This document shows, piece after piece, positions 1-64,000 of a stretch of 64,000 nt of DNA (position 1 is its first letter; every line of letters begins with the position of its first letter). Source of the DNA: Aequitasia blattaphilus (GTDB lineage: Bacteria; Bacillota; Clostridia; Lachnospirales; Lachnospiraceae); assembly GCF_024721305.1 (NCBI RefSeq), contig NZ_JAMXOD010000003.1:167957-231956 (forward strand), in the 5' to 3' direction. Under the pieces are notes generated by a model. It did no database searches and was not told the DNA's origin. It saw only the letters and a program-made list of their open reading frames with translations. Made by a program: the position numbers and the translations under genes.

Positions 1-448
1 GATGTGAATCAACCAAAGAAATCCTGTCAAACACCAAGTATTCCGGCAACATTAAGACTTGAAAAGGCATTAACATTAACACAATATATACAAAGTAAAT
101 TACCTTTTTTAAAGGAAACGTATATTTCGCCAATCCCCAGGCCGCTGGAATCGCAATTATCATTTGCCCAACTAGAATTACCATAACAATTTTTATAGAA
201 TTCCAAAACATCACAAAAAAAGATGGGGCATCTACTAGTAATTCAATGTATGATTTCAAAGAAAAATTCCACGGAAATAATCCCCAACTCGCATAACCTT
301 CGCCATCTATAAGAACCGGCGATAAATAACTATATAACATATCGCTATTCATGAAAGATCCCACTATCAAAAAAACAACCGGGTAAGCTGCTATACCCGC
401 AAGTAAACACAATATAAACAAAATCACTTTATTCTTCATCTCTGTCAT
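1..448 (-). CDS. carbohydrate ABC transporter permease, MalG type (3' end cut by window)
   Basis: About 149 codons are visible, read from the ATG at 448 towards the left edge with no stop. The protein opens with a hydrophobic segment (VILFILCLLAGIAAYPVVF), followed by an external loop with LFPWNFSLKSYIELL, and further membrane segments with IAIPAAWGLAKYTFPLKK and LMLMPFQVLMLPEYLVF. These are typical of the second permease of CUT1 sugar importers, which forms the membrane channel with a MalF-type partner. The start overlaps the stop of the upstream permease in an ATGA arrangement, so the two are translationally coupled. The EAA loop that contacts the ATPase would lie beyond the edge. The family is clear; the substrate is not. 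Confidence 0.85.
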   Translation of the reverse strand, partial: MTEMKNKVILFILCLLAGIAAYPVVFLIVGSFMNSDMLYSYLSPVLIDGEGYASWGLFPWNFSLKSYIELLVDAPSFFVMFWNSIKIVMVILVGQMIIAIPAAWGLAKYTFPLKKVIYFVYIVLMLMPFQVLMLPEYLVFDRISLVDSH

Positions 449-1302
449 TCCTTCGTGTTCCAACATTTATATAGTGCCACGATTGGAACCAGAAGTATTA
501 TTGATAAGAGCGTTGCTCCTGCTGACATTTTCTCAATATCTAAATCTCGAAACCAATTATTAAATAGATGTTGCAGCATATATATACTCTTATTGGGATA
601 ATCACCAGCTAATAGATACGCTTCCCTGAATATTTTAAACGAATTAATAATAGATATTACCATTGTGACAAATAGTGTTGACCTTAAATTTGGCAGTGTA
701 ATATAGCAAAAGCATTCCTTGTCCCCTGCACCATCAACACGAGCCGCCTCATATATTTGCTTTGGAATAGTCGAGAGACCTGCAAGCCATAATACAATAC
801 TATATCCCAAATTTTTCCACAAATAACTGAACACTAAAATTCCAAATGAATATTTACTATTTATCCAATCAACGCCTTTAATACTAAATGTATTGAATAT
901 CCCATTAAGAAATCCCTGATCATCAAATAATAGTCTCCACAATAATACAATAGAAACTACCGGTATGGATAAAGGAAACAGAAAAATACTTTTAAACGTA
1001 TTTGTTATTGCAGCTACATGTTCATGAAGATAAACAGCAATTATTAACGAAAGAACAAGCAATATAGGTATACATGTAACAATAAATTTCAGACTATTAT
1101 ACGCTGCTAATTGAAAAGAATCATTAAGAATCACTCTCTTGAAATTGTCAAATCCTACGAACTTTCTGTTCCAAACATTTATAAATGCGTAGAAAATAAC
1201 ATTTATGTATGGGATAACTAATATACATATTACACCGATTAGACTCGGTAACATAAAAATAAGTCCGACCGTTTTCTTCCTTTTACCATTTCTACGATTC
1301 AT
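445..1302 (-). CDS. sugar ABC transporter permease, MalF type
   Basis: A permease of about 285 residues with six predicted membrane helices. The cytoplasmic EAA loop is visible as EAARVDGAGDKECFCYITLP near residue 190, the docking site for the ABC ATPase. An in-frame TTG lies two codons upstream, but the ATG at 1302 is the better start. The start codon lies inside the 3' end of an ABC ATPase remnant in another frame, and the stop overlaps the next permease (ATGA). The C-terminus is normal. The neighbouring solute-binding protein and second permease make a sugar- or peptide-type importer likely. No importer ATPase gene is present; CUT1 systems often use a shared MsmX-type ATPase encoded elsewhere. 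Confidence 0.85.
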   Translation of the reverse strand: MNRRNGKRKKTVGLIFMLPSLIGVICILVIPYINVIFYAFINVWNRKFVGFDNFKRVILNDSFQLAAYNSLKFIVTCIPILLVLSLIIAVYLHEHVAAITNTFKSIFLFPLSIPVVSIVLLWRLLFDDQGFLNGIFNTFSIKGVDWINSKYSFGILVFSYLWKNLGYSIVLWLAGLSTIPKQIYEAARVDGAGDKECFCYITLPNLRSTLFVTMVISIINSFKIFREAYLLAGDYPNKSIYMLQHLFNNWFRDLDIEKMSAGATLLSIILLVPIVALYKCWNTKE

Positions 1303-1396
1303 TTCCAACTATTCTTCCCTTTTTTAATGTTATAGTCCTGTCACACATATCTACAATTTTCTTGTTATGGGAAATAACAATACATATTTTTTTCCT
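1292..1396 (-). pseudogene. 3' remnant of an ABC transporter ATPase gene
   Basis: Reading the minus strand between the solute-binding protein and the first permease, 34 codons give RKKICIVISHNKKIVDMCD followed by RTITLKKGRIVGNES and a TAG stop. This has the H-loop (SHN in place of the usual THD), the following CDR and the terminal strand with GRIV, which are hallmarks of the last part of an ABC ATPase, particularly the LolD/MacB and bacteriocin-export class. The Walker A, signature and Walker B parts are absent; the frame closes upstream inside the end of the solute-binding gene. The stop lies just inside the permease gene, so the remnant looks like the genuine 3' end of a gene once coupled to it. 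A chance match is possible but unlikely. Confidence 0.6.
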
Positions 1397-3654
1397 TATT
1401 CTTGATTGTATATATTGATTTTTTCCATTATTTCACTAACTACAGAGCTAACAGCTATATCTCCAGCTAATGAATTTCCCGCACTCTCCAATATTACTTT
1501 CTTTATGTATGAGTCTCTTAATATCGGTTTATTTAACTCTTCAAAATGACTTACAAATTTATCCGCTTCACTTTCTGTATAAGGATGTATTTGGAATCCA
1601 GTAGTTTCGTCAATATTCGTATAAACATTGTGTCTATCATCTTGTAAACAAACTTTTAGTGCTTCTTTATTATTAGGAAACCCTGTAATATTATCGTTAC
1701 TTTGAACCTTTTTCGACATAGTAAAATTTATAAATTTTTTTGCCAATTCGCCTTTCTTACTTGCTGCGCTAATGCCTAAAATACCTGCTGGAATATATAC
1801 TTTCTCACTATTGTCGCTAAGCAAACAATATTCTTTTGATTCATCAGCATTAGTAATTTCATTTAATATTGGGATAAGCTTCACAAAATCAACATAGTCA
1901 AATGTAATCGCCCTATCATCTGCAACCCAGTTAAAGTAATTAACTGTTACATAGACACCATTCTTCTCTGCACTATTGTTTCTCCAACTATCACTTAATT
2001 CCGGATATCCACATTTACTATATAATGTTCTAATACAAGAAATATATTCAGTTAATAGTTTTTCCTCAATTTCAGTGTCTGTTCCTATCATTGGTTCAAC
2101 ATATGAAGAATAAAGAAATTCCATCATCTGCATGAATTCTTCTTCACTATAGTTCATTTGATTGTCTACTTTTTTGATGTACTCTTCAATAGCCGAAATA
2201 CTATCGCTACTCTCCCCAAGCCCTACTTCTCCCTCTAATGCAAGTAATACAATTCTACTCGGCACTGCTAAGATTTCGTCTTCAGAGGATTTGAATTGCT
2301 CAACCACATTTGCAAAATATTTATCAGCTTTGATAGTTTCAGCCAAATCCATTAGCAGCCCTTTCTCCATATAGGAGGTATATGGCAAATCATCTAGGAC
2401 TAATATATCAGGCCCCTTGTTGGTCATTATTTCTGTGTTTAAATTTTTAATTACATCTGTTTCTGTAGCAATATTACCATCTGATATTCCCACCTTGTAG
2501 TTAACCTTAATATTCGGATATTCTATTTCAAAAGCATTTATTGCCAATTCAACATTTTGGTTATTATAAAGCGAATATATTGTTAGTTCTTCTTTTACAC
2601 TCTCCTCATCTTTTTCCGTTGTATCCATCCAATACATAGAATATTGATTAGATTGCATGTTTATTGCTATTAGATATAAATCTTTGTTATATACCTCAGC
2701 ATCCAAAATATATTGCTGCAGTAGCTCTCCTGCACCCTCTCCCTTCAAATCACAAACTTGCTCTACGCCATTCTCAGCATTCCTAAACAAGCCGAAACTA
2801 TTGAACACATATAATTGTTCTCTTTCATGTTTAAGAACGATATTGCTTTCAAATGAAGGAATGGATTCCTTCACATATGTATTATTCAAACGATCTATTA
2901 ACTCATCATCTTCATTTTCTTCCCCAGTATTCATATCCCATGATAATATTTCATGATTAGTCGCCATTAAAATCATATCATTGTATTGAGAACAACCTAA
3001 AATATATCCATGGTTGTTTTCATAGGACTTGTTAATTTCTCCATTTTCTATGTTTATATAGTGTAAATCAAAATTCTCATCCATTGCCAAAAGATTCCCG
3101 TCATCAGAAAATTCCGTATTCAAAATATAATTGACTGCACTTTCTGGCAACCATTCAAATTCTTCATTATGCTCCCTTTTTGCCTTGTCTATCTCTGGCA
3201 ATTTCAAATTAACAGGCACTATTTTACTCTCCTTCATATAATAGTATTTAGCGCCTTCAACGCCTCCATCCTCATTATATTCTAGAGACTTCCAAAAAAT
3301 TTCGTTACTTTTCGAAGCATATGCTCCCACTTTTTCATTTTCGGCTTTTTCAAACAAATCTGTGGAATTGTAAGCTTCTTCCCACGTATTCCCTTTATCA
3401 CCTGAATCATAAATTGCAACCTCATTACCTATAGTCGCTACTAGCCGCAATATTCCGTCTTCCATAACAACCATATCAAAGACCGTGTCAATATTTTCCG
3501 GTAACAATAATTCTTTAATTTCTTCACTTCTATCTATTTCTTTCGATGCATTCTCTTTATTAGCCTCATCAAAACCAGTACATCCTGACAACATTCCACA
3601 TACTGCCAAAATAACACTTATTATTAGTGCTAACCTTGTTTTTGTAACATGCAT
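1396..3654 (-). CDS. lipoprotein with Asp-box N-terminal half fused to a sugar-type solute-binding domain
   Basis: This 752-residue protein is far longer than a usual 420-residue solute-binding protein. Residues 7-25 form a lipoprotein signal with lipobox LSGC (Cys25). Residues 55-360 look like a beta-rich, propeller-like region; an Asp-box (SGDKGNTW, residues 84-91) is visible, as in sialidase-type and photosystem-assembly propellers. From about residue 365 (ELTIYSLYNNQNVELAINAF) the protein is a family-1 extracellular solute-binding domain ending in EKINIYNQE, a usual end for that family. It precedes two MalFG-type permeases. It would sit outside the membrane and bind a ligand of unknown type. 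The combined architecture is unusual. A propeller is inferred from one clear Asp-box and should be treated as tentative. Confidence 0.7.
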   Translation of the reverse strand: MHVTKTRLALIISVILAVCGMLSGCTGFDEANKENASKEIDRSEEIKELLLPENIDTVFDMVVMEDGILRLVATIGNEVAIYDSGDKGNTWEEAYNSTDLFEKAENEKVGAYASKSNEIFWKSLEYNEDGGVEGAKYYYMKESKIVPVNLKLPEIDKAKREHNEEFEWLPESAVNYILNTEFSDDGNLLAMDENFDLHYINIENGEINKSYENNHGYILGCSQYNDMILMATNHEILSWDMNTGEENEDDELIDRLNNTYVKESIPSFESNIVLKHEREQLYVFNSFGLFRNAENGVEQVCDLKGEGAGELLQQYILDAEVYNKDLYLIAINMQSNQYSMYWMDTTEKDEESVKEELTIYSLYNNQNVELAINAFEIEYPNIKVNYKVGISDGNIATETDVIKNLNTEIMTNKGPDILVLDDLPYTSYMEKGLLMDLAETIKADKYFANVVEQFKSSEDEILAVPSRIVLLALEGEVGLGESSDSISAIEEYIKKVDNQMNYSEEEFMQMMEFLYSSYVEPMIGTDTEIEEKLLTEYISCIRTLYSKCGYPELSDSWRNNSAEKNGVYVTVNYFNWVADDRAITFDYVDFVKLIPILNEITNADESKEYCLLSDNSEKVYIPAGILGISAASKKGELAKKFINFTMSKKVQSNDNITGFPNNKEALKVCLQDDRHNVYTNIDETTGFQIHPYTESEADKFVSHFEELNKPILRDSYIKKVILESAGNSLAGDIAVSSVVSEIMEKINIYNQE

Positions 3655-3687
3655 ATTAAAGTTTTCCCCTTCCCATTGCTATATAAT

Positions 3688-3725
3688 CATGGAGTGTAAA
3701 CATCTCATCCTGCTTACACTCCATG
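3688..3725 (-). other. intergenic 12-bp hairpin between peptide remnant and lipoprotein gene
   Basis: CATGGAGTGTAA and its exact reverse complement TTACACTCCATG enclose a 14-base loop. On the transcribed (minus) strand no T-run follows, so it is not a standard intrinsic terminator. It may be a processing or mRNA-stability element, or a partial terminator lowering expression of the downstream genes, as is common after a highly expressed peptide gene. The role is inferred. Confidence 0.6.
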
Positions 3726-3736
3726 CATACAGTCTT

Positions 3737-3913
3737 CTAGACTCCGTACATATACATTCTGCCATCTGCAAATGGACCGCCACCTCTGTATGCTTCCCAT
3801 ACTTTCCAGCCTGAACTGTAATAATGTGTTATTCCACCTTTGCTTAAATAGTATTGTCTGCAATGATAGCCACCATTAAGCTTATTACCGCTCTTGAATA
3901 TATGTCTTTCTTT
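3737..3913 (-). pseudogene. C-terminal remnant of a small Gly/Tyr/Trp-rich peptide gene (lactococcin-972-like?)
   Basis: An open frame of 58 codons follows an in-frame TAA but has no ATG, GTG or TTG near its beginning. It reads GNKLNGGYHCRQYYLSKGG, then ITHYYSSGWKVWEAYRGGG, then PFADGRMYMYGV and a TAG stop. The paired tyrosines, the VWxxY/A element and the Tyr-rich end recall the C-terminal half of lactococcin-972-family peptides, but the match is loose and made by eye. A strong promoter stands directly upstream, so the signal-peptide half seems to have been deleted between promoter and remnant. It could instead be an unrelated secreted peptide. Confidence 0.35.
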
Positions 3914-3921
3914 TTACAAAA

Positions 3922-3950
3922 AGATTATCACTCTATGTTTATAATGTCAA
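3922..3950 (-). promoter_or_regulatory. sigma-A promoter for the left-edge ABC locus
   Basis: The minus strand has TTGACA (3945-3950), a 17-base spacer and TAATCT (3922-3927). The -35 is perfect. It reads into the peptide remnant and then the lipoprotein and permease genes, and is the only good promoter seen for them. The rest of the 400-base gap between the lipoprotein gene and glcK holds the hairpin, the peptide remnant and the glcK terminator. Confidence 0.7.
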
Positions 3951-3995
3951 GTTTATATTTTTATATATATTTCTTTTGGTGTCTGTCTCCGCATT

Positions 3996-4030
3996 AAAAA
4001 AAGAAGATCGACGCAATTGCGTTAATCTTC
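3996..4030 (-). terminator. terminator of the ftsH-uvrC-hprK-glcK operon
   Basis: The stem GAAGAT...ATCTTC with the inner palindrome ACGCAATTGCGT is followed on the minus strand by seven T. It ends the operon 25 bases after the glcK stop and insulates it from the ABC locus downstream. A shorter T-run on the other side could allow weak function in reverse. Confidence 0.8.
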
Positions 4031-4054
4031 CTTTTTACTATATTTCACTTAAAA

Positions 4055-4990
4055 TTATTCACCTAATATTAATTTAGCTCCACCGTAAATACCTGCATCA
4101 TTTCCCAGCTCAGCAAGAGCAAACTTCAATTCTGTATTGGCAAAGAAGGCAACTGCTTCAAAGTGTTTCTTCACATATTGAATCAATATCTCTCCTGCCT
4201 TCGAAACACCTCCGCCGATTACAACCACGGCAGGGTCTACTACCACACAGAGGCTTGCAATGGCGTCTCCCAGTATTCCAGAGAACTCTTCCACAATCTC
4301 TGTGGCTATAGCATCTCCTTCCTTTAAACAGTCGAATACGGACTTTGCAGAGACCTCACGTTCTCTTAGTAAGGAAGGTGCACCGTCCTTTTCCAATCTT
4401 TTTCTTGCCAGTCTTGCAATTCCAGTTGCAGATGCGTACTGTTCAAGACATCCTTTTCTTCCGCAACCACACACTGTTTCTTCCTGCATATTCACACGCA
4501 TATGCCCGATTTCTCCTCCGGCACCATGTTCTCCCACAAGAGGGCGTCCATTAATAATAATACCTCCGCCGACACCAGTTCCCAGTGTGATAACAATAAG
4601 ATTTTCATAGCCGGCTCCACCGCCAACCCACATTTCTCCAAGGGCAGCTATATTCGCATCATTTCCTACTTTTACAGGTAAGTCTAAACCTTCTTCCAAT
4701 TCCAGTTTTATATCTTTGAAATCCCATCCTAGATTTGCAGTGCTTTTCACTCGTCCAAATTTATCAACTGGTCCTGGAATTCCTACCCCTAAACCAATTA
4801 TCATGCTTTTATCCAATTTATTTTTGTTTATATTTTCTTTGATGGTTCCACATACATCTGGAAGTATTGCTTCACCTTTGTTTTCTGTATTTGTAACAAT
4901 TTCCCACTTCTCAATTAGTTTGCCTTCATCTGTAAAAAGACCTAATTTCACAGTCGTTCCACCGATGTCTACACCATAACAGTATTTCAT
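4055..4990 (-). CDS. glcK: ROK-family glucokinase
   Basis: The 311-residue protein phosphorylates glucose with ATP in the cytoplasm. The N-terminal phosphate-binding motif is DIGGTTVKLG (residues 8-17). The glucose-binding stretch HGAGGEIGHM and the ROK zinc motif CGCGRKGCLEQYAS follow near the middle, with three cysteines and the His of GHM as zinc ligands. Length and motifs match bacterial glucokinases of the ROK family; transcriptional-repressor ROK members carry an N-terminal helix-turn-helix, which is absent here. It lies 9 bases after hprK, joining a glycolytic kinase to the carbon-catabolite sensor in one operon, and is the last gene before the terminator. Confidence 0.92.
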   Translation of the reverse strand: MKYCYGVDIGGTTVKLGLFTDEGKLIEKWEIVTNTENKGEAILPDVCGTIKENINKNKLDKSMIIGLGVGIPGPVDKFGRVKSTANLGWDFKDIKLELEEGLDLPVKVGNDANIAALGEMWVGGGAGYENLIVITLGTGVGGGIIINGRPLVGEHGAGGEIGHMRVNMQEETVCGCGRKGCLEQYASATGIARLARKRLEKDGAPSLLREREVSAKSVFDCLKEGDAIATEIVEEFSGILGDAIASLCVVVDPAVVVIGGGVSKAGEILIQYVKKHFEAVAFFANTELKFALAELGNDAGIYGGAKLILGE

Positions 4991-4999
4991 CTGTACCCC

Positions 5000-5923
5000 C
5001 TACTTTGACAAATTTTCTTGTACTCTTTTGTATAAAGCTTCGGCAGCATTGTATCCCATTTGCTTTTGTCTGTGATTTACAGCTGCTGTTTCAACAATGA
5101 TTGAGAGATTCCTTCCCGGTCTAATAGGAATCTGATGGCAAACCACCTTGTTTCCTAAGAATTCTGTATAGCGTTCATCCATACCCAGACGGTCATAGTC
5201 TCTTTCTCTATCCCATTCCTCTAAGGTAATAACCAAATCAATATTCTGTGTCTCTCTGACACACTGTACACCGTATAAAGTTTTTACGTCTACAATCCCA
5301 ATACCACGAAGCTCAATGAAGTGTCGTGTAATTTCAGGTGCTGTACCTACCAAAGTAATATCACTTACCTTGCGGATTTCTACCACATCATCACTTACAA
5401 GACGGTGCCCTCTTTTGATTAGTTCAAGAGCCGCTTCACTTTTACCGATACCACTTTCTCCTGTAATCAACACACCTACACCAAAAACATCTACTAAAAC
5501 CCCATGGATGGAGATACGAGGTGCCAATTCAACGTTCAGCCAGCGAATAATCTCTGCTGTTAGCTCTGAGGTGGGTTTCTGTGAAACAAACACTGGAACT
5601 CCGGCTTTTGTCGCTTCCACAACCATCTTTTCATCTGGCTTTTGTCCACGTGTATAGATAATGCCTGGAATTTTGTAAGATAACAATTTCTTAATTCTTT
5701 TTTCCCTACACTCCTTATCCAGCTTTTCTAAGTATGTATTTTCAACGTGTCCAATTATCTGTACACGCTCAGAATCAAAATGATCAAAAAAACCCGTAAG
5801 CTGTAATGCAGGCCTGTTAATATCCGGCACCGCTACAGACTTATCTGTGTAGTCCACATCCGGGGTTGCGTTTTCCAGTCCCATTTTCTCTACAATTTGT
5901 TCCATTTCAACTACTCTATCCAT
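5000..5923 (-). CDS. hprK: HPr kinase/phosphorylase
   Basis: HprK phosphorylates and dephosphorylates Ser46 of HPr (and Crh) and so sets carbon catabolite repression through CcpA. The 307-residue protein has the usual layout: an N-terminal regulatory domain with [15 protein letters not shown], the catalytic P-loop GESGIGKS near residue 155, SDDVV, and the family signature [15 protein letters not shown]. The start lies inside the last codons of uvrC (13-base overlap). An internal ATG at MEQIVEKMG, seven residues in, is an alternative start closer to family norms. Co-transcription with glcK fits a role in glycolytic control. Confidence 0.95.
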
Positions 5924-7806
5924 TCTGAACCCTCCTCATTTTCGTTACTGTTAGTCATTATAGCACAGACATGGAAGAAGTTGTAGACTTCTGTTGCTGA
6001 TTTTTCATTCATGCTTGGTAACTTCTTAAGTTCTTCCACACTTGCCTCTTTAATTGCTTCTATATTTTCAAAACTCCGCATCAATTCTTTTCGTCTGGCT
6101 GGCCCAATACCTTTTATATCATCCAAAATTGAATGTACCTGCCCCTTACTTCGTAAACTACGGTGATAAGTAATTGCAAAGCGATGGGCTTCATCCTGTA
6201 TGCGGGTGATTAATCGAAAAGCTTCTGAATCCTTTTCCAAAGGCAATTCTTTATTCTCATAAAAAAGGCCTCTCGTTCTATGATAATCATCTTTCACCAT
6301 CCCGGTAACTGGTATACTCAAATGCAGCTTTTCCAAAACATCTTTTGCAATATTTACCTGTCCCTTTCCCCCATCCATCATAATTAAGTCGGGAAATACA
6401 GAAAACTTACTTCCTTCTCTCTTCTCATTTCTCTCTTCTAAACCATGGGTAAAACGACGGGTCAATACTTCTTCCAAACTCTGGTAATCATTGCTTCCCT
6501 TTACTCCCTTAATTTTGAACTTACGATAATCATTACGCTTTGGCTTCCCTTTCTCATACACAACCATAGATCCAACCGACATAAACCCGCTTATATTTGA
6601 AATATCATATGCTTCAATTCGATTCACCTCTTTGAGACCCAGATGTTTCGCAATATCATTCGATGCCCCAATTGTCCTCGTTTCCTCCCGAATCAATCTC
6701 TCTTTATCAGAATTCAAGACAATAGATGCATTTTTCGTAGCCAGCTCCACCATTTTCTCTTTCTTTCCCTTCACCGGAACGAAAATCGAAACCTTTTGCC
6801 CTCTCTTATCTGTAAGCCACTGTCCAATCACTTCCTGATCCTCGATTTCTACCGGAAGCATAAGCTCTGATGGAATATAGGGAGTTCCCGCATAAAATTG
6901 AGTTATAAAACTAGAAAGAATATTCTCCCTTTGATCCCCTTCACCCACCTTCATATAAAAGTGATCCCGGCCAATGAGACGACCTTGACGAACAAAGAAA
7001 ATCTGAACCACAGCATCCTGCTTCTCTCTTGCTATTCCAATTATATCTCGGTCAAAACCTGCAACATCTGTAATTTTCTGTTTTTGTGCCAGTTTACCAA
7101 CGCTCTTAATTAGCTCCCGGTATTCAATGGCTTTTTCAAACTCCATATCTTCAGATGCTTTTTCCATCCTTTGATTTAAATCCTTTAGGAGCTCTTCATA
7201 TTTACCATTTAAAAAACGAATGAGCTCTTCAACATATTCCCGATACTCATCCTTTTCAATATATCCCTGACAAGGTGCCTTACACTGATGAATCTGATAA
7301 TAAAGGCACGGTCTTTCCTTTCCTATATCTTTCGGTAAAACACGGTTACAGCAGCGAATATGATACAATTTCCTGGTTAATTCAATAATATCTTTTACAG
7401 CAGTCGAACTTGTATACGGTCCGAAATATTTCGCCTTATCTTTTCCGACTCTTCTTGCCAGCATAATACGCGGGAAAGCTTCTTGAACAGTAACCTTTAT
7501 ATAAGGGTAAGATTTGTCATCCATCAGCATAGTATTGTACTTCGGACGATGCTCTTTTATCAAATTACACTCTAAAACTAAGGCCTCAACCTCAGAGTCG
7601 GTAACAATATATTCAAACCGTGAAATATGGGTGACCATCCGGTCAATTTTAGCTCCCTTACTTCTACTCATTTGAAAATATTGTCTTACCCGATTCTTAA
7701 GACTGATGGCCTTTCCTACATAAATGATTTCATCATTTTCATCATGCATCAGATATACGCCCGGCTTTGCCGGTAACTTTTTAAGCTCCTCTGGTATATC
7801 AAACAT
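5911..7806 (-). CDS. uvrC: excinuclease ABC subunit C
   Basis: UvrC makes the dual incisions in nucleotide excision repair with UvrA and UvrB. The 631-residue protein carries the N-terminal GIY-YIG nuclease ([18 protein letters not shown], from residue 16), a Cys-rich segment ([19 protein letters not shown]), the UVR motif that binds UvrB ([19 protein letters not shown]), the RNase H-like nuclease with DGGKGQVN and DDYHRTRG, and C-terminal helix-hairpin-helix motifs ([13 protein letters not shown]). All domains are present, and the length is normal. It begins one base after the ftsH stop. Confidence 0.95.
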
Positions 7807-7807
7807 T

Positions 7808-9775
7808 TTATTCCGCTTCCACTTCTGTTTCCTTAACTTCTTCTGTTACTTCTTCTGTTACTTCTTCTACTTTATTTTCTTCTAATCTCTTTGTTTCCTT
7901 TTTCTCTTCCGGATCAATTCCTTCTACTTCATAGAAGATGCTCATAAACTCTTTTCCTGTTATCGTTTCCTTCTCAATCAAGTGAGCAGCAATCTTATCC
8001 AGTGCCTCTCTATGGGCAATCAGCATTTCTTTTCCTTCTTCATAGGATTCTTTTAGCATCTTCATTACTTCTTTATCAATTTCCGCTGCTGTTTCTTCCG
8101 CACAATTTTGTACAGCTCTTCCGTCCAAATATCTATTTTGAATAGATTCCAAACCAATCAAACCAAATTTCTCACTCATACCATACTGGGTAATCATAGA
8201 TCTTGCCAATGAGGTTGCTCTTTCAATATCATTAGAAGCTCCTGTTGTAATTGTATCAAACACGATTTCTTCTGCTGCTCGTCCAGCAAGCATGGTGACT
8301 AACATTGCTTGAAGTTCTTTCTTTGTATTTAAGAACTTCTCCTCTTCCGGTGTTTGCATAACATATCCCAAGGCTCCCATAGTTCTTGGCACAATGGTAA
8401 TCTTTTGAACGGGCTCAGCATCTTTTTGCAAAGCCGTTACCAAAGCATGACCTACCTCATGATAGGAGACAATCTTTCTCTCCTCCTGACTCATGATGCG
8501 ATCCTTCTTCTCTTTTCCAACCAATACTACTTCCACTGCTTCAAACAAATCATCTTGTGATACTGCCTGTCTGCCGTGTTTAACCGCATTGATAGCAGCT
8601 TCGTTAATCATATTGGCAAGGTCTGATCCTACTCCACCTGATGTTGCAAGAGCAATTGCATCTAAATCAACGGTTTCATCCATTTTAACGCCTTTAGAAT
8701 GAACCTTTAATATATCGACACGTCCCTTTAAGTCTGGTTTCTCCACAATAATTCGTCGATCAAATCGACCCGGACGAAGAAGTGCAGGATCTAAAATTTC
8801 AGGTCGGTTCGTTGCTGCAAGAAGAACCAAGCCTCTGTTTGAATCAAATCCATCCATCTCAGATAAAAGCTGATTTAACGTTTGCTCCCGCTCATCATTG
8901 CTTCCCATTTGATTATCACGGCTTTTTCCAATTGCATCAATCTCATCAATAAAAATAATACATGGTGCCATATCCTGTGCTTGCTTAAACAGATCTCTCA
9001 CCCGGGATGCACCAACACCTACATACATCTCCACGAAAGCAGAACCTGTAAGTGAGAAAAACGGAACCTTTGCTTCTCCAGCAACTGCTTTTGCAAGCAG
9101 AGTCTTTCCAGTTCCTGGCGGTCCGACTAAAAGAGCACCTTTCGGCAGCTTTGCACCAACACTGGTATATTTACTTGGATTATGGAGAAAATCTACTACT
9201 TCCTGAAGTGACTCTTTTGCCTCGTCCTGACCAGCCACATCTAAGAAGGTTACTCCGGTTTCTTTTTGAACATACATCTTCGCGTTGCTTTTTCCAACGC
9301 CCATCACTCCGCCGCCTTTTGACATTTTTCTGGTCATCCAGACAATCATACCCACAATCAATGCTAATGGCACGAAGGTCATAATCACCTGAAAGATAGC
9401 CGCTGATGTTGTATCCGGTATTTCTTGATTATATTCTACGTTTGCTTTGTATAGACGGTTCGGTAGAGTATCATCATTAACACGGCCAGTGTAATATTCC
9501 TTTTGAATATCACTGCCTTCCTTTTTCTTCTCCAAAATAATGAGTTTATCATTTTCGATTTGGACTTTTTCTACCTTTCCCTCATCAACCATTTTTAAAA
9601 ATTTATCATAACTAATTTCTGCCGAGGTCATATTCCCTCTTAATGCGTACATTGCTACCAAGATTAATGAGGTGATTAACATAACCATAATCACAAAAGT
9701 AAGATTATTACGATTTGGATTTTGGTTGCCATTCCTATTATTCCCAGGGCCTTTATTGTTGTTTTGATTATTCAT
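7808..9775 (-). CDS. ftsH: ATP-dependent zinc metalloprotease FtsH
   Basis: A membrane-anchored AAA+ protease that degrades misfolded and short-lived membrane and regulatory proteins. Two membrane segments (about residues 25-45 and 128-147) flank a short extracytoplasmic domain. Then come Walker A GPPGTGKT (about 218-225), Walker B IIFIDEID, the second region of homology [20 protein letters not shown], and the zinc site HEVGH near residue 438. The Asn-rich N-terminus and an acidic C-terminal tail with repeated EEVTEEV are low-complexity additions. At 655 residues it is complete. It has its own promoter and an AGGAGG ribosome site, and it heads the operon with uvrC, hprK and glcK. Confidence 0.95.
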
Positions 9776-9805
9776 CTATTTCCTCCTGTTTTGTCACCTT
9801 CATTA

Positions 9806-9834
9806 ATTATAAGTTTCACCCCTTGCAAAATCAA
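9806..9834 (-). promoter_or_regulatory. promoter of the ftsH operon
   Basis: The minus strand shows TTGATT (9829-9834), a 17-base spacer and TATAAT (9806-9811), about 30 bases before the ftsH start. It lies after the pyrG terminator and so starts a separate transcript. Confidence 0.75.
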
Positions 9835-9878
9835 TACAAACATTATGAAAATACCGTGAACTATCTTAATATTAAGCT

Positions 9879-9939
9879 AAAAATCAAGGCCGAAGCTGTT
9901 CGTTCATGATAAAAATCAATTAAAAACAACTTCGACCTT
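9879..9939 (-). terminator. terminator of the comEB-sbcDC-glf-pyrG operon
   Basis: A 13-base stem (AAGGTCGAAGTTG against CAGCTTCGGCCTT, with G-U pairs) around a loop of about 28 bases, followed on the minus strand by a T-rich tract. It directly follows the pyrG stop. Confidence 0.7.
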
Positions 9940-9943
9940 TGGG

Positions 9944-11548
9944 TTATTCCTTACTTTTTAATGCTGCCTCCACAAATCCCTGAAACAGTGGATGGGGTCT
10001 ATTTGGACGAGATTTTAATTCTGGATGGGCTTGGGTTGCCAAGAACCATCTATGCTCTGGTATTTCAATCATCTCTACAATTCTTCCATCAGGAGAAAGT
10101 CCTGAGAGCATCATCCCATTGGCCACCAACTCATCTCGATAGTCATTGTTCACTTCATAACGGTGTCTGTGACGTTCCGCAATCTCTTCCTGACCATACA
10201 ATCCATAAGCCTTTGAATTTTTGTCCAATACACAAGGATAAGAGCCAAGTCTTAGCGTCCCGCCAATATCTTCAATTCCAATTTGCTCTGGCATAATATG
10301 AATCACTGGATGGGTTGTATCAGGTTTTAACTCCGCACTATGTGCATCATGATATCCCAAAACATTTCTCGAAAATTCAACAATCGAAAGCTGAAGTCCA
10401 AGACACAATCCAAGAAATGGAACGTTATTGATTCGTGCATAATGAATTGCCACAAGTTTTCCATCAATACCTCTGTCTCCAAAACCGCCTGGCACAAGGA
10501 TTCCGTCTACATCTCCAAGAAGCTCATTCGCATTTTCTTCTGTTACCTCTTCCGAGTCAATCCATTTAATATTTACCGTTGCTCTTTTAAAAATCCCTCC
10601 ATGCTTCAAAGCCTCTACCACGCTAATGTAAGCATCATGGAGCTGAATGTATTTGCCTACTAATGCAATTTTCACTTCTGCTGTTGGATGCTTTAAATAC
10701 TCCACCATCTCTTTCCAGTCTTTTAAATCCGGCTCTGAATTTTCCAACTTCAAACACTCACATACCACTCCGGCAAGGTTTTCTTCCTCCATAGCAAGAG
10801 GAGCCTCATACAGATACTCTACATCGAGATTTTGTAAGACACGTTTCGCAGGCACATTACAAAAAAGAGAGATTTTTTCTCTTATACCTTGATCCAATGG
10901 ATATTCCGAACGGCACACGATAACATCTGGCTGGATTCCCATTTCTTGTAAATCCTTTACACTTGCCTGGGTCGGCTTTGTCTTCATTTCTTGAGAAGCT
11001 CTTAAATATGGAATTAAAGTAACATGAATCAGTGCCACGTTTTCTCTGCCCTTTTCATGCTGAAACTGCCGGATTGCTTCTAAGAATGGCTGACTCTCCA
11101 TATCTCCAACAGTTCCTCCAACTTCAATAATCGCAATTTCTGTGTTTTTTGCTGCTGGATTCCTATAGAAGCGGTCTTTAATCTCATTGGTGATATGAGG
11201 AATTACCTGTACGGTTCCTCCGCCAAAGTCTCCTCTTCTCTCCTTTTGCAAAACAGACCAGTAAATTTTACCAGTGGTAACATTGGAATTTTTGCTTAAG
11301 CTCTCATCAATAAATCTTTCATAATGACCCAAATCCAGATCTGTTTCGGCTCCATCATCCGTCACAAACACCTCTCCATGTTGAACGGGATTCATGGTTC
11401 CCGGATCAATATTGATATAAGGATCAAACTTTTGCATTGTTACGGTATATCCTCTAGCTTTTAATAATCTCCCAAGAGAAGCAGCTGTTATACCTTTTCC
11501 TAGCCCTGATACAACTCCACCTGTTACAAATACATACTTAACTGACAT
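9944..11548 (-). CDS. pyrG: CTP synthase
   Basis: PyrG aminates UTP to CTP using glutamine and ATP. The 534-residue protein has the synthetase domain first, with the P-loop [16 protein letters not shown] at residues 11-26, [13 protein letters not shown] and the dethiobiotin-synthetase-like core. The class-I glutamine amidotransferase domain follows, with PGGFGDRG, nucleophile Cys in GLCLGLQ, and the HRHRYEVN and TQAHPEL segments of the catalytic His/Glu. It lies 18 bases after glf and is the last gene of its operon. No attenuator of the pyrG type, with a run of G at the transcript start, is seen; the gene appears to depend on the upstream promoter. Confidence 0.95.
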
Positions 11549-11566
11549 ATTTTCCTCCTTAACCTT

Positions 11567-12679
11567 CTAAATAACATTCTTTTTTACTGCTTCTAATGCT
11601 TCAAAAATAATATGGTGCATATCAAAATAGCGATACATTCCCAGTCGTCCACCAAAAATAACGTTCTCCTCATTCTTTGACAACTCTTCATATTTTTTAT
11701 ATAACTCATTATTCTTTTCATCGTTCATTGGATAAAAAGGTTCGCTGCTTTCAGAAATATTCAGGGGATATTCTTTCGTTACAATTGTCCGGTCCTTTGG
11801 CGTTTCCTCCCCAACCTGAAAATGTTTATGTTCTATAATTCTTGTATAGGGCACTTCATATTCTGTATAGTTTACAACAGCATTTCCTTGATGATTCTCT
11901 TCGGCTAAAACCTCTGTTTCAAACTTTAGCCCTCTGTACTCCAATTCTCCTAACTGATAATTGTAATACTCATCAATTTTGCCAGTAAATACAATTTTAT
12001 CTGCTAAAGAACTGAGCTCTTCTCGGTTTTCAAAAAAATCTGTATTCAATTGGACTTCTATGCCATCTAAAATCTTTTCCATCATCTGGGTATATCCGCC
12101 TACTGGTATCCCTTGATAGCGGTCATTAAAATAATTATTATCAAAGGTATAACGCACTGGAAGTCTTTTGATGATAAAAGCCGGTAACTCTGTTGCTTTC
12201 TTTCCCCATTGCTTCTCCGTATATCCTTTAATCAATTTTTCATAGATGTCTTGTCCAATCAAAGAAATTGCTTGCTCCTCCAGGTTCTGGGGATGATCAA
12301 CCTTCGCATTTTCCTTTTGCTTTTCAATCATCTCTTTTGCCTCTTTCGGAGTTCTAGTACCCCACATCTGATAAAAGGTATTCATATTGAATGGAAGATT
12401 ATAAAGCTCATCTTTGTATCTTGCTACAGGACTATTGATATAATTATTAAACTCTGTAAATTGGTTCACATAATCCCATACTTCTTTATTGGAGGTGTGG
12501 AAAATATGAGCACCGTAAACATGGACATGGATACCGTTTTCGTCCTTTGTGTAAGCATTTCCAGCGATATGATCTCTTTTATCAATAACCAACACTTTTT
12601 TTCCTTTTTTTGTAGCTTCTCTTGCGAATACTCCGCCAAAAAGACCTGCTCCGACTACCAGATAATCGTATTTTTTCAT
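11567..12679 (-). CDS. glf: UDP-galactopyranose mutase
   Basis: A flavoenzyme that converts UDP-galactopyranose to UDP-galactofuranose for cell-surface glycans. The 370-residue protein starts with the FAD-binding fold YLVVGAGLFGGVFAREA, followed by DKRDHIAGN and the conserved GAHIFHTSN. The substrate-binding C-terminal part includes FGGRLGMYRYFDMH. The start overlaps the sbcC stop by four bases (ATGA), so the two are translationally coupled although their functions are unrelated. No other galactofuran or polysaccharide gene is nearby. Confidence 0.93.
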   Translation of the reverse strand: MKKYDYLVVGAGLFGGVFAREATKKGKKVLVIDKRDHIAGNAYTKDENGIHVHVYGAHIFHTSNKEVWDYVNQFTEFNNYINSPVARYKDELYNLPFNMNTFYQMWGTRTPKEAKEMIEKQKENAKVDHPQNLEEQAISLIGQDIYEKLIKGYTEKQWGKKATELPAFIIKRLPVRYTFDNNYFNDRYQGIPVGGYTQMMEKILDGIEVQLNTDFFENREELSSLADKIVFTGKIDEYYNYQLGELEYRGLKFETEVLAEENHQGNAVVNYTEYEVPYTRIIEHKHFQVGEETPKDRTIVTKEYPLNISESSEPFYPMNDEKNNELYKKYEELSKNEENVIFGGRLGMYRYFDMHHIIFEALEAVKKNVI

Positions 12680-15600
12680 TTTCTCTCCCTTTGGAACCAG
12701 CTTGCACTGCTTCCCTTTTCTCCTTTTTTTATTATTAACTTCGTATCAATTTGTTCCTTCAGCTCGTTTACATGGGATATTATTCCCACTAATAAATTTC
12801 CTTCTGTCAACTCTGTCAGTACTTCAATGGCCTGATCTCTTGACTTATCATCCAAAGAGCCGAATCCTTCATCCACAAACATGGTATCAATGGCAATTCC
12901 TCCCGCTTGACTTTGTATGATATCCGATAGTCCAAGAGCCATAGAAAGGGACGCCAGAAACGCTTCCCCACCAGACAATGTCTTCACATCCCGGTTTTGT
13001 CCTGTCAGCATATGATATACATCCAGTTCCAGACCGGTTTGGCCTTGTCCCTTCAAATCCTTTAACTCTTTATCTTCCAAAATAAAATCCTGATTCGTCA
13101 TTCGAATCAACCGTTTATTTGCAGCATGAATCACTTTTTTAAAGAATCGTCTCTGTATATAAGTTTCAAAATCCAGCTTAATACTTCCTTTCAGTGTTCC
13201 ATTCGCCGTTTTGCTTAAATTAGATAGAACTGTATATTCCTTGCTCAACCTTTTCTCTTCACTGTAGAGCACAATCAATCGGTCCGCTGTACTCTCATTA
13301 TTCTCCAATTCCGTTCTCGTCCGAACCAGAATGTCCCTGCACTCTTCCACTTCCCGTTCCAGCTTTTGACTTTCCTCCTCTAATACACGAAGATCCATCT
13401 GTTTTTTGTCTGCAATTTGTTTCCTCAAGGTTTCTTCAATTGTGTAGAGCCGCTTTTCCTTTTCTTCATATTGATTGACTTGTTCTCTTTTTTTATCAAG
13501 CTCCGACAGAACACCTGTTAACTCTTTGTACTCTTCTTCTTGAAATCCTTCCTTCATTAAGGCCTCTTCATAGCCTCTTTTCTTTCCTTCATATTCCCTT
13601 CCATAACGGAAAAGGTTCTTCTCGATTGATTCCAGATTTCCAAGAAGTAAATTGTATCGGCCTTCTAATTCCTCTGCTTTTTTACTTGCCTCTTTTACTT
13701 GTAGACTAAGGGCCTCTAAGCTTTGCTTTTGATTTCCCAATACGGCCTTTGCCTCATCTTCCCTTTCAAAAGCTAATCCTTTTCTCTCTACTGCAATCTG
13801 CAATTGAACCTCATGTCTCCTGACTTCCAATTCCTTTTTCCTGGAATTGGCTGAATCCAATTTATTCTGCTGTTCCTTAATTGCTTTCTGCAAGACTTCC
13901 TTTTCTTGGGTCAATTTCTGTACTTTTAACTCTTCTTCTTCCTTTTGCATCAGCTGTTTTTTTACTTTTTCACAATGAACAAGAAGCTTCGATTCAGACA
14001 TTTTTTCCAAACCAATATTATACTCTTTTTCAAGAATTTTTTCTAGTGTTTCTAGTTCTTTTGTGGATTTTGTATATTTTGTGAAAGCTTCTTCCCGCTT
14101 TTCCTCACTTTTTCTCCGTTTCTCCTTTAAATCTTTTAGCATATTCTCATCTGGAGTTTTCTCTTGCACTACTGCTTTGATTGGATGGCTCTTTGACCCA
14201 CATACTGGACAAGGCTCTCCTTCTTTGAGTTCCTGTGCGAGAAAACCTGCTTGTGCAGTGATGAAAAGATGGTATCCTTCTTCATAGGCTTTATTTGCCT
14301 CCTTCGCTTTTGAAAACTCTGTTTGAAATTTTTCTTTGTCCTGACTGTTTTCTTTGATTAGGCTCAGTTGATTCTTACGAAGCTCCCACTCTTTTCTAAG
14401 AGAAACAACCTGGTTTCCAGCATCTTTGCCAGCTTCAATTCCATTATCATACTGCTGGATGGTCTCATTTCCATCTGATATTTTAATTTCCAGGTTTGCT
14501 GCCTCTTCCTTTAGCTGCTTTTCCTGGCCATCAATCTCCTTCGCCTCTTTATAAAATTTCTCTAGCTTTTTATATGCTCCCAATGAGCTTTCGATATCAT
14601 GTATCTGATTCAAGAGAGCCGGCATTTCCTTATCCTGTTTCTGTTTGATTTCTTCAACCTTTTGATTGGCTTCCTTGAGTTCATCTTTCGTCTGCTCCAA
14701 CTGAAAAAGGGTGCTTCTCCTGCTTTCTTCCTCTCTTTTTTGTTTCTCCTCTACTTGGAGCTTTTCTTTTTCATAATCATAAATTCTTTGTGCTTTTTCA
14801 ATTGCTTTGATACAGCGTTTCTCTTTTTGATATTCTTGTTCTCCCTCTTTTAATCCTTTCATTTCATCTTTGATTTTTTCATATTCATTTATTCGCAAAT
14901 TGACTTCCCGCTGAGAAATCAAGGTCTCTTTCATCTTTTGACTCTTTTGTTCTGCTCCCTCAAGAGTCTTTTGATTCTCTCGAACCTTTTCTCTTCCTTG
15001 CCGTAAAAGACCCTCTAAGAATTTTTCATCTATGACAACTTCTTCTGCCATTTCGTAGATAAGACGGTCTTCTTCTCCCCTTCTCTTATCCACAACGGAA
15101 GAAAGCGCTCTCTCCAGCACTCCAACTTCACCCTTTAAATATTCCTGCACTCCCTTATAAAAACCCGTATCAAATATTTTCGCAAATATTTCTTTCCGTT
15201 CCTTAGATTTGGCATAAAGTAATTTCAAAAAATCACCTTGTGCAATCATTACGATTTGGGTAAATTGGTGCACGTCCAATCCTAGTATTTCCTCGATTTT
15301 TTTATTTGTATCCTTTATACTTCCTTTAAAAATTCCCGTGTCTGGCAGAATCAATTCTACTTTTGCACCTTCTTTGGTCAATCCCCGCTTTCCATCCTTA
15401 TCTTTTCGCATAGAAGGTCTTTCATATTCGGGATTTCTCCTGACTTGATATACTTTCCCCTTGTACTCAAATTCCAGATTCACAAAAGTTTTTTCCTCGG
15501 GAGAAGCAAACTGGCTTCTCATCATAGTTCCTTCTCGCTGTCCGCCACTGGTATCTCCGTATAATGCATATGTAATTGCATCAAATACCGTTGTTTTACC

Positions 15601-15714
15601 TGCACCTGTATCGCCGCTTATCAAAAAAAGTCCATTGGAAATTCCCGAGAAATCGATTACCACCTCTGCTCCATATGATCCAAAAGCAGACATTACTAAT
15701 TTAATTGGTCTCAT
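12676..15714 (-). CDS. sbcC: exonuclease subunit SbcC (Rad50-like)
   Basis: The ATPase subunit of the SbcCD nuclease, which cleaves DNA hairpins and processes blocked ends. The 1012-residue protein has an N-terminal Walker A (SGDTGAGKTTVFDAITYALY, from residue 33), two very long coiled-coil arms, and a central zinc hook GEPCPVCGSKSHP at about residue 500 (CPVC dimerisation motif). The C-terminal half has the ABC signature LSGGEAFLASLSMALGLSD and Walker B MFVDEGFGSLD. All parts are intact. It starts on the last base of the sbcD stop (TAATG). Confidence 0.95.
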   Translation of the reverse strand: MRPIKLVMSAFGSYGAEVVIDFSGISNGLFLISGDTGAGKTTVFDAITYALYGDTSGGQREGTMMRSQFASPEEKTFVNLEFEYKGKVYQVRRNPEYERPSMRKDKDGKRGLTKEGAKVELILPDTGIFKGSIKDTNKKIEEILGLDVHQFTQIVMIAQGDFLKLLYAKSKERKEIFAKIFDTGFYKGVQEYLKGEVGVLERALSSVVDKRRGEEDRLIYEMAEEVVIDEKFLEGLLRQGREKVRENQKTLEGAEQKSQKMKETLISQREVNLRINEYEKIKDEMKGLKEGEQEYQKEKRCIKAIEKAQRIYDYEKEKLQVEEKQKREEESRRSTLFQLEQTKDELKEANQKVEEIKQKQDKEMPALLNQIHDIESSLGAYKKLEKFYKEAKEIDGQEKQLKEEAANLEIKISDGNETIQQYDNGIEAGKDAGNQVVSLRKEWELRKNQLSLIKENSQDKEKFQTEFSKAKEANKAYEEGYHLFITAQAGFLAQELKEGEPCPVCGSKSHPIKAVVQEKTPDENMLKDLKEKRRKSEEKREEAFTKYTKSTKELETLEKILEKEYNIGLEKMSESKLLVHCEKVKKQLMQKEEEELKVQKLTQEKEVLQKAIKEQQNKLDSANSRKKELEVRRHEVQLQIAVERKGLAFEREDEAKAVLGNQKQSLEALSLQVKEASKKAEELEGRYNLLLGNLESIEKNLFRYGREYEGKKRGYEEALMKEGFQEEEYKELTGVLSELDKKREQVNQYEEKEKRLYTIEETLRKQIADKKQMDLRVLEEESQKLEREVEECRDILVRTRTELENNESTADRLIVLYSEEKRLSKEYTVLSNLSKTANGTLKGSIKLDFETYIQRRFFKKVIHAANKRLIRMTNQDFILEDKELKDLKGQGQTGLELDVYHMLTGQNRDVKTLSGGEAFLASLSMALGLSDIIQSQAGGIAIDTMFVDEGFGSLDDKSRDQAIEVLTELTEGNLLVGIISHVNELKEQIDTKLIIKKGEKGSSASWFQRERK

Positions 15715-16868
15715 TATTTACCCTCTTCCACTGCTTCAAAAATATATTTCATTTTCTCCATCTCTTCTGGCAAAAGCCCTCTGCCATGTATTTCCTCGAA
15801 AAATTCCTCAAAACTCTCGAAAGGATTCTGACTTTGAGACTCCTCTTCAAAAGATTCTATTTTTTTTCTAGTTCTCTGATTATCAATTTTAATTTCTAAT
15901 ATATTTTCATATACTGAAAACAGGCGCTCCTTTGCTTGATATAATTCCCCTTCATCCGTTAACGTAATCCCTACAAAATCCTTTTTTTCCTCTGGCAGGG
16001 CCTCTGCTAATATTTCTTCTAAATTACCCTTCTTTCGTCTTACTTCTCTTAATGGATAAATGGGTAAATGCTGCAGTAAAACTCCTGCACTTTTTTGATG
16101 AATTTCTACAACCAGCATTTCTTTCTTATCTTTATACTCACTTAAACTATATTTCAACAAAGTTCCGCAATATCGGATTTTTTCCTCACCGATTTCCTGT
16201 TCCTTGTGGATATGCCCTAATGCAACGTAATCAAAGTTTTCAACTAAAGAGGACTCTATTCGATCCAACCCGCCTACCGAAAACACCTCTGATTCGCTTC
16301 TTTCTGGCACAAACTCTCCCCTCACAAAAAATTGGTGGGCAATCAGTACGTTTCTTCTGTTTAAAAAGTCAATGTTTTCTCTCCCTATTAACTCCTGTAA
16401 TGTATCTGAATAGGACAGACTTTTCTCTTCTCCTAAAAGGTTTCTCACATAAGAAGGTTTAAAAAATGGCAGCATATAGAAATCCACTTCTCCCTCTTCA
16501 TCGGACAAGGTCACTTTTCTCATTCCTTCCGTATCTGTTGCCGTTCCCATTATAAATATATTTTGGTGTCTCATGATCTGAGCGCCATAATCCAATCGTT
16601 CTCCGCTATCATGATTCCCCCCGATAATCAACAGTGGAATGGCGGGGGTAATCTGAGCAAGTCCCGTTATAAACTCATCAAAAACAGAGACTGCTTCTGC
16701 AGAAGGTACACTTTTGTCATAGATATCCCCTGCGATAACAATCCCATCTGGTTTTAACTCTTTTGCATACTCAATCACCTGATTTAAAACATGAACCTGA
16801 TCTTCTTTTAAACTATAATGATGCAATACTTTCCCGATATGTAAATCAGACAAATGAAAAAAACGCAT
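15714..16868 (-). CDS. sbcD: exonuclease subunit SbcD (Mre11-like)
   Basis: The nuclease partner of SbcC, a calcineurin-like metallophosphoesterase. The 384-residue protein shows the metal-binding motifs in order: DLHIGK (residue 8), GDIYDK, GGNHDSGERL and GHIHKEQ. A C-terminal capping segment follows and ends in Glu-rich helices. It is one base from sbcC and ten bases after the phosphatase gene, so the nuclease subunits are co-translated. Confidence 0.95.
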   Translation of the reverse strand: MRFFHLSDLHIGKVLHHYSLKEDQVHVLNQVIEYAKELKPDGIVIAGDIYDKSVPSAEAVSVFDEFITGLAQITPAIPLLIIGGNHDSGERLDYGAQIMRHQNIFIMGTATDTEGMRKVTLSDEEGEVDFYMLPFFKPSYVRNLLGEEKSLSYSDTLQELIGRENIDFLNRRNVLIAHQFFVRGEFVPERSESEVFSVGGLDRIESSLVENFDYVALGHIHKEQEIGEEKIRYCGTLLKYSLSEYKDKKEMLVVEIHQKSAGVLLQHLPIYPLREVRRKKGNLEEILAEALPEEKKDFVGITLTDEGELYQAKERLFSVYENILEIKIDNQRTRKKIESFEEESQSQNPFESFEEFFEEIHGRGLLPEEMEKMKYIFEAVEEGK

Positions 16869-16878
16869 ATTCCACTCC

Positions 16879-17640
16879 TTATTCCAAAATTCTCTTTTGG
16901 AGACTTATTCGACTGCTTTCCTCAATGTTCAACCCTTCTCTTAAAAAGCCGTCCACACTACCATAATTCTTTTTCATACTATCAATAGCTCCTTCCAGAT
17001 AGGAGGAATCTGCCACGTATACTTTTCGTATAAACTCCGCTCTCTTCTCATTTCCGGTTTCTCTTAATACTTTTTCATAAAAATCTTCCGCTCGCTTTTT
17101 TGCCGTTTGATTCGTCATTAAATAGTCTTCCATGACGGTATTTTCATCCCCTCCTAACAGAAATAAAAACAAGGCTGAAACTATTCCGCAACGGTCTTTC
17201 CCTTCTGTGCAGTGCCATAAAACACTTCCATTTTCTTGTTTCGTTATTTCTCCAAAAACTTCTCTTAGCTTCGATACCGAGAATGGATTCGTGACCATAT
17301 GCGTATAAAACCCGATAAAATCATCCAAAGGCGGAAGATTTTCATCGGTTTCCTTCTCATGGGTGATTCCCCCTTGGCTTGCATCAAATAGTGGTAAATG
17401 CATCCATTTTGCCCCCAGGATTTTTCGGTCTGGTTTTTCTCTTACTTCCTGAGTTGTTCGAAGATCAATAATTTTTCGGAGACGGTAATGATCCTCTAAT
17501 TTTCTTGCATCCTCTTCCGTTATTCCCGCCAGGGAATTACTTCGTATAAACTGATCCTCTTTAATTCGATAGCGGTTTCCAATCATTGTACCGCCGAAAT
17601 CTCTTATATTTTTTGCGCCTTCCAATTCAATTTTTTTCAC
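16879..17640 (-). CDS. tyrosine-protein phosphatase (DSP/PTP-like, PF13350 type)
   Basis: A 253-residue phosphatase with the cysteine signature HCTEGKDRCG: nucleophile Cys144 and Arg150 of the CX5R loop. The N-terminal KKIELEGAKNIRDFGG and DLRTTQEV segments are usual for bacterial tyrosine phosphatases and phosphoinositide phosphatases of this group. A longer reading from a TTG at 17661 is possible, but the GTG at 17640 is chosen: GGAGG lies seven bases upstream and the start then overlaps the deaminase stop by one base (TAGTG). The physiological target is unknown. Its place between a deaminase and sbcD is probably operon convenience. Confidence 0.85.
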   Translation of the reverse strand: MKKIELEGAKNIRDFGGTMIGNRYRIKEDQFIRSNSLAGITEEDARKLEDHYRLRKIIDLRTTQEVREKPDRKILGAKWMHLPLFDASQGGITHEKETDENLPPLDDFIGFYTHMVTNPFSVSKLREVFGEITKQENGSVLWHCTEGKDRCGIVSALFLFLLGGDENTVMEDYLMTNQTAKKRAEDFYEKVLRETGNEKRAEFIRKVYVADSSYLEGAIDSMKKNYGSVDGFLREGLNIEESSRISLQKRILE

Positions 17641-18131
17641 TACTCTTCCTCCAAATACCAAACAAGCTCTTTTGCCGGCTTTATCTCATAATCTTCTGGT
17701 TCTTCACCTGTTCTTAATACCACCTCTTGAATTCCGGCCTGAATAATACTTCTGGCACAGATTGGACAAGGCTTTGCTTTGTGAACTTTTCCATTCTCCG
17801 GATCAATACCCGCTAAGTATAATGTAGCACCTAAGGTCTGGCTTCTGGAACAGTTTAAAAGGGCATTCGCCTCTGCATGAATTGCTTTACACATTCCATA
17901 CCCCTCTCCTTGATGCATGTTTTTCTCCATCCTGACACAGCTCCCTGTATCACAGCAGTTTTCAAATCCCCTGGGAGAACCGTTATAACCAGTAGAGATC
18001 ACAACGTCATCCTTTACAATAACTGCTCCATATTTTCTTTTGAGACATGTGCTTCTATACGCAAAGCTTTCTGCACAGTTCAAATACATATTTTCTTTTG
18101 AAATTCTTTTATTTTTCTCAGGTTTAATCAT
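17640..18131 (-). CDS. dCMP deaminase family protein (ComEB-like)
   Basis: A zinc-dependent deaminase of 163 residues, expected to convert dCMP to dUMP for thymidylate synthesis. The zinc ligands are visible: HAEANALLNC (His and catalytic Glu) and CPICAR (two Cys). An additional Cys-rich loop (CCDTGSCVR) after NGSPRGFENC is usual in ComEB and phage dCMP deaminases and binds a second zinc. It is the first gene of the six-gene operon ending at pyrG, which would join two pyrimidine-nucleotide genes with DNA repair. Confidence 0.9.
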   Translation of the reverse strand: MIKPEKNKRISKENMYLNCAESFAYRSTCLKRKYGAVIVKDDVVISTGYNGSPRGFENCCDTGSCVRMEKNMHQGEGYGMCKAIHAEANALLNCSRSQTLGATLYLAGIDPENGKVHKAKPCPICARSIIQAGIQEVVLRTGEEPEDYEIKPAKELVWYLEEE

Positions 18132-18161
18132 AAAATCACCACCATTTTCACTCTATTTCTT

Positions 18162-18190
18162 AGTATATCATTCTATTTTCAAATAGTAAA
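18162..18190 (-). promoter_or_regulatory. promoter of the deaminase-sbcDC-glf-pyrG operon
   Basis: TTTACT (18185-18190), a 17-base spacer and TATACT (18162-18167) on the minus strand, about 30 bases before the deaminase ATG. The -35 is only a fair match. It is back-to-back with the riboswitch promoter. Confidence 0.55.
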
Positions 18191-18198
18191 ATAATGAT

Positions 18199-18227
18199 TT
18201 GACTTTCCCACAGCTCAGTTGTATAAT
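18199..18227 (+). promoter_or_regulatory. promoter of the FMN riboswitch-ribU transcript
   Basis: TTGACT (18199-18204), a 17-base spacer and a perfect TATAAT (18222-18227), about 25 bases before the first riboswitch stem. Confidence 0.85.
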
Positions 18228-18251
18228 AACCTTGACATTTGAATACTTGTG

Positions 18252-18361
18252 TCTTCAGGGCAGGGTGCAATTCCCGACCGGCGGTAGAGTCCGCGAGCGC
18301 GAAAGTGCTGATTTGGTGTAATTCCAAAACCGACAGTAAAGTCTGGATGAAAGAAGATGTG
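18252..18361 (+). promoter_or_regulatory. FMN riboswitch (RFN element)
   Basis: The conserved RFN core is directly readable: TCTTCAGGGCAGGGTG at the 5' side, then AATTCCCGACCGGCGGTA, the variable GCGAG stem, GTGCTGATTTGGTG, AATTCCAAAACCGACAGT, and closing GGATGAAAGAAGA pairing with the 5' strand. FMN binding should favour the terminator that follows and shut off the riboflavin importer downstream. Confidence 0.97.
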
Positions 18362-18403
18362 TTATAAATATTAAGTTACCACAAGATGGTATCTTTCATT
18401 TCA

Positions 18404-18440
18404 TAGCACCTGAAAGACATTTTTCAGGTGCTATTTATTT
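18404..18440 (+). terminator. riboswitch-controlled terminator upstream of ribU
   Basis: The stem TAGCACCTGAAA...TTTCAGGTGCTA with a short loop, followed by TTTATTTTA. It lies between the RFN element and the ribU ribosome site, as expected for transcriptional control. The segment 18370-18400 can supply an anti-terminator, but the exact pairing was not established. Confidence 0.85.
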
Positions 18441-18469
18441 TACTATTTATCAAGAGATGGAGGATTATT

Positions 18470-19150
18470 ATGAAAACACAAACAAAACCCAAAACAACTG
18501 CAACTTATAACACCAAAAAGATTGTACTAATTGGAATGCTGGCCGCTATTGCTTACGTGGTAATGGTAGTCGGCAGAATTCCCGTGGTTTCATTCTTGAA
18601 ATACGACCCCAAAGATGTAATTATTACCATTGGTGGCTTTATCTTCGGACCCTTCGTATCATTTCTAATTTCTTTTATTGTGTCATTGGTTGAAATGTTT
18701 ACCGTAAGTGAGACTGGCTTTATTGGATTTATTATGAATGTGATAGCCACCTGTGGATTCTCTTGCGTTGCCGCCGCAATCTACAAGAAAAAGAGAACCA
18801 TTTCCGGTGCCGTAATAGGCTTAGTGGCCGGAAGCATCTGCATGACTATCCTGATGCTTCTATGGAATTATCTGATTACACCTCTCTATCTGGGATACCC
18901 TAGAGATGCTGTTGCTGCTATGCTTCTTCCTGTGTTTTTACCTTTTAACTTACTCAAAGCAGGCATCAATGGAGCCATCACCTTGCTCCTTTACAAACCA
19001 ATTGTAACAGGCCTTCGAAAATCAGGGCTTCTTCCTAAAAGCGAAACACAGGAAGGAACAAAAACACAAAAGCTAAGTGTTTTCTTCGTCGCACTGTTAC
19101 TTCTTGTTACTTGTGTTTTAATCATACTCGTGCTCAATAAGATGATTTAA
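18470..19150 (+). CDS. ribU: ECF transporter S component, riboflavin (RibU)
   Basis: The substrate-binding membrane subunit of an energy-coupling-factor transporter for riboflavin. The 226-residue protein has about six membrane helices; the RibU signature FLKYDPKDVIITIGGFIFGP is present near residue 40. The Ala-x3-Ala-type helix surface (IGMLAAIAYVVM) is usual for contact with EcfT. The ATG at 18470 is chosen, with GGAGG seven bases upstream; an upstream in-frame start lies inside the terminator hairpin and can be excluded. The FMN riboswitch in front confirms the substrate. EcfA and EcfT would come from elsewhere. Confidence 0.93.
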   Translation: MKTQTKPKTTATYNTKKIVLIGMLAAIAYVVMVVGRIPVVSFLKYDPKDVIITIGGFIFGPFVSFLISFIVSLVEMFTVSETGFIGFIMNVIATCGFSCVAAAIYKKKRTISGAVIGLVAGSICMTILMLLWNYLITPLYLGYPRDAVAAMLLPVFLPFNLLKAGINGAITLLLYKPIVTGLRKSGLLPKSETQEGTKTQKLSVFFVALLLLVTCVLIILVLNKMI

Positions 19151-19154
19151 AAAA

Positions 19155-19194
19155 CAAATCCCCTATCGGCAATTTCAAGCCAATAGGGGATTTG
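19155..19194. terminator. bidirectional terminator between ribU and leuS
   Basis: CAAATCCCCTAT-CGGC pairs with GCC-AATAGGGGATTTG. It lies between two convergent stops (19150 and 19197), with an A-run on the left that acts as a T-run for leuS, so it can serve both genes. Confidence 0.8.
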
Positions 19195-19196
19195 TA

Positions 19197-21626
19197 TTAG
19201 TTCTTCTGAACAATGTTAATGATTTTCTTCGGTACGTAAATTTCTTTTACAACGGTACCTGTAATCTTGTCTTTAACCGCTTCTTTTCCTGCTGCAATTG
19301 CATCCTCTTTACTGATGTTTGCATCAATCTGGATAACCGCTTTGGTTTTTCCATTAATCTGAACCGGAACTTCGATTGTATCTTCTTTCATAGCCTCCTG
19401 ATTATACTCCGGCCATTCATTTTCAAAAACACTTCCTTCGTTTCCAAGTTCTTCCCATATTTCCTCTGCAATATGAGGTGCAAAAGGTGATAGTAAAACT
19501 GCCATTGTAGAAAGGGTCTCTTTATCCACTCCCCCTTCTTTCTTACCAATTGCAATTAGATTATTGTTGTGTTCCATAAATCCAGAAATAACCGTATTTA
19601 AACTAAAGCTATCCAAGCGAGTCGTAATATCGTAGATTAGTTTATTTCTTTCACGTATCATCTCTTTAGAAGGCGTAACCTCTTTGTCCTTATTTTCCTG
19701 TACCAGGTTCCACACACGCTTGAGATAACGGTTAACACCATCAATTCCTCTGTCATCCCACTCTGCATCCAATTCCGGTGGTCCAACAAAAAGCTCGTAC
19801 ATACGAAGGGAATCACAGCCATAATCATTGACAAGATCGTCTGGAGAAACTACATTTCCCTTGGACTTACTCATCTTCACACCATTTTTCCCTGTAATCA
19901 TTCCTTGGTTAAACAGTTTTTCAAAAGGCTCAACAAAGTCAATTACTCCCATGTCATAAAGGAATTTCGTATAGAATCTGGAGTACAAAAGATGAAGGAC
20001 GGCATGTTCGACCCCTCCAATGTACATATCCACAGGAAGAAATTCTTTTGCCTTTTCCTTCGAAACCAGTTCTTTGTCATTTTGATTGTCAATATATCTT
20101 AAGAAATACCAAGAGGATCCTGCCCATTGAGGCATTGTATTGGTCTCTCTCTTTGCTGCTGCTCCACATACCGGACAAGTTGTGTTAACCCACTCATCGA
20201 TTCCTGCTAAAGGCGATTCTCCTGTTCCCGTAGGTTCATAAGACTCAACCTTCGGTAATTCAAGAGGAAGCTCCTCTTCTGGAACCGGTACATTTCCACA
20301 CTTTGGACAATGGATAATTGGAATCGGCTCTCCCCAATATCTTTGGCGGGAGAATACCCAGTCACGAAGCTTAAAGTTTACCGTTGCCTGTCCAAGTCCT
20401 CTCTCTTCGATTTCCTTTGGTGCCTCTATCTTAAGCTTAGCAGATTCTTCTCCGTTCCAGCTTCCGGAGTTAATCATGGTTCCATTTGCTTCTGTATACG
20501 CTTCCTGCATATCCTCTATTTCAATTCCATCTTTTGCAATAACCTGACGAATTGTTATTCCAAATTTTTTAGCAAATTCAAAATCCCGATCATCATGAGC
20601 CGGCACACACATAATTGCTCCCGTACCGTAATCTGCCAATACATAGTCTGAAATCCAAATGGGAACTTTTTCTTCACTGAGAGGGTTGATCGCATAGCTT
20701 CCTGTAAATACACCTGTCTTCTCTTTGTCCTGAAGTCGATCTACATTGGACTTCATCGATGCTTCATTGATGTATTTTTCTACCTCAGCTTTTTGTTGTT
20801 CCGTTGCAAGGGCTTGCGCCAATTCGTGTTCTGGAGCCAATACCATAAAGGTAGCACCGTATAGCGTGTCCGGTCTCGTTGTATAAACACGGATTTTCTC
20901 ATCCCTTCCATCAATTGGAAAATCTACTTCTGCTCCATAAGATTTGCCAATCCAATCCGACTGCATTTTCTTAACCTTTTCAGGCCAATCCAGCTGATCC
21001 AAATCATCCAGAAGACGATCTGCATAGGCAGTGATTTTCAGCATCCATTGGCGAAGATTTTTCTTCGTTACCGTAGTGCCGCAACGCTCGCATGCGCCAT
21101 TTACCACTTCTTCATTTGCAAGTCCAGTCTTACAAGAAGGACACCAGTTAATTGGAAATTCCTTTTCATAAGCCAATCCTTCTTTAAACATTTTTACGAA
21201 AATCCATTGTGTCCATTTATAGAACTTTGGATCTGTTGTATTCACTTCCATATCCCAGTCATAAAGAGCTGAGATTTCATTGATTTGCTTTTTTATATTC
21301 TCAACATTTTCTGCAGTTGATTTTGCTGGATGTACACCAATCTTTATGGCATAATTTTCCGCGGGCAATCCAAAGGCATCCCATCCCATTGGATGGACAA
21401 TATAATGACCTTTCAATAGTTTATATCTGCTCCAAACATCTGAAATAACATATCCTCTCCAATGACCAACGTGAAGTCCATTGGCTGAGGGATATGGGAA
21501 CATATCCAAGCAGTAATATTTCTCTTTCTTTTTATTATTCTTGTCAACTTTTGTATTCACTGGATTTTCTTCCCAGCGCTTACGCCATTTTTGCTCAATG
21601 GCTTTATGATTATATGGTACTGACAT
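19197..21626 (-). CDS. leuS: leucyl-tRNA synthetase
   Basis: Class-I synthetase charging tRNA-Leu, 809 residues, normal bacterial length. The HIGH-type motif is PYPSANGLHVGH (residues 43-54). A zinc-type CPSC...CERC pair occurs in the ZN1 region, the CP1 editing domain holds VYTTRPDTLYGATFMVLAPEH and GTGAIMCVPAHDDRDFEFA, and KMSKS (VKMSKSKGNVV) lies near residue 590. The C-terminal domain is complete. No T-box precedes it; the leader is short, so control differs from pheS in this window. Confidence 0.96.
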   Translation of the reverse strand: MSVPYNHKAIEQKWRKRWEENPVNTKVDKNNKKKEKYYCLDMFPYPSANGLHVGHWRGYVISDVWSRYKLLKGHYIVHPMGWDAFGLPAENYAIKIGVHPAKSTAENVENIKKQINEISALYDWDMEVNTTDPKFYKWTQWIFVKMFKEGLAYEKEFPINWCPSCKTGLANEEVVNGACERCGTTVTKKNLRQWMLKITAYADRLLDDLDQLDWPEKVKKMQSDWIGKSYGAEVDFPIDGRDEKIRVYTTRPDTLYGATFMVLAPEHELAQALATEQQKAEVEKYINEASMKSNVDRLQDKEKTGVFTGSYAINPLSEEKVPIWISDYVLADYGTGAIMCVPAHDDRDFEFAKKFGITIRQVIAKDGIEIEDMQEAYTEANGTMINSGSWNGEESAKLKIEAPKEIEERGLGQATVNFKLRDWVFSRQRYWGEPIPIIHCPKCGNVPVPEEELPLELPKVESYEPTGTGESPLAGIDEWVNTTCPVCGAAAKRETNTMPQWAGSSWYFLRYIDNQNDKELVSKEKAKEFLPVDMYIGGVEHAVLHLLYSRFYTKFLYDMGVIDFVEPFEKLFNQGMITGKNGVKMSKSKGNVVSPDDLVNDYGCDSLRMYELFVGPPELDAEWDDRGIDGVNRYLKRVWNLVQENKDKEVTPSKEMIRERNKLIYDITTRLDSFSLNTVISGFMEHNNNLIAIGKKEGGVDKETLSTMAVLLSPFAPHIAEEIWEELGNEGSVFENEWPEYNQEAMKEDTIEVPVQINGKTKAVIQIDANISKEDAIAAGKEAVKDKITGTVVKEIYVPKKIINIVQKN

Positions 21627-21657
21627 ATTAATTCCTCCTGTCTAAACGCTATTTCTC

Positions 21658-21685
21658 ATTGTATCACATGCCTCGATACTGTCAA
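21658..21685 (-). promoter_or_regulatory. leuS promoter
   Basis: TTGACA (21680-21685), a 16-base spacer and TACAAT (21658-21663) on the minus strand. The transcript would begin about 25 bases before the start codon, leaving no room for a T-box. Confidence 0.75.
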
Positions 21686-21718
21686 GTTTTTACTGACAAT
21701 TTCTTTCATGTTTTGTTG

Positions 21719-21747
21719 TTGTATATGCAACTGTTTTAAGGTATAAT
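21719..21747 (+). promoter_or_regulatory. promoter of the small P-loop gene
   Basis: TTGTAT (21719-21724), a 17-base spacer and a perfect TATAAT (21742-21747), divergent from the leuS promoter. Confidence 0.65.
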
Positions 21748-21798
21748 GAATAGTATAAAAAATCGTTCTCAAAACTAAATAGAAAAGGAGTGATTCCC

Positions 21799-22224
21799 AT
21801 GGTGAATTTATTTATCGGACCTAAAGGAAGTGGCAAAACACCAGACATCATTGCTCAAGCAAATGAGCAGGAAAAGGTAGAAAACGGTAGTGTTGTATTT
21901 ATCAAAAAGACCCATCGAAACACGAAGGAAATCAGCTTTAATATACGCACTATTTGTATGGAGGATTTCCCCGACATATCTACAGTCGAAATGTATGTAG
22001 GATTTTTATATGGAATTATTAGTTCTAATGCAGATATTCATCACATCTATATTGATGAATTACTAAAGATTAAAAGTATTGAATTGGAATCTCTTCCAAG
22101 TTTAATTGAGTTTTTGAAAACAATCTCGAAAGACCATTCCGTTGACTTTCATGTGAGCATCAGCGCAACACAGGAAGAAACAGCAACCATGGATATTTCA
22201 GAGTGCAATGTGATACACTATTAA
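21799..22224 (+). CDS. small P-loop ATPase-like protein of unknown role
   Basis: A 141-residue protein opening directly with a Walker A motif (NLFIGPKGSGKTPD) and showing a Walker-B-like strand (HIYIDELLKI) near residue 80. Similar short P-loop proteins occur in Lachnospiraceae and are sometimes loosely labelled PilT, without evidence for motility. The ATG at 21799 is chosen, eight bases after AAAGGAG; a GTG at 21790 overlaps the ribosome site. It is monocistronic, with its own promoter and terminator. It lacks the sensor and arginine-finger parts of AAA+ proteins. Its role is unknown. Confidence 0.75.
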   Translation: MVNLFIGPKGSGKTPDIIAQANEQEKVENGSVVFIKKTHRNTKEISFNIRTICMEDFPDISTVEMYVGFLYGIISSNADIHHIYIDELLKIKSIELESLPSLIEFLKTISKDHSVDFHVSISATQEETATMDISECNVIHY

Positions 22225-22225
22225 G

Positions 22226-22279
22226 AAAGATAACCTAGATGAAATCATTTTTTGATTTTCACTCTAGGTTATCTTTTTT
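22226..22279. terminator. bidirectional terminator
   Basis: AAAGATAACCTAGA pairs with TCTAGGTTATCTTT around a 23-base loop, followed by TTT on the plus strand. It ends the P-loop gene and, in reverse, the Trk operon. Confidence 0.8.
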
Positions 22280-22284
22280 CCAGT

Positions 22285-23889
22285 CTATTTAACTGTCAAT
22301 GACATCACTATATTGGTATCCGGACCTTCTTTATATTCAATCGTAATTTCCTGTCCCTCTTTTACCCGAATTACATCAATAAAATCTACCACGGATATAT
22401 CAAAGATTGCGTCGGATTCTTCTAAAATAAGATAGAAATGAGAATTCCCGTCCACAACTCCCTGAGCAATTGTTTCTACTTTCCCAGTGATACTCATAAC
22501 TTCCCGCACATCTTTTTCCACTTCTTTGATGCCATTCTTTAATAGGAGATCTAAATAATCCTCTTCACATTGGACTACGCTGTCCCCAATTGCTACAACC
22601 TGATATTTCTGTACATTCACCATTGCATACTTCTTTACCAAACCAGCATCATCTTTAAGGGCAATAAAATAGGTGGGCTCATCTGCTATATTGAGCAGCA
22701 GAGGAAATGTAGCCTGATACTTCAAGTTCTGAACCTGGCCTTCCGCTGAACCCATGGCAGCCTTTTCCGTTGCACCCTCTACCTCATAATATTTTGTTTC
22801 CATAGTTCTTTGGTTGCACAGGGCAAATCCTACATTTGATTGGTCTCCATTTACACTGGTCACTCCTGTATACATCCACACATCATCATCTAATGCAAGA
22901 TAATTGTATCCATCTGTGGTCTCCAAACAATCCTTTTGACTTAAAACACTGTTGAAGAAGCCTCTTTTTAATGTTCCGTAGTAATCAAAAAGCTTTACCA
23001 ACAAATCTGCTGAGTAAACCCGGTCGATCCATTTTGGCACTTCATCCACTTTCATGCTCGTACATTCACCTGTAATTGCATTACACAGAACAACTCTTCC
23101 AACAGTCTCGCCACCAAAAAGCCCAATATTAAACTTCTTGACTGGAGCAATCCAGTAGGGTACTCCCTCATCATCAATTTCAAAACTCAACTCACTGAAA
23201 ATGTATGTGGGATATTTGAATCGCAGATGGCGGTAGATATTACGGTTTAAGTATTCACTTTCACTATACTTAATCCCCTCTTTCAGCTTTACAAGCTCCG
23301 TTTCCTGCGTCGCCATATTTATCGTGATGTATGCCGGAATGCCTTCCTTTTGATTGGTCAGCCACTTAATTGAACTTGCATATTTTAATGGAGATACACG
23401 TACAGGGTTCCCTTTGTAGTTAATCTGACTATAGATCGTATCTGCTTCAAATTGTGAAACCATGTCTACCATGCTGCCCATTTTCCGATCCCCTAAAATC
23501 TGGGCTGTATCCTTATCTAATAAAGGGATTTTATCAAAAGAAATTTCTTCAATTTCTTCTGTAAATTCCACATCCTCTTGAACCGGAAGAAGCTTTTGGT
23601 ACTTTTTCGCATTTACAATTGGAGAGGACAATAGATATCCTACAAAGAATACGATAACAATTCCACCGAACACTACCGTCAACGCTTTTAACACCTTGCT
23701 TTTTCGGATTTCATCTTTTCCTAATCTGTTTCGCGTTACATACAAGGCTGCTACTAACAAAAGAAGGACTAGAATAAACATCCACATGTCTTGGGAATGG
23801 AGGTTAAATGCTGGCAATGCTATATAATAGTACACCGCTGCAACAATTAAGACACCTATTACTGCTATTGCTTTAATCTTTTTTTTCAT
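22285..23889 (-). CDS. membrane-anchored protein of unknown function, third gene of the trkA-trkH operon
   Basis: A 534-residue protein not recognised as a named family. Three membrane segments lie at the N-terminus (about residues 6-26, 34-50 and 68-88); the remaining 445 residues are soluble and probably outside the cell. The soluble part is beta-rich with notable motifs (YWIAPVKKFNIGLFGGE, VDEVPKWIDRVY, WMYTGVTSVNGDQSNVGF). It begins 10 bases after trkH and shares the terminator, so it is co-transcribed with potassium uptake genes; an accessory role in ion transport or in envelope stress is a guess. No catalytic motif was seen. Confidence 0.7.
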   Translation of the reverse strand: MKKKIKAIAVIGVLIVAAVYYYIALPAFNLHSQDMWMFILVLLLLVAALYVTRNRLGKDEIRKSKVLKALTVVFGGIVIVFFVGYLLSSPIVNAKKYQKLLPVQEDVEFTEEIEEISFDKIPLLDKDTAQILGDRKMGSMVDMVSQFEADTIYSQINYKGNPVRVSPLKYASSIKWLTNQKEGIPAYITINMATQETELVKLKEGIKYSESEYLNRNIYRHLRFKYPTYIFSELSFEIDDEGVPYWIAPVKKFNIGLFGGETVGRVVLCNAITGECTSMKVDEVPKWIDRVYSADLLVKLFDYYGTLKRGFFNSVLSQKDCLETTDGYNYLALDDDVWMYTGVTSVNGDQSNVGFALCNQRTMETKYYEVEGATEKAAMGSAEGQVQNLKYQATFPLLLNIADEPTYFIALKDDAGLVKKYAMVNVQKYQVVAIGDSVVQCEEDYLDLLLKNGIKEVEKDVREVMSITGKVETIAQGVVDGNSHFYLILEESDAIFDISVVDFIDVIRVKEGQEITIEYKEGPDTNIVMSLTVK

Positions 23890-23899
23890 CTGTTTCTCC

Positions 23900-25339
23900 T
23901 TAAAATTTTCTATGCCATGCCGGTAACGTAAAAAGCATCAAGAATGGAAATATCTCCAAACGCCCTGCCAGCATATCTAAACTTAAAACAATTTTGGATA
24001 AGGGTGAAAATCCTGCAAAGCTTCCAGTAGCATCTATAGGATCTATAATCGGACCAGTATTTCCTAATGCCGTTAGCACCGCACTAAAAATCGTTCCGAA
24101 TTCAAAATTATCTAAAGAAACCACCAAAATTGAAAGCAGAAATATTAGAATATACGCCAGAAAATAAGTTTTTACCATACTTATCGTTTCGATGCTGACT
24201 TTCTTTCCGTTCATCCGTATTACGTTTACAGAATGTGGATGAATTAATTGTTTAATTCGCTTTCGAATACTCTTAATCATCAATATAAGTCTTGATACTT
24301 TCACGCCTCCTCCTGTTGAAGACGCACAAGCCCCAGTAAAAATCAACGCTAAAAGAATTGTCTTTGAGAACATCGGCCATACATTATAATCCGTACTGAC
24401 AAAACCAGTCGTTGTGATCATCGAAACTACCTGGAAGATGGCCTCCCGAAACGATACACTTCCATATATCTCTTTAATATTAACCGCTATCATAATGCTT
24501 GCTCCAAGTATGATGCCTATATACATTTTCAACTCTTCATTTTTAATGATTGGACGGTACTCACGTATCAAAATCAGAAAATACAGATTGAAGTTTACCC
24601 CAAATAATGCCATAAAGATTGTCAGCACCCATTCAATATAGGCACTATTAAAGTATCCAACACTGGCATTATAATTGGAATATCCTCCCGTACCTGCTGT
24701 GCTAAAAGCATGAATGATACTGTCAAATAAATTCATACCTCCAAACAGTAAGAGCACGATTAGAATCAAAGTTAATACGAGATATATTCCATACAGAATT
24801 CTTGCAGTCTGTTTCGCTGTAGGCACCAACTTATCCTTTTCCGGACCAGGCATCTCTGCACGCATCAAATGCATAGAGTTATTTCGATCCAAGGTATTGA
24901 GCATCAGAACAAAGACAAGCACCCCCATACCTCCTACCCAATGGGTAAATCCTCTCCAAAACAAAATACACTTTGGCATACTTTCAATATTCGTCAAAAT
25001 GGTAGACCCTGTCGTGGTAAAACCAGATACCGTTTCGAAAAAAGCATCAATATAGTTCGGTATATCCCCCGACAAGCACATTGGTAATGCACCGATTGCA
25101 GACCATAAAACCCATGCTGCACTTACAATGATCATTCCTTCCTTGGTGTATATCTTTGTATGTGTTGGCTTCTTCCTTCCAAAAATAATAGAGATTACAA
25201 ATAGCGCTGCTGCAACTATCAAAAACCAATATCCAGTCTCTTCCCCATAGATTAGAGCCACCACTGCTGGCAATAACAGGAGTAAGGATTCTACACTTAA
25301 CATCCTCGATAAAATGAAAGCAATCATTTTTATATTCAT
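23900..25339 (-). CDS. trkH: potassium uptake protein TrkH/KtrB family
   Basis: The ion-translocating subunit of a Trk/Ktr potassium uptake system, about 479 residues with four M1-P-M2 repeats. The selectivity-filter strands show as TVSGFTTTGSTIL, STAGTGGYSNYN, MITTTGFVSTDYN and ALGNTGPIIDP, each with the key glycine. The start at ATG 25339 is preferred; a TTG at 25357 lies directly after the trkA stop and is also possible. It is followed by an unknown membrane protein. Confidence 0.92.
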   Translation of the reverse strand: MNIKMIAFILSRMLSVESLLLLLPAVVALIYGEETGYWFLIVAAALFVISIIFGRKKPTHTKIYTKEGMIIVSAAWVLWSAIGALPMCLSGDIPNYIDAFFETVSGFTTTGSTILTNIESMPKCILFWRGFTHWVGGMGVLVFVLMLNTLDRNNSMHLMRAEMPGPEKDKLVPTAKQTARILYGIYLVLTLILIVLLLFGGMNLFDSIIHAFSTAGTGGYSNYNASVGYFNSAYIEWVLTIFMALFGVNFNLYFLILIREYRPIIKNEELKMYIGIILGASIMIAVNIKEIYGSVSFREAIFQVVSMITTTGFVSTDYNVWPMFSKTILLALIFTGACASSTGGGVKVSRLILMIKSIRKRIKQLIHPHSVNVIRMNGKKVSIETISMVKTYFLAYILIFLLSILVVSLDNFEFGTIFSAVLTALGNTGPIIDPIDATGSFAGFSPLSKIVLSLDMLAGRLEIFPFLMLFTLPAWHRKF

Positions 25340-25357
25340 TTCCTTCTTTTCCCCCAA

Positions 25358-26716
25358 CTAATCCAGAATTTCACTCAAGTCTTCCATACCGGTCTCGTTT
25401 GTAATAACGACTACACTGTCTCCAACTTTTAAAATATCATTTCCACTTGGAATAATCACATTATTCCTGCGAACAATACACGCTATCAAGCTATTCTTTG
25501 TTGTTGATAAATCCTTTAACGGAATCCCTGTATAGCTTGTTTCCTTTTTAATAATAAACTCCATTGCTTCAATCTGACCATTCACAAGTTGATATATCGT
25601 CTCTATATTCGAGCTTCTTTCAGAATTTTTCATCGCTCTTACGTAGCTGACAATTTCATTTGCTGTGACACTTTTGGCTGACACCGTACTCAGTATCCCA
25701 TGGCCTTCAATCATACGTGCTCTGGAATCATCATTGACTTTTGCGATTATTTTCTCTACACCTACCGTCTGAGCATACAGTGCCATAATGATGTTTTCTT
25801 CATCCATACCTGTTAAACATACGATTGCATCAACATCATCAATCCCTTCCTCCTGAAGAAGTTCAGGATTTGCACCATCTCCATTGATGATGGTTGCCTG
25901 ATGCAGTGCACAACAAAGCTCTTCTGCTCTTTCTCGTTTCTTTTCAATGATTTTTACACGCATTCCGATTTCAAGTAAACGTTTTGCAAGGTAATAGGAG
26001 ACATGGCTTCCTCCACATATTAAAACATTTTTAATTTTTCGTGCTCTTCTTCCTATTGCCGAAAACAGCTTCTCCAAACCTTGGTGAGATGATGCAATAT
26101 GAAGAATATCTCCCATTTCAATTACAAACTCTCCACTTGGAATGTATACTTTATTCTTTCTTTTTACTGCACAAACCAACACTTTTATCTGATAACGTTT
26201 GTAGAGCTCTGCCAAGGAAAGGCCAATCATCTTACTCCCCTCCTTCACCGCATGCTCTACTAGCTCTACTCTTCCCTTTACAAAGGTTTCCACCTTAGAT
26301 GCATCTGGAAAAATCAGCACTCTCGCAATTTCATCTGCCGCCGCTCTCTCTGGATTTACTGCCATACTAAGTTGTAAATCTTCTTTTAAGAGATCTAATT
26401 GTCTGTAATAAATAGGACTTCTAACTCTGGCAATCGTGTTTTTTGCCCCCAAACGTTTTGCCAAAAGACAGCTTAACATGTTCAGCTCATCTGTAGAAGC
26501 ACAAGCAATTACCAAATCTGCTTCTGGTACGTCTGCATCCTTTTGCACTTCTGCATCTGCCCCATTTCCAGTTATCGTAAATATATCTAATTTGTCAATC
26601 GTATTTCTTAGTTTACCTTCATTTTGATCGATTAATGTGACGTCATATTCTTCTTCTGAAAGCTCAACTGCAAGCTTATGACCCACTTTACCGTCTCCAA
26701 TAATTACAATCCTCAT
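25358..26716 (-). CDS. trkA: Trk system potassium transport protein TrkA
   Basis: The cytoplasmic regulatory subunit that gates TrkH. The protein of about 452 residues is a tandem of two RCK units: an N-terminal NAD-binding fold (MRIVIIGDGKVGHKLA) with TrkA_C, then a second NAD-binding fold (NVLICGGSHVSYYLAKRL) with TrkA_C at the end. The ATG at 26716 is chosen, with GAGGAG just upstream, giving the usual MRIVIIGxG start; the upstream TTG reading is rejected. The trkH gene follows at once. Confidence 0.92.
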   Translation of the reverse strand: MRIVIIGDGKVGHKLAVELSEEEYDVTLIDQNEGKLRNTIDKLDIFTITGNGADAEVQKDADVPEADLVIACASTDELNMLSCLLAKRLGAKNTIARVRSPIYYRQLDLLKEDLQLSMAVNPERAAADEIARVLIFPDASKVETFVKGRVELVEHAVKEGSKMIGLSLAELYKRYQIKVLVCAVKRKNKVYIPSGEFVIEMGDILHIASSHQGLEKLFSAIGRRARKIKNVLICGGSHVSYYLAKRLLEIGMRVKIIEKKRERAEELCCALHQATIINGDGANPELLQEEGIDDVDAIVCLTGMDEENIIMALYAQTVGVEKIIAKVNDDSRARMIEGHGILSTVSAKSVTANEIVSYVRAMKNSERSSNIETIYQLVNGQIEAMEFIIKKETSYTGIPLKDLSTTKNSLIACIVRRNNVIIPSGNDILKVGDSVVVITNETGMEDLSEILD

Positions 26717-26766
26717 TTTTCTCCTCGCTTTCACATTCACAGAAGATTATAGCACTAATATATATG

Positions 26767-26788
26767 AAAAAAAAGCCCAAAGGGCTTT
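26767..26788 (-). terminator. terminator of the EF-G-like gene
   Basis: AAAGCCC/GGGCTTT stem with a three-base loop and a run of eight T on the minus strand. It lies between the EF-G-like stop and the trkA ribosome site, so read-through would reach trkA; no separate trkA promoter was identified with confidence. Confidence 0.85.
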
Positions 26789-26804
26789 CTTTTCATATCC
26801 TTAT

Positions 26805-28880
26805 CTATTCCTCTGCTTCACGCTTTTTTATTTCTTCTTCCTGAACTTCATGAGGAGCTTGTTCGTAACGTGCAAACTCATATTCATAATTTCCTCTTCC
26901 ACCAGTCATGGAACGAAGTACGGTACAGTATCCAAACAGACCTGTCATCGGAACATCTGCCTCTATGATTTGGTATCCATCCGGGGTAGGTGTCATTCCA
27001 AGAACTCTTCCTCGTCTCTTGTTCAAATCTCCCATTATATCCCCTGTATAATCATCTGGAACCTTGACTTTCACAAAAGCAATTGGTTCTAACAGCACTG
27101 GACCTGCCTCTAAAAAACCTTTTTTAAAGGCTTGTACGGTTGCTGTTTTAAACGCCATTTCCGAAGAATCTACTGGGTGATAAGAGCCATCATATAAAGT
27201 CGCCTTCACTCCTACCACTGGGTACCCTGCTAAGGGACCTTTTACAACAGAGTCCTGTAACCCTTTTTCCACTGCCGGGAAATAATTCTTCGGAACCGCT
27301 CCACCTACAACGGTTTCCTCAAATACCACAGGCGTATCCAAATCTCCTGAAGGACCAAATTTCATCTTTACATGCCCGTACTGACCGTGTCCTCCTGATT
27401 GCTTCTTATACTTCGTATCCACATCTGAAGTCTTGTTAATGGTCTCACGAAAAGCTACTTTAGGAACTTCTAATGTAATCTCACACTTGTAACGATTCAA
27501 AAGCTTACTTGCAGAAATTTCCAAATGCTGATCCCCAATTCCATATAAAAGAGTTTGTCTGTTCTCACTATCATTTACCGTCTTCAGAGTAACATCTTCT
27601 GCCATCATTTTCTGAAGTGCCTGAGACACCTTGTCTTCATCCCCTTTTTTGGTAACTGTATATTTCATATAAGTATAAGGCTTTGAATATTCTGTTTTTC
27701 CGTAGGTGACAGGAGTTGCCTTTGTGGAAAGAGTATCTCCCGTATTTGTATTTGTAAGTTTTGCAACAGCTCCTATATCCCCTGCAAACATTTCTTCCAC
27801 TTCGACTGGCTTACCACCTATCATCGTATATATTTTACTTAATTTCTCTTCTGCATCTGTTTCCGGATTATAGAGTACGTCATCAGACTTTAGTACTCCA
27901 GAACAAACTTTGAAGAAAGAGTATTTACCAATAAATGGATCTACCATTGTCTTGAATATATATGCACTCTTTGCTCTTGCAAAATCATAATTTGCTTCGT
28001 AAATTTCATTTGTCTTCCGATTAATTCCCACACACTGTCTGTATTCAGGACTCGGGAAAAATCGAACAATATCCGACAAAAGATTTGCCACACCTTGTGC
28101 CTGTACATTTGATCCCATTCCAATGGGAACAATGCTTCCATCCATAACTTCCGATCTCATAGCAGATCTTATTTCTTCCACAGAGAACTCTTCACCTGCA
28201 AAATACCGCTCCATAAATTCGTCTGATGTTTCTGCTACTGCTTCTAACAATTTTTCTCTATACTGCTCTAAATATGCTTTACTATATTCGGGGATTTCCA
28301 TTTCTTCCCTTTGTCCTATGTCCGTATATCTTCTGGCTGCGTTCTTGATGATATTTACATATCCAATCAGCTTCTCATTTTCTCTGATTGGCTGAAAATG
28401 TGGAGCAATTACTTTTCCGTATTTTTCCGTCAGTTTCTCTACCACATCTCTAAAACTTGCATCGTCCACATCCATCTCTGTAACATATACCATTCTTGGC
28501 AGATTATACTTGTCACACAGTTCCCAAGCCTTTTCCGTTCCCACTTCCACACCGGCCTTCCCCGATACCACGATTACCGCTGCATCTGCCGCACTAACTG
28601 CTTCTTCTACCTCCCCTACAAAATCAAAATAACCAGGAGTATCTAAAACATTGATTTTTGCTTTTTCCCATTCAATTGGAACTAAACTTGTACTAATGGA
28701 AAAACCTCGCTTTTGTTCTTCTTTGTCAAAATCACTAATCGTATTTCCGTCCGTCACTTTCCCCATTCTGGAAGTTGCTCCGGATACATATGACATTGCC
28801 TCCAAAAGACTGGTTTTTCCACTGCCCCCATGTCCCAGCAACACCACATTTCTGATTTCGTCCGTTCTGTACACTTTCAT
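26805..28880 (-). CDS. EF-G-like translational GTPase with divergent G motifs
   Basis: A 691-residue protein with all five EF-G domains, belonging to the secondary EF-G group (start MKVYRTDEIRNVVLLGHGGS). G1 is GHGGSGKT (16-23), and G3 is DTPGYFDF (80-87). The usual RGITI of switch I is RGFSI (58-62), with Ser for the invariant Thr, and G4, normally NKMD, reads TEMD (134-137), which lacks the guanine-binding Asn and Lys. It stands alone, not in the rpsL-rpsG-fusA-tuf operon. It is probably not the main elongation factor; an auxiliary, recycling or ribosome-protective role is possible. The GTPase specificity is uncertain. Confidence 0.85.
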   Translation of the reverse strand: MKVYRTDEIRNVVLLGHGGSGKTSLLEAMSYVSGATSRMGKVTDGNTISDFDKEEQKRGFSISTSLVPIEWEKAKINVLDTPGYFDFVGEVEEAVSAADAAVIVVSGKAGVEVGTEKAWELCDKYNLPRMVYVTEMDVDDASFRDVVEKLTEKYGKVIAPHFQPIRENEKLIGYVNIIKNAARRYTDIGQREEMEIPEYSKAYLEQYREKLLEAVAETSDEFMERYFAGEEFSVEEIRSAMRSEVMDGSIVPIGMGSNVQAQGVANLLSDIVRFFPSPEYRQCVGINRKTNEIYEANYDFARAKSAYIFKTMVDPFIGKYSFFKVCSGVLKSDDVLYNPETDAEEKLSKIYTMIGGKPVEVEEMFAGDIGAVAKLTNTNTGDTLSTKATPVTYGKTEYSKPYTYMKYTVTKKGDEDKVSQALQKMMAEDVTLKTVNDSENRQTLLYGIGDQHLEISASKLLNRYKCEITLEVPKVAFRETINKTSDVDTKYKKQSGGHGQYGHVKMKFGPSGDLDTPVVFEETVVGGAVPKNYFPAVEKGLQDSVVKGPLAGYPVVGVKATLYDGSYHPVDSSEMAFKTATVQAFKKGFLEAGPVLLEPIAFVKVKVPDDYTGDIMGDLNKRRGRVLGMTPTPDGYQIIEADVPMTGLFGYCTVLRSMTGGRGNYEYEFARYEQAPHEVQEEEIKKREAEE

Positions 28881-28918
28881 GTTGTCTACCTCCTTGTTTC
28901 GTTAGATATTATGTATCT

Positions 28919-28947
28919 ATTTTACTAAATATTCAGACATTTTACAA
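28919..28947 (-). promoter_or_regulatory. promoter of the EF-G-like gene
   Basis: TTGTAA (28942-28947), a 17-base spacer and TAAAAT (28919-28924) on the minus strand, about 38 bases before the start codon. Confidence 0.6.
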
Positions 28948-28978
28948 GGAAAAAGAGATGTCGTCCATCAAATAATTC

Positions 28979-28987
28979 TGTTATAAT
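28979..28987 (+). promoter_or_regulatory. extended -10 promoter of tyrA-aroA
   Basis: TGTTATAAT is a perfect extended -10 element (TGnTATAAT), about 39 bases before the tyrA start. No good -35 is seen, which is usual for extended -10 promoters. Confidence 0.55.
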
Positions 28988-29025
28988 ATATATGATTCAG
29001 ACTTTGAAAGGAATACACTATACCT

Positions 29026-30123
29026 ATGAAAAAAACAAAAATCGGTTTTGTAGGTCTTGGCCTAATTGGCGGCTCCATTGCGAAGGCAGTCAGACTACAT
29101 CACCCAGACTACGAACTCGTTGGATTTGACAAAAACGAAGAAAGCCTTTCTCTCGCTGTGAAAGAGAAAGTTCTTAATGCCTCTACAAATCAAATTGACC
29201 ATAATTTTATGGACTGTGATTTTATTTTTTTATGCGCCCCTGTTTCTTTTAACAGTGCCTATCTGACACAACTCAAATCCTATATAAATAAGGATTGTAT
29301 TCTAACAGATGCTGGGAGTGTCAAAAATGGAATTCACAAAGAAATAGAAGAAGTTGGCCTGTCTTCAAATTTCATCGGTGGACACCCCATGACAGGTTCA
29401 GAGAAAAGTGGTTATAAAAATAGTAAAGCTCTGCTTTTAGAGAATTCTTACTATATTCTCACTCCGACACAAAATATATCAAAGGTGATGATTGATAGAT
29501 ACAAGGAATTAATCGAGAGTATAAAAGCTCTTCCTTTCGTCATGGATTATCAAACCCATGATTTTGTAACGGGTGGAATGAGTCACCTGCCTCATGTCGT
29601 CGCCGCATCACTTGTTCTCTATATGAAAGAACATGATACCGACAACCATCTTATGAAACAGCTTGCTGCTGGTGGCTTTAAGGATATTACAAGAATTGCT
29701 TCTTCCTCTCCAATCATGTGGGAGCATATTTGTCTGGAAAACAAAGACAACATTATTCAAATCTTAGATGATTATATGAGCATACTAAAAGACTTTAAAC
29801 AGGAAATAAAGCGTGGCGAGGGTGAAAAAATACATGCTCTTTTTGACTCCTCACGTAATTTCCGTAATTCCATATCAGACTTTGGAAGCGGTGCTCTTAA
29901 GAAAGTTTATGGGCTCTATTGTGACCTGAAAGACGAAACCGGTGGAATTGCAACAATTGCATCTGCACTAGCGAAGGAAAACATCAGCATCCGTAATATC
30001 GGCATCATCCATAACCGTGAATTTGAAGACGGTGTTTTGAAAATTGAGTTTTACAAATCTGAGGATTTGCAAAGGGCAAAAGGCATCTTAAGAAGGGAGA
30101 AATACATCGTTTATGAACGCTAA
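29026..30123 (+). CDS. tyrA: prephenate dehydrogenase
   Basis: Converts prephenate to 4-hydroxyphenylpyruvate in tyrosine synthesis. The 365-residue protein has the NAD-binding motif GFVGLGLIGGSIAKA (residues 8-22), DAGSVKNGIH, the substrate-binding GGHPMTGSEKSGY, and the helical dimer domain. The last 70 residues form an ACT domain (ETGGIATIASALAKENISIR), which commonly gives feedback control by tyrosine. It overlaps aroA by 11 bases, so the shikimate and tyrosine steps are coupled. Confidence 0.94.
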   Translation: MKKTKIGFVGLGLIGGSIAKAVRLHHPDYELVGFDKNEESLSLAVKEKVLNASTNQIDHNFMDCDFIFLCAPVSFNSAYLTQLKSYINKDCILTDAGSVKNGIHKEIEEVGLSSNFIGGHPMTGSEKSGYKNSKALLLENSYYILTPTQNISKVMIDRYKELIESIKALPFVMDYQTHDFVTGGMSHLPHVVAASLVLYMKEHDTDNHLMKQLAAGGFKDITRIASSSPIMWEHICLENKDNIIQILDDYMSILKDFKQEIKRGEGEKIHALFDSSRNFRNSISDFGSGALKKVYGLYCDLKDETGGIATIASALAKENISIRNIGIIHNREFEDGVLKIEFYKSEDLQRAKGILRREKYIVYER

Positions 30124-31399
30124 AACAATCATTCCAAAATCAAATCTAAAAGGAGAGGTTACCGTACCTGGGGACAAATCAATTTCCCACCGCAGTATTA
30201 TGCTTGGTTCCCTTGCCTGTGGTACTTCTGAAATTACAAACTTCTTAAAGGGAAGTGATTGTATTGCAACCATGAATTGTTTTCGTCAAATGGGAATTGA
30301 AATTAAAGAGTCCCAGGGACATATTTTTGTAACCGGAAAAGGGCTCCGAGGTTTAAAGGCACCTGCCTCCATTTTAGAGGTAGAAAACAGCGGGACAACT
30401 ACCCGACTCCTCTCTGGCATTTTGGCTGCACAAAAATTTCCTTCTATTTTATCCGGCGATTCCTCTTTAAATCGCCGGCCTATGGAAAGGATTATGACCC
30501 CACTCAAAGAAATGGGAGGGACCATTTACAGTATTAAAAATAACGGATGCGCTCCTTTAAAAATAGAGCCTGGAACACTTCATGGAATTGACTACGTTTC
30601 CAAGGTTGCTTCCGCTCAAGTTAAATCCGCCCTATTACTTGCTGGGCTTTATACCCACGAAGAAACAACTGTAACCGAGCCAACCTTATCCCGAAACCAC
30701 ACAGAGCTTATGCTGCAAGGTTATGGCCATGATGTGCAAACTCAAAAAAATTCAGATGGAAGCTACAGCATCTCTCTGACTGGAGCCAAAGAGTTACAAC
30801 CACAGAAAATAGACATTCCTGGGGATATCTCTTCCGCTGCATATTTAATCGGAGCGGCTCTTCTTACAAAGAACAGTGAATTGCTCATTCAAAATGTAGG
30901 TCTGAATGAAACCCGCTCTGGTTTCATTGATGTGATTCAAAAAATGAAGGGAAATATCCAAGTCCTAAATGAATCCATCTCTGGCGGTGAAAAAAGAGGA
31001 GACATCCTGGTTTCTTCCAGTGAATTGGAAGGAATTGAAATTGGCGGTGATGTAATCCCCCGGCTCATTGACGAGATTCCAATGATTGCAGTTCTTGCTG
31101 CAACTGCAAAAGGAACCACTGTGATTAAAGATGCAAGGGAATTAAAGATAAAAGAAACCAATCGAATTGATACGGTTTCAAAGAACTTATCTAAGATGAA
31201 AGGAAATGTCATTCCCACAGAAGATGGAATGATTATAGAGGGTGTGGAACAATTGGAAGGAGCTTCCATTAATTCTCATTTTGATCATCGAATCGCCATG
31301 GCCTTTGCCATTGCTGGCCTTGCTGCAAGAGGAAATACCACAATTCTTGACAGCAAGTGTATCGATGTCTCTTATCCTGATTTTTGGAATGTTATATAA
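30113..31399 (+). CDS. aroA: 3-phosphoshikimate 1-carboxyvinyltransferase (EPSP synthase)
   Basis: Joins shikimate-3-phosphate with phosphoenolpyruvate in the chorismate pathway. The 428-residue protein shows the motifs [17 protein letters not shown] (residues 19-35), [35 protein letters not shown] and the terminal [11 protein letters not shown]. Sequence around Gly in the PEP site (NSGTTTR) resembles class II (glyphosate-tolerant) enzymes more than the NAGTAMR of class I, a by-eye remark. The 3' end overlaps that of convergent queA by eight bases with no terminator between. Confidence 0.94.
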
Positions 31400-32414
31400 G
31401 CAGCATTGCATCTCCAAATGAGAAGAAGCGGTATCGTTTTTGTACTGCTTCTTCATAGGCTTTCAGGACATTTTCCCGTCCTGCCAAAGCAGATACTAAC
31501 ATAATAAGAGTGGATTCCGGCAAATGGAAATTTGTAAGAAGACCATCCAAAATCTGAAATGTGTACCCCGGATAGATAAATATATCTGTCCATCCACTTC
31601 CCGCCTCTACTTTTCCATCTTTTGCAGCCGATTCGATGGTACGACAGCTTGTCGTTCCTACACAAATAATCCGGCCACCCTTCTTTTTTGTCTGGTTGAT
31701 TTTATCCGCCTCACTTTTTTCCACCTGATAAAACTCACTGTGCATATGATGACTTAGAATATCTTCAACCTTTACTGGACGGAAGGTTCCAAGTCCTACA
31801 TGAAGAGTGACTTTTGCAATTTCCACTCCCATCTCTTGAATCTCACGCAGAAGCTCTGGTGTAAAATGAAGACCGGCTGTAGGAGCTGCTGCCGATCCAC
31901 TGTGCTTTGCATAAACTGTTTGGTAACGGTTTTTATCCTCCAATTGATGGGTAATATAGGGTGGCAAAGGCATCTGGCCCAGTTCGTCTAATATTTCTTC
32001 AAATATTCCATCAAAATCAAATCGAACCAGACGGTTCCCTTCTTCTAATACCTCCAGCACCTCTCCAATCAGCTTTCCATCTCCAAAACTGACTCTTGCC
32101 CCTGGTTTTAGCTTTTTTCCCGGCTTTACCAAAGTTTCCCACACATTTTTTTCTTTTCTTTTCAAAAGCAGAACCTCAACCTTAGCATCCGTTCCAATTT
32201 TACTTCCGATTAGTCTTGCCGGTATCACCTTCGTATCATTTAGAACAAGACAATCTCCCGGCTTTATATACCCCATAATATCCGAAAAAATTTTATGAGA
32301 AACAGCTCCAGTTTCCTTGTTTAATACAAGAAGCCTGGAGCTTGCACGATCCATTAGAGGATCTTGGGCTATTAATTCTTCTGGCAATTCATAATTAAAA
32401 TCCTGACGTTTCAT
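31392..32414 (-). CDS. queA: S-adenosylmethionine:tRNA ribosyltransferase-isomerase
   Basis: QueA adds the epoxycyclopentane ring to 7-aminomethyl-7-deazaguanine at tRNA position 34 (queuosine synthesis). The 340-residue protein begins [19 protein letters not shown] and holds the conserved [25 protein letters not shown] and [15 protein letters not shown] segments. It is the last gene of the T-box operon; the start lies inside the RDD gene (20-base overlap) after AAGGAAG. No other queuosine gene is in the window. Confidence 0.94.
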
Positions 32415-32889
32415 AATTAACTTCCTTCACTAAATTGTAAACCACCTTTGTATCACTTAGCTTATCATGAAGAGCTTCTTTTTCTTTGTCTATACCAATC
32501 ATTAAATATCCAGCATACAGAATTATAGAACTCAAAAACCTTCCAATGGTTTCACGAAAAACCACTTCCATCAAGCTTATTTTCTGATAAGAATTCTTAT
32601 GGATTACCCTAAGATTCATTGCACGCTTACCCAATGTTGTTCCGGTGAAATATGTTAACAAAATAAAATACAACACTTTACAAAGATAGAGAATTATATC
32701 CAATAAACTAAAATGGAACAAAATGTTTCCACTTAGAGGCGTATCACTTAATAGACTCATAAAAACCAAAAGCATCAATCGAATGATTAAAAGGCTTGCA
32801 TTTACGATAATCAAATCAATTAAATACGCTCCCAACCTTACAAAAAAACCGGCAGGCTCACCTCTGAAATTATTGAAGTTGTTCTGCAT
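32395..32889 (-). CDS. RDD family membrane protein
   Basis: A protein of about 164 residues with an RDD domain: [14 protein letters not shown] carries the Arg and Asp, and the last helices end before [14 protein letters not shown]. Three membrane helices are likely. The ATG at 32889 ([10 protein letters not shown]) is chosen, overlapping the sppA stop by 20 bases; a longer TTG reading lies wholly within sppA. RDD proteins have been linked to ion exchange, but the family function is poorly known. Coupling with sppA suggests an envelope role. Confidence 0.75.
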
Positions 32890-33847
32890 AATACATCGGC
32901 ACCCCGCTTTCCATCTTGCCGGCTTCCTCAATCAAAACCTGTGCCTCTGACTTCGGAACCAAGCTTTTCATTTCTGTCAAAATGCCTTCTAAGCTGCTGG
33001 TTTGCACCTGCATCTCATAAAAAGAGGCGACTCCCAACTCTTTTTCCATCTGTTTTTTCATATCTTCATAAGAGGAACTCTCATCTACTAATCCATTTTC
33101 TATTGCCTGTTTTGTCGTATACGTTCGTCCATCTGCCAATTCTTTTACGTCCTCTACAGACATATTTCTTCCTGTCGCAACTTTGTCTACAAAGCTCTCG
33201 TATATTTCATTGATTTGAGACTGGTAGATATCAATTTGTTCCTGGGTCATTTTGGTGCTATCCTTATTTTCACCACTGGTAATGCTGATATAACGTATTC
33301 CCAGCTTTTCATAAAGCCCTGTCATATCATATCCAGACATGATTACACCGATAGAACCTGTTGTAGTATTTGGATTTGCATAGATTACATCTGCAGCCAC
33401 AGAGGCCATATAGCCTCCGGAAGCAGCATAATGTGCCATATAATCCCAAATTGGTCTTTCCGTTTTCTCTTTGTACTCCATCAGCTTATTGTATATCTCT
33501 TCTGATTCATAAACCGCACCACCGGGAGAGTCCACATAAAGAAGCATGCCTTTATTATGAGGATCCTTTATTAATTGGTCAATATACTCCATAGTGGTTG
33601 TATGAAGATAGCTCTGTCCCGATGAAAAAACACTTTTTTTCACTTGCTCTTGAATCGTTCCTTCAATTCGAACGACTGCAATATACTCATAATTGGGTGG
33701 GTTAAAACTTGCATCTCCATATAAAATCTGTTTTGCACTCTCAGAAAAAATATTTTCTGACACTTTATTTGTTAATACACTGGATATTCCAATTAATACG
33801 AACAAAAGTGCTGCAATAATCATGCTAACGATTTGTTTTGTCTTCAT
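32870..33847 (-). CDS. sppA: signal peptide peptidase SppA
   Basis: A membrane-bound serine protease that cleaves leftover signal peptides. The 325-residue protein has one N-terminal membrane anchor (residues 7-26), the oxyanion-side DSPGGAVYESEEIY, the nucleophile Ser143 in YAASGGYMAS, GSIGVIMSGYDM, and the probable general base Lys195 in SGENKD, matching the Ser-Lys dyad of Bacillus-type SppA. It follows pheT by 14 bases and is expected to be expressed from the Phe T-box operon. Confidence 0.92.
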   Translation of the reverse strand: MKTKQIVSMIIAALLFVLIGISSVLTNKVSENIFSESAKQILYGDASFNPPNYEYIAVVRIEGTIQEQVKKSVFSSGQSYLHTTTMEYIDQLIKDPHNKGMLLYVDSPGGAVYESEEIYNKLMEYKEKTERPIWDYMAHYAASGGYMASVAADVIYANPNTTTGSIGVIMSGYDMTGLYEKLGIRYISITSGENKDSTKMTQEQIDIYQSQINEIYESFVDKVATGRNMSVEDVKELADGRTYTTKQAIENGLVDESSSYEDMKKQMEKELGVASFYEMQVQTSSLEGILTEMKSLVPKSEAQVLIEEAGKMESGVPMYYAEQLQ

Positions 33848-33861
33848 AATTTACCTCTTTC

Positions 33862-36282
33862 CTATTTACGGAGAGAAATTCCCAGCGCCTCCAGAGATTG
33901 CAGGATTTTTTCCATTGCTTTTGCTATTTCTTTGTCTTCCAAGGTTTTTTCTTTGCCTCTAAACACAATAGAATAAGCAACCGACTTATATCCCTTTTCG
34001 ACTTGCTCTCCTTCATAGAGATCAAAAAGCTTATAGCTTTCCAGATATTTTCCACCATTGCTTTCAATAATCTTTTCGACTTCTCCAACCATAATCTCTT
34101 TTTTCATTACCATGCTGATGTCTCTTGTTATTGCTGGAAATCTTGGTATTCCTTCATATTTTTTCTCAAATGATGCCTTTTCCTCAATGAAAGGCATATC
34201 AATGACCATCACATAGGTTTTTTCACCAATACCATAAGAATCTGCCACTTCTGGATGTACCTCTCCCAAATAACCAACGACTTGATTCTGGTATAGAATG
34301 TTTGCCTGACGACCTGGATGAAGATACGGAATATTAGAGTCTGGGGAGTAAGTTTCCCGTTCCTTTAATCCCACCTTTTCCATAAAAGTCTCTGCGACTC
34401 CTTTCATAGAAAAGAAATCTCCTACTCCATACATGCCTAATGTAAACTGCATTCTCTCATCTGGAAGCTCATTTTTATCAAGATCTCTTGGAATATAAAT
34501 ATTCCCTAGCTCATAAAGACGTACATCCTTATTTCTACGATTATAATTGGTTGCCAATGAAGTGAGCATACCATTTAAAGGCGTCGTGCGCATAATACTA
34601 TAGTCTTCCCCCAATGGATTCGAAATCTTAATCCCATTTCTTAATGTTGAATCTTCTGGAATCAAAAGCTTATCAAATACCTTAGGGCTTTCGAAGGAAT
34701 AACACATGCCTTGACTAAACCCACATGCTTCTGCTACATCTTTTGCAACTTCTTCAACTCGAAGTTTAAAGGAAATCTTTCCGATTGTAGACTCACCTTT
34801 TGGAAGAGTAGTTGGTATTTTGTCATATCCATAAAATCTTGCAACTTCTTCTGCCAAGTCTGCCAATCTTTCAATATCCTGCCGGAAGCTTGGTACCATG
34901 ATTTCTTTCGTATCAGGATTGTATACAAGGTCAATTTTATCCAGTATATCAATCATATCCTCTTCTGCTATATCTGTTCCCAGCATTTCGTTAATCTTTT
35001 TCCCGTCAAAAGGTACGGTAATCTGTTTGCTTTCTCCACTGTACACATCTACGATACCAGACAAAGCCACACCTGCCCCCAACTCTTCTACTAATTGACA
35101 AGCTCTGTTTACCGCATCCACAGCAGAGGCAGGATCCAGTCCTTTTTCAAATTTTCCAGAAGCATCTGTACGAAGACCTATTTTTTTACTGGACTTTCTG
35201 ATATTTGTTCCATTAAAGCAGGCTGCCTCAAACAATACCGTTTTAACCTCTTCGGTAATCATTGTGTTTTCTCCACCCATAATTCCGGCAATGCCAATTG
35301 GTTTTTCGGCATCACAAATCATTAGCATGGTTTCATCCAGCTCTCTTTCTTGTCCATCCAGGGTTACAAACTTCTCACCATTCTTCGCTGTTTTCACAAT
35401 GATTTTTCCGCCTTCAATAGTGCTTAAATCATAAGCATGCATGGGCTGTCCATATTCTTCCATAATGTAATTGGTGATATCCACAAGGTTATTTATTGGT
35501 CTAATACCAACGGATACCAAGCGCTCTCTCAGCCATTTTGGAGATGGACCAATCTTAATATCCTTGGCAACTCTGGCACAGAATCTTGGGCATAGCTCCT
35601 TATTTTCCACCTGGATTTTAATAGACTCATTTACATCTTCACCATTTCCGGTTTCCTTGATTTCCGGCAAATGAAATTCTTTATTAAATGTGGCAGCACT
35701 TTCTCTTGCCAACCCGATGATACTGTAACAGTCCACACGATTTGATGTAACTTCGAACTCAAAGACCACATCATCAAGACCTAAGTACTGAATAGCCGAT
35801 TCCCCTACTGGAGCATCCTCTGGCAATATATATACTCCATCCTCAGGAGCATCCGGGAACATCTCTTTTGTGGATCCCAGCTCTTCAATGGAACACATCA
35901 TTCCAAAGCTTTCAACACCTCTTAATTTCCCTTTCTTAATTTTGATTCCTCCTGCAACTTTTGCTCCTGGTTCATGTCCGCCGGCAACTCTTCCGCCAAC
36001 TAAAACCACTGGAATCTTATCTCCTTCCTTTACATTTGGAGCTCCTGTAACGATTTGAATGATTTCATCTCCTACGTTAACCTGGCAAACAACCAATTTA
36101 TCTGCATCTGGGTGTTTCTCAATCTTTTCAATCTGAGCAACTACAATTTTTTCCAAATCCTTGTCATGCTCTTCATATCCTTCTACCTTCGTTCCAGACA
36201 GTGTCATTGCATCTGTATACTTTCTTGGTGTAACCTCTAAATCTGGCACATATGCCTTTATCCATGATAATGATGTATTCAT
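33862..36282 (-). CDS. pheT: phenylalanyl-tRNA synthetase beta subunit
   Basis: The 806-residue beta subunit of the (alpha-beta)2 synthetase. Domains in order: N-terminal tRNA-binding OB fold (IEKHPDADKLVVCQVNVG, near residue 50), the B3/B4 editing domain (SNRVDCYSIIGLARE), the B5 domain, the catalytic-like core, and the C-terminal ferredoxin-like anticodon-binding domain (RFPAITRDISMVMKK). Length is typical. It lies 14 bases after pheS under T-box control. Confidence 0.96.
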   Translation of the reverse strand: MNTSLSWIKAYVPDLEVTPRKYTDAMTLSGTKVEGYEEHDKDLEKIVVAQIEKIEKHPDADKLVVCQVNVGDEIIQIVTGAPNVKEGDKIPVVLVGGRVAGGHEPGAKVAGGIKIKKGKLRGVESFGMMCSIEELGSTKEMFPDAPEDGVYILPEDAPVGESAIQYLGLDDVVFEFEVTSNRVDCYSIIGLARESAATFNKEFHLPEIKETGNGEDVNESIKIQVENKELCPRFCARVAKDIKIGPSPKWLRERLVSVGIRPINNLVDITNYIMEEYGQPMHAYDLSTIEGGKIIVKTAKNGEKFVTLDGQERELDETMLMICDAEKPIGIAGIMGGENTMITEEVKTVLFEAACFNGTNIRKSSKKIGLRTDASGKFEKGLDPASAVDAVNRACQLVEELGAGVALSGIVDVYSGESKQITVPFDGKKINEMLGTDIAEEDMIDILDKIDLVYNPDTKEIMVPSFRQDIERLADLAEEVARFYGYDKIPTTLPKGESTIGKISFKLRVEEVAKDVAEACGFSQGMCYSFESPKVFDKLLIPEDSTLRNGIKISNPLGEDYSIMRTTPLNGMLTSLATNYNRRNKDVRLYELGNIYIPRDLDKNELPDERMQFTLGMYGVGDFFSMKGVAETFMEKVGLKERETYSPDSNIPYLHPGRQANILYQNQVVGYLGEVHPEVADSYGIGEKTYVMVIDMPFIEEKASFEKKYEGIPRFPAITRDISMVMKKEIMVGEVEKIIESNGGKYLESYKLFDLYEGEQVEKGYKSVAYSIVFRGKEKTLEDKEIAKAMEKILQSLEALGISLRK

Positions 36283-36296
36283 TTATTCATTTCCTC

Positions 36297-37316
36297 CTAA
36301 AACTGTTTTAAAAAGCGAATGTCGTTTTCATAAAGCAAACGCATGTCATCAATTTCGTATTTTAAAAGCGCAATACGCTCTAGTCCAACACCGAAAGCAA
36401 ACCCGGAATATTCATTTGGATCAATGTTACACATCTCCAGTACACGGGGGTGAACCATTCCGCATCCAAGAATTTCAATCCATCCCGTTCCCTTACAGAA
36501 ACGACAGCCTTCTCCACCACATTTGAAGCAAGAAACATCTACTTCTGCACTTGGCTCTGTAAACTGGAAGTGGTGAGGACGAAACTTCGTCTTTGTCTCT
36601 TCCCCAAAGAGTTCTTTTGCAAAAACCTCAAGTGTTCCTTTTAAGTCTGCAAAAGAGACCTTCTTGTCTACAACAAGACCTTCAATCTGATGGAAGGATG
36701 GTGAATGAGTAGCATCTACTTCATCTGATCTAAAAACTCTTCCCGGTGCAATCATACGAATCGGGAGCTTCCCTTGTTCCATCACTCTGGCTTGTACAGG
36801 GGAAGTCTGTGTTCTTAACACAATTTCCGGATTAATAAAGAAAGTGTCTTGTTCATCTTTGGCTGGATGATCTGCCGGTATGTTTAATTTTTCAAAGTTG
36901 TAAAGGTCATATTCTACTTCCGGTCCCTCTACAACCTCATATCCCATCCCAACAAAGATTCTCTCCACCTCTTCCAAAGCTATCGTGTTTGGATGTCTGT
37001 GGCCAATCATATTTTTCTTAGAAGGCAGGGTTACATCAATAACCTCTTTTTTCATTTGCTCTGCTCTTCTTGCTTTTTCCATTTCGGTTTTTGCATAATC
37101 TAAAGCATGTTCAATAATCTCTCTTGATTCATTCACTAATTGTCCAACTTTAGGTCTCTCTTCTTTCGCTACATCCTTCATACCTTTTAAAACAGCTGTC
37201 AATTCACCTTTTTTCCCAAGGTACTTAATACGAACATCATTTAAGGTCTCTGGCGTCACTGATTCTTCAATCAATTGTATTGCTTCTTCCTGCAATTTTT
37301 TCAACTTTTCTTTCAT
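36297..37316 (-). CDS. pheS: phenylalanyl-tRNA synthetase alpha subunit
   Basis: The catalytic alpha subunit, 339 residues, with the N-terminal coiled coil, motif 1 around GHRHPNTIALEEVERIFVGMG, motif 2 GRVFRSDEVDATHSPSFHQI, and motif 3 GFAFGVGLERIALLKY. A Cys cluster (CFKCGGEGCRFCKGTGW) near residue 258 is a common insertion in this group. The gene is first in a five-gene operon and follows the T-box terminator. Confidence 0.96.
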   Translation of the reverse strand: MKEKLKKLQEEAIQLIEESVTPETLNDVRIKYLGKKGELTAVLKGMKDVAKEERPKVGQLVNESREIIEHALDYAKTEMEKARRAEQMKKEVIDVTLPSKKNMIGHRHPNTIALEEVERIFVGMGYEVVEGPEVEYDLYNFEKLNIPADHPAKDEQDTFFINPEIVLRTQTSPVQARVMEQGKLPIRMIAPGRVFRSDEVDATHSPSFHQIEGLVVDKKVSFADLKGTLEVFAKELFGEETKTKFRPHHFQFTEPSAEVDVSCFKCGGEGCRFCKGTGWIEILGCGMVHPRVLEMCNIDPNEYSGFAFGVGLERIALLKYEIDDMRLLYENDIRFLKQF

Positions 37317-37336
37317 AATTTACTTCCTTTCTACAT

Positions 37337-37585
37337 AAAAAACGTCCCTTATCTTAAAGATAAGGGACGAGTATTTCTCGCGGTACCACCCTAGTTCCTG
37401 CAACTTTCACAGACACTCATGATATGCATAACGTGCACCAAACGGCATTTCCTACTTCTTTTCAAAAATGCGGCTCACACGGGAAATTCAATCATCGTTT
37501 GAACCTAAGAAGTCTTACAGCCTACGAACTTCTCTCTCTTCTGGAAAACGAATCTTTACTTTGCGTGGTCACAGCCTTTATATAC
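37337..37585 (-). promoter_or_regulatory. T-box leader controlling pheS-pheT-sppA-RDD-queA
   Basis: The minus strand carries the invariant T-box AGGGTGGTACCGCG (37379-37392), followed by the terminator CGTCCCTTATC/GATAAGGGACG (37343-37369) and six T. The 190 bases before it hold a Stem I region; a TTC (Phe) triplet at 37484-37486 is a candidate specifier, within GAATTTCCC. Uncharged tRNA-Phe should stabilise the antiterminator and allow transcription of the synthetase genes. Confidence 0.95.
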
Positions 37586-37591
37586 TTAGTT

Positions 37592-37619
37592 ATTTTAACA
37601 CAGCACTTTTAATTGTCAA
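37592..37619 (-). promoter_or_regulatory. promoter of the pheS T-box transcript
   Basis: TTGACA (37614-37619), a 16-base spacer and TAAAAT (37592-37597) on the minus strand. The -35 hexamer lies inside the last codons of yihY (Leu-Asp-Asn), an economical overlap. Confidence 0.75.
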
Positions 37620-38457
37620 GCTCCTTTTTTGTTTCTTCCTCTGCCTTTGGAAACCACAGAACATTGAGCTCTGCACCCAGTAAAATACAATACATACAAA
37701 AATACATCCACAGCATGATTAAAATGATGGTGGTCAGACTTCCATACATGGATGCAAACCCTTTAAATATATCTAAATATATTGAAAAGACTGTTGAAAT
37801 AGTAATCCATCCAATGGTTGTAAAAACTGCTCCCGGCAATTCAAATCGCAGTTTCGTTTTCCTGTTTGGTAAAAACGAAAAAATAAGCAGTGTAAAGGCC
37901 AGCACAATAATGGGCGTCAAAAGACTCTGTGCTTGCAAAATCTTTTCAATTGCCTGCTCCATAAATGGAGCATGACTAATGATGAAATCTTTTAATGAGC
38001 GACCAAACACCGAAACAACTAGTATCAACACAAAGATAAATATGAAAAACACCGTATATACACCGGCTCTTAATCTTATATAAACATAACTTCTCGTTTC
38101 CTTCGTGGTATATACATTATTCAATCCTGTACTAACGGCCATAACACCCCTTGCAGCTGACCATACCGCCGCAATTACCGTAAAGGGAATGGTAGTCAGG
38201 GATTGATTGTACACCTGGTTCACCATAGAGGTAACCAGACTGGAAACCGAGTCTGGAAAAAGCTGTAACAACAAAGACAGAATATCTCTTTTCGTTAACG
38301 GTGTATATTTTACCATTGTAAATAGAAGCAGAATAATTGGAATCATACAGATCACAAAAAAGAAAGCGGACTGTGCTGCAAAAGCCCCCACCTTATGTTC
38401 CTCAACATTTTCTATGAATTTCACAACATTTTTCTTGATTTTTTTTCCGTTCATCAT
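37609..38457 (-). CDS. YihY/UPF0761 family membrane protein
   Basis: A 282-residue membrane protein with six predicted helices. The conserved AAQSAFFFVICMIPIILLL and AAVWSAARGVMAVSTGLNNVY segments identify the YihY/BrkB family (once mislabelled ribonuclease BN). The function is unknown; a transporter-like role has been suggested. It begins just 14 bases after the 6S RNA terminator stem, so it may be expressed by read-through. The start codon is one of two adjacent ATG. Confidence 0.88.
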   Translation of the reverse strand: MMNGKKIKKNVVKFIENVEEHKVGAFAAQSAFFFVICMIPIILLLFTMVKYTPLTKRDILSLLLQLFPDSVSSLVTSMVNQVYNQSLTTIPFTVIAAVWSAARGVMAVSTGLNNVYTTKETRSYVYIRLRAGVYTVFFIFIFVLILVVSVFGRSLKDFIISHAPFMEQAIEKILQAQSLLTPIIVLAFTLLIFSFLPNRKTKLRFELPGAVFTTIGWITISTVFSIYLDIFKGFASMYGSLTTIILIMLWMYFCMYCILLGAELNVLWFPKAEEETKKELDN

Positions 38458-38470
38458 CTCATCCTAAACA

Positions 38471-38500
38471 AAAGGCAGTCGCGTTTAAAACGACTGCCTT
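38471..38500 (-). terminator. terminator after the 6S RNA
   Basis: AAGGCAGTCG/CGACTGCCTT stem with a nine-base loop, followed on the minus strand by TTGTTT. It separates the 6S RNA from yihY, incompletely if yihY has no promoter of its own. Confidence 0.8.
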
Positions 38501-38509
38501 ATATTCTTT

Positions 38510-38694
38510 GATAGTCCCCAAAATGCCGGCTCCTATATTTTGACTCCTAGCTACTGCTAGGTGGGTATCCGCATCCGTTTTTCTGTCTTCCGCCTACTCA
38601 ATGAGCGGCCTGACATATTACGGAGATAATAGGGTTCCCGTTTAAAGTTTTGTAGGTTCAAAATAATAGAAGTTATCGTGCATTCCAGGTTCTA
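38510..38694 (-). ncRNA. ssrS: 6S RNA
   Basis: A stretch without a reading frame of about 185 bases between orf110 and yihY. The two ends pair as a long closing stem (TTAGAACCTGGAATGC with GCATTTTGGGGACTA, with G-U pairs). Inside is the Firmicutes-type 5' segment TTTTGAACCTACAAAACTTT and CGGGAACCC, a large central bubble region, and a 3' stem CCTAGCAGTAGCTAGG. A good promoter stands upstream and a terminator downstream. 6S RNA binds sigma-A RNA polymerase as a promoter mimic. It fits the family's length and fold by eye. Confidence 0.8.
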
Positions 38695-38699
38695 ACTAC

Positions 38700-38728
38700 A
38701 TTATACTATTCAAAGTCCAATTCATCAA
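38700..38728 (-). promoter_or_regulatory. promoter of the 6S RNA gene
   Basis: TTGATG (38723-38728), a 17-base spacer and perfect TATAAT (38700-38705) on the minus strand, seven bases before the predicted RNA start. Confidence 0.75.
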
Positions 38729-38736
38729 CCAATTTC

Positions 38737-39069
38737 TTAAAGGAACTCCTTGGTCCATTTTCGAATTAAAATAAGAAAAACAATTACAGAAAATACCGAT
38801 ACAAAATACAAAATAATATTCAATGTCTTTAAATTTCCTGTTTGGGAATTGTATAAGTCGCATGCCCCTGCTAAGGTAACCACAATACCTAAAATCAAGA
38901 GAGGTATAGAGGTTCTCCTTATATATTCATCCTTGTTTTTAATTTTACTAATATCTGCGTTTTTGGGTAACAAAACGTAATTTTCCAAATTCCCTTGAAC
39001 CCTTGCTTTATAAAAACTATAAATACAGTACAAACCACACAATAAAGTAATAACACCAAAAAATTCCAT
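38737..39069 (-). CDS. small membrane protein of unknown function
   Basis: A 110-residue protein with three predicted membrane helices (about 3-20, 54-72 and 82-101) and a charged loop (PKNADISKIKNKDEYIRRTS). It is not recognised as a named family. It lies 14 bases after thrC, so it is the last gene of the leuC-leuD-thrC transcript. The 6S RNA promoter begins right after its stop. Confidence 0.6.
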   Translation of the reverse strand: MEFFGVITLLCGLYCIYSFYKARVQGNLENYVLLPKNADISKIKNKDEYIRRTSIPLLILGIVVTLAGACDLYNSQTGNLKTLNIILYFVSVFSVIVFLILIRKWTKEFL

Positions 39070-39083
39070 TGATTCGCTCTCCC

Positions 39084-40562
39084 TTAAATATCCAAGATTT
39101 CTTTTGTAATAGCTTCCATCTGATCTGCTTTACACACCTTGTCATGAAGTGGCTTCGCATCTAAGATTTCTTTAATTGCTTCTGGAAGAGCCACTCCGGA
39201 TATCTTGTGAAGTTCTTCAAGGAGCTCAAACTCATCTTCATTTCCATACTTTTTATCAATCGCACTCATTACACTCTTTACAAACTTATAAGGACTTGCC
39301 GTAGATGCAATTACAGTTTTCTTGTCTGTAGCTTCCTTCTTACCAACAAAAGAAGCGACTGCTGTATGGGTATCTAACACATATCCACACTCTTCATAAA
39401 CTCTTTTAATCTCTTCATTGGTATCTTCTTCTGTAGCATAACCGCCGATAAAATCTTGCAGCTTTTCTCTCATCTCTGGCGTAATGGTGTATGCACCCGT
39501 TACTTTAAGCTCTGCCATTAAAGAACGAACTTTTTCTGCATCCTGTCCTGCAATTAAATAAAGGAGTCTCTCCAGATTACTGGAAATCAAAATATCCATT
39601 GATGGGGATGATGTTAATAAAAACTCTCTGTTTCGATCATAGGTTCCTGTCGAAAAGAAATCAAAAAGTACTTTGTTTTCATTCGATGCACAAATGAGTT
39701 TATCAATCGGAAGCCCCATTTCCTTCCCGTAGTATGCTGCAAGGATATTCCCAAAATTTCCTGTAGGTACTACAACATTAATTTTCTCACCCTCTTGGAT
39801 TTCTCCTGTCTTCAACAAATTTGCATAGGCATATACGTAATAAACAATTTGTGGAACCAACCGTCCAATATTAATTGAATTCGCTGAAGAAAACTGGTAT
39901 CCCTTTTCTTCTAGTTCTGCATTTAATCTCGTGTCCTCAAACATAGTTTTCACACCAGTTTGTGCCATATCAAAGTTTCCTTCAATTGCCACTACATCTA
40001 CATTTTTACCCTTTTGAGTAAGCATCTGCATTTCTTGCACTTTACTGACTCCATCCTTGGGATAAAACACGATAATTCTTGTCTGTTCAACATCTGCAAA
40101 GCCTGCCATTGCCGCCTTACCAGTATCTCCAGAGGTAGCAGCTAAAATCACAATTTCTTTCTTCACCATATTCTTCTTTGCTGAAGTCGTTAATAGATGA
40201 GGCAAAATCGAAAGTGCCATATCTTTAAATGCAATAGTTGCTCCGTGAAAAAGTTCAAGATAATAAGCTCCTGCCGCCTTTTTAATCGGTGCAATTTCTG
40301 GTGTATCAAATTTTTGATCATAAGCCTTTGTAATACAGTCCTTCAACTCTTCCTCTGTAAAGTCTGTTAAATATAGCTTCATCACTTCGTAAGCCACTTC
40401 TTGATAGGTAGAATTTTTAAGTTTTTCAATATCCACATCCAGCTTCGGAATCTCTTTCGGAACAAATAGTCCTCCATCAAAAGCCAATCCTTTTAGAATT
40501 GCCTGAGAGGCCGATACACTCACCTTATTGTCTCTTGTACTCGTATAATTCATTGCTTTCAT
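39084..40562 (-). CDS. thrC: threonine synthase
   Basis: The PLP enzyme that forms threonine from O-phosphohomoserine. The 492-residue protein has the N-terminal YTSTRDNKVSVSASQAILKG of the long threonine-synthase class, the PLP lysine in LFHGATIAFKDMALS (about residue 112), AATSGDTGKAAMAGF for phosphate binding, and PTGNFGNILAAYYGKEMG. Its start overlaps the leuD stop by one base (TAATG). Coupling to leuCD joins threonine supply to the branched-chain pathway. Confidence 0.95.
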   Translation of the reverse strand: MKAMNYTSTRDNKVSVSASQAILKGLAFDGGLFVPKEIPKLDVDIEKLKNSTYQEVAYEVMKLYLTDFTEEELKDCITKAYDQKFDTPEIAPIKKAAGAYYLELFHGATIAFKDMALSILPHLLTTSAKKNMVKKEIVILAATSGDTGKAAMAGFADVEQTRIIVFYPKDGVSKVQEMQMLTQKGKNVDVVAIEGNFDMAQTGVKTMFEDTRLNAELEEKGYQFSSANSINIGRLVPQIVYYVYAYANLLKTGEIQEGEKINVVVPTGNFGNILAAYYGKEMGLPIDKLICASNENKVLFDFFSTGTYDRNREFLLTSSPSMDILISSNLERLLYLIAGQDAEKVRSLMAELKVTGAYTITPEMREKLQDFIGGYATEEDTNEEIKRVYEECGYVLDTHTAVASFVGKKEATDKKTVIASTASPYKFVKSVMSAIDKKYGNEDEFELLEELHKISGVALPEAIKEILDAKPLHDKVCKADQMEAITKEILDI

Positions 40563-41056
40563 TACCTTTCTGAATTCTCATTCGTATAGTTCACCAACCC
40601 ACCGGCTGCAATCAATTTCTGCATAAACTCTGGAAAAGGCTGTCCTTTGTACTCTTTGTTTTGTGTAAGATTATAAATGATTCCTTTATCAAAGTCCACT
40701 TCAACTTCATCTCCATTTTGAATGTCTTCTGAAGCTTCCTTAGATTCTATGATTGGTAATCCTATATTAATTGAATTACGGTAAAAGATGCGGGCAAAGG
40801 TTTCTGCGATTACACAGCTTACACCAGCTTCCTTTAACGCAAGTGGTGCATGCTCTCTGGAAGAGCCACAACCAAAGTTCTTAAGAGCCACAACCATATC
40901 ACCCTTTTGCACTTTACCTGCGAATTCCGGGTCAATATCTACCATAACATGCTCTGCAAGTTCTTTCCCATCAAAAGAGTTTAAATAACGTGCCGGGATA
41001 ATAACATCCGTATCCACATTGTCTCCATATTTAAATACTTGTCCTTTTGCATTCAT
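40562..41056 (-). CDS. leuD: 3-isopropylmalate dehydratase small subunit
   Basis: The swivelling domain subunit of isopropylmalate isomerase, 164 residues. It has [16 protein letters not shown] (residues 10-25), [18 protein letters not shown], and [11 protein letters not shown], the substrate-recognition loop. The ATG at 41056 overlaps the leuC stop by one base (TAATG). The short form, about 160 residues, pairs with the 420-residue LeuC of archaeal and clostridial type; homoaconitase or citramalate-isomerase activity is possible in this subfamily. Confidence 0.92.
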
Positions 41057-42330
41057 TATCTTCCACCTACTTTCTCCGGATTTGCAATGCATCCTGCAAT
41101 TGCACTTGCTGCTGCCACCTCCGGTGACGCAAGATAAATCAATGAATCTACATGTCCCATACGTCCTACAAAATTACGGTTAGTAGTCGATACACACTTC
41201 TCTCCTGCTGCTAAAACCCCCATATGTCCTCCCATACACGGCCCACAGCTCGGTGTATTAAAGGTTGCTCCTGCGTCAATGAAAATATCTACCAGCCCTT
41301 CTTTCAAGCAATCTTTTACAATCTGCTGCGTTGCAGGAATGACCATTACCCGGACATCTTTATGTACTTGATTTCCTTTTAAGATTGCCGCTGCTTTTCT
41401 CATATCCTCCATACGTCCATTTGTACAAGAACCAATTACAACTTGATCAATCTTGATCGGCTCCATCTTTTCAACTTCATCAATTGTTTTTGCGTTGCCC
41501 GGCAAATGTGGAAAAGCTACTGTAGGTCGTACCTTCGCCAAATCAATCTCTACTACTCTATCATAACAGGCATCTTCATCTGCCTCATATATTTTATACT
41601 TTTTCGTCGTGTGGGCATCCAAATATTCCTTTGCCAGATCATCTACCGGGAATATTCCATTTTTAGCTCCTGCTTCAATCGCCATATTTGCCATTGTAAA
41701 ACGGTCGTCCATAGACAAATGAGCAATTCCGTCACCTGTAAACTCCATCGAACTGTACAGGGCTCCATCTACACCAATCTCTCCAATAATATGAATAATA
41801 ATATCTTTTCCACTAATAAATTGAGAAGGCTTGTTCTTTAAAACAAATTTAATCCCTCCCGGAACTTTGAACCATAATCTTCCAGTTGCCATGCCCGTTG
41901 CAATGTCTGTGGTTCCAACTCCTGTTGAAAAAGCTCCTAATGCACCATAAGTACAAGTGTGAGAATCCGCACCGATAATACACTCTCCTGCAACCGTAAT
42001 TCCTTTTTCTGGAAGGATTGCATGTTCAATTCCCATCTGTCCAATTTCAAAATAATGGGTAAGCTCCTGCTCTTTTGCAAATTCTCTCAAGGATTTTGAA
42101 TTTTCTGCAGACTTTATATCTTTATTGGGTGTAAAGTGATCTGGAACTAAAACCACCTTATCTTTATCAAATACTTTTTTTGCCATTTGGTTAAAAACAG
42201 GTATCGCCATTGGCCCTGTAATATCATTTGCCATTACAACATCCAGGTCTGCCATAATTAATTGGCCGGCTTCTACTGTGTCTAGTCCGGCATGATCTGC
42301 CAATATCTTCTGTGTCATTGTCATTCCCAT
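41056..42330 (-). CDS. leuC: 3-isopropylmalate dehydratase large subunit
   Basis: The 4Fe-4S aconitase-family subunit, 424 residues, isomerising 2- to 3-isopropylmalate in leucine synthesis. Motifs: [13 protein letters not shown] at the start, [20 protein letters not shown], cluster ligands in GSCTNGR and CGPCMGGH, and [10 protein letters not shown]. Length is that of the archaeal/clostridial type, not the 466-residue enterobacterial type. The first ATG at 42330 follows AGGAGG by 11 bases. leuA and leuB are not in the window; the gene heads the leuC-leuD-thrC operon. Confidence 0.93.
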
Positions 42331-42364
42331 CGGATCTTATTCCTCCTTCTATTTCCTACGAGCT

Positions 42365-42394
42365 ATTCTACCATAAAGCTTATTTTTAACGCAA
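42365..42394 (-). promoter_or_regulatory. promoter of the leuC-leuD-thrC operon
   Basis: TTGCGT (42389-42394), an 18-base spacer and TAGAAT (42365-42370) on the minus strand. The leader is short, with no T-box or leader peptide. Confidence 0.5.
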
Positions 42395-42398
42395 CAAA

Positions 42399-43181
42399 TT
42401 ACCTAAAGTCCTTAAGATTCATCAATTTTCCCTTTAAATCATTGAGTCTTTCCTTATACTTTCTGGACTCAATCTTTGGAAAGGCTCTTAGCATACGTTT
42501 CTGTAAGAAGCTTCCCTTACTTTCATTTTGATAGTCTTCTCTTAGTTTCTTTATTTTTTCTTGAAGCTCTACAGTATCCATAACCTTCTCATATATATTT
42601 TCTCCTAGTTTGTCTGATAATTCATGCAAATCCTTTGCGATACGGTTCATACGCTCCAGTTTCTTGTTCAGTTTCGAAACAGCAATAGTGGTCACTACAA
42701 TATCACTGATTAATAGTCCACCCAAAACCAACAACAATACTATAACTACTGTCCTTGGAATCCGCTGTACTAATCCTCGAATCAGAGGATGTATCCCTTT
42801 TATAATGAAAACACAAGCCCCTCCCCACAAAACAGAAAATGGCAAACATACGTATCCACCAATATTAAAAGGCAAGGTTGAATAATCCCACCATTTATGG
42901 TGAAATAACTTATCCATCAAAAAACCGGTCAGCAGCTCAAGGACTGTTACCAGTACAGCAGAAAACAAATACAAAAGCAGTACTTGCTGTTCTAATGAAC
43001 TTGCTAAAAGTACTACGCTTGTCACTCCCACACCGTAAATCGGACATATTGGTCCGTTTAAAAAACCTCTGTTTACAAATCTTTTTTCTTTAAATCCAGC
43101 AAATGCCACTTCCGTACACCAGCCCAGAAATCCATAAATAAAAAAGTATAATAAGCACTCATACACTCTCATAATTTTCAA
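42399..43181 (-). CDS. putative ABC transporter permease, CmpB type (PF06541)
   Basis: A 260-residue protein with four to five membrane helices. The opening CLLYFFIYGFLGWCTEVAFA, then RGFLNGPICPIYGVG, and WDYSTLPFNIGGYVCLPFSV are hallmarks of this family, found widely in Clostridia. The C-terminal 90 residues are charged helices, probably coiled coil (LERMNRIAKDLHELSDKLGE). The transport role is inferred from the family name only; no ATPase is nearby. It is divergent from feoA. Confidence 0.8.
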   Translation of the reverse strand: MKIMRVYECLLYFFIYGFLGWCTEVAFAGFKEKRFVNRGFLNGPICPIYGVGVTSVVLLASSLEQQVLLLYLFSAVLVTVLELLTGFLMDKLFHHKWWDYSTLPFNIGGYVCLPFSVLWGGACVFIIKGIHPLIRGLVQRIPRTVVIVLLLVLGGLLISDIVVTTIAVSKLNKKLERMNRIAKDLHELSDKLGENIYEKVMDTVELQEKIKKLREDYQNESKGSFLQKRMLRAFPKIESRKYKERLNDLKGKLMNLKDFR

Positions 43182-43201
43182 CTCTCCATTCTATCTTCTC
43201 T

Positions 43202-43230
43202 AGTATACTTATGTTTGCCATAGCCGTCAA
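43202..43230 (-). promoter_or_regulatory. promoter of the CmpB-type gene
   Basis: TTGACG (43225-43230), a 17-base spacer and TATACT (43202-43207) on the minus strand. Confidence 0.75.
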
Positions 43231-43255
43231 ATGATGATATATTAATTTCATTAAA

Positions 43256-43274
43256 GATAATTATTATCATTTGA
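43256..43274 (+). promoter_or_regulatory. Fur box upstream of feoA
   Basis: GATAATTATTATCATTTGA closely matches the Fur consensus of repeated GATAAT/ATTATC hexamers. It lies 18 bases before the feoA start, over or just after the core promoter, so Fe-Fur should block feoAB. It ends the intergenic region shared with the CmpB-type gene. Confidence 0.8.
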
Positions 43275-43291
43275 GATTGGAGTAATATTGT

Positions 43292-43522
43292 ATGACATTG
43301 AAACAAGGAAAAAGTAATCAGTCCTACTTCGTAACAAATATTTCTTTAGAATTGAATTTGATGCGTAGGCTGGAGGCTCTGGGGTTAACTCAGGGAACTC
43401 GGATTCTCATTTTGAATAATGAGAAAAAAGGTTCTCTAACTGTGAAATTTCGTGGAACAAGATTTGCAATAGGGAAACATATTGCCCAAAACATAGAAGT
43501 ATCGGAGGAAAGTCAATTATGA
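43292..43522 (+). CDS. feoA: ferrous iron transport protein A
   Basis: A 76-residue SH3-like cytoplasmic protein that assists FeoB. The family pattern LNLMRRLEALGLTQGTRILIL and the final strand with FRGTRFAIGKHIAQNI are present. It overlaps feoB by four bases (ATGA) and follows the Fur box. Confidence 0.9.
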   Translation: MTLKQGKSNQSYFVTNISLELNLMRRLEALGLTQGTRILILNNEKKGSLTVKFRGTRFAIGKHIAQNIEVSEESQL

Positions 43523-45561
43523 GTACGCAACTGAATGTTGGTTTTGTGGGGAACCCTAATTGCGGGAAAACCACTCTTTTTAATGCCTATACCGGAGCGA
43601 ACTTAAAGGTTGCCAACTGGCCCGGTGTTACTGTTGAAAAAAAGGAGGGGAAAACAACTTTTGAAAACGAAACTTATCGTCTGATTGACCTTCCTGGTAT
43701 CTATTCACTTTCTTCCTACACGATTGAAGAAAGTGTTTCCAGAGATGTCATCCTATCAGATGATATTGATGTCATCGTAAATGTGGTAGATGCCTCTTCT
43801 TTGGAGCGAAATCTCTATTTAACCCTACAGTTAATTGAACTGGGAAAACCAGTGGTAGTGGCTCTAAATATGATGGACATTGTGAAGGAACGAGGTATGG
43901 AGCTGGATTTGCATCGCCTGCCTGAAATGATTGGGGTTCCAACCATTCCCGTATCTGCTACCAAAAAAAGAGGACTTTCTATTCTCATGCATGCGGTTGC
44001 TCACCACAAGGACAAAAAAACTCTTGGTCCTCTTGTTCATCACCATGGTGGAAGCGAAAGTCATCCACACGACCATCATCGGGAGTATGCCATGGTATAC
44101 AGTGATGAAATCGAAGATAAAATTGATATACTGACCAAAGAATTGAAAAAAATTTATCCTGATTCCAGCAATTACCGTTGGCTTTCTCTTAAATATTTAG
44201 AGGCTGATAAAAAGATTAAAAATCAATACCCTCTTTCACTTCCTCCTGGTTTTGACGAAGGAAATGAAAAAGAGATTATTAAGGAAAAATATGATTTTAT
44301 TGAAGAAATTGTTGACGAAGTCGTTGCAAATAAGAGTGAAAAAACTGCTCGAACCGATAAGATCGACCACTATCTCACTAGCAAGTGGCTCGGACTGCCC
44401 ATTTTCTTAGGTGTAATGGCACTGGTTTTCTTTTTTACCTTTACTATTGGAGATTGGTTAAAAGGATATTTTGAAATCGGACTAGAGGCTTTTTCTGATA
44501 TGACCATAAAAGGATTAACTGCGATTCACACCAGTCCTTTGCTGACCTCTTTATTGGTAGATGGAATCATTGGCGGTGTAGGTGGAATTCTAACCTTCCT
44601 TCCCAACATTGTCATTCTATTTATTGCTCTTGCTTTTTTAGAAGACAGCGGTTACATGGCACGAGTGGCCTTTGTAATGGATGACATTATGTCTTTCTTA
44701 GGCCTTTCCGGGAGAGCTTTTTTACCCATGGTACTTGGCTTTGGCTGTACGGTACCTGCTGTAATGGCGACCCGTGCATTAGAAACAAAGAAAGACCGGG
44801 TAAAAACCATTTTGGTTACACCTTTTATGTCATGCAGTGCAAAACTTCCCGTCTATGTTTTATTTTCCTCTATGTTTTTTGGAAGAAATGCAATGTTTGT
44901 CAGTTACTCTCTCTACGTGTTGGGGATTGCACTTGCGATTGTGACCTCTTTTGTCCTTTCAAAAATTGATGGCACAAAAGCAACCCATTCTCTCCTCATT
45001 GAGCTTCCAGAATACAAATCCCCTAACATTCGAACGATTACAATCTATGTTTGGGAAAAAGTAAAAGATTACCTTACAAAGGCTGGTACCGTTATTTTTG
45101 TGGCCTCTATCCTTCTGTGGATTCTACTAAACTTTGGTATGACAGGATATGTTACAGATGTCTCCCAAAGTCTGGCTGCTTCAATTGGTAAAATACTTGT
45201 TCCTGTCTTTAAACCAACAGGACTTGGTCATTGGCAAATTATCGTGGCTCTTATAGCCGGTCTTGCTGCAAAAGAAGTTGTCGTATCCAGTATCAGTGTT
45301 TTATTTAGTGTGTCAAATGCTACAACCGCTGCCGGGATGTCTACCTTAATTACCACCTTATCCGGGATTGGTTTCGGGAGTGTAAATGCCTATGCTTTAA
45401 TGGTCTTTGTACTCTTATACATTCCTTGTACTGCCGCTGTTGCTACAATACATCGTGAACTAAAAAGCACAAAAACAACTCTCTTAATTATTACGTATCA
45501 ACTTGCTGTAGCATGGTTTTTAAGCTTCCTTATTTTTCAAATTGGATCTCGCATTTTCTAG
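43519..45561 (+). CDS. feoB: ferrous iron transport protein B
   Basis: A 680-residue ferrous iron transporter. The N-terminal G domain has GNPNCGKTT (residues 11-19), the switch II DLPGIYSLS and NMMD. Residues 162-187, between G domain and helical domain, contain nine histidines (HHHGG and HPHDHH), an unusual insertion. The membrane part has two Gate motifs, with the conserved Cys in GFGCTVPAVMATR and MSCSAKLPVYVLF, and about eight helices. The length is on the short side, with no C-terminal Cys-rich tail. Confidence 0.94.
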   Translation: MSTQLNVGFVGNPNCGKTTLFNAYTGANLKVANWPGVTVEKKEGKTTFENETYRLIDLPGIYSLSSYTIEESVSRDVILSDDIDVIVNVVDASSLERNLYLTLQLIELGKPVVVALNMMDIVKERGMELDLHRLPEMIGVPTIPVSATKKRGLSILMHAVAHHKDKKTLGPLVHHHGGSESHPHDHHREYAMVYSDEIEDKIDILTKELKKIYPDSSNYRWLSLKYLEADKKIKNQYPLSLPPGFDEGNEKEIIKEKYDFIEEIVDEVVANKSEKTARTDKIDHYLTSKWLGLPIFLGVMALVFFFTFTIGDWLKGYFEIGLEAFSDMTIKGLTAIHTSPLLTSLLVDGIIGGVGGILTFLPNIVILFIALAFLEDSGYMARVAFVMDDIMSFLGLSGRAFLPMVLGFGCTVPAVMATRALETKKDRVKTILVTPFMSCSAKLPVYVLFSSMFFGRNAMFVSYSLYVLGIALAIVTSFVLSKIDGTKATHSLLIELPEYKSPNIRTITIYVWEKVKDYLTKAGTVIFVASILLWILLNFGMTGYVTDVSQSLAASIGKILVPVFKPTGLGHWQIIVALIAGLAAKEVVVSSISVLFSVSNATTAAGMSTLITTLSGIGFGSVNAYALMVFVLLYIPCTAAVATIHRELKSTKTTLLIITYQLAVAWFLSFLIFQIGSRIF

Positions 45562-45570
45562 GATAAAAAG

Positions 45571-45615
45571 AAGGCATATGGAATCAATTTCATTCCATAT
45601 GCCTTCCTATTTTTT
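45571..45615. terminator. bidirectional terminator between feoB and PHP gene
   Basis: AAGGCATATGGAAT pairs exactly with ATTCCATATGCCTT around a seven-base loop. T-rich tracts flank it on both strands. Confidence 0.85.
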
Positions 45616-45616
45616 A

Positions 45617-46459
45617 TCATGCTTCTACTTTATATCGTTTTATACTGTGTATAAAATTTACGTCCAGTGGATCGATTGGATCAATAGGATTTTCCAGATG
45701 TCCCTTGGCTTTTCTTCTACTTCTTTTTATCAGCTCTCCCATTTTATTATATATCCAAAACGAATATATTAAGAGACTGCTTGCTTTTCCGATTTTGTCT
45801 TTTGTTGTCTTTGTATATAGGCTACCACCAGATTCCACTAAAGCACCTTGCTTAATCTGAGAAATCAGCTCTGTTTCACAAGTAACTGCTTTGGGTATAT
45901 CGGTATAGGCCATTGAAACACACTCAAGTTTGTGGGCATCACTCCCTCCAAATCCTGGCTTATTATACTTTACTGCCAGCTCAAGAGCTGCATCATTTGA
46001 TTCCTGGGGCTCACAGGCATTAAATGTTTCAATAAAGTCAAATTTTTCCATAATTTCCGGATGTCTCTTGTATCTCTTTGTATTGGTAATACTTAAGTAC
46101 TTCTGTCCACAAGGATGAGCCGGCCCTAAGATTCCACCGTGACGGTGAACAAATTCTATCAACACTGAAACCGGTAATCCTCTGAGTTCTAAAAGTCTCA
46201 TCTTAACACCTTCTGGCATAATGCAGATAATATGACCTGCATCACAAGTGTCATACTCAATACCTTTTAATACGACAAAATCTTCGTGGGCTTTTCCCGC
46301 CATATGATTCTTCCAATAGCGGTATCCCTTGTAGGTATCATGGTCTGTGATTAACATCCCCTGAAACCCTTGTTCCTTTAATTTGCCAATGTACTCATCT
46401 AAGCCTACCTTGCTGTCTATTGACCCTTCTTTTACATGACAATGCATGTCTAACCTCAT
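45617..46459 (-). CDS. PHP domain phosphoesterase
   Basis: A protein of 280 residues with the PHP metal-binding motifs: RLDMHCHVKEGS at the start, ITDHDTYKGY, GPAHPCGQKYLS and FGGSDAHKLE. The fold is that of metal-dependent phosphoesterases acting on nucleotides, histidinol phosphate or similar. The ATG at 46459 is chosen, seven bases after AAGGAGG; an in-frame TTG upstream is rejected. The C-terminal 50 residues are extra and basic. The substrate is unknown. Confidence 0.82.
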   Translation of the reverse strand: MRLDMHCHVKEGSIDSKVGLDEYIGKLKEQGFQGMLITDHDTYKGYRYWKNHMAGKAHEDFVVLKGIEYDTCDAGHIICIMPEGVKMRLLELRGLPVSVLIEFVHRHGGILGPAHPCGQKYLSITNTKRYKRHPEIMEKFDFIETFNACEPQESNDAALELAVKYNKPGFGGSDAHKLECVSMAYTDIPKAVTCETELISQIKQGALVESGGSLYTKTTKDKIGKASSLLIYSFWIYNKMGELIKRSRRKAKGHLENPIDPIDPLDVNFIHSIKRYKVEA

Positions 46460-46547
46460 TTGCAGGCCTCCTTTTTCATGTGTTTCCACTAGAAATATTA
46501 TACCACACTCTTTTCGTTAATCAACGTTTCCGATTCTTATTTTTTCC

Positions 46548-47282
46548 TTATTCTTCATCTACAAACTTAATATCATCATCGTCGTCATCATCGTCATCTT
46601 CCAAAAGCCTCTTGGCTTTTTCCACCTCTGATTCTCTGGAGTGCTCTTGTTGTACTTCAAGGGCTCTTTTCTTCTGCTTTTTCGCAATTTTCTTGGAATG
46701 AGATAAAAACTGTACCACCATACCTAATATTATAAAAACAATTGAAATTCCATACACCAAAAAGTAGTTTTCCTGCCAGTTTAATAATATCGATCCATAG
46801 CTGCCTAATGACAAGCCTCCTGCTACTGCAGTAACAATAATAACAAATGGATCCTTAAAGATTGCCGCTAAGATTGCCAGTAAGAAAGAGGCGCCTAAAC
46901 AAATCAAGAGAATCGTGATATCTTGAGGCATTAGAACAGCAAGCAAAGACAAGAATGAGTAGATGAATATCATGAAAAAGATTCCCAACCGCTCAAGTAT
47001 TCCGGCTAAAACCGCAAAAATCACAATACACCCTAACCCAATAATTGCCATTACTAATTCCGTAACATCCGCAAGTGCATAAACTACTAATGCAGCAAAT
47101 CCACCCACAAAAACACCTGATACTATAGAAAGAAGTCTTCGGATTCTAAAACCAAAGAAGCAAATAAAAAATGAGGCAACTATCAGCCCTATGGCAATAC
47201 CCAATATCAGCTGCCCTTCTTTTACAAGTACAACTCCTGAATCAACGAACAATCGATTTATATCTTCTATAATCTTCTGCAT
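46548..47282 (-). CDS. multi-helix membrane protein with poly-Asp tail (TMEM198/DUF4203-like)
   Basis: A 244-residue protein with about seven hydrophobic helices between residues 25 and 195, followed by a basic stretch (HSKKIAKKQKKRALEV) and an acidic end containing nine consecutive Asp. The helical pattern with Gly-rich IVSGVFVGGFAALVVYALAD resembles TMEM198-like proteins; this is a by-eye assignment. The Asp run is made of mixed GAT/GAC codons, not a simple repeat. It is possibly a scaffold or ion-binding membrane protein. The function is unknown. Confidence 0.6.
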   Translation of the reverse strand: MQKIIEDINRLFVDSGVVLVKEGQLILGIAIGLIVASFFICFFGFRIRRLLSIVSGVFVGGFAALVVYALADVTELVMAIIGLGCIVIFAVLAGILERLGIFFMIFIYSFLSLLAVLMPQDITILLICLGASFLLAILAAIFKDPFVIIVTAVAGGLSLGSYGSILLNWQENYFLVYGISIVFIILGMVVQFLSHSKKIAKKQKKRALEVQQEHSRESEVEKAKRLLEDDDDDDDDDIKFVDEE

Positions 47283-47331
47283 ATATATACTCCTCTTATC
47301 AATCCATCACGAGGTCATTTTTCCCCGTGAT

Positions 47332-47365
47332 AAAAAAGACTCCTTTCTTAAAAAGAAGTCTTTTT
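47332..47365 (-). terminator. terminator of the DUF6465 gene
   Basis: AAAAAGACT/AGTC(T)TTTTT stem with an A-rich loop, and a T-run of six on the minus strand, just after the stop at 47371. Confidence 0.75.
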
Positions 47366-47370
47366 CTAAA

Positions 47371-47667
47371 CTAAAACGATATGGAACCTGTTTTATCACC
47401 ATTAATCACATAATATACTGAGTAATCTTCAGGTTTTACATACAATTCCATCGTTTTTATATCACTTACCTTGTTTCCACTCGCTCTCCATGCCTTCTTA
47501 ACATTGGCAATAATGTCTTTTTCCTTCAATTGATTGCCATAGTATTCAATCGTAGTAGAAACCTTCATTTCCTTCTTTACTGTTTTCTTGACTGTTTTTT
47601 TTGCCGGGGTCTTTTCTGTCTCTTTTGTTGCAGCTGACTTTGTGCTCTTTGATTTTACAACCATCAT
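47371..47667 (-). CDS. DUF6465 family protein
   Basis: A 98-residue protein with a Lys/Thr/Ala-rich N-terminal 35 residues (TPAKKTVKKTVKKE), recalling histone-like tails, and a compact C-terminal domain (STTIEYYGNQLKEKDIIANV...LYVKPEDYSVYYVING). Proteins like this are common in Lachnospiraceae. The function is unknown; a nucleic-acid association is a guess from the basic tail. Two adjacent ATG are possible starts. Confidence 0.75.
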   Translation of the reverse strand: MMVVKSKSTKSAATKETEKTPAKKTVKKTVKKEMKVSTTIEYYGNQLKEKDIIANVKKAWRASGNKVSDIKTMELYVKPEDYSVYYVINGDKTGSISF

Positions 47668-47732
47668 CTCTCCTCCTCATGCTTAACAAAATTCATGACA
47701 ATTATATCATAACAGCACAAAAAATCAAATCA

Positions 47733-48065
47733 TTAGTCTTTGATAATCAAAGCCATAAAAACCAAGTCTTCGCTTCCGCTGTTTACCATACCATGTCCAC
47801 TCCCACTGGGTGTAAAGGTCACTTCTCCTGGTCCGACAGGATATGTCGTTCCATTATCATCATAAATTCCTTCACCTGAAAGAATGTAGTAGGTTTCGCT
47901 TTCTCCTTCGTGCATGTGGAATCCAAGAGATGCTCCTGGTTCAATCACAATCTCTCCGAACAAACCACATTTATCTTTCATTTCGTTTTCTGTCAGGATA
48001 TTTTTTACTGAAACCTGTCCTTCCCCGCCGTGTAGATTTTGTTTAATCACTGTTGATGTTCTCAT
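47733..48065 (-). CDS. cupin domain protein
   Basis: A single-domain cupin of 110 residues. Cupin motif 1 reads GASLGFHMHEGESETYYILSGEG, with two His and a Glu as metal ligands, and motif 2 is PSGSGHGMVN with the third His. Small cupins act as sugar-phosphate isomerases, dioxygenases or ligand sensors; no specific function is indicated. It is separated from the exporter gene upstream by 36 bases and may be co-transcribed. Confidence 0.85.
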   Translation of the reverse strand: MRTSTVIKQNLHGGEGQVSVKNILTENEMKDKCGLFGEIVIEPGASLGFHMHEGESETYYILSGEGIYDDNGTTYPVGPGEVTFTPSGSGHGMVNSGSEDLVFMALIIKD

Positions 48066-48101
48066 TGATGTTCTCCTTTCAACTTCCTATTATCATTTAT
48101 A

Positions 48102-49151
48102 TCATATTTGACCAGATTCTTCATCACAATTTTTATCCCAGTAGATTTTAAAATGTCGATCTTCCAAAGAATCAATAAATCTTTTCTTAAATACCAGAAA
48201 TTCTTCCAGGTCCATTAAAATGTGATAAAGCTTAGCTCTTGCATCAAATTCCTCCATTGTTTTGGGCGGTTCCTGAGTATGCATTTCATCAAAAAACTGC
48301 TGCAAATGTTCAATTAATGCTTCTGGGTTCACCATCTCATGCACATGCTCTTTAATCTCTAAAATAAATTCTGCTATAATTTCCGCTTCTTCTGGCAAAT
48401 TTCGGATTTTTTTCATTTCATAGTGAAGATTATGTAATACGTTTGTCTGTTTTGTTCGCATTTCAAAATAATGGATATAATAATCTGGATGAGATGCAAA
48501 AGTATTATCCTGATACTCATATGCCTCTTCCACAAAATGTGCAAGTTCTACCTCCAAATCTCTAATATCTTCCCATACATTCCTGCCAAAAGGATGCTTC
48601 AATAAATACTTCGAAAGTTCTTCTAAGATTAGTTGCATTTGCTTTTCCGTATGTCGCATTCCTTCAATAATTCTACATTTTTGTGATTCATTTGGATGAA
48701 ATAAATTAATTGCAATGGCAATCGTGATTCCAATCAGCACCAAAGAAAACTCATTGGCTACCATTGTTAGACTAAAATCTTGTGACGACAAGAAATGTGT
48801 CCCAATAACCGCATTTACAGATATTGTACTTTGCAATCCTGTAACCCAGCAAATTAGTACAATAAAGAATATATAAACTCCATAGGCCATCCATGTAATT
48901 TCCAGATTCGAGAAAAGAATCCAGGCTAAAAAAGTGGCGCCTAAAAATGTAAGGACTCTAAATAAAGATAATTTCAAAGTCTCCCATTTCGTTGTTACAA
49001 TTGTCAATAACGTAATAATTCCTGCCGACGAGGCAAATTGTAATTCTACTGCTTCCGCAATATAAATAGCTAAAAAGCTTCCTATTGCTATTTTTAATGC
49101 TAATAAAACTTTTTTTCTAAACTTAACTTTTTCCTTTTTATTTTCTTGCAT
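48102..49151 (-). CDS. aromatic acid exporter family protein (ArAE_1)
   Basis: A 349-residue protein with six N-terminal helices (about residues 15-160) and a long cytoplasmic helical C-terminal half. This is the layout of the ArAE_1 plus ArAE_1_C architecture in Firmicutes (FUSC-like). The first helices (LALKIAIGSFLAIYIAEAV) match the family. The substrate is likely an organic acid but unknown. Confidence 0.82.
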   Translation of the reverse strand: MQENKKEKVKFRKKVLLALKIAIGSFLAIYIAEAVELQFASSAGIITLLTIVTTKWETLKLSLFRVLTFLGATFLAWILFSNLEITWMAYGVYIFFIVLICWVTGLQSTISVNAVIGTHFLSSQDFSLTMVANEFSLVLIGITIAIAINLFHPNESQKCRIIEGMRHTEKQMQLILEELSKYLLKHPFGRNVWEDIRDLEVELAHFVEEAYEYQDNTFASHPDYYIHYFEMRTKQTNVLHNLHYEMKKIRNLPEEAEIIAEFILEIKEHVHEMVNPEALIEHLQQFFDEMHTQEPPKTMEEFDARAKLYHILMDLEEFLVFKKRFIDSLEDRHFKIYWDKNCDEESGQI

Positions 49152-49169
49152 TCTTCGCCTTTCCTATTT

Positions 49170-49211
49170 GAAAGGGCTGCTGCGAAATCTCTGCCTTTGC
49201 AACAGCCCTTC
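49170..49211 (-). terminator. terminator after the cytidylate-kinase-like pair
   Basis: AAGGGCTGTTGC pairs with GCAGCAGCCCTT; only a short T-run (TTTC) follows on the minus strand, so its strength is uncertain. Confidence 0.65.
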
Positions 49212-49217
49212 GGTTCA

Positions 49218-49850
49218 CTATGTTCTCTTTTTCATTCCTTCATAAATGTCACAAAGGACATCTACTGTCTTCTCTATTCCCAGCTTGCTGCTGTTTAACA
49301 TGATCTGATGAGTTCCCAGTTCACCCCAGCTGCCTCCTGTGTATCTTGCATAATAGGTTTCTCTTTGCTTGTCAATTTTCTTCATTCGATCGAGAGCCTT
49401 TCGCTCTGTAAGCTTATAAAGCTTTGCAACTCGAAGCACTCGGTCTTCTTTGTCTCCGTGAATAAATACATTGAGACAGTTTGGGTTATCCTTTAGTACA
49501 TAGTCTCCACAACGTCCAACAATAACACAAGAGCCTCGATCTGCTAAATCCTTGATAATCCCTGATTGAACCTCAAACATTTGGTCACTCAAAGGAGGCA
49601 TGTACTCTTCCTGGCTCATATATGTCACATATTCCGCTGGAGAAATTAAATACGTTGCCAAAAACTTGTTGAGTGTGGTTTCATCTACCTCTTTCGCTGT
49701 ATCTTCGCTGATTTCAAGCTTTTCCGCCGCCATTCGAACTAGGTTTTTGTCATAAAGTGGTATGTTGAGCCTCGTTGCAACTTGATTGCCAATTTCATGT
49801 CCCCCGCTGCCAAACTGACGTCCTATTGTAAGAACAACATGATTTTTCAT
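49218..49850 (-). CDS. cytidylate kinase-like family protein (copy 1)
   Basis: A 210-residue P-loop protein of the Cytidylate_kin2 family (PF13189). The start HVVLTIGRQFGSGGHEIGN holds the altered P-loop (GRQFGSGGHEIG in place of GxxGxGKS). GSCVIVGRCGDYVL and FIHGDKEDRVLRV follow. The start at 49850 is chosen for better spacing from GGAGG. It is a tandem paralogue of the next gene. The true substrate is not established for this family. Confidence 0.82.
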   Translation of the reverse strand: MKNHVVLTIGRQFGSGGHEIGNQVATRLNIPLYDKNLVRMAAEKLEISEDTAKEVDETTLNKFLATYLISPAEYVTYMSQEEYMPPLSDQMFEVQSGIIKDLADRGSCVIVGRCGDYVLKDNPNCLNVFIHGDKEDRVLRVAKLYKLTERKALDRMKKIDKQRETYYARYTGGSWGELGTHQIMLNSSKLGIEKTVDVLCDIYEGMKKRT

Positions 49851-49863
49851 CTGCATTCCCTCC

Positions 49864-50478
49864 CTATTTATTTGTTTTTATTTTATAGACACTCTCCAAC
49901 ACAGCAACAACATCCTCAATCCCAATCAAACTCGTATTGAACAACATTGGGTGCGTTTCAATGGAGCCCCACACCTTTCCTGTGTGATTCTCATAATAAT
50001 ACTTTCTCTCTGCATCTACCTTCTTAATCTTATCTCTAGCCTTTTTCTCCGATATGCCATACATATCAGCAATTCGTGAAACCTTGTCTTCCTCGTTTCC
50101 ATAAATAAAAACCGCTACGCAATTCTTACAATCCCGAAGAAGATAATCGGTGCACCTTCCAACGATTACGCAAGGCCCTTTCTCTGCCAGATTTTTTATG
50201 ATTTTAGATTGAGTAAGATACATCTGTTCACTAAGAGGCAAGGAGCTCTCGTCTGGCTCTTTTTCGTCAGTATTTTCATAGGTGGACAAAAAATAATCCA
50301 GTGCTTTTTCATCCAATGTTGCAGCCGTTATATTGCTTATTTCCAGCTGTTCTGCTGCCATGCTTACTAAATTCTTATCATAAAAAGGTATCCCCAAACG
50401 GCTGGCAAGCCGCTTCCCCACTTCATGACCACCACTGCCAAACTGACGTCCAATTGATATCACTACATGATTTGACAT
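49864..50478 (-). CDS. cytidylate kinase-like family protein (copy 2)
   Basis: A 204-residue paralogue of copy 1, 13 bases upstream of it: HVVISIGRQFGSGGHEVGK, CVIVGRCTDYLLRDC, VFIYGNEEDKVSRI. The ATG at 50478 follows GGAGGAGG. Alignment by eye gives roughly half identical residues, indicating an older tandem duplication in which both copies keep the core motifs. The closest contrast is in the middle variable region. Confidence 0.82.
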   Translation of the reverse strand: MSNHVVISIGRQFGSGGHEVGKRLASRLGIPFYDKNLVSMAAEQLEISNITAATLDEKALDYFLSTYENTDEKEPDESSLPLSEQMYLTQSKIIKNLAEKGPCVIVGRCTDYLLRDCKNCVAVFIYGNEEDKVSRIADMYGISEKKARDKIKKVDAERKYYYENHTGKVWGSIETHPMLFNTSLIGIEDVVAVLESVYKIKTNK

Positions 50479-50550
50479 AACAATCCCTCCTCCACTCACT
50501 TTTCTTTATAATCATTGTATCAAATAATTCACCACATTTCTACGTCTGTG

Positions 50551-50579
50551 TTGTGGTAATTTCATCTTTCTGCTAAAAT
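50551..50579 (+). promoter_or_regulatory. promoter of the DMT transporter gene
   Basis: TTGTGG (50551-50556), a 17-base spacer and TAAAAT (50574-50579), about 30 bases before the start codon. Confidence 0.6.
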
Positions 50580-50609
50580 AGCACAATAGAAAAAGATAAG
50601 GATAAAACG

Positions 50610-51503
50610 ATGGATAAAAAAATACTTGGACACTCTTTCGCCCTGGTAACTGGAATCATCTGGGGCGTTACCTTCATTTCCACTAAAATACTTTTGATTC
50701 CCTTTAAGCCAATTGAAGTGCTTTTTCTTCGCTTCGTAATTGGATTCTTTGCTTTATTAATATTGAGGCCCAAAAAGCTTGGATTTACAGGTTTTAAAAG
50801 AGAACTTCTTTTTGCCTCAGCCGGCCTTACAGGTGTTACCTTCTACTTCTTATGTGAAAATATAGCCCTTACGTATACACAAGCCTCCAATGTAGGTGTG
50901 ATTGTATCAATTGCTCCGCTTTTTACCGTGGTACTCTCTCGCTTTTTCATGAAAGAAGAGCGCCTTTCTCCCGCCTTCATCACAGGATTGGTTGCAGCAA
51001 TGACCGGCGTGTGTCTCATTAGCATCAATGGTGCTCGCTTATCATTAAATCCCAAAGGTGATTTATTGGCTGTAGGTGCTGCTATTGTCTGGTCTTTCTA
51101 CTCTCTGCTTTCAAAGAAGATTAGCAATTACGGTTATCACACAATCTTATCAACCCGTAGAATTTTTCTCTATGGTGTGATTTTTATGGTGCCTTTTTTG
51201 CCTCTGTTCAAATTTTCACCAGATATTGCACAATTAAAAAATCCACTTTACTTGTTTAACCTATTATTCCTGGGATTACTTGCTTCTGCCATTTGTTACG
51301 TTACATGGAATTATGCCATCAAAATACTTGGACCTGTTAAAACCAGTGTTTATATTTATATCGTTCCTTTAGTTTCTGTCATAACTTCTGTACTCATACT
51401 AGGAGAGCAAGTTACCCTCTTATCGATTGCAGGAACTGTTCTTACTTTGATTGGACTTTTGATTTCGGAACAGCCTTTCAAAAAAATAGCAAAAAACAAT
51501 TGA
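50610..51503 (+). CDS. DMT superfamily (EamA) transporter
   Basis: A 297-residue protein with ten predicted helices in two EamA repeats: GIIWGVTFISTKILL at the beginning, and GAAIVWSFYSLLSKKI as the start of the second repeat. Family members export amino acids, sugars or drugs. It directly precedes a MerR-TipAS regulator whose -35 element overlaps its stop, so the pair is adjacent but separately promoted. Confidence 0.88.
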   Translation: MDKKILGHSFALVTGIIWGVTFISTKILLIPFKPIEVLFLRFVIGFFALLILRPKKLGFTGFKRELLFASAGLTGVTFYFLCENIALTYTQASNVGVIVSIAPLFTVVLSRFFMKEERLSPAFITGLVAAMTGVCLISINGARLSLNPKGDLLAVGAAIVWSFYSLLSKKISNYGYHTILSTRRIFLYGVIFMVPFLPLFKFSPDIAQLKNPLYLFNLLFLGLLASAICYVTWNYAIKILGPVKTSVYIYIVPLVSVITSVLILGEQVTLLSIAGTVLTLIGLLISEQPFKKIAKNN

Positions 51504-51530
51504 CCCTTACCTTAGGTTATGGCTTATCCT
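51500..51530 (+). promoter_or_regulatory. MerR-type promoter with 19-base spacer
   Basis: TTGACC (51500-51505), a 19-base spacer, and TATCCT (51525-51530). The long spacer carries the dyad ACCTTAGGT, the usual layout for MerR-family regulation, in which the regulator untwists the DNA to align the elements. The TTGACC overlaps the stop codon of the transporter gene. It should be autoregulated by the following gene. Confidence 0.85.
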
Positions 51531-51555
51531 TTTAGATATAAGGAGGAACACCAAT

Positions 51556-52296
51556 ATGTATCACGTAACAGAAGTTGCCAGACTAACCGGTGTAAGCGTG
51601 CGCACCTTACACCACTATGACCGCATTGGTCTTTTGCTTCCAGATAAACTCAGCGAAAAAGGTTATCGGCTCTATTCGGAAGAAAATATCGATCGGCTTA
51701 TGCAGATACTGTTCTTCAAAGAACTGGACTTCTCCTTAAAAAGCATTAAGGAAATCCTTGACCAGCCGAACTACGACCGAAAAGAAGCTTTGTTGCTGCA
51801 AAAGAAGCTGCTAAAAGCGAAACAAAAACAAATTCATCAGATGGTTCAGGTTCTGGAAAAGGCAGTAAAAGAAATGGAAGGAGAAATTACTATGTCAACC
51901 GAAGAAAAATTTAGCGGATTTCACTTTGACAAAAATCCTTATGAAAAAGAAGCACGTGAAAAATATGGAAACAAGGCAGTAGAGGAATCCCAGAAAAGAC
52001 TTGATGGTTTAGATGCCAGTGAAAAAGAAAAACTAACCGAAGATATGAATGAAGTATTTAAAAAACTATCTTCTCTTCGTCACTTATCACCTGATACACC
52101 TGAGGCACAAGCCGCCATTGCAGAATGGTATTCTTTGCTGAATAACAACTTTTCAACTTATTCAAAAGAGGCTTTTAAAGGTCTTGGTGAGCTTTATGTA
52201 ATGGATGAACGGTTTACTAAGAACATTGATGAGTTTGGCGATGGACTTGCCACTTTTATGAAAGAAGCCATGGCTGTTTTCGCCGAAAAAGAATAG
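51556..52296 (+). CDS. MerR family regulator with TipAS ligand-binding domain
   Basis: A 246-residue regulator like TipAL/Mta. The N-terminal winged helix reads YHVTEVARLTGVSVRTLHHYDRIGLL (shown in parts; residues 2-27), then a coiled-coil linker to residue 112, then an all-helical TipAS domain (from about 120; EAREKYGNKAVEESQKRL, and AAIAEWYSLLNNNF). TipAS domains bind multi-drug or thiopeptide-like ligands. An internal ATG at residue 113 is preceded by AAGGAG at ideal spacing, as in tipA. The transporter upstream is a possible regulatory partner. Confidence 0.88.
   Translation: MYHVTEVARLTGVSVRTLHHYDRIGLLLPDKLSEKGYRLYSEENIDRLMQILFFKELDFSLKSIKEILDQPNYDRKEALLLQKKLLKAKQKQIHQMVQVLEKAVKEMEGEITMSTEEKFSGFHFDKNPYEKEAREKYGNKAVEESQKRLDGLDASEKEKLTEDMNEVFKKLSSLRHLSPDTPEAQAAIAEWYSLLNNNFSTYSKEAFKGLGELYVMDERFTKNIDEFGDGLATFMKEAMAVFAEKE
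51878..51894 (+). promoter_or_regulatory. internal ribosome site and start for a stand-alone TipAS domain
   Basis: AAGGAG (51878-51883) stands eight bases before an in-frame ATG (51892-51894). Translation from it would give a 134-residue ligand-binding domain without the DNA-binding part, as known for Streptomyces tipA, where TipAS is made from within tipAL. Confidence 0.55.
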
Positions 52297-52300
52297 CATT

Positions 52301-52330
52301 CAGGGTCAGCAGATTTGCTGACCCTGTTTT
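52301..52330. terminator. terminator shared by the MerR gene and metF
   Basis: CAGGGTCAGCA pairs with TGCTGACCCTG around a short loop, followed by TTTT on the plus strand. The metF stop overlaps its right edge, so it can serve the convergent met operon too. Confidence 0.8.
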
Positions 52331-53207
52331 ATAAATCTTTTAAAATATTGGGAATCTGTGCAAAGATATTTTTCGCAATTTCCGGTCTGTTCATTGTATA
52401 AATATGTAATCCATCCACATCATTGGCAATTAAATCAATCATCTGATGAACTGCATAATTGATTCCAACCTCTTGCATTGCTGCATCATTATTGTAGTAC
52501 CGTTCAATCTTGGTAATCAAATCATAGGGTACTGTACAGCCACACAACTTTGTGGTTCGTAAAAGCTGCTTTGCATTTAATGCAGGCATAATCCCTGCCA
52601 AAATCGGTACGTTAATTCCAATTTTGCGGGCTTCACGAACCAAATGGTAATAGTAATTGTTGTCGTAAAAAATCTGAGTAATGAGAAAGGTTGCACCTGC
52701 ATCCACCTTTGCCTTTAGAGCCTTCAAGTCATTTTCCATGCAATCCGCTTCCTGATGCACTTCCGGATAGCAGGCACCTGCAATGGAAAAATCTTCTGGA
52801 AAATTGCGCTGTATGTGAGCTACTAAATCGTTTGAATATTGAAAATCATTGGAACACACAATGCTGGCGTCCTGTGGCTTATCACCACGTAGGGCTAAGA
52901 TATTTTCTACATTACATTCTTTCAGCTTTTGACAAAAATCATTGGCATCTTTTTTTGTGGATACAACTCCAGTAAAATGTGCAACTGACTCAATCTTATA
53001 TTCGTTTTTGATTACATCCGCAATTTCAATTGTTTTTCCAATTGTAGAGCCACCTGATCCATAAGTGACGGAAATAAAATCCGGATTCAAATCCTTTAGT
53101 TTTTCAACAGTAGAATAAATCGAGCTAATATCTCCTTCTTTATTCTTCGGTGGAAAAATCTCAAAAGATACTGTTTTTTTCTTCTCTAATATTTTATTTA
53201 TTTTCAT
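52329..53207 (-). CDS. metF: methylenetetrahydrofolate reductase
   Basis: Reduces 5,10-methylene-THF to 5-methyl-THF for methionine synthesis. The 292-residue protein has SFEIFPPKNKEGD (residues 14-26) with the catalytic Glu, FISVTYGSGGST, NILALRGDKP, and ITQIFYDNNYYYHLV. Complete TIM barrel. It overlaps the LysR gene by 14 bases and is last in metY-lysR-metF. Confidence 0.94.
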   Translation of the reverse strand: MKINKILEKKKTVSFEIFPPKNKEGDISSIYSTVEKLKDLNPDFISVTYGSGGSTIGKTIEIADVIKNEYKIESVAHFTGVVSTKKDANDFCQKLKECNVENILALRGDKPQDASIVCSNDFQYSNDLVAHIQRNFPEDFSIAGACYPEVHQEADCMENDLKALKAKVDAGATFLITQIFYDNNYYYHLVREARKIGINVPILAGIMPALNAKQLLRTTKLCGCTVPYDLITKIERYYNNDAAMQEVGINYAVHQMIDLIANDVDGLHIYTMNRPEIAKNIFAQIPNILKDL

Positions 53208-54129
53208 AACAAACCTCTCCCAAATAGTTCTTCAGATGTGTAATATAACGCTCTCCCATCTGACTTAAAATCATATTTTCTCTAATTATATATCCAATCT
53301 CCATTATTGTGTTCGGGTTTTCTTTATCTGCCCGAAAGGGGATTGCAAGGTATTCCTCACCGTTTAGCTCATCACTTATAATCCCTGAGCAAAGTGTATA
53401 TCCATTTAATCCTACCATTAAGTTTAACATAGTTGCCCGGTCATTTGCTTTTATAATTTGAGGATACTCATTTGTCGATAATATTTCTTCTGCAAAATAG
53501 AAGGACGTGTTATCTCCTTGCTCAAAAGACAAACATGGATATTTGTTCAATTGACTCATCCCAATTGATTTCTCTCTTGCCAGTGGATGACCTTTCCAGA
53601 TGTAGACACAGGCTTCACACTCAATTAATGGATGAAATTCAATCCCTGCTGTTCTAAAAAGCTTTTCCATCCCTTTGCGATTGAATTCCGAAAGATAGAG
53701 CACGCCAATCTCACTTTTCATTGTACTTACATCATTCATAACATCCATCGTCTTTGTTTCCCGAATTGCCAACTCATATTTTGACACATCAAACTCTTTT
53801 GCCATATCGACAAAGGCTTTTACCGCAAAAGAGTAGTGCTGAGTAGAAACTCCGAATTTCTTCTTATAAGTTCCTCCCTCACCATATTTTTCAGAAACTG
53901 CCTGATATTGTCCATATATTAATTTTGCATTTTTTAAAAACTCAACTCCATCTACCGTTAAAGTAACTCCTCGTCTACTACGATGGAAAAGGGTAATCTT
54001 TAACTCCCTTTCCAATTCCTTCATTGCGTTTGTCAAAGAAGGCTGTGAAACATATAGTAGCTCGGCTGCCTTATTTAATGATTTCGTCTCTGCTATTGTT
54101 ATAAAATACTTCAGTTGTATTAATGTCAC
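53194..54129 (-). CDS. LysR family transcriptional regulator
   Basis: A 311-residue regulator with N-terminal helix-turn-helix (LKYFITIAETKSLNKAAELL, SQPSLTNAMKELE) and a C-terminal substrate-binding-like effector domain. Location between metY and metF in the same direction suggests control of sulfur or methionine metabolism. The effector, perhaps O-acetyl-homoserine or a related metabolite, is inferred. It is 10 bases from metY. Confidence 0.88.
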   Translation of the reverse strand: MTLIQLKYFITIAETKSLNKAAELLYVSQPSLTNAMKELERELKITLFHRSRRGVTLTVDGVEFLKNAKLIYGQYQAVSEKYGEGGTYKKKFGVSTQHYSFAVKAFVDMAKEFDVSKYELAIRETKTMDVMNDVSTMKSEIGVLYLSEFNRKGMEKLFRTAGIEFHPLIECEACVYIWKGHPLAREKSIGMSQLNKYPCLSFEQGDNTSFYFAEEILSTNEYPQIIKANDRATMLNLMVGLNGYTLCSGIISDELNGEEYLAIPFRADKENPNTIMEIGYIIRENMILSQMGERYITHLKNYLGEVCYENK

Positions 54130-54139
54130 GGTTTGCTCC

Positions 54140-55441
54140 TCAAAGTTTTTCTACAGTATAGCACGCTTCAAAAGCTGTATCCAGAGCCGAAATCAAATCT
54201 TCTACCTTTTCAATTCCTATTGACAAGCGAATCGTATTTCGTTTAATCCCCTGTTCAGCCAGCTCCTCTTCCGTACTTTGACTGTGGGTGGTAGTCGCTG
54301 GATGAATTACCAGAGATTTCACATCTGCAACATTTGCCAGCAAAGAAAAAATCTCCAGATGATCAATAAAGTCCTGGGCTGTTTTTTGATTTCCCTTTAT
54401 CTCAAAGGTAAAGATAGAGCCACCACCTTTGGGGAGATATTTTTTGTAGAGCCTATGACTTGCTTCTGTCTCCAAGGATGGATGATGAACCGCTTCCACC
54501 TGAGGATGTCTCACCAAATAGTCTACAACCTTCAAAGCATTTTCTACATGACGTTCCATTCTTAAAGACAGAGTTTCCAGTCCCTGTAGAAATAAAAATC
54601 CATGAAATGGTGAAAGAGTCGCACCGGTATCCCGCAATAGAATTGCTCTAATATAGGTACCAAATGCTGTTGGACCTGCCGCTTCTGCAAAAGAGATTCC
54701 GTGGTAGCTTGGATTTGCTTCCGAAATCCATGGGTACTTACCACTGCTTTTCCAGTCAAAAGTGCCGCCTTCTATAATAACTCCTCCAATGGCTGTTCCA
54801 TGTCCTCCAATAAACTTTGTAGCGGAATGCACTACAATATCTGCACCATATTCCAGTGGCCGAATTAGGTAGGGCGTGGCAAAGGTCGAATCCACCACCA
54901 GTGGAATATTGTATTTGTGAGCAATCTCTGCTATTTTTTCTAAATCCACCAAATTGGAATTCGGATTACCTAAGGTTTCAACAAAGATTGCCTTTGTATT
55001 ATCTCTGATTGCTGACTCAAAGGCTCCCTCTTCTTCTGGATCCACAAAAGTAGTTGTTATGTTATTGGATAATGGTAACGTATGAGCCAATAGATTATAG
55101 GTTCCACCATAAATCGTTTTTGCCGCTACTATATGTTCTCCCGCTTTTGCCAATGCTTCTATGGTGTAAGTAATTGCTGCCGCTCCTGATGCTACTGCTA
55201 ATGCTCCCGCTCCTCCTTCTAAAGATGCAATTCTCTCTTCAAAAACACTTTGAGTCGGATTCGTCAGTCTTCCATAAATATTTCCAGCATCACGAAGCCC
55301 AAAGCGGTCTGCTGCATGCTGTGCGTCGTGAAATACATAAGATGTTGTGGCATAAATAGGCACCGCCCGTGCGTCTGTACTTATATCGGCTTGCTCTTGT
55401 CCTACATGTACTTGTCTTGTTTCAAATCCCCAGTTTTTCAT
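54140..55441 (-). CDS. metY: O-acetylhomoserine sulfhydrylase
   Basis: A PLP enzyme forming homocysteine from O-acetylhomoserine and sulfide. The 433-residue protein has [16 protein letters not shown] at the start, [21 protein letters not shown], and the PLP lysine in [18 protein letters not shown] (near residue 210). The length of over 420 and the [14 protein letters not shown] segment favour MetY over the shorter cystathionine gamma-synthase. It heads the operon with lysR and metF. Confidence 0.93.
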
Positions 55442-55471
55442 TGTTGTTCCTCCTTTTCTATATTTGAATCA

Positions 55472-55501
55472 ATATTATCACCTCATTTTATAACCGTCCA
55501 A
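55472..55501 (-). promoter_or_regulatory. promoter of the metY-lysR-metF operon
   Basis: TTGGAC (55496-55501), an 18-base spacer and TAATAT (55472-55477) on the minus strand. No SAM riboswitch is seen in the 35-base leader. Confidence 0.6.
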
Positions 55502-55506
55502 TACGC

Positions 55507-55555
55507 AAAAAAGATAGCCAGTTATAATTTGAATCTATAACTGGCTATCTTTTTA
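55507..55555 (-). terminator. terminator of the sugar ABC-GH172 operon
   Basis: AAAAAGATAGCCAGTTATA pairs perfectly with TATAACTGGCTATCTTTTT around a nine-base loop, with a T-run on the minus strand. It follows the GH172 stop by eight bases. Confidence 0.9.
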
Positions 55556-55562
55556 TTTACTT

Positions 55563-56675
55563 CTATCTTGGCCATCTTTCTTCTTTGCTCATCAACTTGT
55601 CAAATGGGCAATGAGGTTCACTTTGATACCAGTAAGCTACACTCGCCAAATCATCTTGTCTTTCAAAAAGTCCTTTGTAGCTTACACCTATTTGTTGGAC
55701 TGTTACTTTTAAATCCTCTTCAAAGTATATGGGATCCTCTATATGCCAGCGATAAAATCCTCGCATCGGCGGACAATCATCATTGTGATAGGGATTATGA
55801 ATCAATTCATCATTCTTACTATAGTATGGATATCCCAAGTACATAGAATTGTAAGTTTGTTCCACAGTTTTTCCCAGTTCCTGGTGTGCAAAACTCCAGG
55901 AGCCACCAAAATAGTCCTCCATTCCTGTTCCACAAATTGTGGGATATGGATCGTCTCCGTCTAAGAAAAATTTCACTTCTCCTTCTCCCCACCAATATCT
56001 TTCTAAAGTAGAAAGTGCAATATATGTTCCTACGTAATGCCCTTTCCCCTTAATTCCATCCACAATCACATAATCTTCACCGATATTCGTAATTCTTTGT
56101 CTGCGCCATTTTGCATGAAAATATGCGATATCTTCTGGTAAACTGTCATGAAGATTATAATCAATCTGATAGAAAAATGCCGGTATTTCATTTTCATGCT
56201 GATTTTCTAATGTGATCTTTGCTTTACTATGAAAGGGCATTTGGAAATAACTATTAAATCCTCTGTTTGGAATGACTGCAATAGGTAAAGAATTCACATT
56301 GCATTCTCTTGCAAATCCACAGCAGAAAAAATCTCCTAATGGACTCTCCACTGAGGGTACATCCTCATCATCCCAATACATACGTATTACTAAATCTCGA
56401 AGAACAAAGCAGTCAGCATCCGTGGTCTTATTATCTACAGTAACCCATATATGATTAATAATTCCGGCCCCTTCTATTTCTGCTAAAGTCACTGTCTTTC
56501 CTGGAGCAATTTGTCTCAAACAGGGATTACCCTTCCTTGATGGTCCCAAGTGACTAGCACTCCTGCCACCTTTTCCCTTTTCTCCTTTGGGATTCTCTGC
56601 ATTAATAGTTCTGGATTGGATGTTCTTTTGCATTGGAAGACCTGCCAGTCCACCATACATCAAATTTGTATTCAT
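55563..56675 (-). CDS. GH172 (DUF2961) glycoside hydrolase
   Basis: A 370-residue cytoplasmic protein of the DUF2961 family, now GH172, whose studied members act on fructofuranosides, difructose anhydride or arabinofuranosides. Visible family features: GKTVTLAEIEGAGIINHIW near residue 60, LRDLVIRMYWDDEDVPSVE, SPLGDFFCCGF, and the acidic residues in GEGEVKFFLDGDD and GTGMEDYFGGSW, candidates for catalysis. There is no signal peptide, so it would act on imported sugar. It starts on the last base of the permease stop (TAATG), in an operon with an ABC importer. Confidence 0.85.
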   Translation of the reverse strand: MNTNLMYGGLAGLPMQKNIQSRTINAENPKGEKGKGGRSASHLGPSRKGNPCLRQIAPGKTVTLAEIEGAGIINHIWVTVDNKTTDADCFVLRDLVIRMYWDDEDVPSVESPLGDFFCCGFARECNVNSLPIAVIPNRGFNSYFQMPFHSKAKITLENQHENEIPAFFYQIDYNLHDSLPEDIAYFHAKWRRQRITNIGEDYVIVDGIKGKGHYVGTYIALSTLERYWWGEGEVKFFLDGDDPYPTICGTGMEDYFGGSWSFAHQELGKTVEQTYNSMYLGYPYYSKNDELIHNPYHNDDCPPMRGFYRWHIEDPIYFEEDLKVTVQQIGVSYKGLFERQDDLASVAYWYQSEPHCPFDKLMSKEERWPR

Positions 56676-57514
56676 TATTGCTTCACTCCTCCTGCCATAA
56701 TTCCTTCCATAATCTGTTTTTCAAAAAACAGTACAAAAATAATAATTGGACACAATATAATCCAGCCCATTGTACTTACTAATTCCCATGGCATACTATA
56801 AGACATCTCTCTTGGAAGAGTAGTAATTGCAACACTCAGCACTTCAATTCTCTGTGAAAAGAACAGCGGTGTAAATAGGTCATTTAAGCAAGTTATAAAA
56901 TTAATGATTAAAATCGTTGCAATTGCTGGCTTCATAAGAGGAAGTGTAATCAAAAACAACTTTTGCCACATATTTGCTCCATCAACCTCTGCTGCTTCGT
57001 CTAATGTCACGGGAATCTCTCCCAAAAAATTCCCCAATATAATCATTGTGAAGGGAATCAATGCACTTGTATACAGCACAACCAGCCCTGGAAAGGTATC
57101 CACAAGTCCAAACATCTTAAACAAATCATAAAGAGGTCTAGCTGTTACAATTCCTGGAACAAGCGCTGAAGCAACCAATGCTCCATAAGCCATCTTCAAA
57201 CCTTTACTTACATATCTGGTAAATGCATATGCTGCCATCAAACATATAATTGTTGAAACCAGCAGGGCAAAAAACGTAATTATTCCCGTATTTTTTATCT
57301 TTTCTCCTAATTTCATCTGTGTAAATAACCGAATATAGTTCTCCAAGGTGGGATTTTCTGGTATATATTTAATTGGCGCGTTAAACAAATCCTGTTTCGG
57401 CGTTATGGAAGAAATAAACACCCAGTATAATGGGAACAAAATAATAAATGAAACTATTCCCGTTAGCACCCACCTAAAAATACCTAATGGAGATTTTTTC
57501 TTTCTTTTCTTCAT
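56675..57514 (-). CDS. carbohydrate ABC transporter permease, MalG type
   Basis: A 279-residue permease with six helices. The EAA loop shows as LDEAAEVDGANMWQKLFLIT near residue 170. The C-terminal stretch is short. It works with the preceding permease and solute-binding protein, and overlaps the GH172 gene by one base. No ATPase gene is nearby; MsmX-type sharing is likely. Confidence 0.92.
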   Translation of the reverse strand: MKKRKKKSPLGIFRWVLTGIVSFIILFPLYWVFISSITPKQDLFNAPIKYIPENPTLENYIRLFTQMKLGEKIKNTGIITFFALLVSTIICLMAAYAFTRYVSKGLKMAYGALVASALVPGIVTARPLYDLFKMFGLVDTFPGLVVLYTSALIPFTMIILGNFLGEIPVTLDEAAEVDGANMWQKLFLITLPLMKPAIATILIINFITCLNDLFTPLFFSQRIEVLSVAITTLPREMSYSMPWELVSTMGWIILCPIIIFVLFFEKQIMEGIMAGGVKQ

Positions 57515-57529
57515 CTTTCTCCTCTTAAA

Positions 57530-58405
57530 TCAATCAAATTTTTTAATTGCCCGCAGCTGGATAAAACTTAGCACAACCATAACCAGGAACAGACACACTG
57601 CTATCGCCGATGCATAGCCTAGGTTTAGATTCGTAAAAGCCTCCTGCATAATTCGATACGCCACCAATGTGGTGGAATCTCCCGGCCCCCCAGAAGTCAT
57701 AGCATATACAAGATCAAAACTCGTCATTCTCCAAAGTGTAAAAAAGATCGATAAGCTTAAAATTGTCTTCATTATATTGGGCAAAGTAATTGAGAAAAAT
57801 GCTCGAATACTTCCTGCCCCATCTATCTTAGCCGCTTCATAAATGTCCGAAGATATAAATTGCAAGGCTGCTAAAACTAAAATGGCAAAGAAGGGTAAAT
57901 CCTTCCACAAATCCACTGCAATCACCGCCGCTCTGGCTGATCCTGATTTGACCAGCCAATCGAAATGAAATCCCGGTACAATTCTTCTAATCAAATCATT
58001 TATCAGACCATAGGTATCATTAAATGCCCACCTTGCCGCCAATCCTGCCACAACCATGGGCATTGCCCATGGAATCAGCACAATTGTTCTAAGAAATTTC
58101 TTTCCTTTAAATTTCATATTAAGCATTAATGCCAGACAAACTCCTAAAACAAGATGAAAAGTCATTGAAACTATTGTAAAAATCGCAGTAAACTTAACTG
58201 AAGTAATCAATTTCGGGTCTGTTAATATCCGCATGTAATTACCCAATCCTACAAAATGAAATTCTTCACCTTTTAAAAGGCTCATATCGTAAGTACTATT
58301 TATAAATGTCATAATGATTGGGTAAATTGTCGTAAAACCTCTTACTAAAACCACTGGCAAAACAAGCAGCCATGCAATCCATAACTTTCTTTTCTTCTTT
58401 TCCAT
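57530..58405 (-). CDS. sugar ABC transporter permease, MalF type
   Basis: A 291-residue permease with six helices; the EAA loop is IYEAAKIDGAGSIRAFFSIT, near residue 190. The N-terminus opens with WLLVLPVVLVRGFTTIYPI. It lies 15 bases before the MalG-type gene and seven after the SBP stop. Confidence 0.92.
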   Translation of the reverse strand: MEKKKRKLWIAWLLVLPVVLVRGFTTIYPIIMTFINSTYDMSLLKGEEFHFVGLGNYMRILTDPKLITSVKFTAIFTIVSMTFHLVLGVCLALMLNMKFKGKKFLRTIVLIPWAMPMVVAGLAARWAFNDTYGLINDLIRRIVPGFHFDWLVKSGSARAAVIAVDLWKDLPFFAILVLAALQFISSDIYEAAKIDGAGSIRAFFSITLPNIMKTILSLSIFFTLWRMTSFDLVYAMTSGGPGDSTTLVAYRIMQEAFTNLNLGYASAIAVCLFLVMVVLSFIQLRAIKKFD

Positions 58406-58412
58406 TGAACTC

Positions 58413-59693
58413 CTACTCCGTAATATATGTGTCTACAGATGTCTGTGCCTTTTCACAATATTCTTCCATTGTCAAGTCTTCTGATATATACTGCTGAAAT
58501 AAAGAACCCATCTCACTAATAAATTCCATTGCTTGGGGTGCCATTGGACGTGCACGAAGTTCCGTTTCATTTACATATTCTTTAATTGCATCCAGACCCT
58601 CAATACCAATTTCTTCTAGTTCGTCACTATTTAATACATCTGATCTAGCAGGAATTCTTGAACACATCGCAGTATAATCAAGCTCTCCTTGTTCACTCGC
58701 TGCGTACTTCAGAAATTTCTCAGAGGCATCTTTATTCTTTGATGCACTGTTGAGTACGTACCCCCATGTAGACATATAAGCTGTCTTATTTTCAAAGGTG
58801 GGCATTGGCGCAATATGCTGCTTGTCTTCTCCATAATTTCCAGACTTAATAAAAGTGTCAATTGCTCCTACATACATAAAAACTGATGCATACTCTCCGT
58901 CAAAAAACTTCTGCATCATTGGGTCATACTGGTCTGCCAGCTGTGCAATTGGAGTCTCTCCATTTTTCATCATGTCGTACATGAATTTAACAGCCTCCTG
59001 TGTCTTTGGATTTGTCCAATCATAATAATCTCCACCAAAGAGATTGACAAAGGTTCCAATTGAATTAAAAACATAAGTTTTTTCCCAAGCGTCACCATAT
59101 CCATACTGGCCATCTACAGAATTTGCCACCACATATTTTTCGAAATCTTCTTTTGTTTTGATTTCATCGATTCCAGCTTTTTCCATCTTCTCTTCATCTA
59201 CCCAGAAAGCCAGAATATCCATAAAGCATGGAACAGAATAAACATTCTCTCCAACCATTGTCATTTCTTCCATGTACTCTTTTGGAAATTTTTCCAAAAT
59301 CTCCGCAGACATAACGGTATCCTGAAGTGGTTCTAAATATCCAGTGTTTTTAAATGCACTCATCATTTCATCATTAATAGTGATAATATCCACGCTGTCA
59401 TCACCCGAAGATAATATCGTAGTAATTTTCGCCTGTCTGTCATCCGTATTTGTCGGACACGCTACTGTTTCAATTTCTAACCCTGTTGCTTTCTCGGCCT
59501 TTTCAATATACTCATCAAAAGCATCACCAAAGGTAGTATCCTGAGACATAATTGTTATTTTGTTCGAACCTTCATTTTGTTCCACTTCCTTTTTGTCATT
59601 TCCTGCGTTTGGTTTCACACAGCCAACTGCAATACTCGCTACCATTGAAGCTACCAATAACAGACTTACTACTTTCTTCTTTTTCATTTTCAT
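58413..59693 (-). CDS. sugar ABC transporter solute-binding lipoprotein
   Basis: A 426-residue family-1 solute-binding lipoprotein. The signal peptide ends in a lipobox with Cys25 (SIAVGC), and the mature part begins KITIMSQDTTFGDAFDEYI. The PCFMDILAFWVDEEKMEKAG, GKTP-like ATP-free cleft segments and DYTAMCSRIPARSDV at the end are usual for oligosaccharide-binding members. It heads the importer-GH172 operon. The promoter has a poor -35, overlapped by one of two 21-bp-spaced repeats, indicating activator dependence. Confidence 0.92.
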   Translation of the reverse strand: MKMKKKKVVSLLLVASMVASIAVGCVKPNAGNDKKEVEQNEGSNKITIMSQDTTFGDAFDEYIEKAEKATGLEIETVACPTNTDDRQAKITTILSSGDDSVDIITINDEMMSAFKNTGYLEPLQDTVMSAEILEKFPKEYMEEMTMVGENVYSVPCFMDILAFWVDEEKMEKAGIDEIKTKEDFEKYVVANSVDGQYGYGDAWEKTYVFNSIGTFVNLFGGDYYDWTNPKTQEAVKFMYDMMKNGETPIAQLADQYDPMMQKFFDGEYASVFMYVGAIDTFIKSGNYGEDKQHIAPMPTFENKTAYMSTWGYVLNSASKNKDASEKFLKYAASEQGELDYTAMCSRIPARSDVLNSDELEEIGIEGLDAIKEYVNETELRARPMAPQAMEFISEMGSLFQQYISEDLTMEEYCEKAQTSVDTYITE

Positions 59694-59756
59694 TTCCTCC
59701 TTCAGATTTTGTTTCTGAACACATCTTACAAAAATCGATGTGGATTATAAATATAT

Positions 59757-59788
59757 TATTTTTCGCATCTTTTATACTATTTTTCGTA
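59757..59788 (-). promoter_or_regulatory. direct repeats 21 bp apart: probable operator of the AraC-type response regulator
   Basis: On the minus strand TACGAAAAATA (59778-59788) and TGCGAAAAATA (59757-59767) match at 10 of 11 bases and start exactly 21 bases apart, two helical turns. The nearer copy covers the place of the -35 element of a TATAAT-like -10 in front of the SBP gene. This is the usual geometry for AraC-type activation by the neighbouring YesN-like regulator. It is also near the kinase promoter. Confidence 0.7.
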
Positions 59789-59802
59789 TTCTATAAAACG
59801 TA

Positions 59803-59831
59803 TTGTTTCGCAGAATTATTTCCATTATACT
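59803..59831 (+). promoter_or_regulatory. promoter of the kinase-regulator-DUF624 operon
   Basis: TTGTTT (59803-59808), a 17-base spacer and TATACT (59826-59831), about 28 bases before the start. It abuts the repeats that serve the divergent SBP gene. Confidence 0.65.
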
Positions 59832-59858
59832 AATATCACAAGATAAATGAGGTGGAAA

Positions 59859-61652
59859 ATGAAAAAAATATTTCGGTTTGTAAAAGGAACCTTCCGTGGA
59901 AAATTAATATTATGTTTCGTTTTGTGTGCAGTAATTCCAATTCTTACGATTGGATTCACTTCCTATTCAGTTTCTGTAAAAATTGCAAAGGATAAGCTGC
60001 TGGAAAGTACTTCTCTTTCCAGCCAGCAGGTTGCAAGAGCAATTACCGAACGTATGCAGCAGACAGAAAACATGGCGGACTCCGTGCATTTTAATCTCTA
60101 TGCCTTGAATCAAGTCCCAAAGGAGCCTCTTTATCAGTATCTTGGTCAGTTTTCAACTGTAAGAAATAACATCACTTCTCTGGCAAACGCCTTTGATGTG
60201 TATCATATTAGTATATTTGTTCCTTCTGACAACTTCGTGAGTCAGGAAGGGCTTAACTTCCTAAGCTTTCATGATTTGAATAAGTACTTTGTTTCCAAAG
60301 AAAATTTTATTGGTATAGGTGCGTCCCCGAAGTGGATTTATCAAAACAATATCTCGTTCCCTGTCACTGTAACTAAAGGGAACCTACCTTCCGGAATATT
60401 AACCTGCTACCGTTCTACCCAAAACTCCTCTGGAGAATTCGACTATATCTTTGGAATTCACATAACTTCCAAAGAACTATCATCCATTCTGCAGAATTCT
60501 TACACAAATAGCGATATTAATTCATTTTTATTAGATGAGAATGGAACCGTTATTGCAGCCAGAGACGAAGCTCAAATCGGATTCACATTATCCAAAGAAC
60601 GCGTTGATAATTATAGAAGTCACCTTAATGATTTCTCTTTTTCCACAAATTCTAACGAGGTACTGGTTGATGAAGTATATTCTAATTATACCTTAATAAC
60701 AGAAATTCCTGATTTTTACATCAAACATAACACTGAAATCCTGGTCAATATTATCCTTGTTTCTTTAATTGTGATTGTTCTCATTACTATCCTGGTAATT
60801 ATGTATGTCTCCGGAAGTTTGACAAAAAGAATCAACCAACTTTCCGTTGTTATGGAAAACACAAAATACGATCAAATACCAGAGCAAAACATTTTACCCT
60901 TCTCACCTCCTGCAAAGGAAGAAGATTTTGATGAAATTGACAAGCTTTCAAAAAATTTCGGTCAAATGCTTCAAGTATTAGATGAAAGTTTTAAGGATGT
61001 GCTGGACTTGTCGATTAAGGAAGAGCGACTAAACTACAGCCTACTACAATCTCAGATTAATCCACACTTTTTATACAATATATTAGGGTCTATCCGCACT
61101 CTTTTGTCTTTAAATAAACTGGAAGAAGCAGACCAGATGCTTTATGACCTGTCGAAGTTCTATCGAGGGCTGCTAAAAAAAACGAATGAACTGATTCCTA
61201 TTAAAGACGAATTGGAGATTGCGACTCTCTATATGAACATGGAAGCGCTTTGTAAAAACAATGCTTTTGATTGGGAAATTCACATGGATGACGGCATTGA
61301 AAATTTTTTAATCTGCAAATTTACTCTTCAACCAATTCTGGAAAACTCAATTCAGCACGGAATTTCCAGTATAAATGATAAGATGCATATTCAACTATCT
61401 ATTTCCTACAAAGAAGACATGATATCGATTCGAATTACAGACAACGGTTCTGGCATTGCACCTGATATTCTTGCCGATATCCAAAAAGATTTGTCCGAAA
61501 AAAACATTCGATATGACAAACACTTTGGCATCAACAATATAAATACACGTATTTCTTCATCTATTCAGGAATATGGAACCGTAAACATTCAGAGTGTTTT
61601 GGGAAAAGGTACCACTGTGCACATTTTAATCCCCCAAATACTAGAGAACTAG
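59859..61652 (+). CDS. sensor histidine kinase, YesM type
   Basis: A membrane sensor kinase of about 597 residues. Two membrane helices (about 15-35 and 293-315) flank a long external sensing domain; a HAMP segment follows, then the YesM-type kinase box with the phospho-accepting His in QSQINPHFLYNILGSIRTLL, and a HATPase domain with LQPILENSIQHGI and DNGSGIAPDI. The ATG at 59859 is preferred: AGGTGG lies just upstream, itself overlapping an alternative ATG at 59847. It would sense the sugar or its binding protein and phosphorylate the regulator encoded next. Confidence 0.9.
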   Translation: MKKIFRFVKGTFRGKLILCFVLCAVIPILTIGFTSYSVSVKIAKDKLLESTSLSSQQVARAITERMQQTENMADSVHFNLYALNQVPKEPLYQYLGQFSTVRNNITSLANAFDVYHISIFVPSDNFVSQEGLNFLSFHDLNKYFVSKENFIGIGASPKWIYQNNISFPVTVTKGNLPSGILTCYRSTQNSSGEFDYIFGIHITSKELSSILQNSYTNSDINSFLLDENGTVIAARDEAQIGFTLSKERVDNYRSHLNDFSFSTNSNEVLVDEVYSNYTLITEIPDFYIKHNTEILVNIILVSLIVIVLITILVIMYVSGSLTKRINQLSVVMENTKYDQIPEQNILPFSPPAKEEDFDEIDKLSKNFGQMLQVLDESFKDVLDLSIKEERLNYSLLQSQINPHFLYNILGSIRTLLSLNKLEEADQMLYDLSKFYRGLLKKTNELIPIKDELEIATLYMNMEALCKNNAFDWEIHMDDGIENFLICKFTLQPILENSIQHGISSINDKMHIQLSISYKEDMISIRITDNGSGIAPDILADIQKDLSEKNIRYDKHFGINNINTRISSSIQEYGTVNIQSVLGKGTTVHILIPQILEN

Positions 61653-61665
61653 AGAGGACCTAGCT

Positions 61666-63264
61666 ATGTATAAGATAATGATTGTAGACGATAACCACTT
61701 ATCTATAGAGGGTATATACAATAGAATCAATTGGCAACAGCTAAATGCCCAAGTAACTCACAAAGTCTATGACGGAAAAATGTCCCTTGAGATTTTAAAA
61801 AGCGAGGCCATAGATTTGATTATTTCCGATATTGAAATGCCTCAGTTGGATGGACTGTCACTTGCCAAGGAAGCTTTGACCATTCATCCTAATATAAAAA
61901 TCATTCTAATTAGTGCCTTTGATAAGTTTGAATACGCAAAACAAGCAATCCGTCTTGGCGCCTTTGATTACGTTGAAAAACCTTTAAACTATGAATATTT
62001 GGAACAAATTCTTAAGAAGGCTTTAAACTCTCTTGCCAACGAGCAAAAGAATCTAGCTATTCTTAAACACAGCAAACCATTAATGATTGACAATTTTTTC
62101 TTTGAGCTTCTTAATTCCACCTGCGAAGAAGCCAAATATAGTCTAGACAACTATCCCAACTATCTGAACTTGGAGTTAAATTACCGTTACTTTCAAACAA
62201 TCATTGTGCGTGTAGAAAACGCGAAAGAAATCAAAGACCGCATAGGAGTTGAAAAATATCATGTGAGCTTGATGAGCATTTCTGATAAAATAAAGGAAAG
62301 TTTGAAAGATGATTTTTTCATGGTTCACATTCTTTCTAATTTTAATGAGTTAATTGTTATCATTGGGCATAACTACTCTAGCTCAAAATATTTTCATAAA
62401 AGAGCCACAGAGATTTTTACTGACCTCTCAAGCACTCTTCATACTCAGATTTTCGAAGTACATATAGGAATTGGAAATGTCGTGAAATATTTATGGAATT
62501 TGGCTCTTTCTTACGAAGATGCCTCAAAAGCCTTAGAATACTGCTTTTTCTTTCCTCAAAAAGAGATTTTTGACATCCGGGATACCATAGGAAAGGGCTT
62601 GCCTCAGGAATTCTATCAAACCCAACACGAAGAAGAACTCATTCAATTAATCTGTAAAAAAGATTTGGATGCTCTCGAAGAATGGATGAATCAGCTTGCA
62701 AGAGAACTCCTTGCAAATTATCGAACAAAACAACTTGTCTTCATACAGATTTACACTCTTCTGGGAAGGCTTTTAAAATTCTTATATGAAATGGATATTG
62801 ACTCAAAAAACATCGAAAAAGAAATTATTGAAGTTTATAGTAAGATAGATGCCTTTAACAACAGCAGCGAAATCTTTAAATGGTTCAACAAAATTTGTAA
62901 ACTTGCATGCGAAAAAATGAATGCTTCCATAAAAACTTACCATGACAGAACTTGTGCTTCCGTTATATCTTATGTAAAGGAACACTACAATGATGCTAAC
63001 CTATCTCTCAATAACATTGCCGATTATGTCAACGTCAGTTCCTCACATTTAAGTGCACTCTTTAAAAAGAACAGTGGTACAAATATTTCCGATATCATTA
63101 CCAGTGTCCGAATTGATGCCGCATGTCAGTTACTCACTAATACGACGATTCCTCTTAAGGAAATCAGTGAAAAATCGGTTATACTAACCAATACTATTTC
63201 AGTTCCTGTTTCAAAAAGAAAACAGGCAAAACACCTTCCGTCTATCGTGAGGAATACACCTTGA
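61666..63264 (+). CDS. AraC-type response regulator, YesN type, with a frameshift in its C-terminal HTH
   Basis: A regulator of 532 residues as read. The receiver domain has VDDNHLSIEGI, phospho-acceptor Asp55 (LIISDIEMPQ) and Lys105 (YVEKPLN). A long middle region follows, and the AraC DNA-binding domain starts near residue 430 (first HTH intact: LSLNNIADYVNVSSSHLSALFKKNSG). At 63175-63177 the frame departs from the family pattern: after KEISEKS, the other frame reads GYTNQYYFSSCFKKKTGKTP as expected and would stop at 63284, overlapping the next start by eight bases. One base seems lost, so the second HTH is damaged unless it is a sequencing error. Confidence 0.85.
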   Translation: MYKIMIVDDNHLSIEGIYNRINWQQLNAQVTHKVYDGKMSLEILKSEAIDLIISDIEMPQLDGLSLAKEALTIHPNIKIILISAFDKFEYAKQAIRLGAFDYVEKPLNYEYLEQILKKALNSLANEQKNLAILKHSKPLMIDNFFFELLNSTCEEAKYSLDNYPNYLNLELNYRYFQTIIVRVENAKEIKDRIGVEKYHVSLMSISDKIKESLKDDFFMVHILSNFNELIVIIGHNYSSSKYFHKRATEIFTDLSSTLHTQIFEVHIGIGNVVKYLWNLALSYEDASKALEYCFFFPQKEIFDIRDTIGKGLPQEFYQTQHEEELIQLICKKDLDALEEWMNQLARELLANYRTKQLVFIQIYTLLGRLLKFLYEMDIDSKNIEKEIIEVYSKIDAFNNSSEIFKWFNKICKLACEKMNASIKTYHDRTCASVISYVKEHYNDANLSLNNIADYVNVSSSHLSALFKKNSGTNISDIITSVRIDAACQLLTNTTIPLKEISEKSVILTNTISVPVSKRKQAKHLPSIVRNTP

Positions 63265-63276
63265 AGGAGAAAATGC

Positions 63277-63897
63277 ATGAGTAATTTATTTTCAATAGAA
63301 GGAAAACTTTTTCAATTTTTAGGACGTCTTGCAGATCTTATAATTCTCAACTTTTTATGTTTGATCTGCTGCGTACCTATTATTACAATAGGAGCATCTG
63401 TCACGGCCTTATGCTCCGTCACTCTAAAAATGGCTAAAAATGAAGAAGCCTACATTTTCAGAAGCTTTTTCAAGTCCTTTAAAATGAACTTCAAGCAATC
63501 TACTATTGCTTGGTGTTTGATTGCTTTTGTCGGGATTATTCTTCATTTTGATTTTACAATTTCGGCACAGCTTCCCTTGGCCATCCGTAAATTAGTGCAA
63601 GGTGTTTCATTGTTTACTTTCTTTATACTTGCCTCCATAACAAATTACATATTTCCACTGATTGCTTCCTTTGAGAACAAGACTCATTTCATGTTTAAAA
63701 ATGCGTTTCTACTTTCTCTTGGACGCTTCCCTACCACCTTACTTTTACTCTTGTTTACCATTGGCCCCTCCATACTTATGACAGAATCACCTCATATCTT
63801 TCTATTGGGAATCACTTTCTATCTCTTTATTGGAGTCTCAACAACCGCATTCATGAGTTCCTACCTTATAAATCGAGTTTTTAAAATTTTAAAATAG
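63277..63897 (+). CDS. DUF624/YesL family membrane protein
   Basis: A 206-residue membrane protein with four to five helices. The motif LIILNFLCLICCVPIITIGASVTAL and the loop after it are the mark of DUF624 (YesL). Such genes travel with YesM/YesN systems and sugar importers; the function is unknown, perhaps assisting the transporter or sensor. It begins 12 bases after the frameshifted stop; in the restored frame the regulator overlaps its start. Confidence 0.88.
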   Translation: MSNLFSIEGKLFQFLGRLADLIILNFLCLICCVPIITIGASVTALCSVTLKMAKNEEAYIFRSFFKSFKMNFKQSTIAWCLIAFVGIILHFDFTISAQLPLAIRKLVQGVSLFTFFILASITNYIFPLIASFENKTHFMFKNAFLLSLGRFPTTLLLLLFTIGPSILMTESPHIFLLGITFYLFIGVSTTAFMSSYLINRVFKILK

Positions 63898-63945
63898 CAG
63901 AACAGGGATACTGATACTATATCTTGCATCCCTGCTCTGCTTTTT
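63896..63945 (+). terminator. terminator of the kinase-regulator-DUF624 operon
   Basis: AGCAGAACAGGGAT pairs with ATCCCTGCTCTGCT (one mismatch) and is followed by TTTTT. The loop is about 18 bases. Confidence 0.85.
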
Positions 63946-63946
63946 A

Positions 63947-64000
63947 CTATTGAATATATCCTGCTTTACGAAGTTCTTCCATCGCTTTCTCAGTTCTTTC
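63947..64000 (-). CDS. 3' end of a gene on the minus strand (solute-binding protein?)
   Basis: Seventeen codons and a TAG stop are visible, reading ERTEKAMEELRKAGYIQ. The frame continues beyond the window. An amphipathic final helix like this ends many LplA-type solute-binding lipoproteins, but the fragment is too short for more than a guess. Confidence 0.4.
   Translation of the reverse strand, partial: ERTEKAMEELRKAGYIQ

Follow-up and report, generated by a model that had tools for sequence, protein, structure and literature searches.

Remnant of an ABC ATPase in a recurring Lachnospiraceae operon that combines MalF/G-type permeases with HlyD-type and MacB-like genes

Background

C39 peptidase-containing ABC exporters (PCATs) are described as cutting off the secretion signal of peptides and exporting them (PMC6959990). 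A multi-component ABC immunity transporter of circular and leaderless enterocins, Mr10EFGH, is reported to serve both self-immunity and export (PMC10598978). For sugar importers of the CUT1 type, multitask ATPases such as MsmX can serve several importers (PMC7658222).

In the present study we describe a locus of Aequitasia blattaphilus at one end of a stretch of 64,000 nt (the window; C23:167957-231956 of genome G000), where the end of an ABC ATPase stands between the gene of a solute-binding protein (SBP) and genes of MalF/G-type permeases. PCATs (TIGR01193; PF03412, PF00664 and PF00005) resemble the exporters found beside the related operons L113 and L115, which hold C39, membrane and NBD domains and both score under the TIGR01193 cut-off, and peptide ORFs lie upstream of the exporters in L113 and L179. 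Unlike ordinary PCATs, the window keeps only the NBD end, the operon-linked NBDs extend only 20-26 residues past the H-loop, less than in the other C39-labelled exporters that were measured, and the operon-linked exporters stand together with MalF/G permeases and an SBP. In Mr10EFGH, too, an adaptor, an ATPase and a permease accompany a bacteriocin, a likeness of plan and not of compared sequences; the passages of PMC10598978 consulted describe neither an SBP nor MalF/G permeases. The CUT1 importers with shared MsmX are matched by an operon of SBP and two MalF/G-type permeases, usually without an ATPase, but differ in that the SBP of the operon has about 750 residues and that HlyD-type and MacB-like genes are its regular neighbours.

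Results

The relic frame and its surroundings

The features of the locus are given below in positions of the window.

1-466, minus strand: 5' part of permease 2, called MalG-type by its place in the operon and not by family scan
445-1308, minus strand: permease 1, MalF/UgpA/GlcT-like (BPD_transp_1 E 1e-14)
1292-1294, minus strand: stop codon TAG of the relic
1295-1396, minus strand: C-terminal relic of an ATPase, from H-loop to C-terminus, 34 codons (profile and similarity matches)
1295-1432, minus strand: stop-to-stop frame around the relic, 46 aa
1396-3654, minus strand: SBP, a 752-aa lipoprotein-like solute-binding protein (SBP_bac_1 E 2e-6, 28.5 bits, cut-off 26)
3740-3913, minus strand: open frame without start codon, NKLNGG followed by a Gly/Tyr/Trp-rich stretch, possible relic of a double-glycine-leader peptide
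4055-4990, minus strand: ROK-type kinase gene, right border of the island, adjoining a PBP1A-like gene in both congeners
past the window start on contig C23 (L030 7198-10423): rest of permease 2, then an HlyD-type adaptor (430 aa), then a 354-aa weakly MacB-like membrane protein

The frame 1292-1396 translates to 34 residues and a stop, and contains what we take to be the H-loop (ISHN), CDR and GRIV of an ABC ATPase. It is read in a frame of its own that starts with the final base of the SBP stop codon, and it overlaps the permease-1 ORF by 17 nt. Pfam gave no match at E<=1 for either the 43-aa or the 34-aa version of the relic peptide. The 43-aa version was matched by 16 NCBIfam families, all of them ABC transporters with the NBD end aligned; the best was TIGR03375 (E 1.7e-4, 20 bits), and all matches lay far under the curated cut-offs. 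Searched against its own genome, it found 22 matching places at E<=10, itself included. Further, a control tail HMM was built from 45 NBDs, none of them from loci that had been retrieved through their similarity to the relic tail. Over the 1804 stop-to-stop frames (at least 20 aa) of the window it ranked the relic first at E 2.8e-8, with the second at 0.41.

The H-loop region and the strand that follows it are thus present by both NCBIfam and the tail HMM, and Walker A, signature and Walker B are absent from the relic, the 46-aa stop-to-stop frame covering the NBD end only. Judged by its sequence the frame can securely be assigned to the C-terminal end of an ABC ATPase, and it is a remnant and not a working gene. 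The earlier note had read it as such a tail in a frame of its own with its stop inside the first permease gene, and had held that a lack of ABC ATPase similarity in profile searches would refute this; translation, NCBIfam and tail HMM bear its reading out even though Pfam is silent, and the TAG does lie within 445-1308. No close tail relative was found in 299 genomes of the family, the best outside match having 55% identity over 33 residues. By itself the relic is a case of ordinary decay, and it is the operon around it that is of interest.

The SBP C-terminus carries two columns that are invariant across 39 aligned SBPs (Y749 and E752). The end of the SBP is thus complete, and the relic begins directly behind an intact gene. 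On its other side, a likely ribosome-binding site (AAGGGA, read by eye) lies within the relic DNA 7 nt before the TTG of permease 1, and the relic may persist because this site is inside it.

The island, whose outermost parts are the peptide-like frame and the 354-aa membrane protein, sits between two genes provisionally named PBP1A-like and ROK-type. In the congeners G001 and G002 these two genes are directly adjacent, so that the island is missing at the site in both. Its GC content is 0.329, as against 0.414 for the PBP1A-like and 0.418 for the ROK-type gene. As it is A+T-rich and missing from both congeners, the island was probably acquired horizontally, loss from both congeners being the less probable alternative. 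The core genes (SBP, permeases, adaptor and MacB-like) are all open. In NCBIfam permease 1 matched GlcT (E 3.5e-25), UgpA (7e-22) and MalF (1.1e-11), all under cut-off. The adaptor matched RND_mfp under its cut-off (E 3.5e-16, 59.1 bits, cut-off 94.9), Biotin_lipoyl barely over it (22.3 against 22.1 bits) and HlyD_3 under it. The match of the 354-aa protein to the MacB periplasmic core was weak (MacB_PCD E 0.0054, 17.5 bits, under the cut-off of 27).

A recurring five-gene operon

Permease 1 was found at E<=1e-50 in 112 of 398 genomes of the family, its own included. Among 80 loci fetched with it, the order SBP, permease 1, permease 2, HlyD-type adaptor, MacB-like gene is unbroken in 63; several of the remaining 17 end at contig borders and others are rearranged. 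At 51 of the 80 the opposite strand encodes a response regulator and a histidine kinase. When the window is counted in, an SBP lies upstream of permease 1 at 76 of 81 loci. The gap between the two is 87 nt in the window and exceeds 300 nt only in L132 (1032) and in the rearranged L172 (3518). None of the 75 other loci with an SBP upstream of permease 1 has an intact ATPase between them. An ATPase in this place is thus exceptional, and the relic needs a special source. The earlier note had asked for relatives with an ATPase at this position, and these were found in part: L115 has an intact PCAT before permease 1 and L132 a broken C39 piece, but an intact ATPase between SBP and permease 1 occurs at none of the 75 loci.

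An MsmX-type ATPase stands in or beside the operon in L145, L172, L179, L192 and L283 (typed by sequence similarity and length, not by family scan). The own genome has MsmX-like ATPases elsewhere, the best (C2:758-1855) with 52% identity to that of L145.

We found no paper, for the terms searched, on an SBP and MalF/G permeases combined with adaptor and MacB-like genes; as far as the literature search reached, the function of this operon is undescribed.

Several loci show features of their own. Tandem SBP-type ORFs precede permease 1 in L128 (three), L131 (three) and L148 (four). In L119 a 222-aa ABC ATPase and two ORFs without a Pfam match over cut-off lie directly before the SBP (L119:1029-3304), another transporter type beside the same operon. 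A plasmid search with the permease gave one distant match at E<=1e-40 (43.7% identity). L155 and L187, two operon copies, come from a single record whose title names a plasmid of Sporofaciens musculi.

C39 exporters among related operons

A tblastn search with four C39 queries (E<=1e-4) covered 139 loci, six of them without a permease-1 match, after an earlier round of 119. It detected C39 peptidase sequence at four distinct loci, L113, L115, L132 and L179; L201 appeared as a further row but repeats the L113 record and is not counted. The locus of the window (L030) gave no match in this search.

In L113, from Eubacterium ramulus, a peptide ORF, a PCAT and two lipoprotein-like ORFs precede the SBP operon. 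In L115 an intact PCAT ends directly before permease 1, and the contig stops ahead of any SBP. In L132 a frameshifted C39 sequence starts directly behind the SBP stop, between SBP and permease 1 (PF03412 E 0.0023 and 6.6e-15). In L179 the peptide ORF is followed by a PCAT in split form and by an SBP of only 424 aa; behind the permeases come a short HlyD-type ORF and the MsmX-type ATPase, and the MacB-like gene is missing from its expected place. It should be noted that the exporter precedes the SBP in L113 and L179 and does not follow it.

One of the lipoprotein-like ORFs of L113 (L113:4865-5740) is a DUF6273 protein (PF19789 E 1.9e-26). Others beside the exporter or its remnant, within L113:4042-5740 and L132:2699-3337, look similar to DUF6273 by eye.

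A strong PCAT match (E<=1e-90) on the same contig as a listed permease 1 occurred in one of 398 genomes of the family, with at most two candidates scored per genome. Among 363 genomes of the order 13 matched the L132 permease at E<=1e-85, the genome of the window included. The flanks of these 13 (eight newly fetched, with L030, L033, L040, L044 and L208) and of 12 further permease-1 places held no new C39 locus. L208 has, immediately upstream of its SBP, two ORFs for ABC exporters that lack C39 (596 and 572 aa; L208:10719-14224).

The first tree of both permeases comprised 102 distinct loci after removal of eight duplicates; in six loci, stops within the aligned part were replaced by X. In FastTree the window grouped with L113, L115 and L132 (support 0.807) and, when L179 and L145 were added, at 0.918. 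With 20 more loci entered (117 distinct) the same two groupings reached 0.887 and 0.893, and IQ-TREE on a 60-taxon subset gave them SH-aLRT/UFBoot values of 91.3/86 and 61.9/81. Branches are long, and the clades have moderate support. The six-member clade of the window includes all four C39-linked loci, but not L208.

Length and score of the tail

Lengths from the H-loop His to the C-terminus were taken with regular expressions on 53 NBDs, proteins missed by the expressions being uncounted. The window has 25 residues, L113 and L115 have 20 each and L179 has 26, the L113 value being measured on the same record as L219. The other C39-labelled exporters have at least 42, the LolD/FtsE-type ATPases, provisionally labelled so from their sequences, 22-39, and four MsmX-type proteins 130-178. 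The 572-aa exporter of L208, which lacks C39, is equally short with 22.

In alignment scores against the tail the LolD/FtsE type came out highest (best 81, mean 63.3, n=16), although 12 of these 16 had been fetched by similarity to the tail, a bias in their favour. The operon PCATs followed (best 67, mean 62, n=3), then the other PCATs (best 64, mean 52.9, n=25), the L208 exporter (46) and, lowest, the MsmX type (17-37). By its sequence alone the tail does not separate a PCAT from a LolD-type ATPase.

The frame upstream of the SBP

The startless frame 3740-3913 lies upstream of the SBP and contains 41% G+Y+W, a share reached by none of 20,000 random stop-free 51-mers, for a statistic picked after seeing the peptide. 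No homologue was found in NCBIfam or Pfam, and no outside match better than E 0.1 among 61 relatives; in 398 genomes of the family the best outside match (E 0.0027) had an internal stop. Its likeness to the peptides of L113 and L179 is not beyond chance, as 0.36 and 0.275 of shuffles score equally high. From its composition we would tentatively suggest that it may have encoded the mature peptide of a gene since lost. A promoter before this frame was considered and dropped: a perfect TTGACA stands there, yet the consensus scan listed none. The scan counted 11 promoter-like sites in the region, against 15.7 in shuffles.

L113 and L179 each have, upstream of the exporter, a 79-aa ORF that encodes a double-glycine leader. 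The L179 leader matched TIGR01847 above its cut-off (E 0.0034) and the L113 leader no family; in L115 and L132 contig ends cut the region where a peptide ORF could stand. The 81 loci hold seven double-glycine ORFs with a ribosome-binding site, three of them outside larger ORFs (L113, L179 and L126). The one in L126, 34 aa and about 0.4 kb behind the MacB-like gene, is taken for chance. A literature search for an E. ramulus bacteriocin gave nothing among the matches listed.

Discussion

We suggest that the lost ATPase was most likely the NBD of a PCAT, or the separate NBD of a split one. The nearest permease relatives, the six-member clade, hold all C39 loci found. The position fits, as the PCAT of L115 stands directly before permease 1 and the C39 piece of L132 behind the SBP, and the stretch from H-loop to end is short (25 residues against 20-26 in the operon exporters and at least 42 in other C39-labelled ones). 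Further, double-glycine ORFs accompany the exporter in L113 and L179 and the window has its G/Y/W-rich startless frame, and the relic is an ABC NBD end in an A+T-rich block missing from both congeners. We hold this origin to be likely and no higher, because LolD/FtsE-type ATPases and operon exporters are inseparable by score and because of the non-C39 exporters of L208. The lack of a close tail relative in the 299 genomes, the rarity of strong PCAT matches on a contig with permease 1, the moderate support of the clade, the lack of a homologue for the startless frame and the position of the exporter ahead of the SBP in L113 and L179 also speak against it. The earlier note had named the LolD/MacB or the bacteriocin-export class; context favours the latter, but the tail itself is indecisive.

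A separate LolD/MacB-type ATPase is an alternative source of the relic; together with the HlyD-type adaptor it would have powered the MacB-like protein of this operon in a MacAB-like pump. The operon does have a putative adaptor and a protein with a MacB_PCD match, though under cut-off, the 25-residue tail lies within the LolD/FtsE range, and the top tail scores belong to this class. We nevertheless regard this source as unlikely, since no intact ATPase stands between SBP and permease 1 in the 75 other loci, the nearest permease relatives have C39 exporters instead, and the LolD-type ATPase of L192 lies downstream and adjoins a 787-aa membrane protein of its own.

An ABC exporter with membrane domain and NBD but without C39, as found before the SBP in L208, is a much less probable source. 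Such exporters are among the NCBIfam matches of the relic and the 572-aa one of L208 ends equally early, but L208 lies outside the clade of the window and its tail scores below those of the operon PCATs.

MalF/G importers need an ATPase of the MalK/MsmX type, and five related operons have one. That the relic is the end of such an ATPase is nonetheless highly improbable, and we dropped this origin on length, the relic lacking the C-terminal OB-type extension (25 residues past the H-loop against 130-178), and on the lowest scores of all; MsmX-like ATPases are moreover encoded elsewhere in the own genome. On this point the earlier note was right that the fragment is not from a CUT1 ATPase. Its proposal that the lost ATPase had been coupled to the MalF/G permeases was not supported, as the ATPases of the nearest relatives belong to C39 exporters with a membrane domain of their own and the five operons carry a separate MsmX-type ATPase; the lost ATPase probably did not power these permeases. 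The mixture of importer and exporter parts that the note remarked on is real in that SBP and MalF/G genes lie beside HlyD-type and MacB-like ones, but the reason differs from the one it gave.

A chance open frame, for which only shortness and the silence of Pfam speak, has next to no probability and was dropped on the tail HMM, which placed the relic far ahead of all other frames of the window.

Returning to the PCAT origin, we infer not only the class of the ATPase but also an original gene order, a peptide with its function and a role for the core genes. A peptide cluster would have been acquired horizontally, with a PCAT gene behind the SBP and ahead of permease 1, in the order peptide, SBP, PCAT, permease 1, permease 2, HlyD-type adaptor, MacB-like protein, an order intact at no locus seen. 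In the intact cluster the PCAT would remove the double-glycine leader and secrete the peptide, which would be small and perhaps antibacterial; the HlyD-type protein may have served as its adaptor. Once outside the cell, this peptide or a related ligand may be dealt with by SBP, MalF/G permeases and MacB-like protein, either in self-protection or for uptake, the permeases being driven by an MsmX-type ATPase encoded in the operon or elsewhere. In the window, exporter and peptide leader would have been lost by deletion, with the other genes still open.

Further, we speculate, with more doubt than confidence, that the block of SBP, MalF, MalG, HlyD-type adaptor and MacB-like protein, in many cases accompanied by a divergent two-component system of its own, might be an undescribed hybrid envelope system recognising secreted peptides, for protection or sensing. 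One branch would keep peptide and C39 exporter, and the window would be a former producer, an orphan immunity island with only the protective part.

Conclusions

Starting from the relic we came upon a widespread operon in which permeases like those of sugar importers stand together with exporter-type adaptor and MacB-like genes; in one branch, a double-glycine peptide and its exporter are associated with them. Should the core serve to protect against peptides or to sense them, it would be a new form of bacteriocin immunity or sensing in Clostridia that is open to testing, and the window would be a case in which production was lost and the rest retained.
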